Origin: an uncultured Clostridia bacterium
GTDB lineage: Bacteria > Bacillota > Clostridia > Christensenellales > Borkfalkiaceae
DNA length: 64,000 nucleotides
Assembly: GCA_947629095.1 (NCBI GenBank)
Contig: CANRCK010000014.1
Span: forward strand, 41,705 to 105,704
Direction of reading: 5' to 3'
Below, piece after piece: positions 1 to 64,000 of this stretch (positions within the stretch are counted from its first letter, which is position 1; each line of letters begins with the position of its first letter). A model generated the notes under the pieces. It saw only the letters and a list, made by a program, of their open reading frames with translations, searched no databases and was not told the DNA's origin. Made by a program: the position numbers and the translations under genes.

Positions 1-739
1 GCTGATTGTCGTCCTTCTTTTTGCCGTCAAGCAAATTATAGACTACAGCCGCAAGCGCGCCGCCCGCCATGGGTCCCAAAATGAAAATCCATATCTGTTC
101 GATTGCCGCCGTATTGCCTTCCTTTACAAGCGCCATAAGCGCGGGTCCAATGGAACGTGCGGGATTTACGGAAGTGCCCGTAAGACCTATTCCCAAAAGG
201 TGAACAAGCGTAAGCGAAAGCCCGATTACGATCCCCGTAACAGCCTTGTTATCTGTCTTTGAAGTAACACCCAAAATTGCAATAACAAAAACAAAAGTAA
301 GCACTATCTCAACCACAAGAGAAACAGCCAAAGCTCCGCCGTTGCCGTAAGCGGCAATGAGAGTATCCTGCGCCGCATTCTGACCGAACTGCCCGAAGTG
401 TATAGAACCGTTTACAAAAGAGCCGCAAAGAAGTCCTACAAGGACTGCCCCAACAATTGCTCCGAGGATTTGCGCCGCAACGTAGCAAACGAAATCTTTT
501 ACGTTCATTTTTTTGCTGATTAACATAGCCAATGATACGGCGGGATTGATATGGCAGCCCGAAACATTGCCGATTGAGTATGCCATAGCAACGATTACAA
601 GGCCGAAAGCAAGCGCCGTCATAAGATAAGCCGCAGGATTCGACACCCCGCAACCCGTTACAACCGCAACGCCGCAGGCAACCGTTACAAGCACACAGGT
701 GCCTATAAACTCAGCTATATACTTTTTGATGTCTGACAT
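1..739 (-). CDS. MIP family aquaporin / glycerol facilitator (3' end truncated by window edge)
   Basis: Manual translation from ATG at 739: MSDIKKYIAEFIGTCVLVTVACGVAVVTG..., with both NPA motifs (CHINPAVSLA and TSVNPARSIGPAL); runs off the window start so absent from the ORF track. Confidence 0.93.
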   Translation of the reverse strand, partial: MSDIKKYIAEFIGTCVLVTVACGVAVVTGCGVSNPAAYLMTALAFGLVIVAMAYSIGNVSGCHINPAVSLAMLISKKMNVKDFVCYVAAQILGAIVGAVLVGLLCGSFVNGSIHFGQFGQNAAQDTLIAAYGNGGALAVSLVVEIVLTFVFVIAILGVTSKTDNKAVTGIVIGLSLTLVHLLGIGLTGTSVNPARSIGPALMALVKEGNTAAIEQIWIFILGPMAGGALAAVVYNLLDGKKKDDNQ

Positions 740-868
740 TTTGTTTTCTCCTTTATTTTTTTACCTAAATTATATCACCCGATATTTCAATGTCAATTAA
801 AAACATTACAAAAACAGCAATTGATTAAAAAAGTGCGCTTCCGTCATATTTTTTTGCAAAGCAACAAA

Positions 869-1978
869 TTACTTACGGGGTATAAGCCCGAGAATTTTAT
901 CTACAGCCTCTTTTACGTTGTCGCCGACAGTTATTTCAACGTCGCAAACCTCGCTGTTGCGGTACTCAAAATCAAGCGACATAATGCGCCTTGTTTTATC
1001 TTCAAGGTCGATATCGCGGCTTATTATGCTCTTAATTGCCTCCGCCCTGTCGCGCCGCGTAAACACGAGCATTGCGCGGCGGCGATACAAATTTTTAAGC
1101 GTTATAGCCCCGCATATATCTATGGGTATAACCGCCACGTGACCGCGGTTTACTATTGGCTCTATATCCCTTTCGGAAGTTCCGAAATGATATCCGCTGT
1201 ATACGGTAGTTTCTATATAACTCCCCTCGTTCATTTCTTTTATGAACTGCTCCTCGGAAATGAAGCGGTAGGAATTTTCATTTTCGGTTTTACGGCGGGG
1301 ACGGGTGGTTGAAGTGAGCGGTTTTTCAAAGCCCGAAAGCGCAGTCAATCCGTTGGCAATCTCGGTCTTTGAAGAACCGGAAGGTCCCACAAGGCACAAA
1401 ACCCCTCCGTTTTCAAGGCTGGGGAAATTTTCCGAGAAAGAATTCCTCACCATTTCGCAAAAATGTAAAAAATCGTCGTAGCTGTTGACGGAAAGCAGCC
1501 CCGAAAGATTTGTGTTCCAAGGCTTTCTGAAAAGTACGGGATAAGCCGCGCGGGAGCTGGATATGTTGTGTGCGCCGTCGTCGAGCATAATATCAAGGGA
1601 AATTACGTCCTTGCGCGTACCCATAATTATATTTTGTGGCGGTATTTCGGGGAAATCCTGAACAAGCCTCTCCGCCCGTGCGCTCATACAGCGCGCAGGC
1701 ACGGCGGTTATAAAAAACACGTCGGCGATTTCAGAAAGTTTTTTAACAAACTCCTGCGCCCCCGCAGTTATCGGCTGAGTACGCACAAAATTCGGATCGG
1801 AGTAAAGCGCAAGGCGTTCGTCTGCATGTCTGCCGCACGCGCTCCAATTCTTTATCTCCTCTATTTTCATCGGCTCTTCGTCGGGATGACGCCCGTTTAT
1901 TATAGACACCGCATATGAATTGCACTCATAGAGGGTATCGTCAACGTCAAGCCCTATTCTTATTCTGTACTTTCTCAT
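869..1978 (-). CDS. Fusion protein: N-terminal HAD-type 5'(3')-deoxyribonucleotidase-like domain + C-terminal guanylate kinase-like domain
   Basis: GLDVDDTLYE HAD motif I; C-terminal half has P-loop LVGPSGSSKTEIANGL and guanylate-kinase TSTTRPRRKTENENSYRFISEEQF...YSGYHFGTS. Confidence 0.8.
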   Translation of the reverse strand: MRKYRIRIGLDVDDTLYECNSYAVSIINGRHPDEEPMKIEEIKNWSACGRHADERLALYSDPNFVRTQPITAGAQEFVKKLSEIADVFFITAVPARCMSARAERLVQDFPEIPPQNIIMGTRKDVISLDIMLDDGAHNISSSRAAYPVLFRKPWNTNLSGLLSVNSYDDFLHFCEMVRNSFSENFPSLENGGVLCLVGPSGSSKTEIANGLTALSGFEKPLTSTTRPRRKTENENSYRFISEEQFIKEMNEGSYIETTVYSGYHFGTSERDIEPIVNRGHVAVIPIDICGAITLKNLYRRRAMLVFTRRDRAEAIKSIISRDIDLEDKTRRIMSLDFEYRNSEVCDVEITVGDNVKEAVDKILGLIPRK

Positions 1979-2125
1979 AAAACAACCTCGTTAAAAACGT
2001 ACATATATTATAGCGGCGCGCCCTCCCTTTGTCAAGCCGAACCGAAAAAATAGCGGTATTGACAAACCGTGAAACGTGTGTTATACTATAATGCTTAACA
2101 AAAAACATAACTACGGAGAAACGGG

Positions 2126-3067
2126 ATGTTTAAGGAAGCGCTTAAATTAATCAAAAAATACGACAGAATAATTATCCACCGCCACTCGCACCCTGATGGC
2201 GACGCAATTGGCAGCCAAATAGGGCTTGCACAGCTTTTAAAAGATAATTTTGCGGAAAAGGAAATATATATGGTCGGAGACGTAGCCACGCGGCTGCCGT
2301 TTATCGACGTAAAAATGGACGAAATTCCCGACGAATACTACAACGGCGCACTTGCAATCGTTTTAGACTGTGGCTCTTCCCGCCTGATCTGCGACGAGAG
2401 ATATAAAACGGCAGAAAAAACCATAAGGTTCGATCACCACATTTTTTGCGAAAAAATTGCCGACGTGGATATTTCGGACAGCTCGTTTGAAAGCGCAAGC
2501 GGAATGGTTGCCGCGTTTGCAAAGGAATGTAAGCTTAAACTTTCCCCCATTTCGGCTACATACATATATATGGGTATGGTTACGGACAGCGGCAGATTTG
2601 TGTTTGACTCCACTACCGCGCGCACATTTGAGCTGGCGGCGTTCCTTTTGTCGCAACCGATAGATTTGAATACCCTCTACTACAATTTGTATGCCGAGGA
2701 CTTTTCGGAAATTATAAAAAATGCCGACAATATGCATAAAATCAAATTTACCGAAAATAACGTTGCGTACATATATACCGCACGCGAGGATCTTCCCGCA
2801 AACAGCGACGCCGCGCCGGTTGTTTCCTCTGGGTTGGTGAGCTTGATGCACGATATCAAGGGCGTGTTTATATGGGTAAATTTCACCGAAAGCGATGACG
2901 GCGTGCACGTTGAACTGCGCTCCAACCGCTACAATATTAACCCCATTGCCGTAAAATACGGCGGCGGCGGACACAAAAAAGCCAGCGGCTGCACCGTTCC
3001 GGATAAAGAAACGGCAATGAAACTTTTAAACGACTTAAACGAACTCAGCAAAACGGAGCCGGTATGA
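2126..3067 (+). CDS. DHH/DHHA1 family phosphoesterase (NrnA-like)
   Basis: HSHPDGDAIGS, FDHH, YGGGGHKKASG motifs. Confidence 0.9.
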   Translation: MFKEALKLIKKYDRIIIHRHSHPDGDAIGSQIGLAQLLKDNFAEKEIYMVGDVATRLPFIDVKMDEIPDEYYNGALAIVLDCGSSRLICDERYKTAEKTIRFDHHIFCEKIADVDISDSSFESASGMVAAFAKECKLKLSPISATYIYMGMVTDSGRFVFDSTTARTFELAAFLLSQPIDLNTLYYNLYAEDFSEIIKNADNMHKIKFTENNVAYIYTAREDLPANSDAAPVVSSGLVSLMHDIKGVFIWVNFTESDDGVHVELRSNRYNINPIAVKYGGGGHKKASGCTVPDKETAMKLLNDLNELSKTEPV

Positions 3068-4044
3068 ACGAAGATATTAAAAACCTGATTCTGCAAAAGA
3101 TAGAGAGCTATAACTCTATTATAATTTCCCGCCATATCCGCCCCGACGGCGACGCAGTAGGATCCACTATGGGGCTTACAAAAATTTTGCGCGATACCTA
3201 TCCCGAAAAGCATATTTATCTTGTAAACGAAGATTTTTCGGACTACCTCTCATTCTGCGGCGGCGAAGATACCGTTCCCGACGGAATTTATGACGGCGCG
3301 CTGCAAATTGTGATAGATACGGGCACAAAAAAAAGAATTTCCAACATCAAGTTTGTTAAAGCAAAGGAAATTATAAAAATCGACCACCATATAGAGGCTG
3401 ACCCCTACGGCGATATCAATTGGGTTGAGGACTTCCGCTCGTCGGCTTGCGAAATGATTGCGGATTTTTATTTAACGCATAAAAAACGCCTTAAAATTTC
3501 ACCCGAGGCGGCTACCTATATCTACCTCGGTATGGTAACGGACAGCGGCAGATTCCAATTTGAAGGCGTTACGGGCGAAACAATGCGCCTTGCCGGCGCA
3601 ATGCTCGACTGCGGCGTAGACCTTGAAAACCTCTATGCCAACCTCTACTCCGAGGACCCCGACTCTTTCAAATTCAAATCCTATGTTTACGACAATATAC
3701 GCATTACCGAGCACGGCGTTGCATATATCTATTTGGATAGAGCCACGCAGGAGCGCTTTAACCTCTCCTTTGAAGCGGCAAGCAGCGTTGTGAGCGAGCT
3801 TTCGGGAATACGCGGCAGTCTCATTTGGGTTGCGTTTATTTATAATTCCAAAAAAGAAAATATTCGCGTAAGGCTCCGCTCCCGCTTTTTGGGCATAAAC
3901 GACCTTGCAATAAAATACCACGGAGGCGGGCACAATATGGCGGCGGGCGCCACCGCTTACTCCGAGGAAGAAATGCGGGCGCTTATACAAGACGCCGATA
4001 AATTACTCGGCGAATACAAATCCACACACGAGGGTTGGCTATGA
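3064..4044 (+). CDS. DHH/DHHA1 family phosphoesterase (NrnA-like), second tandem copy
   Basis: HIRPDGDAVGS, IDHH, YHGGGHNMAAGA motifs; ATGA overlap with the previous gene. Confidence 0.9.
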   Translation: MNEDIKNLILQKIESYNSIIISRHIRPDGDAVGSTMGLTKILRDTYPEKHIYLVNEDFSDYLSFCGGEDTVPDGIYDGALQIVIDTGTKKRISNIKFVKAKEIIKIDHHIEADPYGDINWVEDFRSSACEMIADFYLTHKKRLKISPEAATYIYLGMVTDSGRFQFEGVTGETMRLAGAMLDCGVDLENLYANLYSEDPDSFKFKSYVYDNIRITEHGVAYIYLDRATQERFNLSFEAASSVVSELSGIRGSLIWVAFIYNSKKENIRVRLRSRFLGINDLAIKYHGGGHNMAAGATAYSEEEMRALIQDADKLLGEYKSTHEGWL

Positions 4045-4763
4045 AAATTTTACTCACAAACGACGACGGCATAGAAGCCGAAGGCTTAAAATATTTATTG
4101 GATTGGGCTAAAACAAAGGGCGAAGTTTGTATTTTTGCCCCCAAAGTGCAGCAGAGCGCAAAGAGCCATTCAATTAAAATCCATGACCCCTATGAAGTTA
4201 AAAAAGTAGACAGTTTTGGCGATATAGAGGCTTACAGCGTGGACTCCACCCCCGCCGACTGCGTGCGCGTGGCGGTTTTGGGAATGAAAAAGCGCTTTGA
4301 CCTTGTTATTTCGGGCATAAACAACGGACCGAATCTCGGCGGCGACATACACTACTCCGGCACGGTTGCGGCGTGCTTTGAGGCAGCGCAGAACGGAATT
4401 AAGGCGATAGCCTTTTCCACTGCGTTCAATTCCTTTGATAACGCCATAAAAAATATAGACAGAGCGTACAATAAAATACTTGCCCGTAAAATGCTTGATT
4501 TTGCGGATATTGTAAACGTAAATTTCCCCGAAAAAGGCGATGAAATATTAATTACGAGAATGGGTCCCGCAATTTACAGCGACGATTTTGAATTTTTGCC
4601 CGACGGCAGCATAAAGCCCTGTTTGGTATGCCTTTACAACGGCACAAGAAATCTGGAACTTGATACCGACGCAACAATGACGGGGCATATTTCAATGACC
4701 CCGCTTGAAAACGACCTAACCGACTTCCCCGCATTTGAAATGATAGCAAAAAAAGTTGGATAA
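4041..4763 (+). CDS. surE: 5'/3'-nucleotidase SurE
   Basis: MKILLTNDDGIEAEGL start, ISGINNGPNLGGDIHYSGTVAA signature; ATGA overlap with upstream DHH gene. Confidence 0.95.
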   Translation: MKILLTNDDGIEAEGLKYLLDWAKTKGEVCIFAPKVQQSAKSHSIKIHDPYEVKKVDSFGDIEAYSVDSTPADCVRVAVLGMKKRFDLVISGINNGPNLGGDIHYSGTVAACFEAAQNGIKAIAFSTAFNSFDNAIKNIDRAYNKILARKMLDFADIVNVNFPEKGDEILITRMGPAIYSDDFEFLPDGSIKPCLVCLYNGTRNLELDTDATMTGHISMTPLENDLTDFPAFEMIAKKVG

Positions 4764-4770
4764 TTTTAAC

Positions 4771-4795
4771 CCCCGCCGCTTCGGCGGGGTTTTTG
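4771..4795 (+). terminator. Rho-independent terminator after surE
   Basis: CCCCGCCG-CTT-CGGCGGGG followed by TTTTTG. Confidence 0.85.
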
Positions 4796-4804
4796 TTAAC
4801 CAAA

Positions 4805-4835
4805 AGCCCTTCCTTGCGGAAGGGCTGCTTTTTGG
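4805..4835. terminator. Second hairpin, probable terminator for the convergent minus-strand lipoprotein gene
   Basis: AGCCCTTCC-TTGC-GGAAGGGCT flanked by A-rich and T-rich sequence. Confidence 0.65.
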
Positions 4836-4864
4836 TTCAAGGCTGAAAGCCTTAATTAATTTGT

Positions 4865-7585
4865 TCAGTGTTCGTCGCCGGGAAGAATTGCAACGGGCGT
4901 TTCAACACTTGCAGCTGCTGCCGCAGGAGCCTTTGAGAACTCAAGCTTTAAGATTGAAACGTATTTATTGCTACTACCCACGGTAACATTAAATATGATT
5001 TGATAATAGCAATCAGTCCACTCCGAACCTGCATCGGGAGTTATTGTAATCTCTGTGTCTTTCTGGTACTCAATATTCTTTGTAGCAATTGCAACTGCGC
5101 CGTCAGCCGTAGGGTCTGAGCTGTAAACCTTGAGGGTTACGCTGTTAATGGTAATGCTGCCGCTATCTGTAAGCTGAAGAGTTATCTTTGCTACGGTGCC
5201 GGTTATAGCCGTTTTACCGGTAAGTTTGCGGTCCGTGCCCGTGATTGATTTGCCGCCGAAACGCCAAGGTTGTTGCTGAGAATTTCCTTCAACGTTCCAG
5301 GTAACGCCGTTACATTCAACATCACAGTTACCGGCATAGGCGTTACTGCTGCCACTAACCTGCTCATCACTGTTCAGCGAATAAAGAACGTCAGTGTCTG
5401 CCGGGTCGGTTGTTCCGCCACCAGCGGGCGCCTTGTAGGTGCCGAGACGAGAAGGATATTCATTCTCTTGCGTAAGGTTGGTTACGTTGCTTGCGCTCAT
5501 ATTGGAAGTATAAGTGCTATAAGAACCAAGGAAATATGTACCGTCCTTGTTATTGGTCGTTCCGGTAATTTCTACCGTAAGGGTGTTGTACTGTGAGTTC
5601 CACTTCCATACGCAAGCAGCCGTCCTACTATCGCGATACAGTGAGTTAACGTAACCACCGTTATCAATGATTTCAAGGTACTTTGCACCATACTTAATGA
5701 CGAAGCCATCACCTTCCGGCTCAACTGTAAACGTTGCAGCTTTCGTCACATCGTTGGACACCGCAAGATAATATTCCTTTGAACCTGCGGCACCCGTGAG
5801 GTAATACCATGTGCCGCTTACTTCCATACCGATGAGGTATTCGCCCGCTTTCGTAGGAGCGGAAGTGATAGGATTGAATCCCTCATTTTCGGAATCGCCG
5901 CCGGGAGTCGTGCTGCCGCCTTCGGCAAACGTTATCGTGAAATTGAATACAAAGCCTCTTTGGGAAATAACAATTTTAACAGTCTTGGAGGGAGCCGCCA
6001 AAACAAATTCAACGTCGCCGCCTGCGCCTGTTTCATTGTAAGGCAATGTTTTTGCTGTGGCGTCGTTTACGGAAATAGTGTTGCTGTTGGTGGGCTGGCT
6101 TGATTTTTTATTCCAATCGTGGCAGTTAATTACTATTTTTGAAACATTTTCGCTAAATGTAAGAGTAAGCGTACCGTCATTACCATCACCGCTTTTACCA
6201 AACTTTAATAAACCTGCAGTGTTTGGATATGCGCCACCCGTTGCATTACCATTATATATGTTTTTAACTGTTACGGAATCGAGCTTTGAATTACCGCTGC
6301 AAGCACCTTTGATTGTATCCAAAGCGTTAGTATCGGTTAAACCTGTGCCCTGCCCTGTTAAACCACTGAAGTCATACACCTCAGAGCCTGCAACAACTTC
6401 CGCCGCCTTTTTAATTGTAACGGTTACATCTTTTGTATCATTCTCAGTACCACACGTAGCCTTTACGGTAATGGTAATTTGTTTATCCTCGTCGGTGGGA
6501 AGCGAGGACACATGCAACTTGTTGTCAGAAACGGTATAAGTTGTGTCCGTAGTACTCCATTCAAATGTAACGTCCTTAACGGTAGATACGGGAAGTTCAA
6601 CATCGTTGGCAGCAGTTACCGTCATTGTTGCATTAACTTTGGAAAGAGCTAACTCGATTTTTTGAGCGGGCGTTCTCTCTTCCTTTTCAAGATAATCGCA
6701 ATAAATATCGCTATATGTATTATCAGATTTTTTGAAGCTTGCAAGTTCGGCATAAGGTGCACTGTCGTTTTTGCCTTGATACCATTCAATATGACCGTGA
6801 AGCTTAATCTTTTTGCCGAGGGCGAGGTCGTCAAATGAAGTAAGATTTTCTTCGTCATATTCTATTCTGTATACGCAAAGCGAGTTGGTGTTGTTATATG
6901 TTTTATTTGCGTCGTATTCATCTGCAATATAAACCCAGCCAACAGCAGCGGAACCAAATTGTGTGCCGTTACCACAATTAACAATATAGCCTTCAACCCA
7001 AACTACGGTAGGAACTTCATTACCTTTATCGGCATCACTATAATAATAGGTACCCGCAGTGCCCAAAGTGCTTGCAATTTCAATAACCTTGCTGGGCGAA
7101 TAAGGATCGTCCAACGTGCCCGCTGCATCCTTGGGTTTTGCGGGAATGGTCTTGGTTACTTCCATCGACGCACTTGCGGAGTTGACCGTGACGGTTGCCT
7201 TGAGCTTATACGCGATGGGGGCTACACCCTTGACGATGCCGATAGTGATCTGCTTGGTGGATGCATCCATCGTACCGATCTGAACGTAATCACCGATATT
7301 TGTCACGTCGGTAGAGGTTACCGTCCATACGATATCGTACATTGTGCCATTGACCTTTGTCTGCCCGAGAACTGAATACGCGGAAGGGGTTTCGCCATCC
7401 TTGACAAGGGTCTTTAAGGAAGCGATCGCTGCGTCTGCAATCTCTTGATCGGTCTGAGTTCCACTGCCTTGTTGTCCGCCTTGTTCGGTGCCGCCGCCTT
7501 CATCGCCGCCGCACGCGGCGAATCCGAAGCACATGGCAAGCGCCATTAAGATGGATAACAAACCAATTAGCCATTTTCTTTTCAT
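4865..7585 (-). CDS. Large surface lipoprotein with OB-fold-like and bacterial Ig-like domains; putative extracellular nucleic-acid-binding/processing protein
   Basis: Lipobox LAMCFGFAAC; OB-like segment (VVWVEGYIVNCGNG...GKKIKLHGHIEWYQG); Ig-like repeats; position at the end of the nuclease/deo locus. Confidence 0.6.
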   Translation of the reverse strand: MKRKWLIGLLSILMALAMCFGFAACGGDEGGGTEQGGQQGSGTQTDQEIADAAIASLKTLVKDGETPSAYSVLGQTKVNGTMYDIVWTVTSTDVTNIGDYVQIGTMDASTKQITIGIVKGVAPIAYKLKATVTVNSASASMEVTKTIPAKPKDAAGTLDDPYSPSKVIEIASTLGTAGTYYYSDADKGNEVPTVVWVEGYIVNCGNGTQFGSAAVGWVYIADEYDANKTYNNTNSLCVYRIEYDEENLTSFDDLALGKKIKLHGHIEWYQGKNDSAPYAELASFKKSDNTYSDIYCDYLEKEERTPAQKIELALSKVNATMTVTAANDVELPVSTVKDVTFEWSTTDTTYTVSDNKLHVSSLPTDEDKQITITVKATCGTENDTKDVTVTIKKAAEVVAGSEVYDFSGLTGQGTGLTDTNALDTIKGACSGNSKLDSVTVKNIYNGNATGGAYPNTAGLLKFGKSGDGNDGTLTLTFSENVSKIVINCHDWNKKSSQPTNSNTISVNDATAKTLPYNETGAGGDVEFVLAAPSKTVKIVISQRGFVFNFTITFAEGGSTTPGGDSENEGFNPITSAPTKAGEYLIGMEVSGTWYYLTGAAGSKEYYLAVSNDVTKAATFTVEPEGDGFVIKYGAKYLEIIDNGGYVNSLYRDSRTAACVWKWNSQYNTLTVEITGTTNNKDGTYFLGSYSTYTSNMSASNVTNLTQENEYPSRLGTYKAPAGGGTTDPADTDVLYSLNSDEQVSGSSNAYAGNCDVECNGVTWNVEGNSQQQPWRFGGKSITGTDRKLTGKTAITGTVAKITLQLTDSGSITINSVTLKVYSSDPTADGAVAIATKNIEYQKDTEITITPDAGSEWTDCYYQIIFNVTVGSSNKYVSILKLEFSKAPAAAAASVETPVAILPGDEH

Positions 7586-7719
7586 AACTTTCTCCTTTAA
7601 AAATATTTTTTATGTTTTAAACATAAAGCCGAATTTAGTTGCCCGAGTGAGTCGGGTGAGTTGGGATTGCCCCTCATATACGTCACGGCAATACCGTGAC
7701 CCTCACAGGGTTAAGTTTC

Positions 7720-9252
7720 TCAGTCGAGAATCTCAAAGTAGCTGAGAAGGTGAACCTTGAGCTGGCATACGCCGTCGTATTGGTCGACAATACCCTGCGC
7801 GTTGATGGTTTTACCCACAAACCGACTCTGCAAAACAGTATTGCCGTCGTCATCCTTTAAAACCGTTGTACGGACAACTGTTGTGACCGCTCTGCCGTTG
7901 GAATCCGCCGCTACTTTGATCTTTTTACCGTTTACGTCGACTTCAACGCCGTTTTCGTCAAGCTGATAGCACGTGAGAGAGATTGCGCCGTCATTTTCGC
8001 CGCCGTTATGGGTGGTGTATGCCTCTTTGACGTAGAGATTTTCCATACGGATCGTCGTGTTCATAACGGCGTTGCCGTAATCGAGCGGGAACTTCCTGAT
8101 CTCAGATGTTTCAACGCGGTTGCCGTCGGCGTCCTCGGTTACGGTGGTTATTTCGACGGAAGCCGTAATCTTCGTTGTCATGAAGTCTACGATATTTGTC
8201 TTGGCGAAAGCGGGAGATTGATTTTTCATCTCGTTGCCGTCTTTATCTTTGACAATGTAGGTATTTTTGGGGTTGTCGGGGTCACGCGGGTCATAGCTGA
8301 GACCGCTGATCTGTGCGCCGAACTCTTCGGAGTTGGTGGCTGTGCCGCAGAGGCTTACGCGGTTGCCGATCGTGAGAATCCTTCTTAAAAATGTATCGGG
8401 ATTATATCCGTAGAACACGGCTATGCCGAAATAGAGACCTGTTTCGGGGTCATATTCCTCGAGATAGACGCTGTTACCCATCTGCGTGGTGATAACGCCC
8501 TCAACGCGGACGGTTTTTTGGGCATAATCGTCGATACAGCAACGAAGTTCCTTTAAAGAAAGCTCTATAGGAGCGCCCTCATAGAAGTTGGGGTCCTTTT
8601 CGTTGGAATAGACGATGAGCTTGTTTTCCTTTGCCTGCATGAGCGCGGGCAGGGCGTATTGCGTACCGTAGCGGTTGGTTTCGGTGTTCTGAGCGAAGCC
8701 ATAGCCGTTTTGGAGAAGTTCAACGTTGAGGTTGCGATACTCGTCCCCCTCTTTCTCCTGGTACCAAATCCAAAGGGTGTATCTCTCACCCGTGGAGTCT
8801 ACATTCCAATTTGAATCGTCCGATTCAACTATTATGGAATGAACGTCGGTGAGCTTTTGACGGGTGAAGTTGGAGGCAGTTTTGCCCCACTTCTCCACGT
8901 CACCTGTCGATTCGGGCGTGTTGACGGCAAGATATCTTGCCTTGATATAGCCAAACGTCTTTTCAAAGGTATCCTTGTTGGCGTTGTAATTGGTCAGTGT
9001 GGAATTTGTTACGGGATCAAAGTGGGTAGTATCACCGTCGATGAACTGACGGACGGTGACTTCCTGCTTTACCGTTTCGCTGTTTAAATCAAGGTGAAGC
9101 TGGGAGACATAGTCAACAAGGTTTGCCCCACCCTGCTCGCCGCCTTGCTCGGTGCCGCTCTCGTTGGAGCCGCCGGCACACCCTGCCAAAACGGGAATTA
9201 CAAAGAGCGCCGCCAAAAGGAGTGAAACTAAAAATTTTGCGTATTTTTTCAT
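7720..9252 (-). CDS. Staphylococcal nuclease (thermonuclease)-like lipoprotein with C-terminal OB-fold-like domain
   Basis: Lipobox VIPVLAGC; SNase motifs QFIDGDT, ARYLAVNTPES, GERYTLWIWY; C-terminal CIDDYAQKTVRVEGVITTQMGNSVYLEE...RVSLCGT resembles OB-fold segments of surface nucleases. Confidence 0.82.
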   Translation of the reverse strand: MKKYAKFLVSLLLAALFVIPVLAGCAGGSNESGTEQGGEQGGANLVDYVSQLHLDLNSETVKQEVTVRQFIDGDTTHFDPVTNSTLTNYNANKDTFEKTFGYIKARYLAVNTPESTGDVEKWGKTASNFTRQKLTDVHSIIVESDDSNWNVDSTGERYTLWIWYQEKEGDEYRNLNVELLQNGYGFAQNTETNRYGTQYALPALMQAKENKLIVYSNEKDPNFYEGAPIELSLKELRCCIDDYAQKTVRVEGVITTQMGNSVYLEEYDPETGLYFGIAVFYGYNPDTFLRRILTIGNRVSLCGTATNSEEFGAQISGLSYDPRDPDNPKNTYIVKDKDGNEMKNQSPAFAKTNIVDFMTTKITASVEITTVTEDADGNRVETSEIRKFPLDYGNAVMNTTIRMENLYVKEAYTTHNGGENDGAISLTCYQLDENGVEVDVNGKKIKVAADSNGRAVTTVVRTTVLKDDDGNTVLQSRFVGKTINAQGIVDQYDGVCQLKVHLLSYFEILD

Positions 9253-9279
9253 AAAACCGAACCCCTGATTTAGCGTTTG

Positions 9280-10812
9280 TCAGTTCTGCATGCACTCTTC
9301 AAGCGTCTGCGCAAAGATCTTCTCCAATTGATCGGGTGTGGAGAACACAGCCTGCAACAGTGTACCGACATTTTTTCGTGCCTCGGCGGAGCCGACAAAT
9401 GCGGGAGACGTGAAGTAAGCATTCTCCTGCTCCATGCAGACCTTTGCGGAAAGCGCCGTGATATTGCCTACCTCATCTGCCGCTTCGTAATTTGCCTTAA
9501 ATACCGGGTCCTCTAACATTGTTTCAAGATTGAGAACGGGAACGTAACCGGAAACTCTGGAGAAGTCTGCCTGGAAACCGACGTTCGTGATAAGATATTT
9601 GACGAAAAGCCAGCTTGCAAGAACTTCCTGAGGGTCACTATTCTTGAAGATGCAGACAGAAGGTCCCTGCGAGATGACCTTGGGTTTATAGTTGGCATCG
9701 TAATCTTCTTGCGCAGAATCCTCAGCTTTGTAGTGCTTCAACTGAGGAATGGGAGCAATACCTACGGTGAATTCATACTCGCCCTGCACCTGATCCGATT
9801 GCTGATAGGAAGCGCCTGCCGTGGAGCCTATGCACATATAGGACGTCTGCGCAGTGAAACGGTCGGATGTGTAGGTGTTATTGTTGAGCATCTGCGTGGT
9901 AACGTAACCGGCTTGATACCAATCCGCAAATTCTTTGACGAATCCACGGTTGGTTTCATTATCGAAAAGGTAGTGATTGCCCGTCGCCGAAGTGTAGCCG
10001 GACCCGTACTGTTCACACATGGTGATGAACCAGTTTGCCTCGGAGTCGTAGCCGAGCGGAATGCAATCCGGATCGATATCCGTTTTGATCTTGCGGCAGA
10101 CTTCTTCCATCTCTTTCCATGTTTTGGGAACCTCGAGACCATTGGTATCGAAGAAAGTCTTGTTGTAGAAGAGCACTTCGGTCGACTTGGAGAAAGGCAT
10201 GGTATACATTTTGCCGTCGGCAAATTCTTTGCCCTCGTTATAGTAACCGGGGATAAACTTGTCGACCTGCTCCTGCGTAAGCCCAAGCTTTTCGGTAGTT
10301 CCGTCTTGACGAGTTACTGTCATATCGGCATAGGCGCCGCCGGGTAGGAAGTCGTCAAGCGTAAGCACCGCGCCCGAAGTATTGTATCCCGCAACGTGGT
10401 CGGAATAGCAATAAGCAATGTTGGGCTGCGTGTCTGCAATGATCTGGTTGGAGATCATAGTGTAGAGTTCGTCGTATTTGCTCGAATCTCTGACAGCGTC
10501 CACATTGTCGACGGTAATGTTGGGGTAGATAGCTTGAAATTTATCTACATAGGTTCTGAGGACTCCCCTCAGAGTCTGACCCATGGTGTGGGAGAAGCTG
10601 ATAGTGACGGGCTTTGACGTATCGAAACCGCCCTCGGGCATCACAAATTCGGACGCACCCGAATTGCCGCCGCCCTGAAGTCCGCCGAGACCACCGCCGC
10701 TTCCTCCGTTGCCAGCGCCTCCGTTGCCACCATTGTTGCACGCGGTCAAGGACAATGCCATTATGCAGGCAAAAGCGCCCGCCATAATTACTGTGCCGAT
10801 TTTTTTCTTCAT
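9280..10812 (-). CDS. ABC transporter extracellular solute-binding protein, family 1 (CUT1-type), lipoprotein
   Basis: Lipobox MALSLTAC; ITVDNVDAVRDSSKYDEL..., MYTMPFSKSTEVLFYNKTFFDTNGLEVPKTWKEMEEVCRKI. Confidence 0.9.
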   Translation of the reverse strand: MKKKIGTVIMAGAFACIMALSLTACNNGGNGGAGNGGSGGGLGGLQGGGNSGASEFVMPEGGFDTSKPVTISFSHTMGQTLRGVLRTYVDKFQAIYPNITVDNVDAVRDSSKYDELYTMISNQIIADTQPNIAYCYSDHVAGYNTSGAVLTLDDFLPGGAYADMTVTRQDGTTEKLGLTQEQVDKFIPGYYNEGKEFADGKMYTMPFSKSTEVLFYNKTFFDTNGLEVPKTWKEMEEVCRKIKTDIDPDCIPLGYDSEANWFITMCEQYGSGYTSATGNHYLFDNETNRGFVKEFADWYQAGYVTTQMLNNNTYTSDRFTAQTSYMCIGSTAGASYQQSDQVQGEYEFTVGIAPIPQLKHYKAEDSAQEDYDANYKPKVISQGPSVCIFKNSDPQEVLASWLFVKYLITNVGFQADFSRVSGYVPVLNLETMLEDPVFKANYEAADEVGNITALSAKVCMEQENAYFTSPAFVGSAEARKNVGTLLQAVFSTPDQLEKIFAQTLEECMQN

Positions 10813-10841
10813 GTTTATCTCCTTCTATTTGATTTTTTTGA

Positions 10842-11912
10842 TTAGCCTTTGATGCCGCTTCTCGATACTCCGCGCATTATGTACTTGCGGAAGAATATGA
10901 ACAAAATGAGGAGCGGGACGGTGACAATGACGATAGCAGCCATCTGCGCGGGCATGTTGGTCTTCTGCAAAATATCGTCGTAGAATGCTTCGCCGCGTAG
11001 ACCGACCGTAATGAGCCTGTGCGCCACGTCGTTTGCAACGAGCTTGGGCCACATATAGGCGTTCCACGCACCCATCATCTTAAGAAGCGTGATGGAGATG
11101 AGCGTGGGCGCGGAAAGCGGGATCATCACTTTCCACAAATATTTAAGATCGCTTGTCCCATCTACCTTGGCGGCGAGATACAGCTCGTTGGGAATCTGCA
11201 TAAAGTTTTGCCGCAAGAGATAGATATAAAACACGCTGACGAGAGACGTAATGATTAAGACTGTATATGTATTGAGCAGGTTCCAATTGGCGACCGTAAC
11301 ATAATTCGTGACTGTGAACAGTTCGCCGGGAATCATCATCGTTGCAAGAAGCAGTGCAAACACGAGGTTCTTACCCTTGAAATTGAGCCTTGCAAAGGCA
11401 TACGCTGAGAGAATGGTGATTATGAGAGAGAGAATCGTGGAGACAACACCGACGAGAACTGTGTTGAGGAACAGTCTGCCGAGGTTGAGACCTACGCTTT
11501 GGAACAGCTCTCTTCCAAACTCCGCTTTAAACTCCGCGCCCGTCAGTCCGCATTCGGAACAGACGGTTGGCGCGATTGGATTGTAGAAGATGTGCCCGCA
11601 GTTATTGCATGTGAAAGATCTGAACGCATAGGAATAGTTGGACCACTGCAATTCTGTGGGCCAGAATGTGGGAACAGTGGCTTCATACTCCGTCACCGTC
11701 TTTAATGACGAGATGAGCATCCAATAGAAAGGAAAGAGGACAATGACCGCCATAATGGTGAGGAAAGCGTAGAGCGCAATCTGCACCAGGATCTTCCATA
11801 TCTTCTGTTTTTTGGAAATATTGTGAATGTCGATTTCTCCGCTCGGAGTTTGGGGAGCATTTGCTTCGTCTTTAACGGCGGCAACTTCAGATTTATTCAA
11901 TTCTTCCGTCAT
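10842..11912 (-). CDS. Carbohydrate-type ABC transporter permease (MalG/UgpE-like) with inserted CxxC...CxxC module
   Basis: VLFPFYWMLISSLK, YLAAKVDGTSDLKYLWKVMIPLSAP (EAA loop); insertion FTCNNCGHIFYNPIAPTVCSECGL. Confidence 0.9.
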   Translation of the reverse strand: MTEELNKSEVAAVKDEANAPQTPSGEIDIHNISKKQKIWKILVQIALYAFLTIMAVIVLFPFYWMLISSLKTVTEYEATVPTFWPTELQWSNYSYAFRSFTCNNCGHIFYNPIAPTVCSECGLTGAEFKAEFGRELFQSVGLNLGRLFLNTVLVGVVSTILSLIITILSAYAFARLNFKGKNLVFALLLATMMIPGELFTVTNYVTVANWNLLNTYTVLIITSLVSVFYIYLLRQNFMQIPNELYLAAKVDGTSDLKYLWKVMIPLSAPTLISITLLKMMGAWNAYMWPKLVANDVAHRLITVGLRGEAFYDDILQKTNMPAQMAAIVIVTVPLLILFIFFRKYIMRGVSRSGIKG

Positions 11913-11924
11913 AGCTTACCTCCG

Positions 11925-13418
11925 TTAGTAATGTACTTTCTTTTTGCTTACATACAAGTTGATCATAGTGACAACGAATATGATTGCAAAAAGAATGAGC
12001 GCAGCGGCGCTTGCACGCCCTTGGTTGTTGGCAATTCTGTCGTAAATGTATCCGACCATGGTATTGAGCGGCTTTCCGAAAGATCCCGGAGGTCCCATCA
12101 GGTCGCCTGTACCGAAGATACCGACAACGCTGTTATATTCTTTGAATCCGCCGATGAATCCCGTGATAACGACGTAGGCGATCATCGGGGAAAGGAGCGG
12201 CACGGTTATGCGCCAGAATATGCGCCAGCGTGACGCGCCGTCAACCTTTGCCGCATCATAATATTGCTTATTGACGCCCTGAAGCCCGCCGAGAAGAACC
12301 AAAATTTTGAACGGCAATGCATTCCAAATAATATAGATACATAGCACGAACATATTGGCGAATTTCGACGAGGATTCGTTAACCCAGTTCACCTTCGTCC
12401 CGCCGAACGCTTCGATGATGGTATTGATGACACCGACAGAGGTCGGTTCCGTTGTCGGACTGTAGCCGATCATCTGGAACATTGCCATAAAGACCATGCC
12501 GATGGCAATGGTGTTGGTAACATAAGGAAGGAAAAAGATAGTCTGAAAGACACGCCTGAGCGGCTTAATGGAGTTGAGCGCTACGGCGATGATGAGCGCA
12601 AGCATGGTAGAAATGGGCACCGTGATGACCGTCAACAGGACGGTGTTGAGAAGGCAATTCCAAAATCCGCTGTATTGAACAACGTTCTTGAAATTATTGA
12701 AATTCACGGCAAAGGGATCAGCGTTGGGATTTTTTGCAGCCAAGACGCTGTAATCCTCAAGCATCGAGATCCTGAAAGTATTAATGATGGGCCAAACGGT
12801 AAAGATGCCAAGAAGAACGAGTGCGGGAAGAAGATAAACCCAACCTTTCCATTTTCCCCACGTCGTTTTCCAGAGTGCCCTTTGATTGTTGTCTGCAATC
12901 CATACGGTGTGAACGACCGTCTCCCCCACCGCGACGAGCAGGAAAAGGACGCCGAACACAACGGCAAGGATGGAGAACGCGCCGGGCTGATAGGCAACGC
13001 CCTGCGTTGCGCTCATCGAGCCAAGCCAAATTATCTGCCCTGCTCCCGTTGCAATCGCCGAGAAAGAGGTTGCGATCGCAGCGATATCAAAGGCGAGGGA
13101 ATTGCGGTGTTTCTTCAACACTACTCCCAAAACGCCCGCGATGACAGAGACGGAAGCAATTACTATCATAACTATGACGGGCGTCTTAAGACCCTCCATC
13201 CAATCTCCAACGATCGCTCCATATCCTGTGAGCGTGTCGCCACCGACCTTGACCACGTTCCCAATGGGAGCGAGGAAAAGCACGACGGCTAAAAGACACA
13301 AAGCGGCAGTCGGGATCCATGCGATGAGGGCGGCATGCTCACGGAAGAAATTCGTCAGCCGACCCTTTTTCTTTGCGGAATCGTCCTGCACGACGACTTC
13401 ATTCGTTTCTTCTGTCAT
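11925..13418 (-). CDS. Carbohydrate-type ABC transporter permease (MalF/UgpA-like) with long N-terminal membrane extension
   Basis: YLLPALVLLGIFTVWPIINTFRIS; YYDAAKVDGASRWRIFWRITVPLLSP EAA loop. Confidence 0.9.
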   Translation of the reverse strand: MTEETNEVVVQDDSAKKKGRLTNFFREHAALIAWIPTAALCLLAVVLFLAPIGNVVKVGGDTLTGYGAIVGDWMEGLKTPVIVMIVIASVSVIAGVLGVVLKKHRNSLAFDIAAIATSFSAIATGAGQIIWLGSMSATQGVAYQPGAFSILAVVFGVLFLLVAVGETVVHTVWIADNNQRALWKTTWGKWKGWVYLLPALVLLGIFTVWPIINTFRISMLEDYSVLAAKNPNADPFAVNFNNFKNVVQYSGFWNCLLNTVLLTVITVPISTMLALIIAVALNSIKPLRRVFQTIFFLPYVTNTIAIGMVFMAMFQMIGYSPTTEPTSVGVINTIIEAFGGTKVNWVNESSSKFANMFVLCIYIIWNALPFKILVLLGGLQGVNKQYYDAAKVDGASRWRIFWRITVPLLSPMIAYVVITGFIGGFKEYNSVVGIFGTGDLMGPPGSFGKPLNTMVGYIYDRIANNQGRASAAALILFAIIFVVTMINLYVSKKKVHY

Positions 13419-14764
13419 TCGTTCACCTCGCTATCCGTATTGTCTGTTTCGAGAGATGACGTCTCGGGCGTTTCTACGGCTTCGGGAACGCTCTTCTTTT
13501 TGAAAAGACCCTTGACCTTAGCAAAAACGCTCTTCTTGGTTTCGTAGGGTTTGTCCTCTTCCACCTTATCGTCGGCTTCTCTGGGCAGAGGACCTTCGTG
13601 AGGGGTAATAACTTGTCCCTCCGCCGCCATCTCGGCTACAATCGTTTCGTGCAAAGCAATCTGGTCGCCGAAATAAACGCGGTCCTCCGTATCTTTGTTG
13701 AAAATATATACTTTTGCGGGTTTTAAATTGAATTTCACTGTTTCACCCGCAGTGTTGGCTATTTGGTCGGCAGAAATTATGGAGCGGACAACCGGATTCA
13801 ACGAATTTGCATTGGTGGATACCACCGAAACGTCTCTGCCCATAACGTCAATGCCGGAAACGGAGCAGGTAAATTTGCCCTCTTTTTCGAGAATAAAGCC
13901 TTCGGGGCGTATTCCCACGTATACCTCCTGGTCTTCAACTCCCGCAACGTCGAGTACGGCTTCGTCGCCGATATATAACTTTCCGTTTTCCACCTTGCCG
14001 GAGAAAACGTTTATGGGAGGTGTGCCGAGGAACTTGGCTACAAAAAGATTTGCGGGATCGTCGTATACGCGCTGGGGCTTGCCGGTCTGCATAATTACGC
14101 CGAGTTTCATTACGACGATATAATCGGAAATAGACATTGCCTCTTCCTGGTCATGCGTAACGAAAATGGTTGTAATTTGCGTATCCCTTTGAATCCTACG
14201 TATCTCTTCACGGGTCTGCAAGCGCAAACGTGCGTCCAAATTAGAAAGAGGCTCGTCCAAAAGAAGAACGCGCGGCATTTTTACAAGCGCACGGGCGATT
14301 GCAACACGCTGCTGCTGACCGCCCGAAAGCTCGGAGGGCTTGCGGTTCATAAACTCTTCTATCTTGACGAGCTTTGCCGCTTCGTTTGCGCGTGTTAACA
14401 TCTCTTCTTTGGAAAGCCTGTTTTCACCCTTTAAATTTTGCAAAGGAAATAAAATATTCTGTTGTACCGTCATGTGTGGATAGAGGGCATAGTTTTGGAA
14501 AACCAAACCGATACCTCTGTTCTCGGGGGCAAGGGACGTTACGTCGTCCTCGCCGAAGAAAATTCTACCGCTCGTGGGAGCCTGCAAGCCGCTTATCATA
14601 AACAGCGTGGTGCTCTTGCCGCAGCCGGAAGGGCCCAAAAGTCCTATCAGCTTGCCGTCGGGAATTTCAAGATTGAAATCATTTACCGCAACAACTTCCG
14701 CGTTCGGCTCTTTTTTATTGCGGCTGGGGAAAATTTTTGTGAGATGCTGGAGTACAACTTTCAT
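13415..14764 (-). CDS. ABC transporter ATP-binding protein (UgpC/MsmX/MalK-like)
   Basis: Walker A GPSGCGKST, signature LSGGQQQRVAIARAL, Walker B VLLLDEPLSNLD; start overlaps permease stop. Confidence 0.95.
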   Translation of the reverse strand: MKVVLQHLTKIFPSRNKKEPNAEVVAVNDFNLEIPDGKLIGLLGPSGCGKSTTLFMISGLQAPTSGRIFFGEDDVTSLAPENRGIGLVFQNYALYPHMTVQQNILFPLQNLKGENRLSKEEMLTRANEAAKLVKIEEFMNRKPSELSGGQQQRVAIARALVKMPRVLLLDEPLSNLDARLRLQTREEIRRIQRDTQITTIFVTHDQEEAMSISDYIVVMKLGVIMQTGKPQRVYDDPANLFVAKFLGTPPINVFSGKVENGKLYIGDEAVLDVAGVEDQEVYVGIRPEGFILEKEGKFTCSVSGIDVMGRDVSVVSTNANSLNPVVRSIISADQIANTAGETVKFNLKPAKVYIFNKDTEDRVYFGDQIALHETIVAEMAAEGQVITPHEGPLPREADDKVEEDKPYETKKSVFAKVKGLFKKKSVPEAVETPETSSLETDNTDSEVNE

Positions 14765-14805
14765 AGATAGTCCTTTTCTGCTGTGATTTATAATTATATG
14801 CTAAC

Positions 14806-14859
14806 CGGCTAAGTTTTGATTTGTTGCAAAGGCAACAAGTCCCCGCGGGGACTTAGCCG
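14806..14859. repeat. Nested inverted repeats in the intergenic region upstream of the ABC ATPase gene
   Basis: Outer CGGCTAAGT...ACTTAGCCG; inner TTGTTGC-AAAG-GCAACAA and perfect palindrome AAGTCCCCGCGGGGACTT. Confidence 0.8.
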
Positions 14860-14892
14860 TTATTTGCTTAATTTTTATCGCAAAACGTTAGA

Positions 14893-15747
14893 TTATTGGT
14901 CCTGTGTATTCTTTACAATCTCTTTTTGTAAAAGCGCTTTCTTTTCTGCCAGCTCCTCCGCTGACTCAAAAATCATCTGAAGTTTAATGTCTATGGCTAC
15001 AGTGCCGGATAAAATATCATGGATCGGCGTTTTATTTCTCGTAGCAAAGAACAAAACGACATTTAACAGCGTAATTGCCGCAAACAATATGATTGCAAGC
15101 ACCCCCATTCCGCCGAAGAAAAATAAAAATACAAGCAAGGTAGGGAACATTGTCTCTATTGCAAATTTACCCACTATCGTCCTTGCAAATAAGGCAAGAT
15201 TGGATATTTTGACGCAGTCCAAACGGACCAAACCTACTCCGAATATTTTTTTACCTATGGTTTGTCCGTTTTTAAAAATGAGAGGCAAAAGAAATTCCAA
15301 AATAAGATAGGCAAGTAACAGCCCTACCGACACCATCATAAACAGCAGTGTATAAACGTATTGATACTGCGCGTTGACCTTTTCAACGGACGGCAGATTC
15401 TGATATTTTTCGTATGCCACCGCAATGGCGGCGTCTTTCCCTTCGGACGCAACAAGCTCCTCTATTAAGTTGTTGAGCGTGGTAGGTTGACCGTCTTTTG
15501 TTATCGTATACGTAGCGCCGTCCGATTCATAGACGTAACCGTAATAATTTGCCACATCCTCCACGTAAGTTATGCGGAAATCTTCCCACTCGTCAAAATA
15601 TTGTGTTGCAAGCTGCTCTTCGCCGCGGTAATTGCAAATGAGGGATATTACAAACATAAATCCCGTTGTTAAAACGGCGAGTAAAATGGCGTCAAGAAGT
15701 AATGCCGATGCTCTCTTCACGATTCCGATTTTTCTCAATTCAAACAT
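14893..15747 (-). CDS. RDD family membrane protein
   Basis: KRASALLLDAILLAVLTTGFMF; GQTIGKKIFGVGLVRLD...; DILSGTVAID. Confidence 0.75.
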   Translation of the reverse strand: MFELRKIGIVKRASALLLDAILLAVLTTGFMFVISLICNYRGEEQLATQYFDEWEDFRITYVEDVANYYGYVYESDGATYTITKDGQPTTLNNLIEELVASEGKDAAIAVAYEKYQNLPSVEKVNAQYQYVYTLLFMMVSVGLLLAYLILEFLLPLIFKNGQTIGKKIFGVGLVRLDCVKISNLALFARTIVGKFAIETMFPTLLVFLFFFGGMGVLAIILFAAITLLNVVLFFATRNKTPIHDILSGTVAIDIKLQMIFESAEELAEKKALLQKEIVKNTQDQ

Positions 15748-15887
15748 CCGACATTCTCCAAGTCACAAAATGCAACGCAAAAACTTTCTTTTCAACATTA
15801 TATCACAAGCGACACCCGAAAACAACAATTTAAAGCAAAATTTATTTAGGAAAAGTATAATATTTTTTTATCCGCCGGAAAGACCCT

Positions 15888-16520
15888 TTAAAGCGTGAAT
15901 TCGTATAGGATTTCGACATTGTTGCCGCTTTGCGCTCTATAGGTTATTGACATATTAATAAATGAATCTATAAAGCCGGCAGAAACCTTCATATCGGTGC
16001 AGTATAACTCTGATCCCATAAATGCTCTCGGGTTTTTTACGTCGGCTGTAAAATACATATCCCCAAGGTCGATATTATCAAAGTACTGACTTTTGAAATT
16101 AAGTCCGCCGGCAATTTGTATGGGAACCCAAACGTCATCGTCGGGCTTTGTAATAACCAAGCCGTCTTTAATCATAGCTTCGCCTTCAAGCATTTCGTGC
16201 GTGGCAAGACTTTCGTCCGCCAAAATCCCGTCTATTTGCGCGAACCGCTCCACCAAGTAGTGCACATTGGCAACATCGCCGCTATACGTTATTTCGTAAA
16301 CACTTGTTAAGGAAACTTCCTCATTGGAGTCGGATAACGGCAAATCTTCAAAAAATATATCTTTAACCGTAAGCACGATTTTTGAATAATCCAAATCCAA
16401 CATATCGTTCAGATGGTCGAGATTAGGTCCCGCGCATGCGGTAAATGTGAACAGCGCGGCGCAGAATGCGGAGAGCGCTAATATCAACTTTTTCATATGT
16501 ATCAGGTTAACCTTGTTCAT
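15888..16520 (-). CDS. Hypothetical lipoprotein
   Basis: Signal peptide with lipobox-like ALFTFTAC; probable start at the internal M (MKKLILALSAFCAALFTFTACAG). Confidence 0.6.
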   Translation of the reverse strand: MNKVNLIHMKKLILALSAFCAALFTFTACAGPNLDHLNDMLDLDYSKIVLTVKDIFFEDLPLSDSNEEVSLTSVYEITYSGDVANVHYLVERFAQIDGILADESLATHEMLEGEAMIKDGLVITKPDDDVWVPIQIAGGLNFKSQYFDNIDLGDMYFTADVKNPRAFMGSELYCTDMKVSAGFIDSFINMSITYRAQSGNNVEILYEFTL

Positions 16521-16521
16521 T

Positions 16522-17691
16522 TCAATTTAAAAGACCGCCGAGGCTTTCCAATGCCGCTTTATTTGCCGACTCCGATTCCCGATTGCATGAAGCTACATAC
16601 ATATTATAATCGTGAATTGCTTCATAGAGAGCTGTAATCTCTTGTGAAACCAAATCTTTCTCCGATCCGGTTATGGGCAACATGGCGTTCAATGCTCTTT
16701 TCAGCGAGGCAAGCCTTTGGGCGAGAGAACCTTCGGTTACAATCCCCTCTACTGCGGCGCGGAAGGCTTCTATATGAGAATCCTCCCCTCCGCTCCCTGA
16801 AGAATTGTCACCCCAAATGGCTTCGGCATATTCGGGATGGTCGACAAACGGATTGCGGTTGCCCTGAATATCTTGAGCGGCTTCATTCCTTGCGAGTTCC
16901 AAACCGTCAACAGGATCTGAATTGTGCCATTCAAGCAAAGTTTCTATTGCTGCACTTTCACTTGTAGCCGCTATGATCTTTGTAAAATTCAAAGTTCCGA
17001 AAAAGCTTGCGCTACCGCTCCCGTTAGTGGTTCCATAGATATTTTTGTATGTATTATAATGTGTATATACATACATTACAATTCTGGCGACATCGCCTTT
17101 TACCGTATCAATCGGTTCAAATACCGTACCTTTTTCATATCCGCCGAGCGCAACCTTAACCCCGCTTTTATTTACATACCAAATTTCGGTGCCGCCGCTC
17201 ACATTACCGTACCTATCGTTATCGCGCCCACTGTTAAGACTGCTCTCTGTAGGTCTGATATGCAACAAATCGCTGCCGCAACCGCTATTGGTTTTATTCC
17301 AAAGATTGTTTGAAAGACTTTTGCACCAAACGTGCTCTCTATTCCACGTTCCGGAAGCGCCAAATTCCCAAGTAGCCGATAATTCTGCTTGCGCATAAAA
17401 TTCCATAAGCTGACCGTTAGGTCCCGGGTCGGTTCTCTTTACATACTCGGGATTTTTACAGTCGTCATAGGAAGTATAATATGTATGCGTGGTTGTTATC
17501 AAATCGTGCAGCTGACCCAACAACTCGTTGCCGCCGGTTGCCGTTATTGAGGCATAATAGTTGTCTGCATCGGCAAATACTGTCGTATGCGAAAAACTGC
17601 CCGCAAACGTGACGCCAAACGTCAAAACAACCGCGCCGCAAACGGAAATTAACTTTTTTACGGCTCCCGTCATATCACTGCACCTCTTCAC
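16522..17691 (-). CDS. Secreted endonuclease I-family nuclease (EndA/Bsn-like)
   Basis: N-terminal signal peptide; WNREHVWCKSL...GSDLLHIRPTESSLNSGRDNDRYGNV; GDVARIVMYVYTHYN; likely start at 17673. Confidence 0.88.
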   Translation of the reverse strand: MKRCSDMTGAVKKLISVCGAVVLTFGVTFAGSFSHTTVFADADNYYASITATGGNELLGQLHDLITTTHTYYTSYDDCKNPEYVKRTDPGPNGQLMEFYAQAELSATWEFGASGTWNREHVWCKSLSNNLWNKTNSGCGSDLLHIRPTESSLNSGRDNDRYGNVSGGTEIWYVNKSGVKVALGGYEKGTVFEPIDTVKGDVARIVMYVYTHYNTYKNIYGTTNGSGSASFFGTLNFTKIIAATSESAAIETLLEWHNSDPVDGLELARNEAAQDIQGNRNPFVDHPEYAEAIWGDNSSGSGGEDSHIEAFRAAVEGIVTEGSLAQRLASLKRALNAMLPITGSEKDLVSQEITALYEAIHDYNMYVASCNRESESANKAALESLGGLLN

Positions 17692-18265
17692 GTTGCTCTT
17701 TTATTTTTTTGAGCCAGCACTTTCTGCACATTGCAACATACCTGTTGTTGCCCCCTATGCAAATCTGCGAACCCTCGGTAACAATTTTGCCGTTGTCGTC
17801 AAGCCTTGCATTTACGGTGGCTTTTGACCCGCACGTACAAATCGATTTGATTTCGCTTATAGACTCCGCAATTTCAAACAGCCGCTTGCTGCCGGGGAAC
17901 AAATGCGTGGTAAAATCGGTGGCAAGTCCGAAACAGAGTACGGGAACATCACGCTCTATCACTATATCCGAAAGTTGGTCTACCTGTTCGGGGGTGAGGA
18001 ACTGGCACTCATCAACGATAATCACGTTGCAATCGGAATAACATTCAATGTACAGCCTGTACAGGTCCTCTTTGTCGCCAACGGCTATAGCTTCCTTTTG
18101 CAGCCCTATGCGCGACTTTATAATGTCGTGCCCGTCGCGCGTGTCGATTGCGGGCTTTAACAAAAGAACTTTCATGTTGCGTTCTTCGTAATTGAATTTT
18201 GTGATGAGAGCCTGAGCCGTTTTGGAACACCCCATGGCTCCGAATTTAAAATATAATTTTGCCAT
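17675..18265 (-). CDS. tdk: Thymidine kinase (TK1 type)
   Basis: KFGAMGCSKTAQAL P-loop, VIIVDECQFLTPEQV, FGLATDF, zinc site CTCG...CRKC. Confidence 0.95.
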   Translation of the reverse strand: MAKLYFKFGAMGCSKTAQALITKFNYEERNMKVLLLKPAIDTRDGHDIIKSRIGLQKEAIAVGDKEDLYRLYIECYSDCNVIIVDECQFLTPEQVDQLSDIVIERDVPVLCFGLATDFTTHLFPGSKRLFEIAESISEIKSICTCGSKATVNARLDDNGKIVTEGSQICIGGNNRYVAMCRKCWLKKIKEQREEVQ

Positions 18266-18276
18266 ATCTTATGTAC

Positions 18277-19593
18277 TTATTTTATAACGTCATAAATCAG
18301 CGGTTCATTTTTTGGTTCAGTTCCAGAAATTTTTGTTGCGGCAAGCAGCTTTTCTTCGGCAGCCGCAAAGGTTGACGGATTGTTTGAATAAAGGACCGCA
18401 AGTTTGTCGCCCTTATGAACGTAATCGCCTGTTTTTTTATTCAAGATAATGCCCGCGCTGTAATCGATTTTATCTTCTACCTTATTTCTACCTGCGCCGA
18501 GTGCAAGACTTGCAAGCCCGTATGCTTCGGTATCCACCCTTTCGATATAGCCCTCAACGGCGCTTATAACAGGGCGTGAATACTCGGCTTTTGCAAAATT
18601 ATCGGTGTTTTGGATAAGTTTTGAGCCGCCGCCCTGCGCTTTGACAGTTTCAATCAATTTATTTAAAGCGCTGCCGTCCGATATGGCTTGTTTTGCAAGC
18701 GTTTCGCACTCCTCCGGCGTGCCTTTCCCAGAAAGCGACAGCATATATCCTGCAAGAGTAATGCAAACTTCGGTCAAATCGGCAGGTCCGCAGCCGTGCA
18801 ATGTTTCAACCGCCTCTATTACCTCGAGGGAGTTGCCTATGGCATTGCCTAAAGGTCTGTCCATATTTGTAATGAGCGCAACCATCTTTTTGCCAGCATT
18901 CTTGCCTATGTCAACCATAAGGCGGGCAAGCTCCCTGCTTTCCTCAACGGTTTTCATAAACGAGCCGCTGCCCGTCTTTACGTCCAGAACTATGCAGTCG
19001 TCGTCCGCGGCAAGCTTTTTGCCCATTATGCTTGCGGCAATAAGGGGCATACTGTCAACCGTAGCCGTTACGTCGCGTAAAGCATAAAGCTTTTTATCTG
19101 CGGGGGCAAATTGTTTTGATTGACCCACTATTGCAAGCCCTATTTTATTGACCTGCGCAATAAATTCGGCGTCGGAAAGGGTAGTGCGGAAACCTTCTAT
19201 TGCCTCAAGCTTGTCGACCGTGCCGCCCGTATGTCCGAGTCCCCTGCCACTCATTTTTGCAACTTTTATGCCGAAAGAAGCGACAATCGGCGCTACAACC
19301 AAACTTGTTTTATCGCCTACCCCTCCCGTGGAATGTTTGTCCACGCGGATACCGTTGATTGACGAAAAATCAACTCTTTCTCCCGAATCACGCACGGCAA
19401 AGGTCAAATCGCATGTTTCCCGCGGGGTCATTCCGCGGAAATATATTGCCATGCAAAGCGCGGAAATCTGATAGTCGGGAATACTTCCGTCGGTAACGCC
19501 GCCGATAAAATAATTTATTTCATCGGTGGTGAGTTCACCGCCGTCCCGCTTCTTTTTTATAATGTCGTACATTCTCATAGTATTTACGCCCAA
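18277..19593 (-). CDS. pdp: Pyrimidine-nucleoside (thymidine) phosphorylase
   Basis: MRMYDIIKKKRDGGELTTDEI; VDKHSTGGVGDKTSLVVAPIVASFG; SGRGLGHTGGTVDKLEAI; likely start 19578. Confidence 0.96.
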   Translation of the reverse strand: MGVNTMRMYDIIKKKRDGGELTTDEINYFIGGVTDGSIPDYQISALCMAIYFRGMTPRETCDLTFAVRDSGERVDFSSINGIRVDKHSTGGVGDKTSLVVAPIVASFGIKVAKMSGRGLGHTGGTVDKLEAIEGFRTTLSDAEFIAQVNKIGLAIVGQSKQFAPADKKLYALRDVTATVDSMPLIAASIMGKKLAADDDCIVLDVKTGSGSFMKTVEESRELARLMVDIGKNAGKKMVALITNMDRPLGNAIGNSLEVIEAVETLHGCGPADLTEVCITLAGYMLSLSGKGTPEECETLAKQAISDGSALNKLIETVKAQGGGSKLIQNTDNFAKAEYSRPVISAVEGYIERVDTEAYGLASLALGAGRNKVEDKIDYSAGIILNKKTGDYVHKGDKLAVLYSNNPSTFAAAEEKLLAATKISGTEPKNEPLIYDVIK

Positions 19594-21374
19594 CCTCCGC
19601 CTCTTATAAAGTCGGCAAGCAGATCTCTTGCATAAATTTCGCCGTCAAGACGGGCAACTTCCGTTATGTTATTCGAACGATATGAAGACGTATATGTATC
19701 TACGATTATGTAGTAATAAGAATTAAGATTAACATCTGCCTGATCCAAAGTCGAATAAATGTGATATCTGTTTTTATCCGCGAATTGTCTGTTCAAAAAC
19801 TTAACTAAATCACTGCCTTTGATTCTACCCAAAACTATTGCATTGTCAAACGGAAGCACCGAATACAAATCCGCATAGGTCACGTCACCGGAATAAACGT
19901 TATCTGGATTGCGCGCATTGAGATATCCGCCGCCGAGGACGATATTATCGTATTCCTCCCCCCAAACCTCCAAACCTCTTTGATAGTACAATTCGGCAAC
20001 TTTGCTAACAATCGCTTCCGAATTTCTAAGGGATTTATTGTAGCCAATAACGTCGTACGGGTTACTGTCGGGGAAATACTTTTTAAACAGTTCGTCAACA
20101 ATAGGGTCGTCGGCTATACCTCCGTTTGCATACGTATTGCTACCGATAAGCTTGGGTGCAACAGAATATTCCCCTGTTACCGTGTTAAAGGAAACATTTG
20201 CGCAACTGACATATCTGTTTTCACTGCTTGCCTGCATATGGTAGACGCCGTATTCGTCCTGTAAAATATAGCGTCGGTGGGTGTGCGCCTCAAACACAAG
20301 GTCGACATAACCGTCCGACAGTTCGGTATCGTAATACGACATGTCGCTGTTTTTTACTGAATTTATGCCCGAGTAAGAAAAGCTGTCGCCGCCGTCATGG
20401 ATGGAGTACACAATAAAATCGCACTCCTCTTCGTTTCTCAATCTGTCCGCCTCGTTCTTTACGAGCGAAGTGAGACGGCTGCCCGTAGCAAAGGAAAGCC
20501 CGTCGCTGAACTCGCCTGAAATAGAACTCAAACAGTCGCCGATAGCGCCGATTATGCCGATTTTAACGCCGCCCTTTTCCACAATCGTGGACGGCTTGCA
20601 ATAGTCTACGGCTTCCCCTTGATAGGTAACATTTATGGCGAGAAGAGGAAAGTCCGCTAATTCGCTGTTAGCGGTAAGAGCCGCGGGTCCCCAATCGAAT
20701 TCGTGATTGCCGAGAGTCATGGACGCAAAGCCCACGTCATTCATCCACTCGGTCATAAGCTGCCCCTTGTTTGACGACGACTCTACGGTGCCCTGCCACA
20801 TGTCGCCGGAGGATAGAATTATTTCCTCCCTCTCCGCGTCGGCATATAAATCTTTAAGATAGGTAGTAAACTCATCCACTCCGGGCTGGGTGTCCGTATC
20901 CATAAACTTGCCGTGCAGATCGTTCACGGCATATATTGATAGCCCTAAAATAATGCTCTCTTCACCGCGGTCGCACAGCCCGTCGGAATTGATATCGGTA
21001 TGCGTATGATCCCCTGCAATCCCGCCGCCGGTATAAGTCAACGGCTCGGAAAAATCGCTGTCGTCGTACTCTGCGCTGTTGCTTACGGCTTTAACCTTGA
21101 AAGACTGCCCCAAGCTGAGTTGAACAGACTGTTCGAAAATCGGCGTTTCCTCTCCGTCGTCGACAACGTAGATATAGTAGAGCGCACTACCAACTTCTCC
21201 CCAAACCACTTTGCCGTATTGACCCAATATCACCTCGGGAGTATCAAGCTTGGAGATATCCGGCTTTGGAAGGTTCGGCTTGGGATTATTCTGTTCAACA
21301 CACCCCGTGGCCGACGCACACAAAAGAATTGCCACGCAAATGAGCGATAAAATTTTAAAGATGATTTTTTTCAT
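19584..21374 (-). CDS. UshA/YfkN-type 5'-nucleotidase (metallophosphoesterase) lipoprotein
   Basis: Lipobox LLCASATGC; LSIYAVNDLHGKF, LSSGDMWQGT, MTLGNHEFDWG, VDLVFEAHTHR; C-terminal 5_nucleotid_C-like GDVTYADLYSVLPFDNAIVL. Confidence 0.92.
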   Translation of the reverse strand: MKKIIFKILSLICVAILLCASATGCVEQNNPKPNLPKPDISKLDTPEVILGQYGKVVWGEVGSALYYIYVVDDGEETPIFEQSVQLSLGQSFKVKAVSNSAEYDDSDFSEPLTYTGGGIAGDHTHTDINSDGLCDRGEESIILGLSIYAVNDLHGKFMDTDTQPGVDEFTTYLKDLYADAEREEIILSSGDMWQGTVESSSNKGQLMTEWMNDVGFASMTLGNHEFDWGPAALTANSELADFPLLAINVTYQGEAVDYCKPSTIVEKGGVKIGIIGAIGDCLSSISGEFSDGLSFATGSRLTSLVKNEADRLRNEEECDFIVYSIHDGGDSFSYSGINSVKNSDMSYYDTELSDGYVDLVFEAHTHRRYILQDEYGVYHMQASSENRYVSCANVSFNTVTGEYSVAPKLIGSNTYANGGIADDPIVDELFKKYFPDSNPYDVIGYNKSLRNSEAIVSKVAELYYQRGLEVWGEEYDNIVLGGGYLNARNPDNVYSGDVTYADLYSVLPFDNAIVLGRIKGSDLVKFLNRQFADKNRYHIYSTLDQADVNLNSYYYIIVDTYTSSYRSNNITEVARLDGEIYARDLLADFIRGGGWA

Positions 21375-21386
21375 AAAATTTAATTA

Positions 21387-21791
21387 TTAAAGATTTTCCG
21401 AAGTAAAAGTTAAGGGCAACAACTTATCCAGCGTGTACGCCTCAAATTTGTTTTCATTGCCTAAAATGATTTTAAAATCCTTATTGCAGAACTCCGCCAT
21501 TACCTGTCTGCAAACGCCGCAGGGAGAACAAAATTCGCAGATTTCACCCTCTCTGCCTCCTACTATGGCAATTGCCTCAAACTCACGTTCGCCCTCGCTC
21601 ACGGCTTTAAAAAATGCCGTGCGCTCGGCGCAAACCGTTGCCGAATACGCCGCATTTTCAATGTTGCACCCCAAATAAACTTTGCCGCTTTTAGTAAGCA
21701 GGGCGGCTCCAACACAAAAATGGGAATAGGGTGAATATGACCTTTCACGCGCAGCCTGCGCCTGCGTTATAAGTGTCTTGTAATCAATCAT
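21387..21791 (-). CDS. cdd: Cytidine deaminase
   Basis: SPYSHFCVGAALL, GCNIENAAYSATVCAERTAFFKA, CSPCGVCRQVMAEF. Confidence 0.97.
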   Translation of the reverse strand: MIDYKTLITQAQAARERSYSPYSHFCVGAALLTKSGKVYLGCNIENAAYSATVCAERTAFFKAVSEGEREFEAIAIVGGREGEICEFCSPCGVCRQVMAEFCNKDFKIILGNENKFEAYTLDKLLPLTFTSENL

Positions 21792-22960
21792 TTTTGCACC
21801 GCTTTTAAAAAACTTTCGCCCGAAGTATCTTTTTTATCCACGCCGAAATACTCCAAAACGGTTGCGCTGATATCCGAAAAGCTTGCTCTCGTTCCGAGAT
21901 TGACGCCGCTCTTTATGCCCTGCCCGTAGATGAGCATGGGCGTGTATTCGCGTGAGTGATCCGTCGACGGGGTTGACGGGTCGCAGCCGTGGTCTGCGGT
22001 AATCAAAAGGACATCGTCCTTTCGCATATCCTTTACAAACCCCGATAAAAACTCATCAAACTCTGTAGCCGCGGCGGCATATCCAGCGACGTCGTTTCTG
22101 TGCCCGTATTTCATATCGAAATCGACAAGATTTACAAAACACAAACCGGGAAAATCTCTTTTTTGAATCTCCTTTGTAACTTGCATCCCGTGGGTATTCG
22201 ATACTGTGCGGTTGCTCTCGGAAATCCCGCTCCCGGCAAAAATATCGTAAATTTTGCCTACGGATATCGTGTCGTATCCCGCATCTTTTAAAAGATTTAT
22301 CATGGTATCACGCGGCGGTTCGAGCGAAAAATCGTGGCGGTTTGCGGTGCGGACATAGGGATATTCACCCGCAAAAGGACGGGCAATGACTCTGCCGACG
22401 CCGTGCGGCGGAACAAGCATATTCCGCGCGATTTCGCAATATTCATAGAGCTGCTTTACGGGTACCACATCTTCGTGGGCGGCAATCTGGAAAACGCTGT
22501 CGGCTGAAGTATACACAATCAAAGCACCCGTTTTTATATGCTCTCTGCCGTAGTCCTTAATTACTTCCGTGCCGGAATAGGGCTTGTTGCAGATCACATT
22601 TCTTCCCGTTTTCTGTTCGAATTCTTTTATTATTTCGGCGGGAAATCCGTTGGGATACGTGGGCAACGGGTCGGGAGAAACGATTCCCGCTATTTCCCAG
22701 TGCCCAATCGTGGTATCCTTACCCATCGACTTCTCGCACATTCTTGCAAAGCTTGCCTTCGGCTCGCTCACTCCTCCCCCAACTCCGTCTATATTGAACA
22801 GCCCCATCTCTTTCAATTGGGGGCAGTTGAAATTGGGGTGATTGCGTATTGCCCCAAATGTGTTGCTGCCCTCATCGTGCCACAAATAAGCATCGGGAAG
22901 CTCCCCAACGCCGAAGCTGTCAAGAACAATCAAAAAAAATCTTTTTGCCATTAAACTCAC
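21788..22960 (-). CDS. deoB: Phosphopentomutase
   Basis: FFLIVLDSFGVGELPDA; KDTTIGHWEIAGI; LLITADHGCDPSTPSTDHSREYTPMLIYG. Confidence 0.97.
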   Translation of the reverse strand: MSLMAKRFFLIVLDSFGVGELPDAYLWHDEGSNTFGAIRNHPNFNCPQLKEMGLFNIDGVGGGVSEPKASFARMCEKSMGKDTTIGHWEIAGIVSPDPLPTYPNGFPAEIIKEFEQKTGRNVICNKPYSGTEVIKDYGREHIKTGALIVYTSADSVFQIAAHEDVVPVKQLYEYCEIARNMLVPPHGVGRVIARPFAGEYPYVRTANRHDFSLEPPRDTMINLLKDAGYDTISVGKIYDIFAGSGISESNRTVSNTHGMQVTKEIQKRDFPGLCFVNLVDFDMKYGHRNDVAGYAAAATEFDEFLSGFVKDMRKDDVLLITADHGCDPSTPSTDHSREYTPMLIYGQGIKSGVNLGTRASFSDISATVLEYFGVDKKDTSGESFLKAVQK

Positions 22961-22975
22961 CGTAAATAAATAAAA

Positions 22976-23695
22976 TCACGCCAATTCAAGCGCGATTTTC
23001 ATCATTGCAGTAAAGGAGGTTTCCCTCTCTTCTGCCGTAGTATTTTCCTCGGGATAAATAAAGCTGTCGCTTACGGTACAGATGCACAGCGCGCTTTTAC
23101 CCGCACGCGCCGCATTACAATAAAGAGCCGCACTCTCCATTTCCACACCGAGAACACCCATCTTTGCCCATTGCATACCGCTCTGGGCGTCGTCATAAAA
23201 CATATCGGACGAAAAAATATTGCCCACTTTATAATTCACCCCTGCTTTTTCGCACAGATCGGCAGCGCGGCGGAGAAGCCCGAAATCCGCGATGGGACAA
23301 AAAGTCCCGGGTAAATTATATTGCTGAGCATAATTGCCGTTAGTGCACGCGCCCTGCGCAATAATGATATCGCGGACGCGCAAATCTTTATCGAACGACC
23401 CGCATGAACCTACGCGGATAATATTTTTTACGCCATAAAAGTTGAACAATTCATAGGAATAAATGCCTATAGACGGCTGCCCCATACCGGACGCCATCAC
23501 GGAAACGCGTTTGCCTTTATAGTAGCCCGTATATCCGTTCACTCCCCGCACGTTATTCACAAGCACAGCATTTTCAAGAAAATTTTCGGCAATAAATTTC
23601 GCGCGCAAAGGATCGCCGGGCATAAGCACGGTTTCGGCAAAATCGCCGCATTTTGCGGCAATGTGCGGAGTGGGAATATTCGGGTGTACGCTCAT
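22976..23695 (-). CDS. deoD: Purine-nucleoside phosphorylase (DeoD type)
   Basis: MSVHPNIPTPHIAAKCGDFAETVLMPGDPLRAKFIAENFLENA; MGVLGVEMESAALY. Confidence 0.97.
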   Translation of the reverse strand: MSVHPNIPTPHIAAKCGDFAETVLMPGDPLRAKFIAENFLENAVLVNNVRGVNGYTGYYKGKRVSVMASGMGQPSIGIYSYELFNFYGVKNIIRVGSCGSFDKDLRVRDIIIAQGACTNGNYAQQYNLPGTFCPIADFGLLRRAADLCEKAGVNYKVGNIFSSDMFYDDAQSGMQWAKMGVLGVEMESAALYCNAARAGKSALCICTVSDSFIYPEENTTAEERETSFTAMMKIALELA

Positions 23696-24360
23696 AATAA
23701 ATTCTCCTCTTTAACTATTTTTACAATGCGGGAAGTTCCGAGCCTGTCCGCGCCGAGCGAAATGAACTTTTCGGCGTCGGCAAGGGAAGAAATGCCGCCC
23801 GCAGCCTTAATTTTTATGTTCAACCCGAACTTGTCGATTTCATTTTTAAAAATTTCTACATCGTGGAAGGTTGCGCCCGCCTTGGAAAAGCCCGTGGAAG
23901 TTTTAATATAATCGGCGCCGCTTTCGGCAACAAGGTGAGTTGCCATAATTTTTTCAAGGTCTGTAAGAAGGCAGGTTTCAACAATTACTTTTAAAATTTT
24001 TCCTTCGCACAGCTTTCTCACCTCTTTTATCTCTTTGAGAACTTCTTCGTACTTCCTCTGCTTCATATAACCGATATTGATAACCATATCTATTTCATCG
24101 GCGCCGTCCGTAACCGCCGACATAGTTTCATACATTTTTGTGGTTGTGGAGCAGTATCCGTTGGGGAAGCCTATAACCGTGCATACGGCAATTTTATCGC
24201 CGGCATATTTTTTTGCCTCGGCGACGTAGCAAGGCGGAATACAAACCGACGCCGTTGAATATTTGATGCCGTCGTCTATCAATGCGCGGATATCATCCCA
24301 CGTAGCCGTCACCGCAAGCTGCGTATGGTCGCATTTGCCTAAAATTTCACGAATGTCCAT
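23692..24360 (-). CDS. deoC: Deoxyribose-phosphate aldolase
   Basis: KCDHTQLAVTATWDDIRALIDD; ADEIDMVINIGYMK; KVIVETCLLTD; GADYIKTSTGF; IKAAGGI. Confidence 0.97.
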   Translation of the reverse strand: MDIREILGKCDHTQLAVTATWDDIRALIDDGIKYSTASVCIPPCYVAEAKKYAGDKIAVCTVIGFPNGYCSTTTKMYETMSAVTDGADEIDMVINIGYMKQRKYEEVLKEIKEVRKLCEGKILKVIVETCLLTDLEKIMATHLVAESGADYIKTSTGFSKAGATFHDVEIFKNEIDKFGLNIKIKAAGGISSLADAEKFISLGADRLGTSRIVKIVKEENLL

Positions 24361-24444
24361 AACAAAACCTCTACATGCAAATAATAACTATATATATTAA
24401 TTGAATATAAACTAATTTAAATATAACAAATATCGGCACAGAAT

Positions 24445-24473
24445 ATTGTAACCCAAAAAAGTTCAGTTGTCAA
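24445..24473 (-). promoter_or_regulatory. Sigma-70-type promoter for the deoC-led operon
   Basis: Minus strand TTGACA (24473-24468), 17-nt spacer, TACAAT (24450-24445), about 80 nt upstream of deoC ATG. Confidence 0.8.
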
Positions 24474-24537
24474 CGGTAATCAAAAAAGAAACGCCTTATT
24501 GAATTTCGTTTAACTTATGATAAAATCCGACAAATAT

Positions 24538-24588
24538 TTGCACAAAATGCGCATAAAAGTGTTCGCTTTTATGCGCATTTTGTGCAAA
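24538..24588. repeat. Long perfect inverted repeat (22-bp arms, 6-nt loop) upstream of the deo promoter
   Basis: TTGCACAAAATGCGCATAAAAG-TGTTCG-CTTTTATGCGCATTTTGTGCAA. Confidence 0.9.
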
Positions 24589-24661
24589 ACCACGGCTGGA
24601 ATATAATCTCCCCTCCACGGATCAAGCTCGGTTGATATACATTTTAACGTAAAAACCAAAT

Positions 24662-25075
24662 TTACAGATCTATCGTTTCGGTCTTAAAATCGCAATAATA
24701 TTCTGCTTTGATCCCCTTGAATTTCAACACGCAGTAGTCGGGATCGGTCACGCCCTGTTTATAGAACATCTTGTCGCCAAACCGCCAAATTTCATCTTTT
24801 GTAGCCTGGTCGGTGCATATTTGCATTTCACCTATTATCGAAACGCCCTGATACTTGAATTTCCCGCGTTTATAAAAATAGACGCAGGCTTTATCGTTTG
24901 CCGAATACTGCTTTATCTTGTTGGACGAGGTGTTTGTTGTGAAGTAAATCTCGTTGCCGTCTATCTTACGAGGGGCGAGCATTGCTCTTATAACGGGATA
25001 GCCCTGCCCGTTGACAGATGCAATAAACGCCGTCTTTTGTTCGGATATAAATTGAAATAGTTGTGATTTATCCAT
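24662..25075 (-). CDS. Pyridoxamine 5'-phosphate oxidase-like FMN-binding family protein
   Basis: AFIASVNGQGYPVIRAMLAPRKIDGNEIYFTTNTSSNKIKQ. Confidence 0.75.
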   Translation of the reverse strand: MDKSQLFQFISEQKTAFIASVNGQGYPVIRAMLAPRKIDGNEIYFTTNTSSNKIKQYSANDKACVYFYKRGKFKYQGVSIIGEMQICTDQATKDEIWRFGDKMFYKQGVTDPDYCVLKFKGIKAEYYCDFKTETIDL

Positions 25076-25100
25076 ACGCTACTCTCCGCTAAATTGAAAT

Positions 25101-25475
25101 TTATAAATCAATACCCATATTGAATCTGCATGGTAAAGCAAGAAAGAATATAGCCGAAACAGCAAATATAGTATGGCTCGCTATCTGTATTTTTCGATTG
25201 TCTTTGAAAATGCAGGTGACCGCCGTGAGTGCGACAGACGCCATCATTACCGCAAGAGCAATGTATAGGAGAAATTGTAAATTCTCTCTGCTAAGCTTGT
25301 CGTAAATGCTGTAATAGTAGTCGAACTGCCCAATCCCGCCCTCGGCATTGGGAATATGGGCGACATCGTGGTCAATCTTTATAAAGCACAATGCTCCCAT
25401 AAGGACATTCAAGCACACTTTTAGTGCTTCCAAAATGAATAAAAATGCTTTTTTCATGAGGCTTTTTCTTCGCAA
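25101..25475 (-). CDS. Small predicted membrane protein, unknown function
   Basis: ORF with several hydrophobic segments; likely start at 25457 (MKKAFLFILEAL...). Confidence 0.5.
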   Translation of the reverse strand: MRRKSLMKKAFLFILEALKVCLNVLMGALCFIKIDHDVAHIPNAEGGIGQFDYYYSIYDKLSRENLQFLLYIALAVMMASVALTAVTCIFKDNRKIQIASHTIFAVSAIFFLALPCRFNMGIDL

Positions 25476-25600
25476 AATTCTTGTTTATCGCTATAATTAT
25501 ACCATAAAAATAGAAAAAACGCAAGTAGCGGGCGGCGCACATAAATAAAAAGTGAATCCGAGCCGCTCGACTGAGTAGCCCGGATATATTTCACTGGTGA
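25474..25600 (-). repeat. Copy 1 of a diverged direct repeat (terminator hairpin + promoter region)
   Basis: CTTGTTTATCGCTATAATTATACCATAAAAA...CAAGTAGC...AAAAAGTGAATCCGAGCC... matches 26873-27000. Confidence 0.75.
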
Positions 25601-25755
25601 CGATCTGAAAACAAGGTTGAACTTTTTGTGTGGACTAAATAGCCCTGCAGGGCGATTTAATATAGGTGCGTACTACGCAGCATACGAGCGCTTTTCAATC
25701 TTTACTTCTTTCATAAAAAATCCCTCCGCTAAATTAACGTTTTGTTTGAGTTCTT

Positions 25756-26163
25756 TTAAGTATTAAAAATATCGTTTTCATCCGAGTTGCCCGAATATTG
25801 ATTTTTATTCTTTTTCGATAAGACGATTTTTTTGATGGTATGTATATACCACAGTATTCCCGTTATGGGGGAGACGAGCAGACTCAATACCAGGATTCCG
25901 CCGAAGCCCACAATTACGCCGATGCGTGCTCCATCCCTAAAAGCCTGCTCGGTGGATTTGCCTTCGAAATATTTTATTGCCAATTGCGCGTCAAAAAGCA
26001 TGGAAGGAATGATAAAAAACGCCCAGGACACCAAAATTACCATTGACGTAACTCTATATACGTCGGGGACAAAAGTCGGGTCGAAAAAGCATAGTAAAAC
26101 AGCTAATCCCGCAAGCGCAATGCAAATTGTCAAAACAATCAATAATTGATTTATTTTGTTCAT
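25756..26163 (-). CDS. Small predicted membrane protein, unknown function
   Basis: Hydrophobic segments LLIVLTICIALAGLAVLLCFF, VTSMVILVSWAFFIIPSML, VIVGFGGILVLSLLV. Confidence 0.55.
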   Translation of the reverse strand: MNKINQLLIVLTICIALAGLAVLLCFFDPTFVPDVYRVTSMVILVSWAFFIIPSMLFDAQLAIKYFEGKSTEQAFRDGARIGVIVGFGGILVLSLLVSPITGILWYIHTIKKIVLSKKNKNQYSGNSDENDIFNT

Positions 26164-26186
26164 CGAACTCTCCGTTACATTGAAAT

Positions 26187-26504
26187 TTACCGCTTCTTCA
26201 TTTTCGGCATTGGCAGGTCGTCATACATTGCCTCAAATAATCCTGTCAAATAAACCTTATCATCCACATTGTCTACATTGAGCATTTTCTTTACACCCTC
26301 GTACGGCAAGGAATACTCCGCCTGCGGCAAATAGGATAGAGCGGATTTCACGGGTTTTACGAGCAATCTGTCGTCGTAGATACCGCCGACAAGTTTGCCG
26401 CGATAGTAAATCAAAAATTCACCCATCATAGGCTTGTAGGTTATGTCCTCTAATTCGGATAGTTGTTCCAAAATGAAATTCAAATATTCCTTGCTTGACG
26501 GCAT
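26187..26504 (-). CDS. TfoX N-terminal domain protein
   Basis: LSELEDITYKPMMGEFLIYYRGKLVGGIYDDRLLVKP...LPYEGVKKML. Confidence 0.75.
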   Translation of the reverse strand: MPSSKEYLNFILEQLSELEDITYKPMMGEFLIYYRGKLVGGIYDDRLLVKPVKSALSYLPQAEYSLPYEGVKKMLNVDNVDDKVYLTGLFEAMYDDLPMPKMKKR

Positions 26505-26533
26505 AATTCCTCCGCTAATTGAAACTTATCGCT

Positions 26534-26854
26534 TTAATTGTCGATATCGTTTTGCTTTTTTATATCTTGATTTTCATCGTCATTACTGTTTTCTATCAGC
26601 TTTTTGTACTTGCGAGCTTCGATATAAGAAATTATCATCAGCGTAATAAGCACCAAGAAAATTGCAAGCATAATAAAAACAAATATTTTACCGTAAAGAT
26701 AAGGAGCCTTGACTTCAAAGTCGGTAAATTCACTCAAAATGGTCCGCAGAGACGTAATTACACCTAAAATCCCGGTTATAATTGCCGTAATTGTACAAAC
26801 CTTAGCCCATTTCTTAAAGCCCTTAAAGTTTTCATTAAGATCGTTATTTTTCAT
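26534..26854 (-). CDS. Small predicted membrane protein, unknown function
   Basis: ORF track 26534..26965; likely start MKNNDLNENFKG at 26854 because AGCGGAG sits just upstream; two hydrophobic segments. Confidence 0.5.
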   Translation of the reverse strand: MKNNDLNENFKGFKKWAKVCTITAIITGILGVITSLRTILSEFTDFEVKAPYLYGKIFVFIMLAIFLVLITLMIISYIEARKYKKLIENSNDDENQDIKKQNDIDN

Positions 26855-26872
26855 TTTTGCTATTTCTCCGCT

Positions 26873-27000
26873 AAATCCCTGTTTATCGCTACAATTATAC
26901 CATAAAAACAGGGCAAACACAAGTAGCAAGCGACAATAGATAAAAAGTAAATCCGAACCATTCACTCGCTATGAGTATTCGGCACGGATTACACTGACTT
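26873..27000 (-). repeat. Copy 2 of the diverged direct repeat
   Basis: CCTGTTTATCGCTACAATTATACCATAAAAA...CAAGTAGC...AAAAAGTAAATCCGAACC... matches 25474-25600. Confidence 0.75.
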
Positions 27001-27084
27001 GGTGCACTCGACAGGAGTTGAACCTGCATGGGGTGAACCACAAGATCCTTAGTCTTGCGCGTCTGCCAATTCCGCCACGAGTGC
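27000..27084 (-). tRNA. tRNA-Leu (anticodon UAA)
   Basis: Cloverleaf GCACTCG...CAAGA-CTAAGGA-TCTTG...CGAGTGC, genomic CCA, long variable arm. Confidence 0.96.
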
Positions 27085-27156
27085 TTGAAAACATTTAAGA
27101 TTTTATAATATTTTCAAACCGTTGTCAAGCTAAAACACCACTATTTAAAAAGTTTT

Positions 27157-27750
27157 TCAAGTATTTAAATTTTTGATTTTTACTACCGTTTCAAGCGTTT
27201 TTTTAGTCAAATCATCATAATTTCCGTTATTATGTATGACATAGTACTCTGAAAAATCAAAATTTTCATAATCAAATTGACTTTTAACGCGCGATTCAAC
27301 TTGTTCAATATGCGTATGGTCCCTTTGAATAACCGAGCTTATTCTTTTATCACGGTCACGGAGAATTACTATTACGCCGTTAAATAAATTTTGAAAGCCG
27401 TTCTCAAACAGCAAAGGAACTTCCAAAAATGAAAGTTTGTGGGCGCGCATTTTTAAAAACGCCTCTTCCATTATTGCCGGATGCGTAATGTCGTTCAATT
27501 TTTTTAATTGTTTGCCGTCGTTAAAAACTTTTTGTGAAAGCACGACCCTGTTTATTGTTCCGTTTAAAACGATATCAGAACCAAACGCCTCCTCCAATTT
27601 CTTTACGAAATCGGGCGACGTGAGCAATTCCCCGTAAATTTCGTCACAGGAATACACGGGATAATTCAAACTTTTTATTATTTGGCAAACCGTCGACTTG
27701 CCGCTGCCGATTCCTCCGGTTATTGCAATTTTTATATTATTTTGCGTCAT
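27157..27750 (-). CDS. coaE: Dephospho-CoA kinase
   Basis: IAITGGIGSGKSTVCQIIKSLNYPVYSCDEI. Confidence 0.95.
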   Translation of the reverse strand: MTQNNIKIAITGGIGSGKSTVCQIIKSLNYPVYSCDEIYGELLTSPDFVKKLEEAFGSDIVLNGTINRVVLSQKVFNDGKQLKKLNDITHPAIMEEAFLKMRAHKLSFLEVPLLFENGFQNLFNGVIVILRDRDKRISSVIQRDHTHIEQVESRVKSQFDYENFDFSEYYVIHNNGNYDDLTKKTLETVVKIKNLNT

Positions 27751-30292
27751 ACCAATTTTTACCGGCGTGAAGCTCTACGGTAAGTGGAACATTTAGCTTC
27801 ACGGCATTTTCCATCTCATATTTCAATATTTCGGAAGCCTCCACCGCTTCGTTTTCGGGAGCTTCCAGAACCAGCTCGTCGTGCACCTGCAGAATGAGCT
27901 TTGACTTAAGATTGCGATTTTCCAAAGTTTTGCAGACATTTATCATTGCTATTTTAATTATGTCGGCGCTTGATCCCTGCAAGGGCATATTCATTGCGGC
28001 GCGTTCGCCAAATTGTCTGAGAGTATAATTTGATGATTTAAGCTCGGGAATGACGCGTCTCCTGCCCGTAAGTGTTGAAACATAACCGTGCTCATAGGCA
28101 AACTCAACGTTTTTGTTCATATATTCTTTTACGGCGCTGTAAGTTTCAAAATATTTTTGGATATATTCCTTTGCTCTGCCTACGGGAATATTCAGATTTT
28201 TTGCAAGCCCGAATTCGCTGATGCCGTAGATTATCCCGAAATTTACAGCTTTTGCCTCCCTGCGCATTGTCGGCGTGACTTCGCTCAAATCAACGCCGAA
28301 AACCTGAGACGCGGTAACGGCGTGCACGTCCGTACCGGCATTATAAGCCTCGATAAGCTCTTTGCAACCCGAAAAATGCGCCAAAAGCCGCAGCTCTATC
28401 TGCGAATAGTCTGCATCGATGAACACACAGCCTTCGTGAGGCACAAAAATTTTGCGTAGCTCCCTGCCTTCTTCCTCACGTATGGGAATATTCTGGAGAT
28501 TGGGATTTGAACTTGAAAGTCTGCCCGTAGCGGTAAGAGTTTGGTGATAAGTTGTATGAACTACGCCTCTTTTATCTATCAGGGGAAGCAATCCGTCGCA
28601 GTATGTGGAGCGAAGTTTTTGGTAAAGCCTGTATTTTAATACGTCGGCTACTACCGGCGCCTTGTCCACAAGTTTTTCCAATACCTCCGCACTTGTTGAA
28701 AATTTGCCTGTTTTTTTCTTTTTGACCTCGGTCAAACCGAGCTTTTCGTACAAAACCTCGGCAAGCTTTGAAGGTGAATTTATGTTGAATTCGCAGTCGC
28801 AAGCTTTATAGATTTTAAATCGAAGGTCTTCTGCCTGACCGTAAAACTTTTTGGAAAGCTCGTTCAACCCATCAACGCTTACTCTTACGCCCGTCTTTTC
28901 CATATTATATAGAACTTTTACAAGCGGCTTTTCAACTTCTCTGTAAAGCGAAAAAACGTTCTGGCTGCTCATCTCTTCAACATAGCGCTTGAACAGCTCG
29001 TTCAGGGCAAATGCGCGGAAGTTGTAATCGTACAGATAATAATTTAAAAGTCCCTTTAAGTCAAAGTTTGCCGCGCTGCTGTCGCACAAATATTTTGCCA
29101 CGGAAACGTCGTTGTAATCACACTTCGCCTCTATTTCAAACTCTTCGAGAATATGCATTGCAGCTTTGAAATCGTATGTTAAAATTATGTTTTCGGGCAC
29201 TTCAAAAAGCGCTTTGAGTATTGCGTTATAATCGTTGTAACTTACGGCTACGTCCTGTAAATTTTCCTGCATCTTTATGGAAATTTCTCTGCCGCCGACG
29301 TAAATTTCCATTGCGCCCGGCTCTAAAATTACCGAAATCTCTCTGTTTTCAGCCAAAATTTGCGCAATTTCGAAATATGAACCGCACTCTGTTTTTGCGG
29401 GATAATTAACCGTATTCTGCTCGGATTCCTCCCCGGATTGCTCTTCGAAAATATCCAAACTCAAAAGACTTTTAAACTCAAACTCCGCAAACATACTTTT
29501 AACGTCGCCGTTGAATTTTTTGGGAGCTATACAATCTTCAAGCCGTAAATCTATTTCACAGTTCCTGTCTATAGTGGCGAGCTTATATGAAAGATATGCA
29601 ATTTCGCGGTTAGCCTCGAATTTCTGCTTAACGCTGCCTTTTAAATTTTCAAGATTTGCATAAACGCCGTCAAGAGAACCGTAGGTCTTGAGCAACTCAA
29701 TCGCAGTTTTTTCACCGATTCCGGGAATGCCCGGGATGTTATCCGATTTATCCCCCATAAAAGATTTTAAATCGATTACCTGCTTCGGTTCAATCCCTAT
29801 TTCGGCCTTAAAATTCTCCATAGAAAGGTGCAAAATATCGCTCACGCCTTTTTTTGTATAGCATACGTCGGTATTTTCATCCACAAGCTGGTAGCTGTCC
29901 CTGTCGCCCGTGTAGATATAGCTGCGCACATTGAACTTTTTTGAGAGTGTGCCCAAAATATCGTCCGCCTCTATCCCCTCTAGCCCGCAAGTGGCAATTT
30001 TCATTGCTGAAAGCAAATTTTTGAGCGGTTCAAGTTGAACGACAAGATCTTCCGGCATAGGTTTGCGAGTTGCCTTGTAGCCGTCGTACATCTTATGTCT
30101 GAAAGTTGGCGCTTTCATGTCAAACGCCACGACGATATATTCGGGATTAACGTCGCCGAGAATTTTAAAAAGCAGCTTAATAAATCCAAAAACCGCATTT
30201 GTGGGCATCCCGCTCTTGGTGGTAAACACCGGAGTTGCATAGTAAGCCCTGTTTAAAAGGCTGTTGCCGTCTATCAAAACCATCTTTTCCAT
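27737..30292 (-). CDS. polA: DNA polymerase I (5'-3' exonuclease + polymerase; 3'-5' exonuclease domain apparently degenerate)
   Basis: VLIDGNSLLNRAYYA; GDKSDNIPGIPGIGEKTA; DADYSQIELRLLAHFSG; RREAKAVNFGIIYG; LQVHDELVLEAP. Confidence 0.97.
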   Translation of the reverse strand: MEKMVLIDGNSLLNRAYYATPVFTTKSGMPTNAVFGFIKLLFKILGDVNPEYIVVAFDMKAPTFRHKMYDGYKATRKPMPEDLVVQLEPLKNLLSAMKIATCGLEGIEADDILGTLSKKFNVRSYIYTGDRDSYQLVDENTDVCYTKKGVSDILHLSMENFKAEIGIEPKQVIDLKSFMGDKSDNIPGIPGIGEKTAIELLKTYGSLDGVYANLENLKGSVKQKFEANREIAYLSYKLATIDRNCEIDLRLEDCIAPKKFNGDVKSMFAEFEFKSLLSLDIFEEQSGEESEQNTVNYPAKTECGSYFEIAQILAENREISVILEPGAMEIYVGGREISIKMQENLQDVAVSYNDYNAILKALFEVPENIILTYDFKAAMHILEEFEIEAKCDYNDVSVAKYLCDSSAANFDLKGLLNYYLYDYNFRAFALNELFKRYVEEMSSQNVFSLYREVEKPLVKVLYNMEKTGVRVSVDGLNELSKKFYGQAEDLRFKIYKACDCEFNINSPSKLAEVLYEKLGLTEVKKKKTGKFSTSAEVLEKLVDKAPVVADVLKYRLYQKLRSTYCDGLLPLIDKRGVVHTTYHQTLTATGRLSSSNPNLQNIPIREEEGRELRKIFVPHEGCVFIDADYSQIELRLLAHFSGCKELIEAYNAGTDVHAVTASQVFGVDLSEVTPTMRREAKAVNFGIIYGISEFGLAKNLNIPVGRAKEYIQKYFETYSAVKEYMNKNVEFAYEHGYVSTLTGRRRVIPELKSSNYTLRQFGERAAMNMPLQGSSADIIKIAMINVCKTLENRNLKSKLILQVHDELVLEAPENEAVEASEILKYEMENAVKLNVPLTVELHAGKNWYDAK

Positions 30293-30388
30293 AAGTACAA
30301 TTTTACCACTTTACTTAATTAAAATCAACGATAAAATCAAAAACGCTTGATTTTTGTTGTTTTATATTATATAATTAAAAAGCTGAAT

Positions 30389-30475
30389 GCCGCTGTGGTG
30401 GAATTGGCAGACGCGCTGGACTCAAAATCCAGTGGTAGCGATACCGTGTCGGTTCGACCCCGACCAGCGGCACCA
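30389..30475 (+). tRNA. tRNA-Leu (anticodon CAA)
   Basis: GCCGCTG...CTGGA-CTCAAAA-TCCAG...CAGCGGCACCA. Confidence 0.96.
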
Positions 30476-30478
30476 AAA

Positions 30479-30508
30479 AGAGACAACCTTTTCAGGTTGT
30501 CTCTTTTG
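30479..30508 (+). terminator. Rho-independent terminator after tRNA-Leu
   Basis: AGAGACAACCT-TTTC-AGGTTGTCTCTTTT. Confidence 0.85.
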
Positions 30509-30541
30509 CCTTATTGACGCAGTTGAATGCCTCATTGAAAT

Positions 30542-30979
30542 TTATTTTTCAATGTTTTTATAACTAATGGTAATATGTCCTATCCCGAAAATCAACGAAC
30601 AAATCATAAGAGTGATTGACAGCACCATAATACCGCTAAATGCAAAAATAACGGTGGGTGTTATGGAGAGCCAAAGCATTTTTGCCTTACCGCGCCCTTT
30701 TCGATAGATAATCCACCCCAATAGATATAGCGCAAGCAACGCTCCATTGACAGATAGATAAACAATGAGGGCGGAAGCGAACCAAAAATCAAAATAGGTG
30801 TACGGGATATTAAAAATCATAAATAACATACAGCCATAGCGTCCGATTTGCTCCACAACAAGGATAACCTTATTATTAAATCGATTTTCAAACGCTCCTT
30901 TGTCTAAAACTGCGCTGATGATATTCGGTATCAAGATGATTGCAACCGCAATCAACCCGTAATAATTAAACCAACCCAT
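30542..30979 (-). CDS. Predicted membrane protein, unknown function
   Basis: 145-aa ORF with multiple hydrophobic helices. Confidence 0.55.
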   Translation of the reverse strand: MGWFNYYGLIAVAIILIPNIISAVLDKGAFENRFNNKVILVVEQIGRYGCMLFMIFNIPYTYFDFWFASALIVYLSVNGALLALYLLGWIIYRKGRGKAKMLWLSITPTVIFAFSGIMVLSITLMICSLIFGIGHITISYKNIEK

Positions 30980-31012
30980 AACTCGCCAAATTGATATTTA
31001 TCTTACGTTGTC

Positions 31013-31231
31013 TTATTTTTTCGATTGCGAATTGATATGTGATACAAGAATAAAAGCAAGCAAGCCCCAAATTACCATTGTTAGCAACAAAATAACCGCA
31101 ACCGAAAAATCTGCGCTTATAACTCCTGCAAAAATACAAATTGCAACTATACAACACGCCAATGCGCATAAGCTTGAAATAAGAACGCAGATTGTCATTG
31201 CTATAAGAATAATAAAAGCTTTCTTGTCCAT
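31013..31231 (-). CDS. Small predicted membrane protein, unknown function
   Basis: 72-aa ORF with two hydrophobic helices. Confidence 0.4.
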   Translation of the reverse strand: MDKKAFIILIAMTICVLISSLCALACCIVAICIFAGVISADFSVAVILLLTMVIWGLLAFILVSHINSQSKK

Positions 31232-31348
31232 AATATTCTCCCACTCACGTTTATTGTATTAAGATTATAGCACAACAATGCAAACAAAATCAAGACCGAG
31301 TGTTAAGACTTAATTTACAAACCGGCATTTATGTGTTAAACTGAAAAT

Positions 31349-33442
31349 ATGAAAAAGTTTGTAAATGTGCGACTACATGTTATTGCCGCCCTCTCCGTTT
31401 GTTTGGGAATCGGGCTGGGTATTTTGTTGTATTTTTACAATCTCAATTCAGCTTGGTCATTGCTTGCAATCTTGCCTGCGGCAATAACTATATTAATTTG
31501 TGCGGTGGCTAAACGAAATATCTTTAAGCCTTTGGCGTTTGTGATTTTTCCAATCCTTTTATTGGTCGGCGGCGCTTTCAATTCCTATTACGCCCTTTCA
31601 CGGTTTGATTACTGTGAAGCTTCCGAAACAAAGGCATACTCAATCCACGGCACCGTAAAAGAAAAGGGCAAAACCGCATCGGGCGAATACATAATCATTT
31701 CAAAAATCACTTTGAACGGCAAAAAAATCAATGGCAATGCATACGTATATCTTTCACCGACATACGGTGAACTCTGCTATGAGGGATATACCGTTGATTT
31801 TACTGCTGAACTTGAAAAAATTGCGCCCTTTCAATACGGCTCCATTTCAAGCTACGCCGAACAGAACGTTAAATATCGCACGGCGGTATACGCCGGACTT
31901 CATTCAACTTACGGATTTTCGCTTTTCGGAAGCGCCCGCGCGGCAATCAGGAACACGCTGTTTTCAAATCTGGATGAAAATACGGCAGCCATTTCATACG
32001 CCATGCTTACGGGTAATACCGAACAGGTTGACCAAACTGCGCTCGACAGCTTCCGCTACGGAGGCGTAGCGCATATCTTTGCAGTTTCGGGGTTGCACAT
32101 AGGCATAATTTTCGGTACAATTTCATTTATACTCAAAAAATTGCGGATCAACATCTATGCCGCTGCAATTATAAGCCTTGCAACTGTGTTCCTATATTCG
32201 GCTCTGTGCGGGTTTACTCTGTCGTCCCTGCGTGCAGCCATAATGTGCACCATTGCCAAAATTGCAAACTTGGTTTACAAACAGTATGACGGTTTGAATT
32301 CGCTCGGCGTTGCGGTCGTAATTATTTTGAGTATAACCCCGCTCAGCCTGACATCGGTTGGGTTCCAACTTTCGGTATGCGCTATAGGCGGGATTTATTG
32401 CTTTTCAAAACTGATTGAAAAGCTGCTTGGAAAAATAAAACTTCCTTCACCCATATGTTCGGCAATAGGCGCTTCGCTGGGCGCCCAACTCGGCACGTTG
32501 CCCATAATGCTTGCAAATTTCGGATACATAAGCGGCGCGGGGCTACTTTTGAATATAGTTGTTTTGCCAATCATTTCGGTTATATTCGTAATAATATTTT
32601 TATCCGTAGCCGCGTGCACCGTTTTTGGTGCGCTTGCCCCTTTAATAATTCCCTACGCAGCCCTGCCGCTTCAGTTTATGGTGTCAATGTTTATAGGCGC
32701 AGGGTTTGAAAATTCGCTTATAAGCGGGTTCGGCGCAGGAATTTTTGTGCCCGTATATTTTGTGTTTATACTTGCTTTAAGCGATAAGCTGAACTTTAAA
32801 TCGCTTACAAGGCTCGTTCTGCTTGCCTGCGGCGTTGCCGTGCTTACGGGCTACGTATTGGTCCGCTATAATACTCCGTTTTCGGGTTATAGACTTATAG
32901 TTTCGGCGTACGGCAATGGCGGCGAGGTGGTTATTAAGTCGAACTCCGGAACTGTTTTGATAGTTACCGACAAAGTAAATCCGTCGAGGCTGCAAACAAT
33001 GCTCGGCAGAAACTATATTACGGATATAGATGCGCTGATTATTCTCGGCGACGAAAATCTTGACGTTTATCCCTCTTTGGATATAGATTGCACTGCCGTC
33101 TATGTCTGCAACACCTATCCGCAGATTCAGCCGTACGGCGATATCACGGTTATTTATGCCGACGATGTTTCCGTTTGCGGGATTGATTTTTCGCTTAAAG
33201 ACAACAACACTCTGCTTGCCACAGTCGGAGGAGTTGAAGTCGGCGTCTGTGCCGAAGAAAATTATTCCTTAAAGAGCTGCGATATAATGATATCCGACGA
33301 ACCTGCCGCTATCGACTTTATTACGCAAGTTTTCTTTACAAACCGTGCGGGAACACTTAACGCCTTCGATTGCGGCGACATAACGTTTAAAATCGGTGAC
33401 GGAAAATTCAGCCTCTTAAATAAAATACCGCCCGAAAGATAA
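31349..33442 (+). CDS. comEC: ComEC/Rec2 family DNA-uptake channel protein with degenerate C-terminal metallo-beta-lactamase-like domain
   Basis: YAMLTGNTEQVDQTALDSFRYGGVAHIFAVSGLHIGIIFG; GFTLSSLRAAIM; QLSVCAIGGI. Confidence 0.9.
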   Translation: MKKFVNVRLHVIAALSVCLGIGLGILLYFYNLNSAWSLLAILPAAITILICAVAKRNIFKPLAFVIFPILLLVGGAFNSYYALSRFDYCEASETKAYSIHGTVKEKGKTASGEYIIISKITLNGKKINGNAYVYLSPTYGELCYEGYTVDFTAELEKIAPFQYGSISSYAEQNVKYRTAVYAGLHSTYGFSLFGSARAAIRNTLFSNLDENTAAISYAMLTGNTEQVDQTALDSFRYGGVAHIFAVSGLHIGIIFGTISFILKKLRINIYAAAIISLATVFLYSALCGFTLSSLRAAIMCTIAKIANLVYKQYDGLNSLGVAVVIILSITPLSLTSVGFQLSVCAIGGIYCFSKLIEKLLGKIKLPSPICSAIGASLGAQLGTLPIMLANFGYISGAGLLLNIVVLPIISVIFVIIFLSVAACTVFGALAPLIIPYAALPLQFMVSMFIGAGFENSLISGFGAGIFVPVYFVFILALSDKLNFKSLTRLVLLACGVAVLTGYVLVRYNTPFSGYRLIVSAYGNGGEVVIKSNSGTVLIVTDKVNPSRLQTMLGRNYITDIDALIILGDENLDVYPSLDIDCTAVYVCNTYPQIQPYGDITVIYADDVSVCGIDFSLKDNNTLLATVGGVEVGVCAEENYSLKSCDIMISDEPAAIDFITQVFFTNRAGTLNAFDCGDITFKIGDGKFSLLNKIPPER

Positions 33443-33458
33443 TCGGACGGAAGTGAAT

Positions 33459-33908
33459 CTATTTGGAATATTTCTTTTCGACGGCAGTAATCTTGTCAAC
33501 CCTGCGCCGGTGCCTGCCGCCAACGAATTCTGTCTTTAAAAATATTTCAACTATCTTTAGGGCGTACCCAACGCCCACCACTTTTTCACCGAGCGCAAGC
33601 ACGTTTGCGTCGTTGTGCAAGCGCGTGAATTCGGCGCAGTAGGTATCGTGACAATGCGCGCAACGCACACCGGGCACCTTATTTGCCACTATTGAAACGC
33701 CTATACCCGTTGAACAGACGAGTATGCCCCTTTCACATTCCCCACTTGCCACGGCTTCCGCAGCCGGCAGCGCATAGTCTGGGTAATCGCAGCTTTCAAC
33801 GCTGTCTGTTCCGAAATCGCACACCTCGTGGTCGTTTTCTTCGAGGTATTTTTTTATTTCGCGCTTTAAGTTAAAACCGCCGTGGTCACAGGCAATTGCT
33901 ATCTTCAT
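33459..33908 (-). CDS. rpiB: Ribose-5-phosphate isomerase B
   Basis: MKIAIACDHGGFNLKREIKKYLEE; GILVCSTGIGVSIVANKVPGVRCA. Confidence 0.97.
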   Translation of the reverse strand: MKIAIACDHGGFNLKREIKKYLEENDHEVCDFGTDSVESCDYPDYALPAAEAVASGECERGILVCSTGIGVSIVANKVPGVRCAHCHDTYCAEFTRLHNDANVLALGEKVVGVGYALKIVEIFLKTEFVGGRHRRRVDKITAVEKKYSK

Positions 33909-34390
33909 TTTATCTCTTCTCCCTCCTTATACTGCGTTATGTAATCCGCTATAAGCGCATCGCACGCCTTGGAGAGCGCGTCACGCGTAATTCTGTACGT
34001 TTCGAGATCTCTTCCGTACGGGTCGGGAACGTCGTATCCGCATACGTCGCGTATACAAAACACGTGCCCGCAATCCTCCAAAAGCTGTTTTTGGCTCTGC
34101 GTCATGCAAATAACAATGGTGCTGGCGCCTATAATTTTTTGCGTAAGCTGGCGCGGAACAAAATTATCTGCTTTAATGCCCACTTCTTCAAGGGCTATTT
34201 TGCTGTTGGGGCTTATTGTACCGCCCACTTCGGCGTGAATGCCGCATGAAGAAACATCCCACCATTTTATTTTTTGTTTTTTTAGCTTGCTTCTTAAAAG
34301 CATTTCAGCCATAGGGCTACGGCAAGTGTTGCCGGTGCATACAAAGAGCACTTTTTTATGCCTGTTCTTAGTTTTCATAACGTTTACCAC
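33905..34390 (-). CDS. Low-molecular-weight protein phosphatase (YwlE-like)
   Basis: VLFVCTGNTCRSPMAEMLLRSK; YDVPDPYGRDLETY; likely start 34378. Confidence 0.9.
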   Translation of the reverse strand: MVNVMKTKNRHKKVLFVCTGNTCRSPMAEMLLRSKLKKQKIKWWDVSSCGIHAEVGGTISPNSKIALEEVGIKADNFVPRQLTQKIIGASTIVICMTQSQKQLLEDCGHVFCIRDVCGYDVPDPYGRDLETYRITRDALSKACDALIADYITQYKEGEEIK

Positions 34391-35369
34391 ACGCTTTAGT
34401 GAGTCTGTTCATAACTCCCGCCATAACGCCGCCGCTTTGTTTAGGGGAAATTACGATTAGCAAATCGCAAGTATTTTCACCCTCGCGAAGCTCGGAGTAA
34501 AGATTGGAAGCCATTTCTTCGGGCGTTGCGCCCAAGCACATATATTTTCTGCCGCCGACAAACTTTTCGCCGTCGCCGTCGCAAATTATACAAGCTTTTA
34601 CACCCTTTGCCGCTTCAAAATCGTAAAGGGCAAGCGCTTTTTCATATTCGTCAGGCGCGAACATCTCCGTTCTGCACCTCGGCGCATAGTGTTTATATCT
34701 CATACCCGGGGAACGAGCAACGGCGCCCTCTCTGTACACGTATTCACCGCATGCGCCAACGGTTTCTTCAACCATTTCGCGGCTTATAAGCCCGCTTCTC
34801 AACACTACGGGAATTTCTCCCGTGCAGTCCAAGACCGTACTCTCTATGCCCCCCGAACACACTCCGCCGTCAAGTATCAGGTCGATTTTGCCCTGCAAAT
34901 CGGCTAAAACGTGCTGAGCGGACGTCGGCGAAACGTGTTTTGAAATGTTTGCCGAAGGTGCGGCAACGGGCAAATCGACATATTTCAAAAATCTTTGGGC
35001 GCCTTCATGCGACGGTATCCGTATTGCAAGAGTGTCAAGCCCGCAACTTACGACAGGGCTGACAGTGCCCTTGCTCTTATATACCATAGTCAACGGACCC
35101 GGCAAAAATTTTTCGGCAAGGACTTTTGCATATTCCGGCACCTCGGTAACGAGATATGAAATATCAAAATCCTTATGCACGTGCACGATAAGCGGATTAT
35201 CGTTGGGGCGCCCCTTTATTTCAAAGATTTTGTTAACCGCCGCCGTATTACAAGCGTCGGCGCCCAAGCCGTACACCGTTTCGGTTGGGAACGCAACCGT
35301 TTCACCCTTTAAAATGAGCAATTTTGCCCTTTTTAAGCTATTTTCGTTTATAGGTAAAATTTCAGTCAT
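34368..35369 (-). CDS. L-threonylcarbamoyladenylate synthase (Sua5/TsaC)
   Basis: LKGETVAFPTETVYGLGADACN; KGRPNDNPLIVHV; PVAAPSANIS; ORF extends to 35426 but probable start is 35369. Confidence 0.95.
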   Translation of the reverse strand: MTEILPINENSLKRAKLLILKGETVAFPTETVYGLGADACNTAAVNKIFEIKGRPNDNPLIVHVHKDFDISYLVTEVPEYAKVLAEKFLPGPLTMVYKSKGTVSPVVSCGLDTLAIRIPSHEGAQRFLKYVDLPVAAPSANISKHVSPTSAQHVLADLQGKIDLILDGGVCSGGIESTVLDCTGEIPVVLRSGLISREMVEETVGACGEYVYREGAVARSPGMRYKHYAPRCRTEMFAPDEYEKALALYDFEAAKGVKACIICDGDGEKFVGGRKYMCLGATPEEMASNLYSELREGENTCDLLIVISPKQSGGVMAGVMNRLTKACGKRYEN

Positions 35370-35370
35370 A

Positions 35371-36837
35371 TCAGAACGGAGGGTCCTCGTCCTCGGGAGG
35401 CGCGTCGTCTTCACCGAGCGGCGCAAGTTCTTCGCCTTCCTGCGGTCTGTTTTTATGACGGCTTTCGTTTTGAGCCCTCTCCTCCATCTCTTCGTTCAAT
35501 TCGGGATTTACAAACTTGGTGAGCTCGCCCCTGAATCTCAATTTAATTCTGCCAAGCCCGCCGTTTCTGTGTTTTGCTATAATCAGCTCAGCCATACCTT
35601 TTACAATGTGCTTCTTTTCTATATCCTCGTCCGTTGCATTAACGTCCGGACGGTTTATAAACATTACTATATCGGCATCCTGCTCTATGGCGCCCGATTC
35701 ACGCAAATCGGAAAGCTGCGGCTCGGCAGATTGGATACGGCGCAACTGCGAAAGCGCAACTACGGGAACGTCAAGTTCCTTAGCCATTATTTTAAGGTCG
35801 CGGGTGATGGACGCAACCTCCTGCGTTCTGTTTTCGTCGCCGTGTTTTTTCCCGCTCTCCATAAGCTGTATGTAGTCTATCATGACGAGATCGAGCTTGC
35901 CGCCGTTATTCGCCTTAATCCTTCTGCACTTGGAAAGAATTTCGGAAGGCGTAACCCTTGAGCTGTCGTCTATATTGATTTTACTGTTTTTAAGTAATTC
36001 GCTTCCCTTTGCAAGCCTTTTCCAGTCGTCGGGTCCGAGCTTGCCGGCAAGCGCGTCGGACATACTCACTCCCGCCGTGCTGCAAAGCAGCCTTTGGATT
36101 ATCTGAACCTCCGGCATTTCCAAGCTGAACACTGCGCAAACGCAACCGTTGTTTACGGCAGCATTTTCAACTATATTCATTGCAAGCGAAGTTTTGCCCA
36201 TGCCGGGACGGGCTGCAATTACTATCAGGTCGGACTTTTGCAAGCCGTTCGTAATCCTGTCGAGCAGGGTAAATCCGGTGGGAACCCCGCGGAAGGCATC
36301 CTTATCTTCGGAAAGCTTTTGGAACTTTTCAAGAACCTTGTCTATACCGTCGCTCTCTCTTATGTCTTTGACGGTGGAACTGTCCTGTACCTGCGAAACC
36401 TTGTAAATTTTTTCCTCGGCAAACCTGATACTTTTTAAAATGTCGTCGCTGGTTTTGGAAAACTCGGCTATTTCTCTTGCCGAACGGATGAGCTTTCTGT
36501 TAACGCTGTCGCGCTTTACGATTTCAAGATAAAATTTATAATTTGCCGCCGACGGCGTGGTTTGGGCAAGCTCGGTAATATACGAAATTCCGCCCGCCTT
36601 TTCAAGGTCGCCCTCGCTCTCGAGCCTGTCCGAAAGCGTGACGATATCGAGGGGCTTACGGCTTTCGAAAACCATCTTTACAGCCGAAATTATATATTGG
36701 TGTGATTCGAAATAAAAATCCTCTTTATCAAGCCCCGCCAACACGTCGGCAAGAATTTCATTGTCGATAAGCATACACCCTAAAAGTGCCTGTTCTGCGT
36801 CCAAATGATTGGGCATTGTGTTTGTTTTGTCTGGCAT
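35371..36837 (-). CDS. dnaB: Replicative DNA helicase DnaB
   Basis: NHLDAEQALLGCMLI; VIAARPGMGKTSLAMNI; LDLVMIDYIQLM. Confidence 0.97.
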   Translation of the reverse strand: MPDKTNTMPNHLDAEQALLGCMLIDNEILADVLAGLDKEDFYFESHQYIISAVKMVFESRKPLDIVTLSDRLESEGDLEKAGGISYITELAQTTPSAANYKFYLEIVKRDSVNRKLIRSAREIAEFSKTSDDILKSIRFAEEKIYKVSQVQDSSTVKDIRESDGIDKVLEKFQKLSEDKDAFRGVPTGFTLLDRITNGLQKSDLIVIAARPGMGKTSLAMNIVENAAVNNGCVCAVFSLEMPEVQIIQRLLCSTAGVSMSDALAGKLGPDDWKRLAKGSELLKNSKINIDDSSRVTPSEILSKCRRIKANNGGKLDLVMIDYIQLMESGKKHGDENRTQEVASITRDLKIMAKELDVPVVALSQLRRIQSAEPQLSDLRESGAIEQDADIVMFINRPDVNATDEDIEKKHIVKGMAELIIAKHRNGGLGRIKLRFRGELTKFVNPELNEEMEERAQNESRHKNRPQEGEELAPLGEDDAPPEDEDPPF

Positions 36838-36843
36838 AGTACT

Positions 36844-38619
36844 CTATATTCCCATTAATTTCTCAAATTCAGTCAATGTATCTTCAAATTCACGCATTGC
36901 AATTTCAAAAGGTTCTGGCTTTGTTAAATCCACTCCGGCATATTTCAATAGCGAAACAGGGTCGGTTGACGAGCCGCCGGATAGAAATTTTACGTAGTCC
37001 TTTACCGCACTTTCACCGTTCTCCAAAATGCGTTTTGCGATATTGATTGCCGCAGTTATGCCAGTTGCATATTTGTACACATAGAACGAAGAATACAAGT
37101 GCGGAATTCTTGCCCATTCAAAAGAAATATTGTTGTCGTGCTCAATTTGGTCACCGTAGTATTTTTTGCCTATTTCCGAGTATATGGAGCACATTGAATC
37201 CTTTGTGAGAGGCTCCCCCTTTTCCACCACCGCGTGTGTGGCAGCTTCAAACTCTGCAAACATAGTTTGCCTGTGAAGCGTTGCGCGGATGGTATCGAGA
37301 TAATAATTCAAAAGATATTTTTTAAGATTTATATCCTTTGCTTCTTTAAGCATATACTTCAAAAGCAGCACCTCGTTGACGGTGCTTGCAACTTCCGCCA
37401 CAAAAATTTTGTATTGGCTCTTTGCAAACGGCTGATATTTTTGCGAAAAATAGGTGTGGATCGAATGTCCCATTTCGTGCGCTATCGTAAACACCTCGGA
37501 AATGGAAGGCTGGTAATTCAGCAACACGTAAGGATGAACTCCGTAGCACGACGCACTGTATGCGCCGTTACGCTTGCCCTCGGTCTCCTCCACGTCCAGC
37601 CAACGTTCGTCGTAAGCTTTTTTGAGAAGCGCCTGATAATCCTTTCCGAGCGCCGCAAGACCCTTTATAACGTAAGCGTACGCTTCGTCGTAGGAAAGTT
37701 TGAAATCCACGCCGTCTACAAGCGGAGCATAAATATCGCAAAAGTACTGCTTTTCGCAGCCGAGTATCTTCTTTCTGTCGGCAATATACCGATGCATGGA
37801 GGAAAGATTATCGTCCACTGCTTTTAAAAGATTTTCATATACGACCTTGTCCACGTCTTCGTCGAAGAGCGCACGTTCGAGGCAAGAATCAAATTTATAA
37901 ACTTTGCTCAACAGCACGTCGCTTTTAACGTTGCCTATATACGTGGAAGCAAGCGTATTTAGCAGACTGCCGTACGCGGCATAGTATTTATCATACGCTT
38001 CTTTGCGTTTTGCGGCGTCGGGAGAATGCAAAATTATGCCGTATAAGCCGTGCGTAAGCTTAACTTTTTCGCCGTTAAACTCTATTTCCGGAAGAGGCAA
38101 ATCAAGATTATCTATCATCGCAAAGGTATCGCTGAATGTGTTGAACACCTCATAGGACATTCCTATAATTTTTTCCTCGGCTTCGGATACGGTGTGTTTC
38201 TTCCCCTTGATGACGCGCTGTATTATATAGTCATAGTCTGAAAAATCCGGATCGGCTGCAACCGAGTTGAGATATTCATCGCTGAGCTTTGCCATTTCAG
38301 GCTCAAAAAAGGCTCTTTCGGTTGAATATTGTGAAAACAGCGGAAACATTTTGGAATACTGCTCCGCATGCAACGGAACCGAAATATCCTCGTCGTGGCA
38401 AAGATGGGCATAGATTGCAAGATGCTCAATCAATACGGAATAATCGTCGTCCTCTCGGAAAAACTTCAAAAGCTGCTTCTTGTCGCCGAGCTTGCCGGAA
38501 TATTTTGAAAAGCGAGGAACATTAAGAGCCTTTTTATAATCTTCTTCCCAAAGCTCGTCGGAAGCGTAAATGTCCTCGATCTTCCATTTGCGTTCTGTTT
38601 TTACGTCTTGTCTCTTCAT
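36844..38619 (-). CDS. pepF: Oligoendopeptidase F
   Basis: TIAHEMGHSIHTYFS zinc-peptidase motif; M3-family length and context. Confidence 0.95.
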   Translation of the reverse strand: MKRQDVKTERKWKIEDIYASDELWEEDYKKALNVPRFSKYSGKLGDKKQLLKFFREDDDYSVLIEHLAIYAHLCHDEDISVPLHAEQYSKMFPLFSQYSTERAFFEPEMAKLSDEYLNSVAADPDFSDYDYIIQRVIKGKKHTVSEAEEKIIGMSYEVFNTFSDTFAMIDNLDLPLPEIEFNGEKVKLTHGLYGIILHSPDAAKRKEAYDKYYAAYGSLLNTLASTYIGNVKSDVLLSKVYKFDSCLERALFDEDVDKVVYENLLKAVDDNLSSMHRYIADRKKILGCEKQYFCDIYAPLVDGVDFKLSYDEAYAYVIKGLAALGKDYQALLKKAYDERWLDVEETEGKRNGAYSASCYGVHPYVLLNYQPSISEVFTIAHEMGHSIHTYFSQKYQPFAKSQYKIFVAEVASTVNEVLLLKYMLKEAKDINLKKYLLNYYLDTIRATLHRQTMFAEFEAATHAVVEKGEPLTKDSMCSIYSEIGKKYYGDQIEHDNNISFEWARIPHLYSSFYVYKYATGITAAINIAKRILENGESAVKDYVKFLSGGSSTDPVSLLKYAGVDLTKPEPFEIAMREFEDTLTEFEKLMGI

Positions 38620-38627
38620 TTTTACCT

Positions 38628-39983
38628 CTAATTTTTATTTGAATGAATGGGTGCGGGAATCAATCCGCCCCTTGAAATAAACTTCTCTGCGCTTCCGCGG
38701 TGCAGCGGCATAACCGGGGCGCGCCCCAATAACCCGCCGAAATTTACCTCGTCACCGACCTGCTTCCCGCAGGCGGGGATTACCCGCACCGCGGTAGTTT
38801 TATTATTCACCATGCCTATTGCGGCTTCATCGGCGATTATGGCGCTTATCGTGGACGCATCCGTGTCGCCCGGAACGGCTATCATATCAAGCCCTACCGA
38901 GCATACGGCAGTCATTGCCTCCAGCTTATCGATATTGAGATCGCCACGCTCAGCCGCCTCTATCATTCCGATATCTTCCGAAACGGGTATGAACGCGCCC
39001 GAAAGCCCGCCCACTCGCGAACTTGCCATAACTCCGCCCTTTTTAACTGCGTCGTTCAATATTGCAAGGCACGCCGTAGTGCCGTGTGTACCTACGCTAT
39101 CCAGCCCCATTTCCTCCAAAATTGCGGCAACCGAATCTCCCCTTGCGGGTGTGGGCGCCAAAGATAAATCTACTATGCCGAACTCTGCCCCGAGGCGCTT
39201 TGCCGCCTCCCTTGCAATAAGTTGACCTGCGCGGGTGATTTTAAAAGCCGTGCGCTTTATCATTTCGGCAAGTTCGGTTAAATCGGCATTTGGAATACTT
39301 TCTATTGCGTGTTGCACAACCCCGGGACCGGAGACGCCTACGTTTATGACCGTATCGCTTTCACCAATGCCGTGGAATGCGCCCGCCATAAACGGATTAT
39401 CTTCCACCGCGTTGCAAAACACAACAAGTTTTGCACAACCGAAGCCCCCATTGTCCGCCGTTTTTTCGGAGGTTTGCTTAATGATTTCACCCATAAGCTT
39501 TACGGCGTCCATATTTATGCCGGACTTCGAGGAGCCAACATTAACGGATGAACACAACCTTTGCGTTGACGCCAACACTTCGGGTATGGATAGAATAAAT
39601 TTCCGCTCATAATCCGCCATACCCTTGTGGACGAGCGCGGAATAACCGCCCAAAAAATCGATTCCCACCGCCTGCGCCGCATCGTCGAGCGCTTTGCCTA
39701 TAAGATACGATTTATCCGCAAACGGCGCGCATATTATGCTTGCGGGAGTCACCGACACGCGCTTATTTACAATGGGAATACCGTATTCTCTGGATAGGTC
39801 ACGCGTAACATTTACGATATTTTCAGCCTTTTTACAAACGGTATCGTAAACTTTTTGCGCCGTCTTTTCAGCGCTTCCGCTTATACACGGCAAAAGCGAT
39901 ATGCCCATTGTCACCGTGCGGATATCAAGGTGCTCGCGTTCCACCATATTTATCGTTTCGAGAACTTCGTTAGCGTTGAACAT
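38628..39983 (-). CDS. PFL family protein (UPF0210/DUF711)
   Basis: [28 protein letters not shown]...; [23 protein letters not shown]. Confidence 0.9.
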
Positions 39984-39991
39984 AGCGCCCC

Positions 39992-40267
39992 TTACACACT
40001 GTGCATGGCATTGAAAATTTCTTCATGCTGAACGTGGATGGACATTCCGATTGTTTTGCCCATCTCGGCGCACTCATCGGCAAGAGCCGCAAGCGAAACG
40101 GTTGCGTTGGTTATATCCACAAGCATTATCATGGCAAAATATTCTTCCAGAATAGTTTGGCTGATATCCAGAATATTTACTTTTCTTTCGGCAAGAAAAC
40201 CGCTTATCTTTGCAATTATACCGGTTTTATCTTTACCTACCACAGTCAAGACCGCACGCATTTTCAA
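39992..40267 (-). CDS. ACT domain protein (UPF0237)
   Basis: [38 protein letters not shown]; adjacent to UPF0210 gene as commonly seen. Confidence 0.9.
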
Positions 40268-40292
40268 TCTCCGTGTAATTTATGATTTTATT

Positions 40293-40958
40293 TCAGTTCC
40301 ATCTGTTGAAGCCGAGCGTAAACTCAAAAAACGTATAAAGCGAAGTCAGCCAACTTTTATTTTCAATAGACCATTTGGGCACCACCCCTACGAGGTCGGC
40401 TATAGGGAAATCTCCCTTTTCTCTGCTGTCGGCGCTCTCGTTTCTGTTGTCGCCGAGTAAAAACATACAGTCGTCTTTAACGAGGTGCTCCCCAAAAGTA
40501 TTTTTTGAGTCGCTTGCGTCGTTAAACCCCTCTGCAATATACGGCTCGTCTATTTTTGTGAATTCCTCGTCGCCTTTATATTTAATCAGCAGGGTTCCCC
40601 TGTCGAGCTTCACCGTGTCGCCCCCGAAAGCAATAACCCTCTTGATTATATCATATGGAAAACCGCCGTCGTCCGTAGTTTGCACAACGACTATATCAAA
40701 ATAGTCCGGCGAAACATGGGTATCCACAAAAACGTAGTCGCCGCCGGGAAGCAATTCCGCCCCGTCAGCCCCCGACGGTGCGCCGGTGAGCGTGGGCATC
40801 ATCGACCTGCCCTTTACATAAATATTCGTATAATATGTGTTGAAAATGATTTCAACGATAAATACTAGGCAAATCAAGATTATTATCAGATTTAATATTA
40901 AGTTGACCAAAGACGGCTTTTGCCTTTCATACAGGCATTTGCCTACTTTATTTAACAT
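40293..40958 (-). CDS. lepB: Signal peptidase I
   Basis: VKGRSMMPTL (Ser), DIIKRVIAFGGDTV (Lys), FLLGDNRNESADSR. Confidence 0.93.
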   Translation of the reverse strand: MLNKVGKCLYERQKPSLVNLILNLIIILICLVFIVEIIFNTYYTNIYVKGRSMMPTLTGAPSGADGAELLPGGDYVFVDTHVSPDYFDIVVVQTTDDGGFPYDIIKRVIAFGGDTVKLDRGTLLIKYKGDEEFTKIDEPYIAEGFNDASDSKNTFGEHLVKDDCMFLLGDNRNESADSREKGDFPIADLVGVVPKWSIENKSWLTSLYTFFEFTLGFNRWN

Positions 40959-40961
40959 ACT

Positions 40962-42638
40962 TTAAAGCCACATAACATTATTTACTGCAAACGGTTTGGT
41001 GCATTTGATTGACAAAACAAAATTGGAAGCAAAAGCGGGCAGCGCCGTACCGTTTGAATTTTTAAACAGCTTGCTTTCGGCAAGAATACTCTGCCAAACC
41101 CCGCCGACTATTTCAAAATCGTTTGAAAATTCTTCCCCGGCATTGGCGTCGAAAAACACCAGCTTTACATTAACGGGTTCATCGCTGAATATATCCAGCT
41201 TTAAAATGCTGCCGGGATTTGGCGCAAACATAGGGTTGTTCATTCTGAACGTTTTTAATCCGTGCTCGGTATAAAGTCCCTTCACCCCACTTGAATTTTC
41301 AACTACACGGGGCAGGGCATCGCTGTTTATAAAAAACGTTCCGCCCACTGCGCACGTTTCCGGGTCGTCAACGGAAAACGGACCGACATCGTCCTTATCG
41401 GAGTACATTACGCGGCACTTTGAACGCATATTCCTGAATTTTCCGCTGATCTTTTTTGCTACGATTTTAGACCATACTGTAAACCCGTTGATATATTTTA
41501 CATAGCACAGAACAAAAACCGTACCGGTATTTTCAAAAATATCCAGATAAAAATCCTGCCCGACGGGTGTGATTTTATTTTTTTGTTCGCAAGCGGTCCA
41601 CTCTCGCAGCGAAGAATCTATGCAATCCTCCGCAACATACGTCCCACAGCTTTCAACTATTCCCTGGTCGTCGAAAATTGCCCTTGCAACGAGATTTGAC
41701 TCCTCATCCACTTCCACGGAAATATCCGCCGGCTTAGGCACAAAAACCTGTCTGTTTTTAAGATTTTTGTCAAGGAACATAAACATATCGTTCGTACTCT
41801 TCATTCCTATACAGCTGTTACACTGAACGGAATAGGCTATGGCGCTATCGGATATAAACTGTGAATTTATTCGCGAAAACGTATCGTAAGCCCTGTCGTA
41901 GTCGAAACGCGCGTCGTTGGTGGAGCATAGCATAAGAACGGGGCAACGCACGTAAGGCGCATATGCCTGTGAATCTATACCCGCGATAAAACGGTATCTC
42001 TCCTCGTCCAGATCCGGCTCTATGGAAACGTATTTATTTATACCCGAATAAGCCCTCCAGCCTGCGGCGCAAACGGGGATTATGCACCTGAACTGTTCGG
42101 CAACGCCGAGTTTCCATGCGACTTCGCCTCCGTCCCTAAGCCCCACAACTGCTATTTCGTCGCTTCCGCTGCGTTCTTTTGCATATTTTTTTGCATAAAT
42201 GCCTACGGCGGTCCACTCATACCAGCACGTTTCCACTGCGCTGTCGTCGACAAAATCGTATCTTCTGCCACATTCCGCAAAATTTGCATAGCGGATATTT
42301 TCGGGATAGACCGTGTAAAAATCGCAATCTCCCCATGCCCCGCGGTAATCCACCATCAACACACTGTAGCCGCGGCGGACAAACACTTTCATCAGCTCTT
42401 CGTCTATCGTTTCCTTGCTGTCGGGGAAAATTATAACCGTTTCATCCGCAGGAGATTTCAAATCATAGGCATAGCCCGCCGCTACGCGGACCCTGCCCTC
42501 TCCCGTTTCGCGGGCGCTGAAACTGACGCGTTCAAAAACTATGCCGTTCTCTTCCTTTGACGATACTACGGCAGGCGACGTATCTAAACAAGGATTGAAT
42601 GATTCCCAAAGCGACAGCGGTGTCAATATATTAGGCAT
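40962..42638 (-). CDS. CocE/NonD-type alpha/beta hydrolase-like protein, nucleophile serine absent
   Basis: YSVLMVDYRGAWGDCDFY oxyanion region; CPVLMLCSTNDARFDY; nucleophile elbow reads VVGLRDGGEV instead of GxSxGG. Confidence 0.65.
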   Translation of the reverse strand: MPNILTPLSLWESFNPCLDTSPAVVSSKEENGIVFERVSFSARETGEGRVRVAAGYAYDLKSPADETVIIFPDSKETIDEELMKVFVRRGYSVLMVDYRGAWGDCDFYTVYPENIRYANFAECGRRYDFVDDSAVETCWYEWTAVGIYAKKYAKERSGSDEIAVVGLRDGGEVAWKLGVAEQFRCIIPVCAAGWRAYSGINKYVSIEPDLDEERYRFIAGIDSQAYAPYVRCPVLMLCSTNDARFDYDRAYDTFSRINSQFISDSAIAYSVQCNSCIGMKSTNDMFMFLDKNLKNRQVFVPKPADISVEVDEESNLVARAIFDDQGIVESCGTYVAEDCIDSSLREWTACEQKNKITPVGQDFYLDIFENTGTVFVLCYVKYINGFTVWSKIVAKKISGKFRNMRSKCRVMYSDKDDVGPFSVDDPETCAVGGTFFINSDALPRVVENSSGVKGLYTEHGLKTFRMNNPMFAPNPGSILKLDIFSDEPVNVKLVFFDANAGEEFSNDFEIVGGVWQSILAESKLFKNSNGTALPAFASNFVLSIKCTKPFAVNNVMWL

Positions 42639-42647
42639 TTTGGCTCC

Positions 42648-45311
42648 TTAACAACTTATTTGCACGGTTGAACCGTGCGTTTCGGTTGCTTTTCGTACGA
42701 TAATTTTATTGTCGATTCTATGTTTAAGCTCTTCAACATGGCTTATTACGCCTATTGTAAAGCTGGAACTTTTCAATTTTTCAAGTGCGCTCATAACCGT
42801 ATCCAAAAGCGTACTGTCAAGCGTACCGAAACCTTCGTCCAAAAAAAAGAATTCAATGGATTTGAGCGACCTCATACAAATGGTCTGGGACAGCGCCAAT
42901 GCAAGCGACAGCGAAACGAGGAAGGTTTCCCCGCCGGACAGCGTGTTCACACCTCTCAGATTGCCGCAATTGAAGTTGTCGCCTACGCTGAAATTATTAT
43001 CTTTGTAAGTAAGAAAATATCTTCCGTCCGTAAGCTTCAGCAGCGTTACCGTAGCCGCCGAAGAGATATCGTAGAGATATTCGTTTGCTATAAACTCAAG
43101 AAACTTGTTGCCCTTTGTCAAGTCGCGCAGCTGATAAATGAGGTTCCTGTTCTTTTCAGCCTTGTCGAATTGCTTTAAAAGTTCCTTTTTTTCCTGCAAT
43201 TTAGTCTTTAAAGCTTCGCATTTATTGCTATCCACCGCAATGGTTTGCAGCAAATCGCTCTTCTGTCTTTCAAATGAATTTTTATGGTTTTCCGCTTCAA
43301 GAAGCGCTTGGTCGGTGGCTTTTTCCAAGCCGACAGTTGCCGACAGCTCGGCATATCGCGCCGTTGCAACCGCGTAAGCCGAATCAAAATTTTTAATTTC
43401 CTTATCGGCGTCCTCAACTTTTGCAAACTTATCCGCCAGCGCACGGCACTCAGAAACGTTGCCAAAACCGGATTTTTTGACAAAATCTTCGGATTTTAAA
43501 AGATTTTCGGAATGTTTTTCCTTTAAGCGGCTAATTGCTTCGCGGCACCTCTCCGCGGCGCTTACCAGCTCGCTGCGCTTCAATTTACATTCATCGGTTT
43601 TTTCCAAAAGCGATTTCCGCTCGGCTTTTATCCGCTCAAGCTGTAACTCCGCATGTTTTTCTGCGGTAACGTAATCAGTTTCCTCGCCGAACACCGCCGA
43701 AAGCTCGGTTTTCAGCTCGTCGGTGCGCTTTCTGATTTCCGCGCCCTCTTTTTTCAACGCTTCGAGCTTATTTGCATTTACTTCCGCCCTGCTCTTTGCC
43801 TCGCTGCATTTTTGGGACAGGGCGCGCATTAGCTCTGCATTTTCTTCCCTCTCCTTTATGGCGGCTTGCAACGCCTCAAACTGTCTGTTTACATTATCGA
43901 GATTGAAATCTTTTACGTCGCAAACGCGCTGCTTATATAAATTTATCCTATCTCTGAGTTCTTTTTTTATGAATCCGTACAACTCGGAGCCGTCCGCAAA
44001 CGGTTCCAAGCGAACGCCAAGCTCGGAAAAATACTCCAATTCTGCAAGATATTCGTTGCGCAACACCGCGCCCTTGAATTCAATATTTACAAATTCCTCA
44101 AGCTCGCCGCTCTTGCTTGAACCTATCTTTTTTTCAAGCTCGGCGCTCTCGCCGATATACCCGTTTATTTCTTTGGCATACTCCGCTGCAAGTTCAGCCG
44201 CCTTTTTGTACTGCGCGCGCTTGCCCTCAAGTTCTTTTTTCAGTTCTTCGAGCTTTTCGGGCTTTCCCGCGCAAGTCTGATACTTGGCTATCAGTTTTGC
44301 AAGCTCCTCAGCTCTGTTTTCAAAATCGCTTTTGCCGATTTCCTCTTCAAGCCGAGCCAGATTTTTGTCGTTTTCGGCAATTTTATTAGTCAGATCGTCG
44401 AGTTGCCGCACGAGCGCTTTCGTCTGTTTTTCCGCCTCTTCCGCCGTACGGACGCAGTCCACGGCTTCCCTGCACAGCGGTAACACGGATATCTCTCTCC
44501 TAAGCTCCTCCACGGAGTCCTTTTTTAATTCGAGAGCGGCGATTTCGGCTCTGAATTTTTCGGCTTCGAGCTTTTTTTCGTGCAGAGCTTTAATTTCGGC
44601 ATACCGCGCGGAGGCGGCGGACAATTCGTTTGAAATCAAGCCGAGCTGCTGTTTCTCTTCTTCGATTTGTTCTTCAAGAATCTTTACGGTCTCCTCCGTA
44701 GCGTCGTCGTAAGAGGACAACCTCCCGCTCAGGGTTGCAAATTCTTCATCGGCGGTTTTTATCCTGTCTGCGATTTTATCCCTTAAATCGTTGCCGTACT
44801 TCGAAAGGGAAAACAGCCGCTCTATGAGCGCAAGGCGTTCGCTTGGAAGAGCTTTTACAAAACGTGAAAATTCGCCTTGCGGAAGCGCTATGCATTTGCG
44901 GAAGTCCTCTGCCCGTACGCCCAAAATCTCTATTATCTGCCGTTCGACTTCCAAAGTCTGTTGGGCAATGCAAACACCGTCCTCGTATAAAGCCGCGGTA
45001 TGCGTTCCGCTCTTGTTGTTCTTTATCGTACGCTCGACGTAATATTTCCTGCGCTTGCCGCGGTTGAAAAGGTCAAACGTAAATTTCACCGTGGCGGCAT
45101 TGCAGCGGTAGTTTATTATGTCGTTTTTCTCCTTACTGCGCTCCACCCTGCCGTAGAGAGCAAAGTTTATACAGTCCAGAATAGTGCTCTTCCCACTCCC
45201 GGTATCTCCGAAAATTCCAAAGATTCCGCTCTTTATCAAACGCTCGAAATCTATTACGGTATACTCGGAAAAACTGTTTATTCCTTCAAACTCAAGTCTT
45301 AACGGTCTCAT
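42648..45311 (-). CDS. sbcC: Exonuclease SbcC
   Basis: MRPLRLEFEGINSFSEYTVIDFERL...FGDTGSGKSTILDCINFALYG; NTLSGGETFLVSLSLALALSQ; FFLDEGFGTLD. Confidence 0.95.
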   Translation of the reverse strand: MRPLRLEFEGINSFSEYTVIDFERLIKSGIFGIFGDTGSGKSTILDCINFALYGRVERSKEKNDIINYRCNAATVKFTFDLFNRGKRRKYYVERTIKNNKSGTHTAALYEDGVCIAQQTLEVERQIIEILGVRAEDFRKCIALPQGEFSRFVKALPSERLALIERLFSLSKYGNDLRDKIADRIKTADEEFATLSGRLSSYDDATEETVKILEEQIEEEKQQLGLISNELSAASARYAEIKALHEKKLEAEKFRAEIAALELKKDSVEELRREISVLPLCREAVDCVRTAEEAEKQTKALVRQLDDLTNKIAENDKNLARLEEEIGKSDFENRAEELAKLIAKYQTCAGKPEKLEELKKELEGKRAQYKKAAELAAEYAKEINGYIGESAELEKKIGSSKSGELEEFVNIEFKGAVLRNEYLAELEYFSELGVRLEPFADGSELYGFIKKELRDRINLYKQRVCDVKDFNLDNVNRQFEALQAAIKEREENAELMRALSQKCSEAKSRAEVNANKLEALKKEGAEIRKRTDELKTELSAVFGEETDYVTAEKHAELQLERIKAERKSLLEKTDECKLKRSELVSAAERCREAISRLKEKHSENLLKSEDFVKKSGFGNVSECRALADKFAKVEDADKEIKNFDSAYAVATARYAELSATVGLEKATDQALLEAENHKNSFERQKSDLLQTIAVDSNKCEALKTKLQEKKELLKQFDKAEKNRNLIYQLRDLTKGNKFLEFIANEYLYDISSAATVTLLKLTDGRYFLTYKDNNFSVGDNFNCGNLRGVNTLSGGETFLVSLSLALALSQTICMRSLKSIEFFFLDEGFGTLDSTLLDTVMSALEKLKSSSFTIGVISHVEELKHRIDNKIIVRKATETHGSTVQISC

Positions 45312-46459
45312 TCTTCCTCCGTAAGGGAAAGGAACAAGCTTAAAAGCTCCCCGGGGACTTCGGCATTGTGGCGAGATTTATAGAATTCGGAAAAAAGCTC
45401 CGAAGCGCTCTTGTTTTTATTGGATTGCACGCCGTAGTCCCGCACGGAATTCAGCACCTCAACCTTAAGCGACACTAAATTTTCCTGACCGTTTAAAAGG
45501 GCGCTTTCGGCGGGGGTCAAAGGTTCCGGCAGGCTAAGCGTAAGTTCGGCATGACAGTCGGGATATTTTTTTAAAAGCTCCACGCCGTTCTGCACGTCGC
45601 AAGCCTGCAACCTTACAAGCTGTTTGGCGGCCGTAATTTCTATCTCTTTTAAATTTTGCACTCCGCCCGCCGTCAAATCAAAAACGTTTACCGATTTTTT
45701 TGAGCCGCTCTCGTCAAACGTAAATTGCATAGGCGCGCCGCTGTAGTATACGTTTTTACCGATTTTTTGTTTGCGGTGCAAATGACCCAGCGCGCAGTAG
45801 GCGCAGTCGGGAAGTATTCCCTCAGGAACGGCGCGCGCGCCTCCCAAATCTATTTCGCGCTCGCTGTCGCTGACCTGTCCGCCCGCAACAAATAAATGCG
45901 ACAAGAAAATTTCGGGGAGTTTTTCCGTATTGCCGCGTTCGCCGAAAGCTATCCAGCGCAACATTTTTTCGGTAAACGGCTCGTCGGTTTTACCTTCCTT
46001 AAACCTTGCCTCGTTGGGGTATGGCAGTGTGTTTATGTATATTTTTTCACCCTTTGAATTTTCAAAAATAACATAGCCGCTCCCCGACCCGGCAGGATAT
46101 GCGCCAGCATGCTTTTTAAGGGGCGCCGGATGCAAATCGTTGCCTACAATGTAGATCCCCAGCTCGTCGGCAAGTGAAGAAGCCGCAGTCAAACGAACAT
46201 AATCGTCGTGATTGCCGCTGATTATAAGCACGGTAGCCGTTTCGGCAATGCTTTTAACGCCGCTGTAAAAAATTTGTTCAGCCTCGGCAGACGGCGTGTA
46301 GGTATCGAACACGTCGCCCGCAATCAAAACAAGCTCAACGCCTTCGTTTTTGCATATCGAACATATTTCGGAAAGAACGGCACGATATTCATCGTACCTG
46401 TCCTTATTGCCTATTAACTTTTTGCCGATATGTAAATCGGAAGTATGCAGGATTTTCAT
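45308..46459 (-). CDS. sbcD: Exonuclease SbcD
   Basis: MKILHTSDLHIGKKL; IAGDVFDTYTPS; ISGNHDDYVR; YCALGHLHRKQ. Confidence 0.96.
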   Translation of the reverse strand: MKILHTSDLHIGKKLIGNKDRYDEYRAVLSEICSICKNEGVELVLIAGDVFDTYTPSAEAEQIFYSGVKSIAETATVLIISGNHDDYVRLTAASSLADELGIYIVGNDLHPAPLKKHAGAYPAGSGSGYVIFENSKGEKIYINTLPYPNEARFKEGKTDEPFTEKMLRWIAFGERGNTEKLPEIFLSHLFVAGGQVSDSEREIDLGGARAVPEGILPDCAYCALGHLHRKQKIGKNVYYSGAPMQFTFDESGSKKSVNVFDLTAGGVQNLKEIEITAAKQLVRLQACDVQNGVELLKKYPDCHAELTLSLPEPLTPAESALLNGQENLVSLKVEVLNSVRDYGVQSNKNKSASELFSEFYKSRHNAEVPGELLSLFLSLTEEE

Positions 46460-46620
46460 TTAAAGAACAAAAATGCCGTAAAATTCAACAAATGCTGTTG
46501 ATTTTTTCCGTTTGGAATTATATAATATAACTTACTTGCATAAAATCGACATTTTAAGTTCTAATAATTATATACTATTTGATTGAATAAATCAAGCGGA
46601 TAGAACAGGAGTTTACAAAA

Positions 46621-48339
46621 ATGCCCTTTATTTCGGTTTCCGACGAAGTGGCTAAAAAGTCTTTCACTTCGGTTGAAAACAAGTTCATAACAAAGTATTT
46701 GCCCGTATTGGAACCTGTTGCGGTAAAAGTATATCTCTACTCGCTCTATTTGTATCAGAACGGGCAGACATCCTTCACTCTTTCCGACCTTGCCGCAAGT
46801 TTGCAGCTTTCCGAGGACGAAGTAAAAGGATATTTTGAATACCTCGAAGAGCTTGAACTTGTATCCGTTATCTCTGCCGTACCGTTTGAGGTCAAAATAC
46901 TTGACGCAGACAACGTTTACGGCACGCCCAAAAAGCTGAAAGCTGAAAAATATTCAGATTTTGCAAAAGCCGTTCAGGACGTTTTGAAGGGCAGAATGAT
47001 TTCGCCGAACGAGTTCAGGGAATATTTTTACCTCATCGAGGAATACGGCTTTGAGCAAAACGCATTGGTTATGATAATAAATTATTGCGTAAACCTCAAG
47101 GGCGACGACGTACGCTCGGCGTATATAAAAAAAGTGGCAAAATCTTTTGCCGAGGACGGCGCAACGACCGCCAAAAAAGTTGACGAAAAATTGAGCGCGT
47201 ACACTTCCTCCACCCCGTCGCTTTTAAAACTTTTCGGCGCGGCAGGAATAAAAAAACAGCCTGACGTTGACGACGACAAGTTGTATAAAAAGTGGACTGA
47301 GGGAATGGGCTTTGAAGAATCGGCGATTATTGCAGCCGCAAAGCTTTTTAAGGCAAAGACGGTTGAAAGAATTGACGGCGCGCTGGAAGAACTTTATAAA
47401 AACAGGAAATTCGACGTTAAAGAAATTGCCGATTACTGCAATATGAAGTCATCGGTCTATGCGCTGACACTCGAAATTGCAAAAAACTTGGGCGTGTATA
47501 TGCAAAATCCCGCGCCGTACATAGAAAATTACGTAAACATTTGGTGCAATTTCGGATATTCGTTCGAAAGTATGAAAACCATTGCGGCGTACTGCTTCAG
47601 GCAGGGTAAAAACTCCTTTGAGGACATGAACGGTCTTATACGCGATTTGTATAATGAAGGAGTTGTTGACGACGTAAGCATCGATTCATATATCAAGACC
47701 AGAGCCGCGGAGGACAAGCTTTTGAAGGCTATTCTTTCAACCTGCGGACTCTCAAGAAAAATTATCGAATGGGACAGGCAGTCCCTCTCCCGCTGGCGCG
47801 AGTGGAAATTCGACGACGCAATGCTTTTTGAAGCAGCAAAATTGTCTTCAGGCAAATCTAACCCCATGGCGTATATGAACGGTATTCTTTCGGCATGGAA
47901 GTCCGAAAATATTTATACACCCGATAAAATAGACAGCCGCCGTAATACTGCGCCCGCACAGCCTGCCGCAGACGGCAGAGTGCAGAAAGCCGAAATAGAG
48001 AGACATTACTTCGACTTGCGGCACGCCGCCGAAGAGCTTGCGGAAAAAACGCTTGACAGAGCTATGTCCGATGAAATTTACGGAAATCTCCGAAGAAAGC
48101 TGAACAGCCTGACCATACAGCATGCCTTTGCCGAAATCCGCGATAAGGACAAAGCTGTGGATCTTGCTGACGAAATCAAGGTTCTTGAACAAAAAGCCGA
48201 CCAAAGGCTCGCCGAACTGAAAATAGATAAGGAAGACTTCTCCCCCCGCTACAAATGTAATATTTGCAACGATACCGGATACGATAAAAACGGCGCACCC
48301 TGTAAATGTTTGAATGAATTTTTAAAAACCTTGAAATAA
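46621..48339 (+). CDS. DnaD domain replication protein with C-terminal Cys motif
   Basis: N-terminal winged-helix-like region, DnaD-like repeats, C-terminal CNICNDTGYDKNGAPCKC. Confidence 0.82.
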   Translation: MPFISVSDEVAKKSFTSVENKFITKYLPVLEPVAVKVYLYSLYLYQNGQTSFTLSDLAASLQLSEDEVKGYFEYLEELELVSVISAVPFEVKILDADNVYGTPKKLKAEKYSDFAKAVQDVLKGRMISPNEFREYFYLIEEYGFEQNALVMIINYCVNLKGDDVRSAYIKKVAKSFAEDGATTAKKVDEKLSAYTSSTPSLLKLFGAAGIKKQPDVDDDKLYKKWTEGMGFEESAIIAAAKLFKAKTVERIDGALEELYKNRKFDVKEIADYCNMKSSVYALTLEIAKNLGVYMQNPAPYIENYVNIWCNFGYSFESMKTIAAYCFRQGKNSFEDMNGLIRDLYNEGVVDDVSIDSYIKTRAAEDKLLKAILSTCGLSRKIIEWDRQSLSRWREWKFDDAMLFEAAKLSSGKSNPMAYMNGILSAWKSENIYTPDKIDSRRNTAPAQPAADGRVQKAEIERHYFDLRHAAEELAEKTLDRAMSDEIYGNLRRKLNSLTIQHAFAEIRDKDKAVDLADEIKVLEQKADQRLAELKIDKEDFSPRYKCNICNDTGYDKNGAPCKCLNEFLKTLK

Positions 48340-48418
48340 TTTTTACAAATTGATAGAATATCAACTATAATTTGGGACAATTATATTTAGGCGGGCGCAG
48401 TTTAGCTCCCGCTTTTTG

Positions 48419-48452
48419 CATAAAAAAGAACGTAAGCTTGTTCAACTTACGT
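48419..48452 (-). terminator. Rho-independent terminator after tRNA-Ser
   Basis: Minus strand ACGTAAG-TTGAACAAG-CTTACGTTCTTTTTT. Confidence 0.75.
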
Positions 48453-48458
48453 CCAACT

Positions 48459-48548
48459 TGGCGCAGAGAGAGGGATTCGAACCCCCGTACGTATTCCTAC
48501 GTAACACGATTTCGAGTCGTGCGCGTTCGACCACTCCGCCATCTCTGC
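48459..48548 (-). tRNA. tRNA-Ser (anticodon CGA)
   Basis: GCAGAGA...CACGA-CTCGAAA-TCGTG...TCTCTGCGCCA with long variable arm. Confidence 0.96.
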
Positions 48549-48826
48549 TTATCGGTCGCTTGTTAATTTTATAACAACGGATAATAAATTTCAAGCGTTT
48601 TCAATATAATTTGAGGAAATTTTTTATTATACTCCCAATAATCTTTTGGGCGGGTGAAAGCAAGCCGCATGTCCGCTGATTGAATTAAACGGCTTTAAAT
48701 CGGAGACTTTTTGTTGCGTTAGTGCATTTGCCTGATACAATATTTGCGGCAAAGCTAAAATTTTATATTGACTTTAAATGCCTAAAATTATATAATTCTT
48801 ATAATAAAATACGAGGCGGGTTTTTT

Positions 48827-50038
48827 ATGCTTACACTCGACAAAATTTATCATGCTCAATACGTTTTAAGGGGATTTGTGCGGCATACAGATATAATTAA
48901 TTCGCACGTTCTGTCCCTTATAACAGGCTGCGATATCTATCTCAAACCGGAAAACCTGCAAAGAACAGGTTCGTTTAAAGTGCGCGGCGCATATTATAAA
49001 ATTTCACAGCTTTCCGAGGAAGAAAAAGCAAAGGGCGTTATCGCCTGTTCGGCGGGCAACCATGCGCAGGGCGTTGCCATTGCCTCTAAAAAGTTCGGCA
49101 TAAGCGCAAAAATCTGTATGCCCGACGGCGCGCCCATTTCCAAAGTTGAAGCTACAAAGGGCTATGGCGCGGAGGTCATTCTTGTTCCCGGAGTATACGA
49201 CGACGCCCACAATGAAGCGGAAAAGCTGAAAGAGCAGTACGGCTACACCCTTATCCATCCCTTTGACGATGACGATGTTATTGCCGGACAGGGAACCATA
49301 GGGCTTGAAATAATTGACGAGCTGCCGGACGTAGACGCGATTGTGGTGCCTGTCGGCGGCGGCGGCTTGATTGCCGGCGTTGCCTATGCGGTTAAATCCC
49401 TGAATCCCAAAATAAAAATTTACGGCGTTCAGGCGGCGGGCGCTCCCTCTATGGCAAACGCCATACACGACGGTAAAATGGAGACTCTCTCCACCGTCTC
49501 CACTATCGCCGACGGCATAGCAGTAAAATCACCGGGCAATTTAACGTTTGAACTTTGTTCAAAGTACGTGGACGATATCGTTACAGTTACCGACGAGCAG
49601 ATATCCGCCGCAATACTTGCGCTTATAGAAAAGCAAAAGATGATTGCCGAGGGCGCAGGCGCAGTGTCTCTTGCGGCTGTAATGTTCGATAAAATCCCCG
49701 ATATCAAAGGCAAAAAGGTTTGCTGCCTTATTTCGGGCGGTAATATCGACGTGAACATTCTGTCCCGCGTGATAAACCGCGGGTTGCTTATGTCGGGCAG
49801 GTGCACTACCCTCACTCTCGAACTTGTGGACAGACCGGGGCAACTTAAAGAAGTAATTTCAATAATAGCGCAGAGCGGCGCAAACGTTACGGGCGTTCTG
49901 CACGAGAGGACTAACGAAGGCACGGATATCAACGGCTGCTACTTAAAAGTTAGTCTTGAAACGAGGAACTTCGAACACATAAACCAAATAAAAACCATGC
50001 TTAAAGAGCACGGATTAAAACTTGTAGAAGGTGAATAA
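48827..50038 (+). CDS. ilvA: Threonine ammonia-lyase (catabolic/biosynthetic type with C-terminal ACT)
   Basis: LKPENLQRTGSFKVRGAYYKI; SAGNHAQGVAIAS; VPVGGGGLIAGVA; start corrected from 48722. Confidence 0.95.
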   Translation: MLTLDKIYHAQYVLRGFVRHTDIINSHVLSLITGCDIYLKPENLQRTGSFKVRGAYYKISQLSEEEKAKGVIACSAGNHAQGVAIASKKFGISAKICMPDGAPISKVEATKGYGAEVILVPGVYDDAHNEAEKLKEQYGYTLIHPFDDDDVIAGQGTIGLEIIDELPDVDAIVVPVGGGGLIAGVAYAVKSLNPKIKIYGVQAAGAPSMANAIHDGKMETLSTVSTIADGIAVKSPGNLTFELCSKYVDDIVTVTDEQISAAILALIEKQKMIAEGAGAVSLAAVMFDKIPDIKGKKVCCLISGGNIDVNILSRVINRGLLMSGRCTTLTLELVDRPGQLKEVISIIAQSGANVTGVLHERTNEGTDINGCYLKVSLETRNFEHINQIKTMLKEHGLKLVEGE

Positions 50039-50039
50039 T

Positions 50040-50411
50040 ATGAATACGGTACAAACAGACAAGGCTCCCGCAGCCATAGGTCCCTACTCCCAAGCCAAAA
50101 TTACGGGCAACTACGTTTTCTGCTCGGGGCAGATACCCGTTGACCCAAATACTTCACAGATTGAAGGGAAAACCGTTGCGGAACAGACCCGTCAATCGTG
50201 TAAAAATGTTGCAGCGCTTTTGGAAGCCGCGGGCACGTCCATTGACAAAGTAATAAAAACCACCTGCTTTTTGGCAAACATAGCCGACTTCGGCGAATTC
50301 AACGCCGTGTATGAGCAATATTTTGTTACAAAGCCCGCAAGAAGCTGCGTGGCGGTAAAAGATATCCCCAAAGGCGCGCTGGTTGAAATAGAAGTAATCG
50401 CCGAATTATAA
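50040..50411 (+). CDS. RidA family enamine/imine deaminase
   Basis: APAAIGPYSQAKITGNYVFCSGQIPVDP; ARSCVAVKDIPKGALVEIEVIAEL. Confidence 0.96.
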   Translation: MNTVQTDKAPAAIGPYSQAKITGNYVFCSGQIPVDPNTSQIEGKTVAEQTRQSCKNVAALLEAAGTSIDKVIKTTCFLANIADFGEFNAVYEQYFVTKPARSCVAVKDIPKGALVEIEVIAEL

Positions 50412-50500
50412 TAAATTTAGACAGTAAGCTAAATTTTGTTGACTTACGGCACCTGAATCTTATATAATTGTTGCATTCAACAAGTTTAGGAGAATACAAG

Positions 50501-51373
50501 ATGAAAGTAGCAGTAATGACCGACAGTAACAGCGGGATTACACAGAGCGAAGCTAAGGAGCTTGGCATTTACGTCGTTCCAATGCCCGTACTTATGGACG
50601 AGGAAATCTATTACGAGGATCTGACGCTGAGTCAGGAACAGTTTTATGAAAAGCTGCTCGGCGACGTAAACATCTCAACCTCGCAGCCAAACCCTCTGGA
50701 CGTGGGCGACGCATGGAGACAGTGCTTAAAAGAATACGACGAAATAGTTTACATTCCCATGTCGAGCGGACTTTCCGAAACCTGCCACACACTTTCACAT
50801 TATTCGGAGTCCGAAGATGAATTTAAAGGCAAAGTGTTTGTAGTTGACAACCAAAGAATTTCCGTGACCCAGCGCCAGAGCGTTATGGACGCAATTAAAA
50901 TGGCAAGCGAAGGAAAATCCGCACAGGAAATCCGCGACTGGCTCATCGAAACAAAGATGCAATCCTCCATTTATATAATGGTAGATACGCTCAAATATCT
51001 CAAAAAAGGCGGCAGATTGACGCCTGCCGTTGCAATGATAGGAACTCTTTTAAAAATCAAACCCGTTTTGCAGATACAAGGCGAAAAGCTTGACCAATAC
51101 AAAAAAGTAAGGAAGCTTGCCGACGCCAAAACGGAGATGATCAACGCTTTGAAGCACGACTTTGACACGCGCTTTAAGGATATTGTTGCGGCAGGAAAAA
51201 TGACTTGTTCCGTGGCGCACACACAAAATTTTGAGGAAGCAAAAAAGCTTAAAGAGGAACTGAAAGAAACTTTCCCCAACGTTGAGTTTACATTTGTAGA
51301 CCCCCTCTCCCTGAGCGTTTCGGTGCACATAGGACCGGGAGCTTTGGCGGCAGCGTGCGCAATTAAATATTGA
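50501..51373 (+). CDS. DegV family protein
   Basis: MKVAVMTDSNSGITQSEAKELGIYVVPMPVL; STSQPNP; YIPMSSGLSETCHT. Confidence 0.95.
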   Translation: MKVAVMTDSNSGITQSEAKELGIYVVPMPVLMDEEIYYEDLTLSQEQFYEKLLGDVNISTSQPNPLDVGDAWRQCLKEYDEIVYIPMSSGLSETCHTLSHYSESEDEFKGKVFVVDNQRISVTQRQSVMDAIKMASEGKSAQEIRDWLIETKMQSSIYIMVDTLKYLKKGGRLTPAVAMIGTLLKIKPVLQIQGEKLDQYKKVRKLADAKTEMINALKHDFDTRFKDIVAAGKMTCSVAHTQNFEEAKKLKEELKETFPNVEFTFVDPLSLSVSVHIGPGALAAACAIKY

Positions 51374-51392
51374 ACCGGTTTATAATTTCGGC

Positions 51393-51413
51393 GGGAGAAA
51401 TTCTCCCGCCGTA
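51393..51413. terminator. Bidirectional terminator hairpin
   Basis: GGCGGGAGAAATTCTCCCGCC between convergent genes. Confidence 0.8.
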
Positions 51414-51415
51414 TT

Positions 51416-52201
51416 TTATAAAAACGTTTTATAATGCTTTTGAGTTATATCTGCGCCGTTTTTAATCATACCGATAACAAAACAGCACATCATAAAGTAG
51501 CACCAAAGCAAAAAAACTATTACCGAGGCGATTGCCCCGTAAAGCTTTCCCGGTGAACCGAACTGAACGTAAACGGCAAAACCGAATACGAATATTACCC
51601 ACAGAACAGTAGTTAAAAGACTGCCCGTGAGCGCCTGCGAAGGCTTGATTTTATACGGGCAGGCAAAAATATTCAAAAGAATGGCAACGGCAAAAGCCAG
51701 AACCGTTAAAAAAATCATCGAAATAATATCGCACAAAACTTCCGGCATAAACGTGAGCAATATATATCTTGCCGCAATTGTAACGGGGACCAACAGCCAT
51801 AGCGCCAAAACAGTTATAACGATTAAAATTGCCGAAATTATTCTGAGTTTTACCCCGCCCTTCACCCGCGGGCTGCCATAAACTATCTCCCCGCTTCTCC
51901 GCAGATGATAAAAAAAATTGGTTGACGAGTATAGCGAGGTTATAAGCAATATTATTCCCGCGCTGCTTGCGGCACTTTGGGCGGACGATTTAAGATAGGA
52001 TATAAAAGGGCTTATGCTGTCAAACAGACTGCCTGGCAGAATCTGTTCAAAATTCACATTCCCCAAAAGCAGGGTAAGCCATAAAATAAAGGGTGCGATG
52101 CTCATCAAAAAGAAATAGACCAGCGTACCGGCAATGGTTGAAAAACGCCTGCCGGTATAGTATTTGAAAGTCTTTTTTATCTTTTTTAAGGTCTTTTGCA
52201 T
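51416..52201 (-). CDS. YihY/BrkB family membrane protein
   Basis: GTLVYFFLMSIAPFILWLTLLLG; IYSSTNFFYHLRRSGEIVYG; SPGKLYGAIASVIVFLLWCYFM. Confidence 0.88.
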   Translation of the reverse strand: MQKTLKKIKKTFKYYTGRRFSTIAGTLVYFFLMSIAPFILWLTLLLGNVNFEQILPGSLFDSISPFISYLKSSAQSAASSAGIILLITSLYSSTNFFYHLRRSGEIVYGSPRVKGGVKLRIISAILIVITVLALWLLVPVTIAARYILLTFMPEVLCDIISMIFLTVLAFAVAILLNIFACPYKIKPSQALTGSLLTTVLWVIFVFGFAVYVQFGSPGKLYGAIASVIVFLLWCYFMMCCFVIGMIKNGADITQKHYKTFL

Positions 52202-52236
52202 ACTTTTATTTTCGGCAAAAAATTATATCATATACA

Positions 52237-52263
52237 AAGGGCGCCACACGAATGGCGCCCTCC
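52237..52263 (-). terminator. Terminator after the Cys-rich gene
   Basis: GGGCGCC-ACACGAAT-GGCGCCC hairpin. Confidence 0.7.
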
Positions 52264-52275
52264 TCTTTTAAAAAA

Positions 52276-52650
52276 TCAACCGTTGCAACCACAGTTATTG
52301 TTGCAACCGCAGCCGCTGTTGCAGCCGCCGTTGGATCCATAAAAATTACAACCGCAGGAAGCAGCTATAAAACCGTATGAACCATTGTTGAAGGCGTTGG
52401 CTGATGCTGCGCCGTTTCCGCAGGAATTGCAGCCGCAGGAATTGCAATTATTATTGCAACCGCAAGCGCTGTTTAAAGCATATTGTGCGGCATAATAGGC
52501 GTCATAGCAACCGCAGCCGTTATTGCCGCCGCGGGTTCCGCCGTTGCAACCGCAACCGCGATTGCAGCTATTGCATCCGCAACCATTGTTGGAGCGGCCG
52601 AAGAGCAGGTTTAAAAGCCCGGGACAGCCGCCGTTACAGTTATTACACAT
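52276..52650 (-). CDS. Cys/Asn/Gly-rich low-complexity small protein
   Basis: Probable start at internal ATG 52650 (MCNNCNGGCPGLL...), 124 aa with 23 Cys by manual count; own terminator and upstream terminator. Confidence 0.65.
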   Translation of the reverse strand: MCNNCNGGCPGLLNLLFGRSNNGCGCNSCNRGCGCNGGTRGGNNGCGCYDAYYAAQYALNSACGCNNNCNSCGCNSCGNGAASANAFNNGSYGFIAASCGCNFYGSNGGCNSGCGCNNNCGCNG

Positions 52651-52718
52651 TTGCACATCTGTCCTTTTATCGTGAGTTAAGCAAAGGTTTTCCCCCTTGC
52701 CTATACTCCATAATATGA

Positions 52719-52747
52719 AAAACGGAGCCGAAAAGTTCGGCTCCGCC
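52719..52747 (-). terminator. Terminator after rubrerythrin
   Basis: Minus strand GGAGCCGA-ACTTT-TCGGCTCCGTTTTTC. Confidence 0.8.
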
Positions 52748-52769
52748 ATATTGCTGAAACACTATAAAA

Positions 52770-53303
52770 TTATTTACCGAAATATCTCTTTAAAAGACCG
52801 GCAAAACCTGCGCCATGACGCGCCTCGTCCTTTGCCATTTCGTGAACGGTATCATGAATTGCGTCATAGCCGAGTTGCTTTGCTCGCTTGGCAATTGCAA
52901 GCTTGCCTTCGCAAGCGCCGGCTTCGGCAGCCGCGCGGAGTTCAAGATTCTTCTTTGTGGAAGGGGTTACAACCTCGCCCAAAAGCTCCGCAAATTTAGC
53001 TGCATGTTCAGCCTCTTCATAAGCATAGCGCTTGAACGCCTCGGCAACTTCGGGATATCCTTCACGCTCCGCCGCCCTTGACATTGCAAGGTACATACCT
53101 ACTTCGGTGCACTCACCGTTGAAATGAGCGCGAAGCCCTTCCATTATTTCTTCGTCCTCAACAACGCCGTCGCCGATAACATGCTCGCAAGCATAAGCAG
53201 GCTTTTTATCCTCGGAAACAGGCTCAAACTTCTTTGCCTTGCAAACAGGGCAAACTTCTACGTCGTCTTCAACAATTTCGCCGCAAACAACACATCTTTT
53301 CAT
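52770..53303 (-). CDS. Rubrerythrin with N-terminal rubredoxin-like domain
   Basis: [74 protein letters not shown]. Confidence 0.93.
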
Positions 53304-53389
53304 TGTGATTCACTCTCCTGATTTTTATTTTGATATTGATAAATATTATATCACACCAAATTCGGTTTATCAACAGAAAATTTATATAA

Positions 53390-54043
53390 TTAGGTAAAGT
53401 TATTTAAAATAATTTTATATAACTCCACGTAGTCTTTGGCAAAAATTTTGCCGCCCGCACTTTTAAGCTCCTCCCCGGTTCTGAATCCCCAAAGAGCCGA
53501 AATACATTTAAGCCCCGCAGCCGCGGCGGTTTTGATGTCTGCCTCTCCGTCTCCTACAAAAACACATTCATCTTCGGAAACATTCAATTCTTTCAAAATT
53601 GCGCGTGTTGAGGCAGGATTGGGCTTTAAAGGATATTGTTCTGTCTGACCAAGTACTATGCAAAAGCCGAATTTTGCCAAAAATTTGGCATAAACACGGT
53701 CTGTAGCGCTCTGTGGCTTGTTTGTGAGCAATGCGAGCATTATTCCGTTATCCTTTAATTTTGTGAGCGTTTCTTCTTCGGAAGGATACAATTCGGACAG
53801 CTCGTTTGCGCAAGTTGCATAGCGAACCGAAAAATCTTTATATACTTTTTGCACCAGATCGGCTCTTTCCCCCACCGCTCTTTCAACCAACTTTTTTGCA
53901 CCGTCGCCTACATATTTTACAGTTGTTTGTACGCTAAGCTCCGGTAAGCCATACTCCCTTAAGCTGTCATTCAGTGTGGCGCAGATATCGCGCGCGGTGT
54001 TTACCAAAGTTCCGTCCAGGTCAAATATAATAGCTTTAATCAT
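53390..54043 (-). CDS. HAD hydrolase, phosphoglycolate phosphatase-like
   Basis: IKAIIFDLDGTLVNTARDI; LALLTNKPQ; CVFVGDGEADIKTAAAAG. Confidence 0.9.
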   Translation of the reverse strand: MIKAIIFDLDGTLVNTARDICATLNDSLREYGLPELSVQTTVKYVGDGAKKLVERAVGERADLVQKVYKDFSVRYATCANELSELYPSEEETLTKLKDNGIMLALLTNKPQSATDRVYAKFLAKFGFCIVLGQTEQYPLKPNPASTRAILKELNVSEDECVFVGDGEADIKTAAAAGLKCISALWGFRTGEELKSAGGKIFAKDYVELYKIILNNFT

Positions 54044-54044
54044 T

Positions 54045-55733
54045 TCACATTTTTTCGGGAACGCCAATGCCGAGTAACGACAATGCGTTTTTAAGCGTAT
54101 ACAGCGTTGCCTTTGTAAGACTCAAGCGAAAATCTTTGGCGTCTCCCTCTGCCGTCAAAATTTTGCAGTCTATATAAAATTTATTGTACTTTTGTGCAAG
54201 GTCAACAGCATAGCGCGCAATATACGAAGGCTCGTATTTTTCCGCTGCGTCCCTTACCATCCCGGGGAATGCCGCAAGAGATTTAATCACCTCAGATTCC
54301 TGTGCATTGGGCGAGTAGCTCTGCGGAACGGCAAACTCGCCTTCACACTTTGAAAGCACCGAATTGGCACGCGCGCACGTGTACTGAACATAGACGCTCG
54401 TTTCACCTTCGAATGACAGCACTTTATCGTATGAAAAAACTATATCCTTTATTTTATTGTTGTACAACGCACCGAATATAACCGCACCTATTCCTACAAG
54501 TTGAGCCGTTTCCTTTTTATTCTCGAGATCGGGATTTTTTTCATTGATTATTGCATACGCCTTTTCAACGCACTTGTTTATAACGTCCTCAAGCCAAACA
54601 ACCTTGCCTTTTCTCGTGGACATTGCGCCGTCCTCAAGCGAAACCATACCATAGGCAACGTGGACAAGATCTTTTGCCCAATCTTTACCCATTAGTTCGA
54701 GTACTTTGAAAACCTGCTTGAAATGCAAATTTTGCTGATATGCGACAACGTAGAGACATTTATAAAAATCATACGTATTTTTGCGGTATACGGCTGCAGC
54801 CAAATCGCGCGTGGCGTAGAGCGAAGCGCCATCCGAGCGCAAAATAAGGCAGGGAGACATTCCGTAAGGTTCCAAATCCACAATTTGGGCGCCGTTGCTC
54901 TCTTTTAATAGATTCTTCTCTTTAAGCTCGTCGATAACGGGCTGCATCTTGTCCGTATAAAAACGTTCGCCGGCATAGCTGTCGAAAGTGATGTTGAGCT
55001 TTTTATAAATTTCCTTAACGTATTCAAGCGTAAGCTCCTTGAACCACTCAAATAGCTCGTTCGCCTCTTTATCGCCGCTCTCAATCAAGCGGAAATACTC
55101 GCGCGCCTCGTTCTCCATCTGCTCGTCAGCCTCGTTATTGAAACGAACGTAGAGATCGTTTATGGCGTGAATTCCGCCACTTTGCACCTCTTCTCTGTTT
55201 CCCCAACGCTTATATGCGGAAATCAGTTTGCCGAACTGGGTGCCGTAGTCGCCGAGGTGGTTTATTCCCACCACGTTATAGCCTAAAAATTTATATATTT
55301 TGTAGAGCGCTCCGCCAATAACGGTCGTTGACAAATGACCGATATGAAAGGGCTTGGCAATATTGACCGATGAATAGTCTATGCAAATAGTCTTGCCCGA
55401 GCCAATATCCGAGGAGCCGTAGCTTTCGCCCTCTGCCAAAATTCTGTTCAAAACGTTGTCGGCAAGCCCCGATTTGTTTACTTTGAAATTCAGATACCCG
55501 TTTACAGCCGACACCTCGCTTATAACGTCATCCGTAATAAAAGACGTTTTAAGCTCTTCCGCTATCATAACCGGACTCTTGCGCATAACCTTGGCAAATT
55601 TAAAACAAGGGAGCGCATAATCGCCCATTTCAGAATTGGGCGGAAGCGCTATGGCGGCGGCAATTTCTTCCGCGGATACACCTTCGATTGTTAATTTGTG
55701 TGCGATATATTGTTTGTAATCCATATTTGACAC
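54045..55733 (-). CDS. argS: Arginyl-tRNA synthetase
   Basis: DYSSVNIAKPFHIGHLSTTVIGGALYKI; MSTRKGKVVWLEDV; YVQYTCARANSVL. Confidence 0.97.
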   Translation of the reverse strand: MSNMDYKQYIAHKLTIEGVSAEEIAAAIALPPNSEMGDYALPCFKFAKVMRKSPVMIAEELKTSFITDDVISEVSAVNGYLNFKVNKSGLADNVLNRILAEGESYGSSDIGSGKTICIDYSSVNIAKPFHIGHLSTTVIGGALYKIYKFLGYNVVGINHLGDYGTQFGKLISAYKRWGNREEVQSGGIHAINDLYVRFNNEADEQMENEAREYFRLIESGDKEANELFEWFKELTLEYVKEIYKKLNITFDSYAGERFYTDKMQPVIDELKEKNLLKESNGAQIVDLEPYGMSPCLILRSDGASLYATRDLAAAVYRKNTYDFYKCLYVVAYQQNLHFKQVFKVLELMGKDWAKDLVHVAYGMVSLEDGAMSTRKGKVVWLEDVINKCVEKAYAIINEKNPDLENKKETAQLVGIGAVIFGALYNNKIKDIVFSYDKVLSFEGETSVYVQYTCARANSVLSKCEGEFAVPQSYSPNAQESEVIKSLAAFPGMVRDAAEKYEPSYIARYAVDLAQKYNKFYIDCKILTAEGDAKDFRLSLTKATLYTLKNALSLLGIGVPEKM

Positions 55734-55855
55734 CTGTTTTGATAATATTTTAGCACAACCTTAAATTTTTGGCAATCAACAGCCGCTATTCCTTTTGATT
55801 TTTAGCGGAATTTATATTATAATTTGATAAATAAGATTTTTAAGGATAAATAATT

Positions 55856-56956
55856 ATGAAATTAGGAGTTGTAGGATTGCCAAACGTAGGCAAATCCACC
55901 CTGTTCAATGCAATAACCCATGCCGGTGCCGAAGCCGCCAACTACCCCTTTTGCACAATTGAACCAAACGTAGGCGTTGTTGCCGTTCCGGACGAACGAT
56001 TAGACCTGCTTTCAAAGCTCTATAACAGCCAAAAAGTCACACCCGCCATCGTTGAGTTTGTTGATATTGCGGGGCTTGTAAAGGGCGCGTCTCAAGGCGA
56101 AGGGCTAGGGAACAAGTTTCTTTCGCATGTCCGTGAGTGCGACGCCATCGTACACGTCGTTCGTTGCTTTGAGGATGCCAATATTACCCACGTAAGCAAC
56201 AAAATAGACCCTGTAGAAGACATTAAAACCATAACGTTGGAGCTTATTTTAGCCGATATAGAGGCTGTAAACAAGCGGCAGGACAGAATACGCAATGTTG
56301 CCCGCGGAGGCTCCAACAAAGAAGCTGCGCTCGAATATGCGTTTTTGGAGAGGCTTGAAAAGTTTTTAAGCGAGGAAAAGCCCGCGAGATTATTTGAATG
56401 CTCCGATGAAGAAAAACCGCTTTTGGATAACCTCTTCCTGCTCACCGCAAAACCTGTGATTTATGCGGCAAATATTTCGGAATTTGATATGGGAAAGCCC
56501 GAGGACGATATTCCGTTTGTTGTTCAGGTAAAAAAATATGCCGCCGCAGAGGGCAGCGAAGTTTTGGTTATCTGCGCTAAAACCGAGGAAGAGCTTTCAC
56601 AAATGGAACCGGAAGACGCGCAGATGTTTTTAACCGAACTCGGGCTTGAAGAGAGCGGTTTGAACAGATTGATTAAAAAGAGCTACTCGCTCTTGGGATT
56701 GATTTCCTTCCTTACGGCGGGCGAAAAAGAAACGAGGGCATGGACGATAGTCAAAGGCACCAAGGCGCCGCAGGCGGCAGGAAAAATTCACACCGACTTT
56801 GAAAAGGGATTTATACGCGCGGAAATTTGCGACTATAAAACGCTTTTGGAGTACGGCGGACTTGTGGGCGCGCGCGAAAAAGGCAAAGTGCGTTCCGAGG
56901 GAAAAGATTACGTCATAAAAGACGGTGATGTTGTACTCTTCCGCTTTAATGTGTAA
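55856..56956 (+). CDS. ychF: Ribosome-binding/redox-responsive GTPase YchF (Obg family)
   Basis: MKLGVVGLPNVGKSTLFNAIT; DIAGLVKGASQGEGLGNKFLSHVRE. Confidence 0.98.
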   Translation: MKLGVVGLPNVGKSTLFNAITHAGAEAANYPFCTIEPNVGVVAVPDERLDLLSKLYNSQKVTPAIVEFVDIAGLVKGASQGEGLGNKFLSHVRECDAIVHVVRCFEDANITHVSNKIDPVEDIKTITLELILADIEAVNKRQDRIRNVARGGSNKEAALEYAFLERLEKFLSEEKPARLFECSDEEKPLLDNLFLLTAKPVIYAANISEFDMGKPEDDIPFVVQVKKYAAAEGSEVLVICAKTEEELSQMEPEDAQMFLTELGLEESGLNRLIKKSYSLLGLISFLTAGEKETRAWTIVKGTKAPQAAGKIHTDFEKGFIRAEICDYKTLLEYGGLVGAREKGKVRSEGKDYVIKDGDVVLFRFNV

Positions 56957-56964
56957 ATTAAAGC

Positions 56965-56993
56965 TCCCGACACTCCGGTCGGGAGTGTTTTTT
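56965..56993 (+). terminator. Terminator after ychF
   Basis: CTCCCGAC-ACTCCG-GTCGGGAG + TGTTTTTTG. Confidence 0.8.
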
Positions 56994-57080
56994 GTATAAA
57001 TTCCAAATATTTGCGATAAATTCCGTTTTTAAGGGCTTGCATTTTTGTCAACGCAAATTAGAATTTATGGTAGGAGACGC

Positions 57081-57110
57081 AAAGCCCCGCGGCTGATTGC
57101 CGCGGGGCTT
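57081..57110 (-). terminator. Terminator after gap
   Basis: AAGCCCCGCGG-CTGATTG-CCGCGGGGCTT. Confidence 0.8.
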
Positions 57111-57127
57111 TATATATATTTTAACAA

Positions 57128-58144
57128 TTATTTGAGTTCTGCGAAGTATTTGATAGTTCTTACCATCTGCGATGTGTAGGAATTTTCGTTGTCGTACCAC
57201 GAAACAACCTTTACAAGGGTTGTGCCGTCGCCGAGGGGCATGCACTTAGTCTGTGTTGCGTCGAACAACGAGCCATAGGTCATACCGATAACATCGCTCG
57301 ATACAATCTCTTCTTCGGTGTAGCCATAGGACTGGGATGCCGCAGCCTTCATGCCTGCGTTTACAGCCTGAGCGTCAACTTCGCCTTCGCAAACGGCAAT
57401 GAGCTGTGTAAGCGAACCGGTGGGAACGGGAACGCGCTGTGCGCAACCGTCAAGAACGCCGTTGAGTTCGGGGATAACAAGACCGATTGCCTTTGCAGCG
57501 CCCGTTGAATTGGGAACGATATTTATGGCGGCAGCTCTTGCTCTTCTCAAATCGCCCTTTCTGTGAGGTCCGTCAAGAACCATCTGGTCGCCCGTGTATG
57601 CATGAATCGTGGTCATATAGCCCTTTCTGATCTTGCAAAGCTTGTTGAGCGTATCTGCCATAGGAGCAAGGCAGTTTGTGGTGCAGCTTGCCGCAGATAT
57701 AACCGTATCGGTAGCTTTAAGCGTCTTTTCATTTACGCCATATACAACGGTAGGCAGGTCATTGCCTGCAGGTGCGGAGATAACAACTTTTTTTGCGCCT
57801 GCTTTGATGTGGGCAGAAGACTTTTCTTTGGAGCAGTAGAAACCGGTGCACTCCAAAACGACGTCAACGTCGAGTTCCTTCCAAGGGAGATTTACAGCGT
57901 CCTTCTCTGCATAAATTTTAATTGTCTGGCCGTTGACGGTAATGCTGTCCTCACCTGCAATTACGGAATCGGCATATTTATATCTGCCTTGAGCCGAGTC
58001 ATACTTCAAAAGGTGCGCAAGCATCTTGGGGCTTGTAAGGTCGTTAATGGCTACGATTTCATAACCCTCTGCATCAAACATCTGTCTGAACGCGAGACGA
58101 CCGATACGACCGAATCCGTTGATTGCAACTTTTACGTTTGCCAT
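57128..58144 (-). CDS. gap: Glyceraldehyde-3-phosphate dehydrogenase
   Basis: [48 protein letters not shown]. Confidence 0.98.
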
Positions 58145-58234
58145 AGAAAAATTCCTCCGAAAACATTAATAATTCATTTGCTATAGATTATAGCAAAATA
58201 TTTTATTTAAGTCAACAAAATTTCAATATTTTGT

Positions 58235-58253
58235 GCAGTTATGTTATAACTGC
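58235..58253. promoter_or_regulatory. Candidate palindromic operator between divergent gap and fba
   Basis: GCAGTTAT-GTT-ATAACTGC perfect inverted repeat. Confidence 0.45.
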
Positions 58254-58416
58254 CCCAATATCAACTATTTATACACCATAATCAAAGGGTTGAAACTGCT
58301 TTTTACAACATTTATGGAATATTTTTTAAAATTAGCTTGAAAAATTTCGGAATATCAATTATACTTATTTATGGTAATGATTTACCTATAAATATAATTA
58401 TGATTTGGAGGTTATT

Positions 58417-59283
58417 ATGGGTTTGGTTTCGGCAAAAGAAATGCTGGAAAAGGCAAGAGACGGCAAATATGCCGTAGGTCAGTTTAATATAAACAATCTT
58501 GAATGGACAAAGTCTATTCTTCAAACTGCGGAGGAATTGCATTCCCCCGTTATACTGGGCGTTTCCGAGGGCGCAGGCAAATATATGACCGGCTTTAAGA
58601 CCGTTGCGGCTATGGTTAAGGCAATGATAGAGTGCCTCAACATAACCGTTCCCGTGGCTCTTCATTTGGACCACGGAACGTACGACGGCTGCTATAAGTG
58701 CATTGACGCAGGATTCTCCTCCATAATGTTTGACGGTTCGCACTTCCCCATTGAGGAAAACGTTGCAAAAACTAAAGAACTCGTTGCAGTGTGCAACCAT
58801 TTGGGACTTAGCCTCGAAGCCGAGGTCGGCGCTATCGGCGGCGAAGAAGACGGCGTAATCGGGCGCGGTGAATGCGCTGACCCCGATGAGTGCAAAAAGA
58901 TTGCCGATTTAGGCGTTACGATGCTTGCAGCCGGTATAGGCAACATTCACGGCAAATATCCCGCCGATTGGCCCGGGCTGAGCTTTGAAACGCTTGCGGC
59001 TGTAAAAGAAAAAGTCGGCGATATGCCTCTCGTTCTTCACGGCGGCACAGGTATCCCCACGGATATGATAAAGAAAGCAATCTCTCTCGGCGTTGCAAAA
59101 ATCAACGTAAATACAGAGTGCCAGCTTGCATTCCAGGCAGCCACGAGAAAATACGTTGAAGAGGGCAAAGACCTTGTAGGCAAAGGGTTCGACCCCAGAA
59201 AATTACTTGCGCCCGGCACTCAGGCAATTAAGGACACTGTAAAAGAGAAGATGGAAATCTTCGGTTCAATCGGAAAAGCTTAA
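58417..59283 (+). CDS. fba: Class II fructose-bisphosphate aldolase
   Basis: GQFNINNLEWTKSILQTAEE; HLDHGTYDGCYKCIDAGFSSIMFDGSHFP; LVLHGGTGIP. Confidence 0.95.
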   Translation: MGLVSAKEMLEKARDGKYAVGQFNINNLEWTKSILQTAEELHSPVILGVSEGAGKYMTGFKTVAAMVKAMIECLNITVPVALHLDHGTYDGCYKCIDAGFSSIMFDGSHFPIEENVAKTKELVAVCNHLGLSLEAEVGAIGGEEDGVIGRGECADPDECKKIADLGVTMLAAGIGNIHGKYPADWPGLSFETLAAVKEKVGDMPLVLHGGTGIPTDMIKKAISLGVAKINVNTECQLAFQAATRKYVEEGKDLVGKGFDPRKLLAPGTQAIKDTVKEKMEIFGSIGKA

Positions 59284-59296
59284 TCAAAACACATCT

Positions 59297-59325
59297 TCCC
59301 CCACCGTCTGCGGCGGGGGAATATT
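59297..59325 (+). terminator. Terminator after fba
   Basis: TTCCCCCACCG-TCTG-CGGCGGGGGAA + TTTTT. Confidence 0.75.
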
Positions 59326-59353
59326 TTTATAAGCTTTGCGCATAATAACCTTT

Positions 59354-59773
59354 ATGAAACGCAAAATTCTATTTTCCGCCGCACTGCTCTTCCTATCCCT
59401 CTCAATTCTTTTGTTGCCCGCATGCGAGGCGCGTGCCGAAGGGTCTATAAAAGAAATAACAAAGCCTTATATAGCTCAGTATGAATGCGTTGAGGCAAAG
59501 CTGGGCGATAAAAATTTATTGGAACAATACGACTTTATAAGAATTATTCTTGTTGATAACGAAAAAATGCAAATCGTTTTTAAGCCTAAAGACAACGATA
59601 AGCAGATTATAGACGGCGCCTACGATCTCGATTTTAAAACCAGAGAATTGGTTGGAGAAATAGGCATATTGGGATACAAGTTCAAAGAAAAAACAACGGT
59701 TCAAAAGGGAGAATTTGTTATCTCCAAAACAATTTTGGCAAAACAACTTTATATGAAGTTTAAAGTTATATAA
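59354..59773 (+). CDS. Hypothetical lipoprotein
   Basis: MKRKILFSAALLFLSLSILLLPAC lipoprotein signal. Confidence 0.6.
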   Translation: MKRKILFSAALLFLSLSILLLPACEARAEGSIKEITKPYIAQYECVEAKLGDKNLLEQYDFIRIILVDNEKMQIVFKPKDNDKQIIDGAYDLDFKTRELVGEIGILGYKFKEKTTVQKGEFVISKTILAKQLYMKFKVI

Positions 59774-59801
59774 AAAAGAGAGGTTTAAAGCCTCTCTTTT
59801 T
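59773..59801. terminator. Bidirectional terminator
   Basis: AAAAAAGAGAGG-TTTAAAG-CCTCTCTTTTTT. Confidence 0.85.
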
Positions 59802-59803
59802 TC

Positions 59804-60376
59804 CTATGCATCGCCTTGCGGCGGCGTTTTGTTTTTATCATACCTTTTTTCGATTGCCCGTGCAATAAAGTGTCCCGCAACCCCGCACGCCGCTCCTATC
59901 AACCCCCCCCCGAGAACATCCGAAGGATAGTGTAAACATAAATAAATTCTTGAAACGGCAACGAGCAGGGCAACCGCAATAGCTATAAGCCCCTTCCACT
60001 TATATCTGAACGTCACAACGACGGCAGCAGCCATACAAGCGGCGGCATGTCCCGAGGGGAATGAAGAATCGGATGGCTTACGAACGCCTGCGGTCTTATA
60101 GAAATCGACTATTTCCCCCCACTCTATCCACGGCCGTGCACGGTTAACACTGTATTTTAATATAATATTGACGATTAAAAAATCCAAAACAAGTGCAATT
60201 CCTACGGCAATTCCTGCGCGGCGGGTTTTCTTGAATATCAAAAGCACCGCTGCAAGCACTATTGCCGCAGCTCCGAATTCACCGAGCCACGTGACTCCCG
60301 CCATTATAAAATTTAGCCACGTTTGACTGTGAAACGTGGCATGGACCCATTTTAAAATACTTAAATCCATAATCAA
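59804..60376 (-). CDS. PAP2 superfamily phosphatase
   Basis: KYSVNRARPW; PSDSSFPSGHAAACMAAA; RIYLCLHYPSDVLGGGLIG. Confidence 0.92.
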   Translation of the reverse strand: MIMDLSILKWVHATFHSQTWLNFIMAGVTWLGEFGAAAIVLAAVLLIFKKTRRAGIAVGIALVLDFLIVNIILKYSVNRARPWIEWGEIVDFYKTAGVRKPSDSSFPSGHAAACMAAAVVVTFRYKWKGLIAIAVALLVAVSRIYLCLHYPSDVLGGGLIGAACGVAGHFIARAIEKRYDKNKTPPQGDA

Positions 60377-60702
60377 TCCGGCTTATAGTTGCCGGTAATC
60401 TCCTCTATTCCTTCGTCAACAGGTGCAACCGCGCCACTTGTAAGCACATCGTAAATTGTCAATTGCCCGTCCGGTCCGGACGCGGACACGACGTGCTTCA
60501 TCTCTTCGTCGTACCCGGAAAAGTCATAGTCCATTTTGGCAAGATTCGGGTCGTTGTACATATCGGCAAGCCTGGCATTTAGCGCATTATGCTTTCTAAT
60601 TCGATATAGTCCAACCAACAATCCAATCAAAAACAACAGAGCATACAGCCCGCACGTCACCATTACGACAATAAATTGAACGTTGTTCATAGCATTGTTC
60701 AT
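60373..60702 (-). CDS. Small predicted membrane protein
   Basis: One N-terminal hydrophobic helix; 4-nt overlap with PAP2 gene. Confidence 0.5.
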   Translation of the reverse strand: MNNAMNNVQFIVVMVTCGLYALLFLIGLLVGLYRIRKHNALNARLADMYNDPNLAKMDYDFSGYDEEMKHVVSASGPDGQLTIYDVLTSGAVAPVDEGIEEITGNYKPD

Positions 60703-60811
60703 AAATATATTTTACAGCTACATTAAAATTATGTCAAGATTTAAATTGCAATATTCATCAAAAGGTATTATAATTAATTTGAAATCAATTATCGGTATTT
60801 AAAATACGCAT

Positions 60812-61387
60812 ATGGATAAAAGAATAATAAAAACACGCACAAGTATAAAAAAGGCTTTTATAGAGCTTGTTGAAGAAAAGTCTATAAACAAAATAAGCGT
60901 TTCGGACCTTGCCGCCAAAGCGCTGGTTAACCGCTCGACCTTCTACCTGCACTACGCCGACGTGGCGTCGGTAGCCGAGGACATCGACAGAGAAATCGAA
61001 AAGAGTATTTCCGAATGCTTTGAAGGATTCAGCATATTGGATATCTACGCCTCCACATACTTGTTTTTTAAAAAGCTTACAGCTCGTCTTGACGAAAACG
61101 AGGCAATGAAAAGGTACATAATTTTTTCAACAAATTGCGTGCACGTAATATCCAACATAAAGCTCGTTCTTGTTGAAAAGACTACCGGTTCCCTTTTGAG
61201 AAAATTCCCGCAAATCGACGCGCAAAAGCTCACCTATCCCCTGACGTACGCCGCAGGCGGCATTATGGACTGCTATGTCAATTGGGTCAAGTCGGGCGAG
61301 GGCACTATACCTATTGAGGTAATGAAAGACGTAAGCGCCATAACCGAGTATATAATATCATATTTAACAAATAATCTGACATCGTAA
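60812..61387 (+). CDS. TetR/AcrR family transcriptional regulator
   Basis: TRTSIKKAFIELVEEKSINKISVSDLAAKALVNRSTFYLHYADVASVAEDI. Confidence 0.88.
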   Translation: MDKRIIKTRTSIKKAFIELVEEKSINKISVSDLAAKALVNRSTFYLHYADVASVAEDIDREIEKSISECFEGFSILDIYASTYLFFKKLTARLDENEAMKRYIIFSTNCVHVISNIKLVLVEKTTGSLLRKFPQIDAQKLTYPLTYAAGGIMDCYVNWVKSGEGTIPIEVMKDVSAITEYIISYLTNNLTS

Positions 61388-61451
61388 AAGGCGGGGCACC
61401 GCCTTTTATTTTTCATAAAAATCAGCAATAATAAATATAATTTTTATTGCT

Positions 61452-62498
61452 ATGAAAACCATTTTATTCTGCGGCGGCGGAAGCGCCGGACACGTTATTC
61501 CGAATATTGCCATAATTGAGGAGCTTAAAGACCGCTTTAATTGTATCTATTTGGGCACTCCGGGAATCGAAAAAGCAATCTGCGGGCAAAACTCGGTAAA
61601 GTTTTACGAATGCGATACGCCAAAGCTTGTCAGAGGAAAACTATTTGTTAATTTGACCTTGCCCGTTAAGTTGGTTAAGGCAGTTAAAGCGGCTGGCAAA
61701 ATTCTTGATAAAACTAAGCCTGCCTTAATTTTTTCAAAAGGTGGATACGCCTGCGTTTCTGCGGTTTTGGCAGCTAAAAAGCGGCAAATCCCCGTGATTA
61801 CGCACGAATCCGATATCGAACCGGGGCTTGCCACAAAATTTATTGCAAAAAGGTGCAAAAAAGTTTTAACGTCTTTCCCGCAGACTGCAGCGAAATTTAA
61901 AAACGGAATCTATTGCGGTTCTCCCATACGGCAAAAAATTTTTGACGGCAACAAAACCAAGGCTCTGAAAATTTTTGGGTTGGATCCACGCCCTACTATT
62001 TTGGTATTAGGCGGCGGTAGCGGTTCCAAAATAATAAACGATAATCTGCGGCAAACTGTAAAAAAATTATGCAAGGATTATAACGTGCTCCACCTCTGCG
62101 GCAAGAATAACGCCGTAGAAACCAATATCTACGGCTATAAGCAAATTGAATTTTCACAGGATATGGGAAACGTTTATGCTTGTGCGGACGCCGCCGTTTC
62201 GCGCTGCGGGTCAAACACGGCTTTTGAGTTGCTTGCACTGAAAATTCCAACCCTATTCATTCCCTTGGCAAATTCCGCAAGCCGCGGTGATCAAATAAAA
62301 AACGCAGAATATTTTAAAAGCGAGGAAATCTGCGATGTTCTGGACGAAAAGAATTTGACGCCGCAGGCTTTATATGAAAAAATAACCGCGCTTATGAAAG
62401 ACGAAAAAATAAAAACCGCACTCGGTAAATCAAACGTCAAATGCGGAAATGAGAAAATCAAAACGGAAGTGCTACGTACGATCCAACAACAATCTTAA
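61452..62498 (+). CDS. murG: UDP-N-acetylglucosamine:lipid-linked muramyl-pentapeptide GlcNAc transferase (MurG)
   Basis: FCGGGSAGHVIPNIAIIEEL; FSKGGYACVSAVLAA; THESDIEPGLATKF; LVLGGGSGSKIINDNL; SRCGSNTAFELLALKIPTLFIPL. Confidence 0.9.
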   Translation: MKTILFCGGGSAGHVIPNIAIIEELKDRFNCIYLGTPGIEKAICGQNSVKFYECDTPKLVRGKLFVNLTLPVKLVKAVKAAGKILDKTKPALIFSKGGYACVSAVLAAKKRQIPVITHESDIEPGLATKFIAKRCKKVLTSFPQTAAKFKNGIYCGSPIRQKIFDGNKTKALKIFGLDPRPTILVLGGGSGSKIINDNLRQTVKKLCKDYNVLHLCGKNNAVETNIYGYKQIEFSQDMGNVYACADAAVSRCGSNTAFELLALKIPTLFIPLANSASRGDQIKNAEYFKSEEICDVLDEKNLTPQALYEKITALMKDEKIKTALGKSNVKCGNEKIKTEVLRTIQQQS

Positions 62499-63087
62499 CC
62501 GCAATTAAAAGCAGCACGGCGCCGCCAATAATCGTGGCTACGCTCGCTTTTTTTGTGAACAGCTTGCCCACCTTTACCCCGATTATTGTTCCGCACAGCA
62601 CAACGATAAAAGTTGTTACGCCTATTATGGCAACGCTGACCCAAGCCCAAACATCCAAATTCCCGGTAGCGTTTTGAAGGAGTCCCGTTCCCAAAGTAAA
62701 TCCCAGCGCCAATGCGTCGATGCTGGTTGCAACGCCCTGTATGAATACTTCCAAAAACGAGAATTTTTTGGGCGCGACGTCCCTTTCGGGCAATTGCAGT
62801 TCACGGATTCCATCAATAATCATTTTGCCGCCTATAAATACCAGCAAGGCAAAACCAACCCAATGGTCAAACTGCGTGAAGGCTTTTATTCCGCTGAAAA
62901 GCTTATACACGTAATAGCCAATAATCGGCATTACAGCCTGAAAGATGCCGAAAGTTAATGGGATTGCCACTCCCCTCTTTTTATCGAGATTGCGGTAGAC
63001 CATGCCATCGCTTACGGAGACTGCAAATGCGTCAACCGAAAGAGATAACCCGGCAAGAAATACCGTAACAAAAATCGCAAACGTCAT
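62458..63087 (-). CDS. mntP: Putative manganese efflux pump MntP
   Basis: LAGLSLSVDAFAVSVSDGM; GGKMIIDGI; QGVATSIDALALGFTLG. Confidence 0.9.
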   Translation of the reverse strand: MTFAIFVTVFLAGLSLSVDAFAVSVSDGMVYRNLDKKRGVAIPLTFGIFQAVMPIIGYYVYKLFSGIKAFTQFDHWVGFALLVFIGGKMIIDGIRELQLPERDVAPKKFSFLEVFIQGVATSIDALALGFTLGTGLLQNATGNLDVWAWVSVAIIGVTTFIVVLCGTIIGVKVGKLFTKKASVATIIGGAVLLLIAVKIVVGSYVALPF

Positions 63088-63286
63088 AAGCCTATTATAC
63101 CATACGCTTGCAATTGTGTAAATATATTTTAAACTGCAACTTTTTTGCAGAACTGTATAATTAAATAAAAAATGCGCCGCGGGAATATTTTAATTGATTA
63201 ATAAAACAGTTTATATTATAATCATACTGTGCAAAGGTTCGCAACCCGCTTGAGTTTGCACCGACATCGTACAAAGGAGAAAATTT

Positions 63287-63916
63287 ATGGGCAAAAGAGA
63301 CGTTGAAAAACGACGCATAACGTCGCTGAAAGAAAATTTTGATAAAAAATATTCAAATAAAAGATTTGTAGAGCGCAGGTTGCAGAGCGACGGCACAGTG
63401 CAGATTGACGTGGTGCTTCCTGAAGATTTTAACGTTGAAGAGCCTCTTGCACCCTCCGCATACGGACTTTTAAATTCCGAAATTTACAACTATATTGACG
63501 AACAAGTGTATTTTGTACCGTCGGAATATGATATAAAAGTTAATTTCACCGGCAAACAGATACCCCCGGAGGAACAAATACAAATAAGCGAGTCGTTGCA
63601 CGACCATTACAACTTGCAGGTTTACGACAAGCTTGACGATATACGGCGCAACCGCTTGCTTGGAATATTTTTGCTGGCATTCGGCGCGCTGGCGCTGGCA
63701 TTATATTTCTTTTTAAGGCTCAGCAACAACAATTTGCTTGTACTTGAAATTATAAGTATTGTAGGCACATTTTCCGTTTGGGAGTCGGTTGACTGTTGGC
63801 TTATAAACGGGCACGAACGCAAAATCGAGCTGAACAACGCCCTGCAAATGGCGCTAACCAAAGTACTTTTTAACGGTTGCGAGGTTGAAATGCCAAGCGC
63901 AAAGGAAATTAATTAG
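63287..63916 (+). CDS. Predicted membrane protein, unknown function
   Basis: 209-aa ORF, central hydrophobic helices, RBS AAAGGAG upstream. Confidence 0.55.
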   Translation: MGKRDVEKRRITSLKENFDKKYSNKRFVERRLQSDGTVQIDVVLPEDFNVEEPLAPSAYGLLNSEIYNYIDEQVYFVPSEYDIKVNFTGKQIPPEEQIQISESLHDHYNLQVYDKLDDIRRNRLLGIFLLAFGALALALYFFLRLSNNNLLVLEIISIVGTFSVWESVDCWLINGHERKIELNNALQMALTKVLFNGCEVEMPSAKEIN

Positions 63917-63930
63917 TGAAAATAAGCAAA

Positions 63931-63950
63931 ACCACTAGTGAACTAGTGGT
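63931..63950. terminator. Hairpin after 63287-63916, possible terminator
   Basis: ACCACTAG-TGAA-CTAGTGGT. Confidence 0.55.
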
Positions 63951-64000
63951 TTGCACAGACCCTAGAAGGGATTAACACTTGCTAACCCCTGCCGGGGCAC

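Follow-up and report, generated by a model that had tools for sequence, protein, structure and literature searches.

Junctions between small genes as probable attachment sites of a mobile gene-cassette system in gut Clostridia

In the window, that is, the whole 64,000-nucleotide stretch of DNA analysed here, several small genes on the minus strand are separated by a short repeated sequence, and comparison with relatives makes it highly probable that these junctions are the attachment sites of a mobile gene-cassette system in gut Clostridia. The site recurs in three forms with a set order, the homology of neighbouring genes switches at it, one neighbour is replaced by another across it, and close copies of the genes behind it are found in other genera and families. 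The window belongs to a 1.49 Mb genome in 14 contigs, and its genus (g1) was searched as 93 genomes, the window genome included; almost all data are MAGs of different species, and movement is read from between-species comparison. The first-pass annotation had described a series of stop-to-RBS junctions and suggested either cassette-like assembly or a shared post-transcriptional site; the junction sequences it quoted are all present in the window, no more than 1-2 bases from the positions given.

The three forms are called J, P and T. J (TAAATTTCAATTTA-GCGGAG) separates genes. P (GATAAACAGTAATTTA-GCGGAG, with the written-out consensus GATAAACAG(T/G)AATTTA-GCGGAG) usually lies behind a promoter at the start of an array, ~7 nt after a TATAAT box. 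T is TAAATTTCAATTTA without GCGGAG, which is replaced by an unrelated flank; it stands at the array end, often followed by a terminator hairpin. Among the 93 same-genus genomes, the J pattern TAAATTTCAATTTAGCGGAG with up to three mismatches gave 128 matches in 54 genomes, against 10 for the reversed pattern, and the P leader pattern GATAAACAGGAATTTAGCGGAG gave 124 matches in 44 genomes, against 0 for its reversed control. Arrays have the layout P-gene-(J-gene)n-T and run in a single direction: neighbouring sites share their orientation in 101 of 104 cases and are opposed in 3, with a median spacing of 516 bp, and their order is mostly P-J, J-J, J-T or P-T. Conservation covers ~20-28 bp of the site, and the stop-to-start distance in the window is 23-29 nt. 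P is conserved over an 11-6-11 span (TGTACGATAAA - CAGTAA - TTTAGCGGAGA) with a weak left arm, which is the layout of a tyrosine-recombinase core site, while T can extend into the palindrome GATAAATT-TC-AATTTATC. Some P-type sites (L084, L096, L204, L249) directly follow the stop codon of a gene and lack a promoter box; the association of the P form with promoters is thus not absolute.

Although no gene follows them, the T copies retain the left half and AATTTA, so that translation of a downstream gene does not account for the conservation of the site. This bears on an RNA-level explanation, in which the junction would be a translational element, or a binding site for an sRNA or protein, around the RBS of co-regulated genes and would have no role in recombination. 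The right half does contain a Shine-Dalgarno-like GGAG and precedes starts, and P is located where a transcript would begin; yet the gene-less array-final copies retain TAAATTTCAATTTA and drop GCGGAG, the homology of neighbouring genes breaks inside the site, and the motif is not spread over host operons. An Rfam scan of 24000-31500 gave two tRNAs and otherwise only sub-threshold microRNA models, with no family at the junctions, and a known RNA family at these positions was rejected on this ground. The shared regulatory site around the RBS is accordingly disfavoured, and we regard it as the least probable of the explanations weighed here.

A search next to gene starts over ~435 kb of the same genome showed that the motif is not a universal RBS context and is rare in that position: ATTTAGCGGAG, with one mismatch allowed, lies at most 28 nt upstream of 5 of 466 ORFs of at least 100 aa, and three of these five ORFs lie in the window array. 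Counted in the window alone, the 16-mer does not exceed chance (3 matches when three mismatches are allowed, against 1.43 expected in shuffles), so relatives were needed to judge the motif. In other members of the genus, the same junction stands before further genes unrelated to one another, among them kinase-like ATPase, cytidine-deaminase-like, CAAX-protease-like, lipoprotein-like and TfoX_N genes.

Read as a cassette array, the main series of the window lies wholly on the minus strand and is anchored by a tRNA-Leu (AAG; ARAGORN) at 27000-27084, which is conserved behind coaE in relatives. The platform region between this tRNA and the first P (26888-26999) contains a hairpin and a promoter (TATAAT 26899-26894), and a like region lies behind the same tRNA in genomes G014 and G102. 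P site 1, GATAAACAGGGATTTAGCGGAG at 26866-26887, has one mismatch to the genus-wide P pattern; its end, GATTTAGCGGAG, had been counted among the stop-to-RBS junctions, but this copy (26887-26866) is a leader behind the promoter. Cassette 1 (26534-26854, from the ATG at 26854) encodes a 106-aa membrane protein, weakly DUF3169-like (Pfam), with 92% nucleotide identity to a copy in G014, on another contig. A diverged J site 1 (GATAAGTTTCAATTAGCGGAG, 26510-26530) precedes cassette 2 (26187-26504), a 105-aa TfoX_N protein (Pfam 2.1e-07) whose family elsewhere stands behind many different upstream genes. J site 2 (TAAATTTCAATGTAACGGAG, 26170-26189, from the J pattern search) precedes cassette 3 (25756-26163), a 135-aa membrane protein (MNKINQLL..., family cluster 3) whose family lies behind other genes in L075, L077 and L147. 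J site 3 (..AACGTTAATTTAGCGGAG, 25724-25743) is diverged in its left half and is followed by a 13-codon remnant, MKEVKIEKRSYAA.

A second leader copy, missed in the first reading, is the diverged P site 2 (GATAAACAAGAATTTTGCGAAG, 25489-25468), which has its own promoter region; over ~100 bp its surroundings show an 80% match to the first leader region, and platform region 26888-26999 matches the region upstream of it to the same degree over ~100 bp. It is followed by cassette 4 (25101-25457; 118-aa membrane protein, MKKAFLF...), by J site 4 (25084-25103), an exact copy of the consensus TAAATTTCAATTTAGCGGAG whose TAA is the stop codon of cassette 4, and by cassette 5 (24662-25075), a 137-aa PPOX-like flavin-binding protein (Pfam PNPOx_N 1.2e-16; cluster 2) with 90% nucleotide identity to a copy in family f19 (family labels such as f1 and f19 are anonymous handles). 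A degenerate T site (TAAATTTGGTTTTTACG, 24648-24664), a weak match assigned by position, ends the array. Just downstream lies a 52-bp near-perfect palindrome (GCACAAAATGCGCATAAAAG..., 24537-24588), and elsewhere in the window a 65-bp direct repeat with 80% identity occupies 2534-2598 and 3490-3554.

The side matches noted at 30542 and 30979 are part of the same system, within a stretch of the minus strand (31269-30529) that reads as a degenerate two-gene array. It starts with TATAAT (31269-31264) and the P-like AATAAACGTGAGTGGGAG, together 31238-31269 and a weak match assigned by position, and continues with a 72-aa membrane protein without Pfam match (31013-31231), a J site (GATAAATATCAATTTGGCGAG, 30982-31002) and a 145-aa membrane protein (MGWFNYYG..., 30542-30979, cluster 11), whose family is also found behind J in Pumilibacter muris (L150), P. 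intestinalis (L180) and L231. Its T site (TAAATTTCAATGAGGC, 30529-30544, with TAAATTTCAAT at 30544-30534) is followed by a terminator hairpin. Several sites of the window arrays are diverged, and their activity may have been lost. Outside the window, the same genome has a further P site near the end of contig C1 (G000:C1:300355-300376, L080) with a small gene behind it. Both ends of contig G000:C12 (L021, L022) lie in tRNA-downstream hairpin repeats that match the platform hairpin of the window, and one of them reads AATTTAGCGAAT; the assembly may have broken there at further arrays.

Cassette-like assembly draws its support from what stands on either side of the site: one gene family appears behind many different genes, one upstream gene is followed by different next genes, and the homology switches inside the site. 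The 151 ORFs behind P or J form 91 families, 63 of which are singletons, and most of the pool is made up of small membrane proteins, acetyltransferases and unknowns; its matches to defence models include an AbiEi-like gene. The TfoX_N family has 10 members, 2 behind promoters and 8 behind J, where the upstream sequences differ. Behind a GNAT gene ending in ...VERGILREDYFKN(V/I)K stands a lipoprotein-like gene in L074, TfoX_N in L077 and PPOX in L225 and L394, and in L219 the same gene end is followed by the array end. Among same-family cassette pairs, 96 of 101 have unrelated sequence in the upstream 40 bp (28% identity versus 31% at random), and in those 96 pairs the 12 nt from AATTTA on and the next 16 nt are conserved. 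Conversely, in 75 pairs that share the upstream flank and differ in the downstream gene, the left half is 96% identical and identity drops to the random level right of AATTTA. The ends of BLAST alignments also cluster within the site. Since the pairwise switches and the BLAST ends fall at one place, the exchange point lies inside or adjoining AATTTA. To its left, CAGT is retained at P, on the platforms, and TTTC at the cassettes, so exchange apparently occurs at one core end only.

Ordinary homologous or illegitimate recombination at a repeated short sequence, requiring no dedicated enzyme, would profit from a site present many times per genome, and the ~100 bp platform copies, two of them in the window, could recombine homologously. 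However, the switches take place within ~6 bp of shared sequence in a site of 20-28 bp, a stretch too short for efficient RecA-dependent exchange, and random exchange would not maintain the polarity of CAGT platforms and TTTC cassettes; we consider this explanation very unlikely. The combination of modules of one gene each, a constant point of exchange, direct orientation and a platform site with a promoter implies site-specific recombination of an integron-like kind.

The same chromosomal locus can be compared between relatives at the anchor coaE-tRNA-Leu(AAG), which is common to many of them. In the window this locus holds P, the DUF3169-like gene, TfoX_N, a membrane protein, the remnant, the second P, a further membrane protein and lastly PPOX. 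In G014, P is followed by a 168-aa membrane protein that differs from those of the window, by the 135-aa membrane protein that the two share, and by a lipoprotein-like protein of 322 aa. The locus of G102 consists of P, a protein of 50 aa and T. In G013, J sites precede TfoX_N and the 135-aa protein, and G074, G064, G073 and others have no site at this locus. With different cassettes or none in the orthologous loci, stable synteny was rejected, and shuffling among relatives, for which the first-pass annotation had advised a search, is borne out.

For four of the five window cassettes, the best copy in another genome shows 90-92% DNA identity; for the fifth (25101-25457) the best match reaches only 74%, and most listed cassette copies are 80-92% identical. 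The polA and coaE genes of the window genome are 65-79% identical to those of same-genus relatives, and cassettes with 88-92% DNA identity are shared between genomes whose polA and coaE are 65-79% identical. Family f19, which belongs to the same order, has close cassette copies too (L390, L394). Across the order, P sites were detected in 64 of 396 sampled genomes and 20 of 142 genera, with 1 for the control, and the P-bearing genomes belong mostly to families f1, f3, f6, f19 and f32. Exact J matches in GTDB contigs include P. muris and P. intestinalis, both of them cultured and both carrying P too; a few further exact J matches, to MAGs that are unrelated (L149, L168), seem due to chance or misbinning. 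An origin of the window array from a plasmid or phage was rejected, since there was no plasmid match and the phage comparison gave two weak and partial matches (72-73% identity over 290 and 137 bases, part of one gene). IMG/VR has no copy of the P leader and a single match to J, probably by chance.

One type of platform, represented by about a dozen loci, has TTCCCATAGGGAATTTAATAAAACGC at its start, ~200 bp upstream of P, and AATTCCCTATGGGAA at its end, beyond T. The flanks of this type form stems of 7-16 bp in five of six complete cases, compared with a control mean of 6.3 bp, and several of these stems are clearly the two halves of a host terminator hairpin, which in this small sample is suggestive of terminator targeting. 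This type has short inverted terminal repeats (TTCCCATAGGGAA) in L125, L134, L135, L237, L260 and related loci; a platform with such repeats inside host terminator hairpins resembles a small transposable element. Other platforms lie behind tRNA genes, as in the window. The resemblance would also suit transposition of single genes by a transposase acting in trans (e.g. HUH or single-strand) that recognises AATTTA...TAAATT or the T palindrome, as would the 6-bp inverted repeats at the two cassette ends and the palindromic form that T can take. Cassettes, however, are confined to P/J/T sites, where they stand in tandem and in a single orientation, and half-site replacement is the one common outcome, which is typical of site-specific recombination; transposition is, in our judgement, very unlikely. 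Retro-transposition of transcripts was rejected because cassettes behind J lack the transcript 5' end GATAAACAGT.

For site-specific recombination, we hypothesize that a cassette corresponds to AATTTA-GCGGAG-ORF-TAAATTTC, a promoterless gene that would bring its own RBS at the 5' end and a half site at its stop codon or a few bases beyond it. An array starts at platform P (a promoter, then GATAAACAGT joined to AATTTA) and ends at T (TAAATTTC joined to AATTTA, plus the platform flank), and exchange among P, T and J within the shared AATTTA would add, remove or swap single genes. The array would be transcribed from the predicted platform promoter, with transcripts expected to start at GATAAACAG and run through it. 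Cassettes may pass through circular intermediates with the predicted circle site TAAATTTC-AATTTAGCGGAG, and an empty platform is predicted to read GATAAACAGTAATTTATC...; no empty platform was found among the loci searched. The enzyme would be a site-specific recombinase acting in trans, probably of the tyrosine type, because the core is an inverted repeat (11-6-11 in P, a palindrome in T).

In 855 kb of sequence covering 95 array loci, no recombinase family recurs near the arrays. The family called class A is XerC/D-like, with proteins of ~300 aa; of the 93 genomes 19 encode it, and 17 of these 19 are P-positive (Fisher p = 3e-5, a statistic that ignores phylogeny). It reaches 112.7 and 97.8 bits against the NCBIfam integron-integrase model, whose cut-off is 265. 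In G095 a class-A gene ends ~350 bp before a P array (L258, G095:C87) with GyrI-like and PPOX cassettes and an array end. Its co-occurrence with P and this position first suggested class A as the cassette integrase. It was nevertheless kept only as a candidate, since P/J sites are lacking around it in most other genomes, it is missing from many carriers, including the two Pumilibacter isolates, and it has inverted sites of its own. In L320 (G034:C21, 31-3526) and L325 (G077:C165, 9996-13381), a class-A gene lies beside two convergent genes that are flanked by inverted AATAACTAANAATTATT plus RBS and adjoin a promoter region; these modules are probably two-gene DNA inversion switches. In about half of the contigs with class A, the contig stops directly upstream of the recombinase gene, which looks like an assembly break at this site. 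For class B the co-occurrence is weak, with 22 of 37 lying in genomes that are P-positive (p = 0.045), and the serine recombinases near a few arrays are only distant kin of each other.

Complete integrons are reported to be extremely rare in Firmicutes, the host group here (PMC9024848). If the proposal is true, it describes a route that moves single genes between gut species and a common promoter able to express whatever lands behind it. The system reaches several families of the order, including the two cultured Pumilibacter species; its short, sequence-defined site makes cassettes findable by pattern, and the cultured carriers make the mechanism testable. The open-licence literature on integrons, dif modules, cassette systems, terminator-targeting elements and Pumilibacter yielded no account of a P/J/T system, an absence that is not proof.

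Integrons and CALINs (IntI, attI, attC) share with the arrays described here tandem, co-directional, promoterless cassettes of mostly one ORF, an array-start site by a promoter (predicted here), varied accessory genes such as GNATs and unknowns, a constant exchange point, and the gain, loss and reordering of cassettes via the site, seen here by between-species comparison; like CALINs, the present arrays have no integrase nearby. The site itself differs: it is ~20-28 bp long, conserved in sequence and includes the RBS of the next gene, whereas attC sites are folded, variable in sequence and conserved in structure (PMC9024848; PMC8618304). Moreover, each genome has several small platforms, and no IntI-type integrase lies beside the arrays (95 array loci, 855 kb). 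An attC site usually measures ~55 bp or more, for which a stop-to-start distance of 23-29 nt and a conserved span of ~20-28 bp leave no room; with neither attC nor an adjacent integrase, the system is not a member of the integrons.

Acinetobacter dif (pdif) modules, served by XerC/XerD, are likewise genes split by short two-armed sites with a 6-bp centre (28-bp layout in P, whose left arm is weak), with an enzyme probably acting in trans. Those modules are bounded by inversely oriented sites, move as whole modules and need identical or nearly identical spacers (PMC13141974), whereas the sites here are direct repeats (101 same versus 3 opposite) around single promoterless ORFs, and the P and J spacers are unlike (CAGTAA versus TTTCAA). 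Tyrosine-recombinase inversion switches also unite a recombination core and a translation start in one short site, and many of the same genomes encode a Xer-like recombinase family; the P/J/T arrays, in contrast, are unidirectional and modular, and the inverted modules of class A use another site (AATAACTAANAATTATT) and look like two-gene switches. Given these likenesses and differences, it is conceivable, though we would sooner doubt than assert it, that, in addition to integrons and dif modules, the arrays represent a third independently evolved system of cassette capture that is widespread across an order of gut Clostridia, in which a recombinase in trans would serve a double-stranded, RBS-supplying site of 20-28 bp on many small platforms per genome, some of these platforms being terminator-targeting mobile elements.
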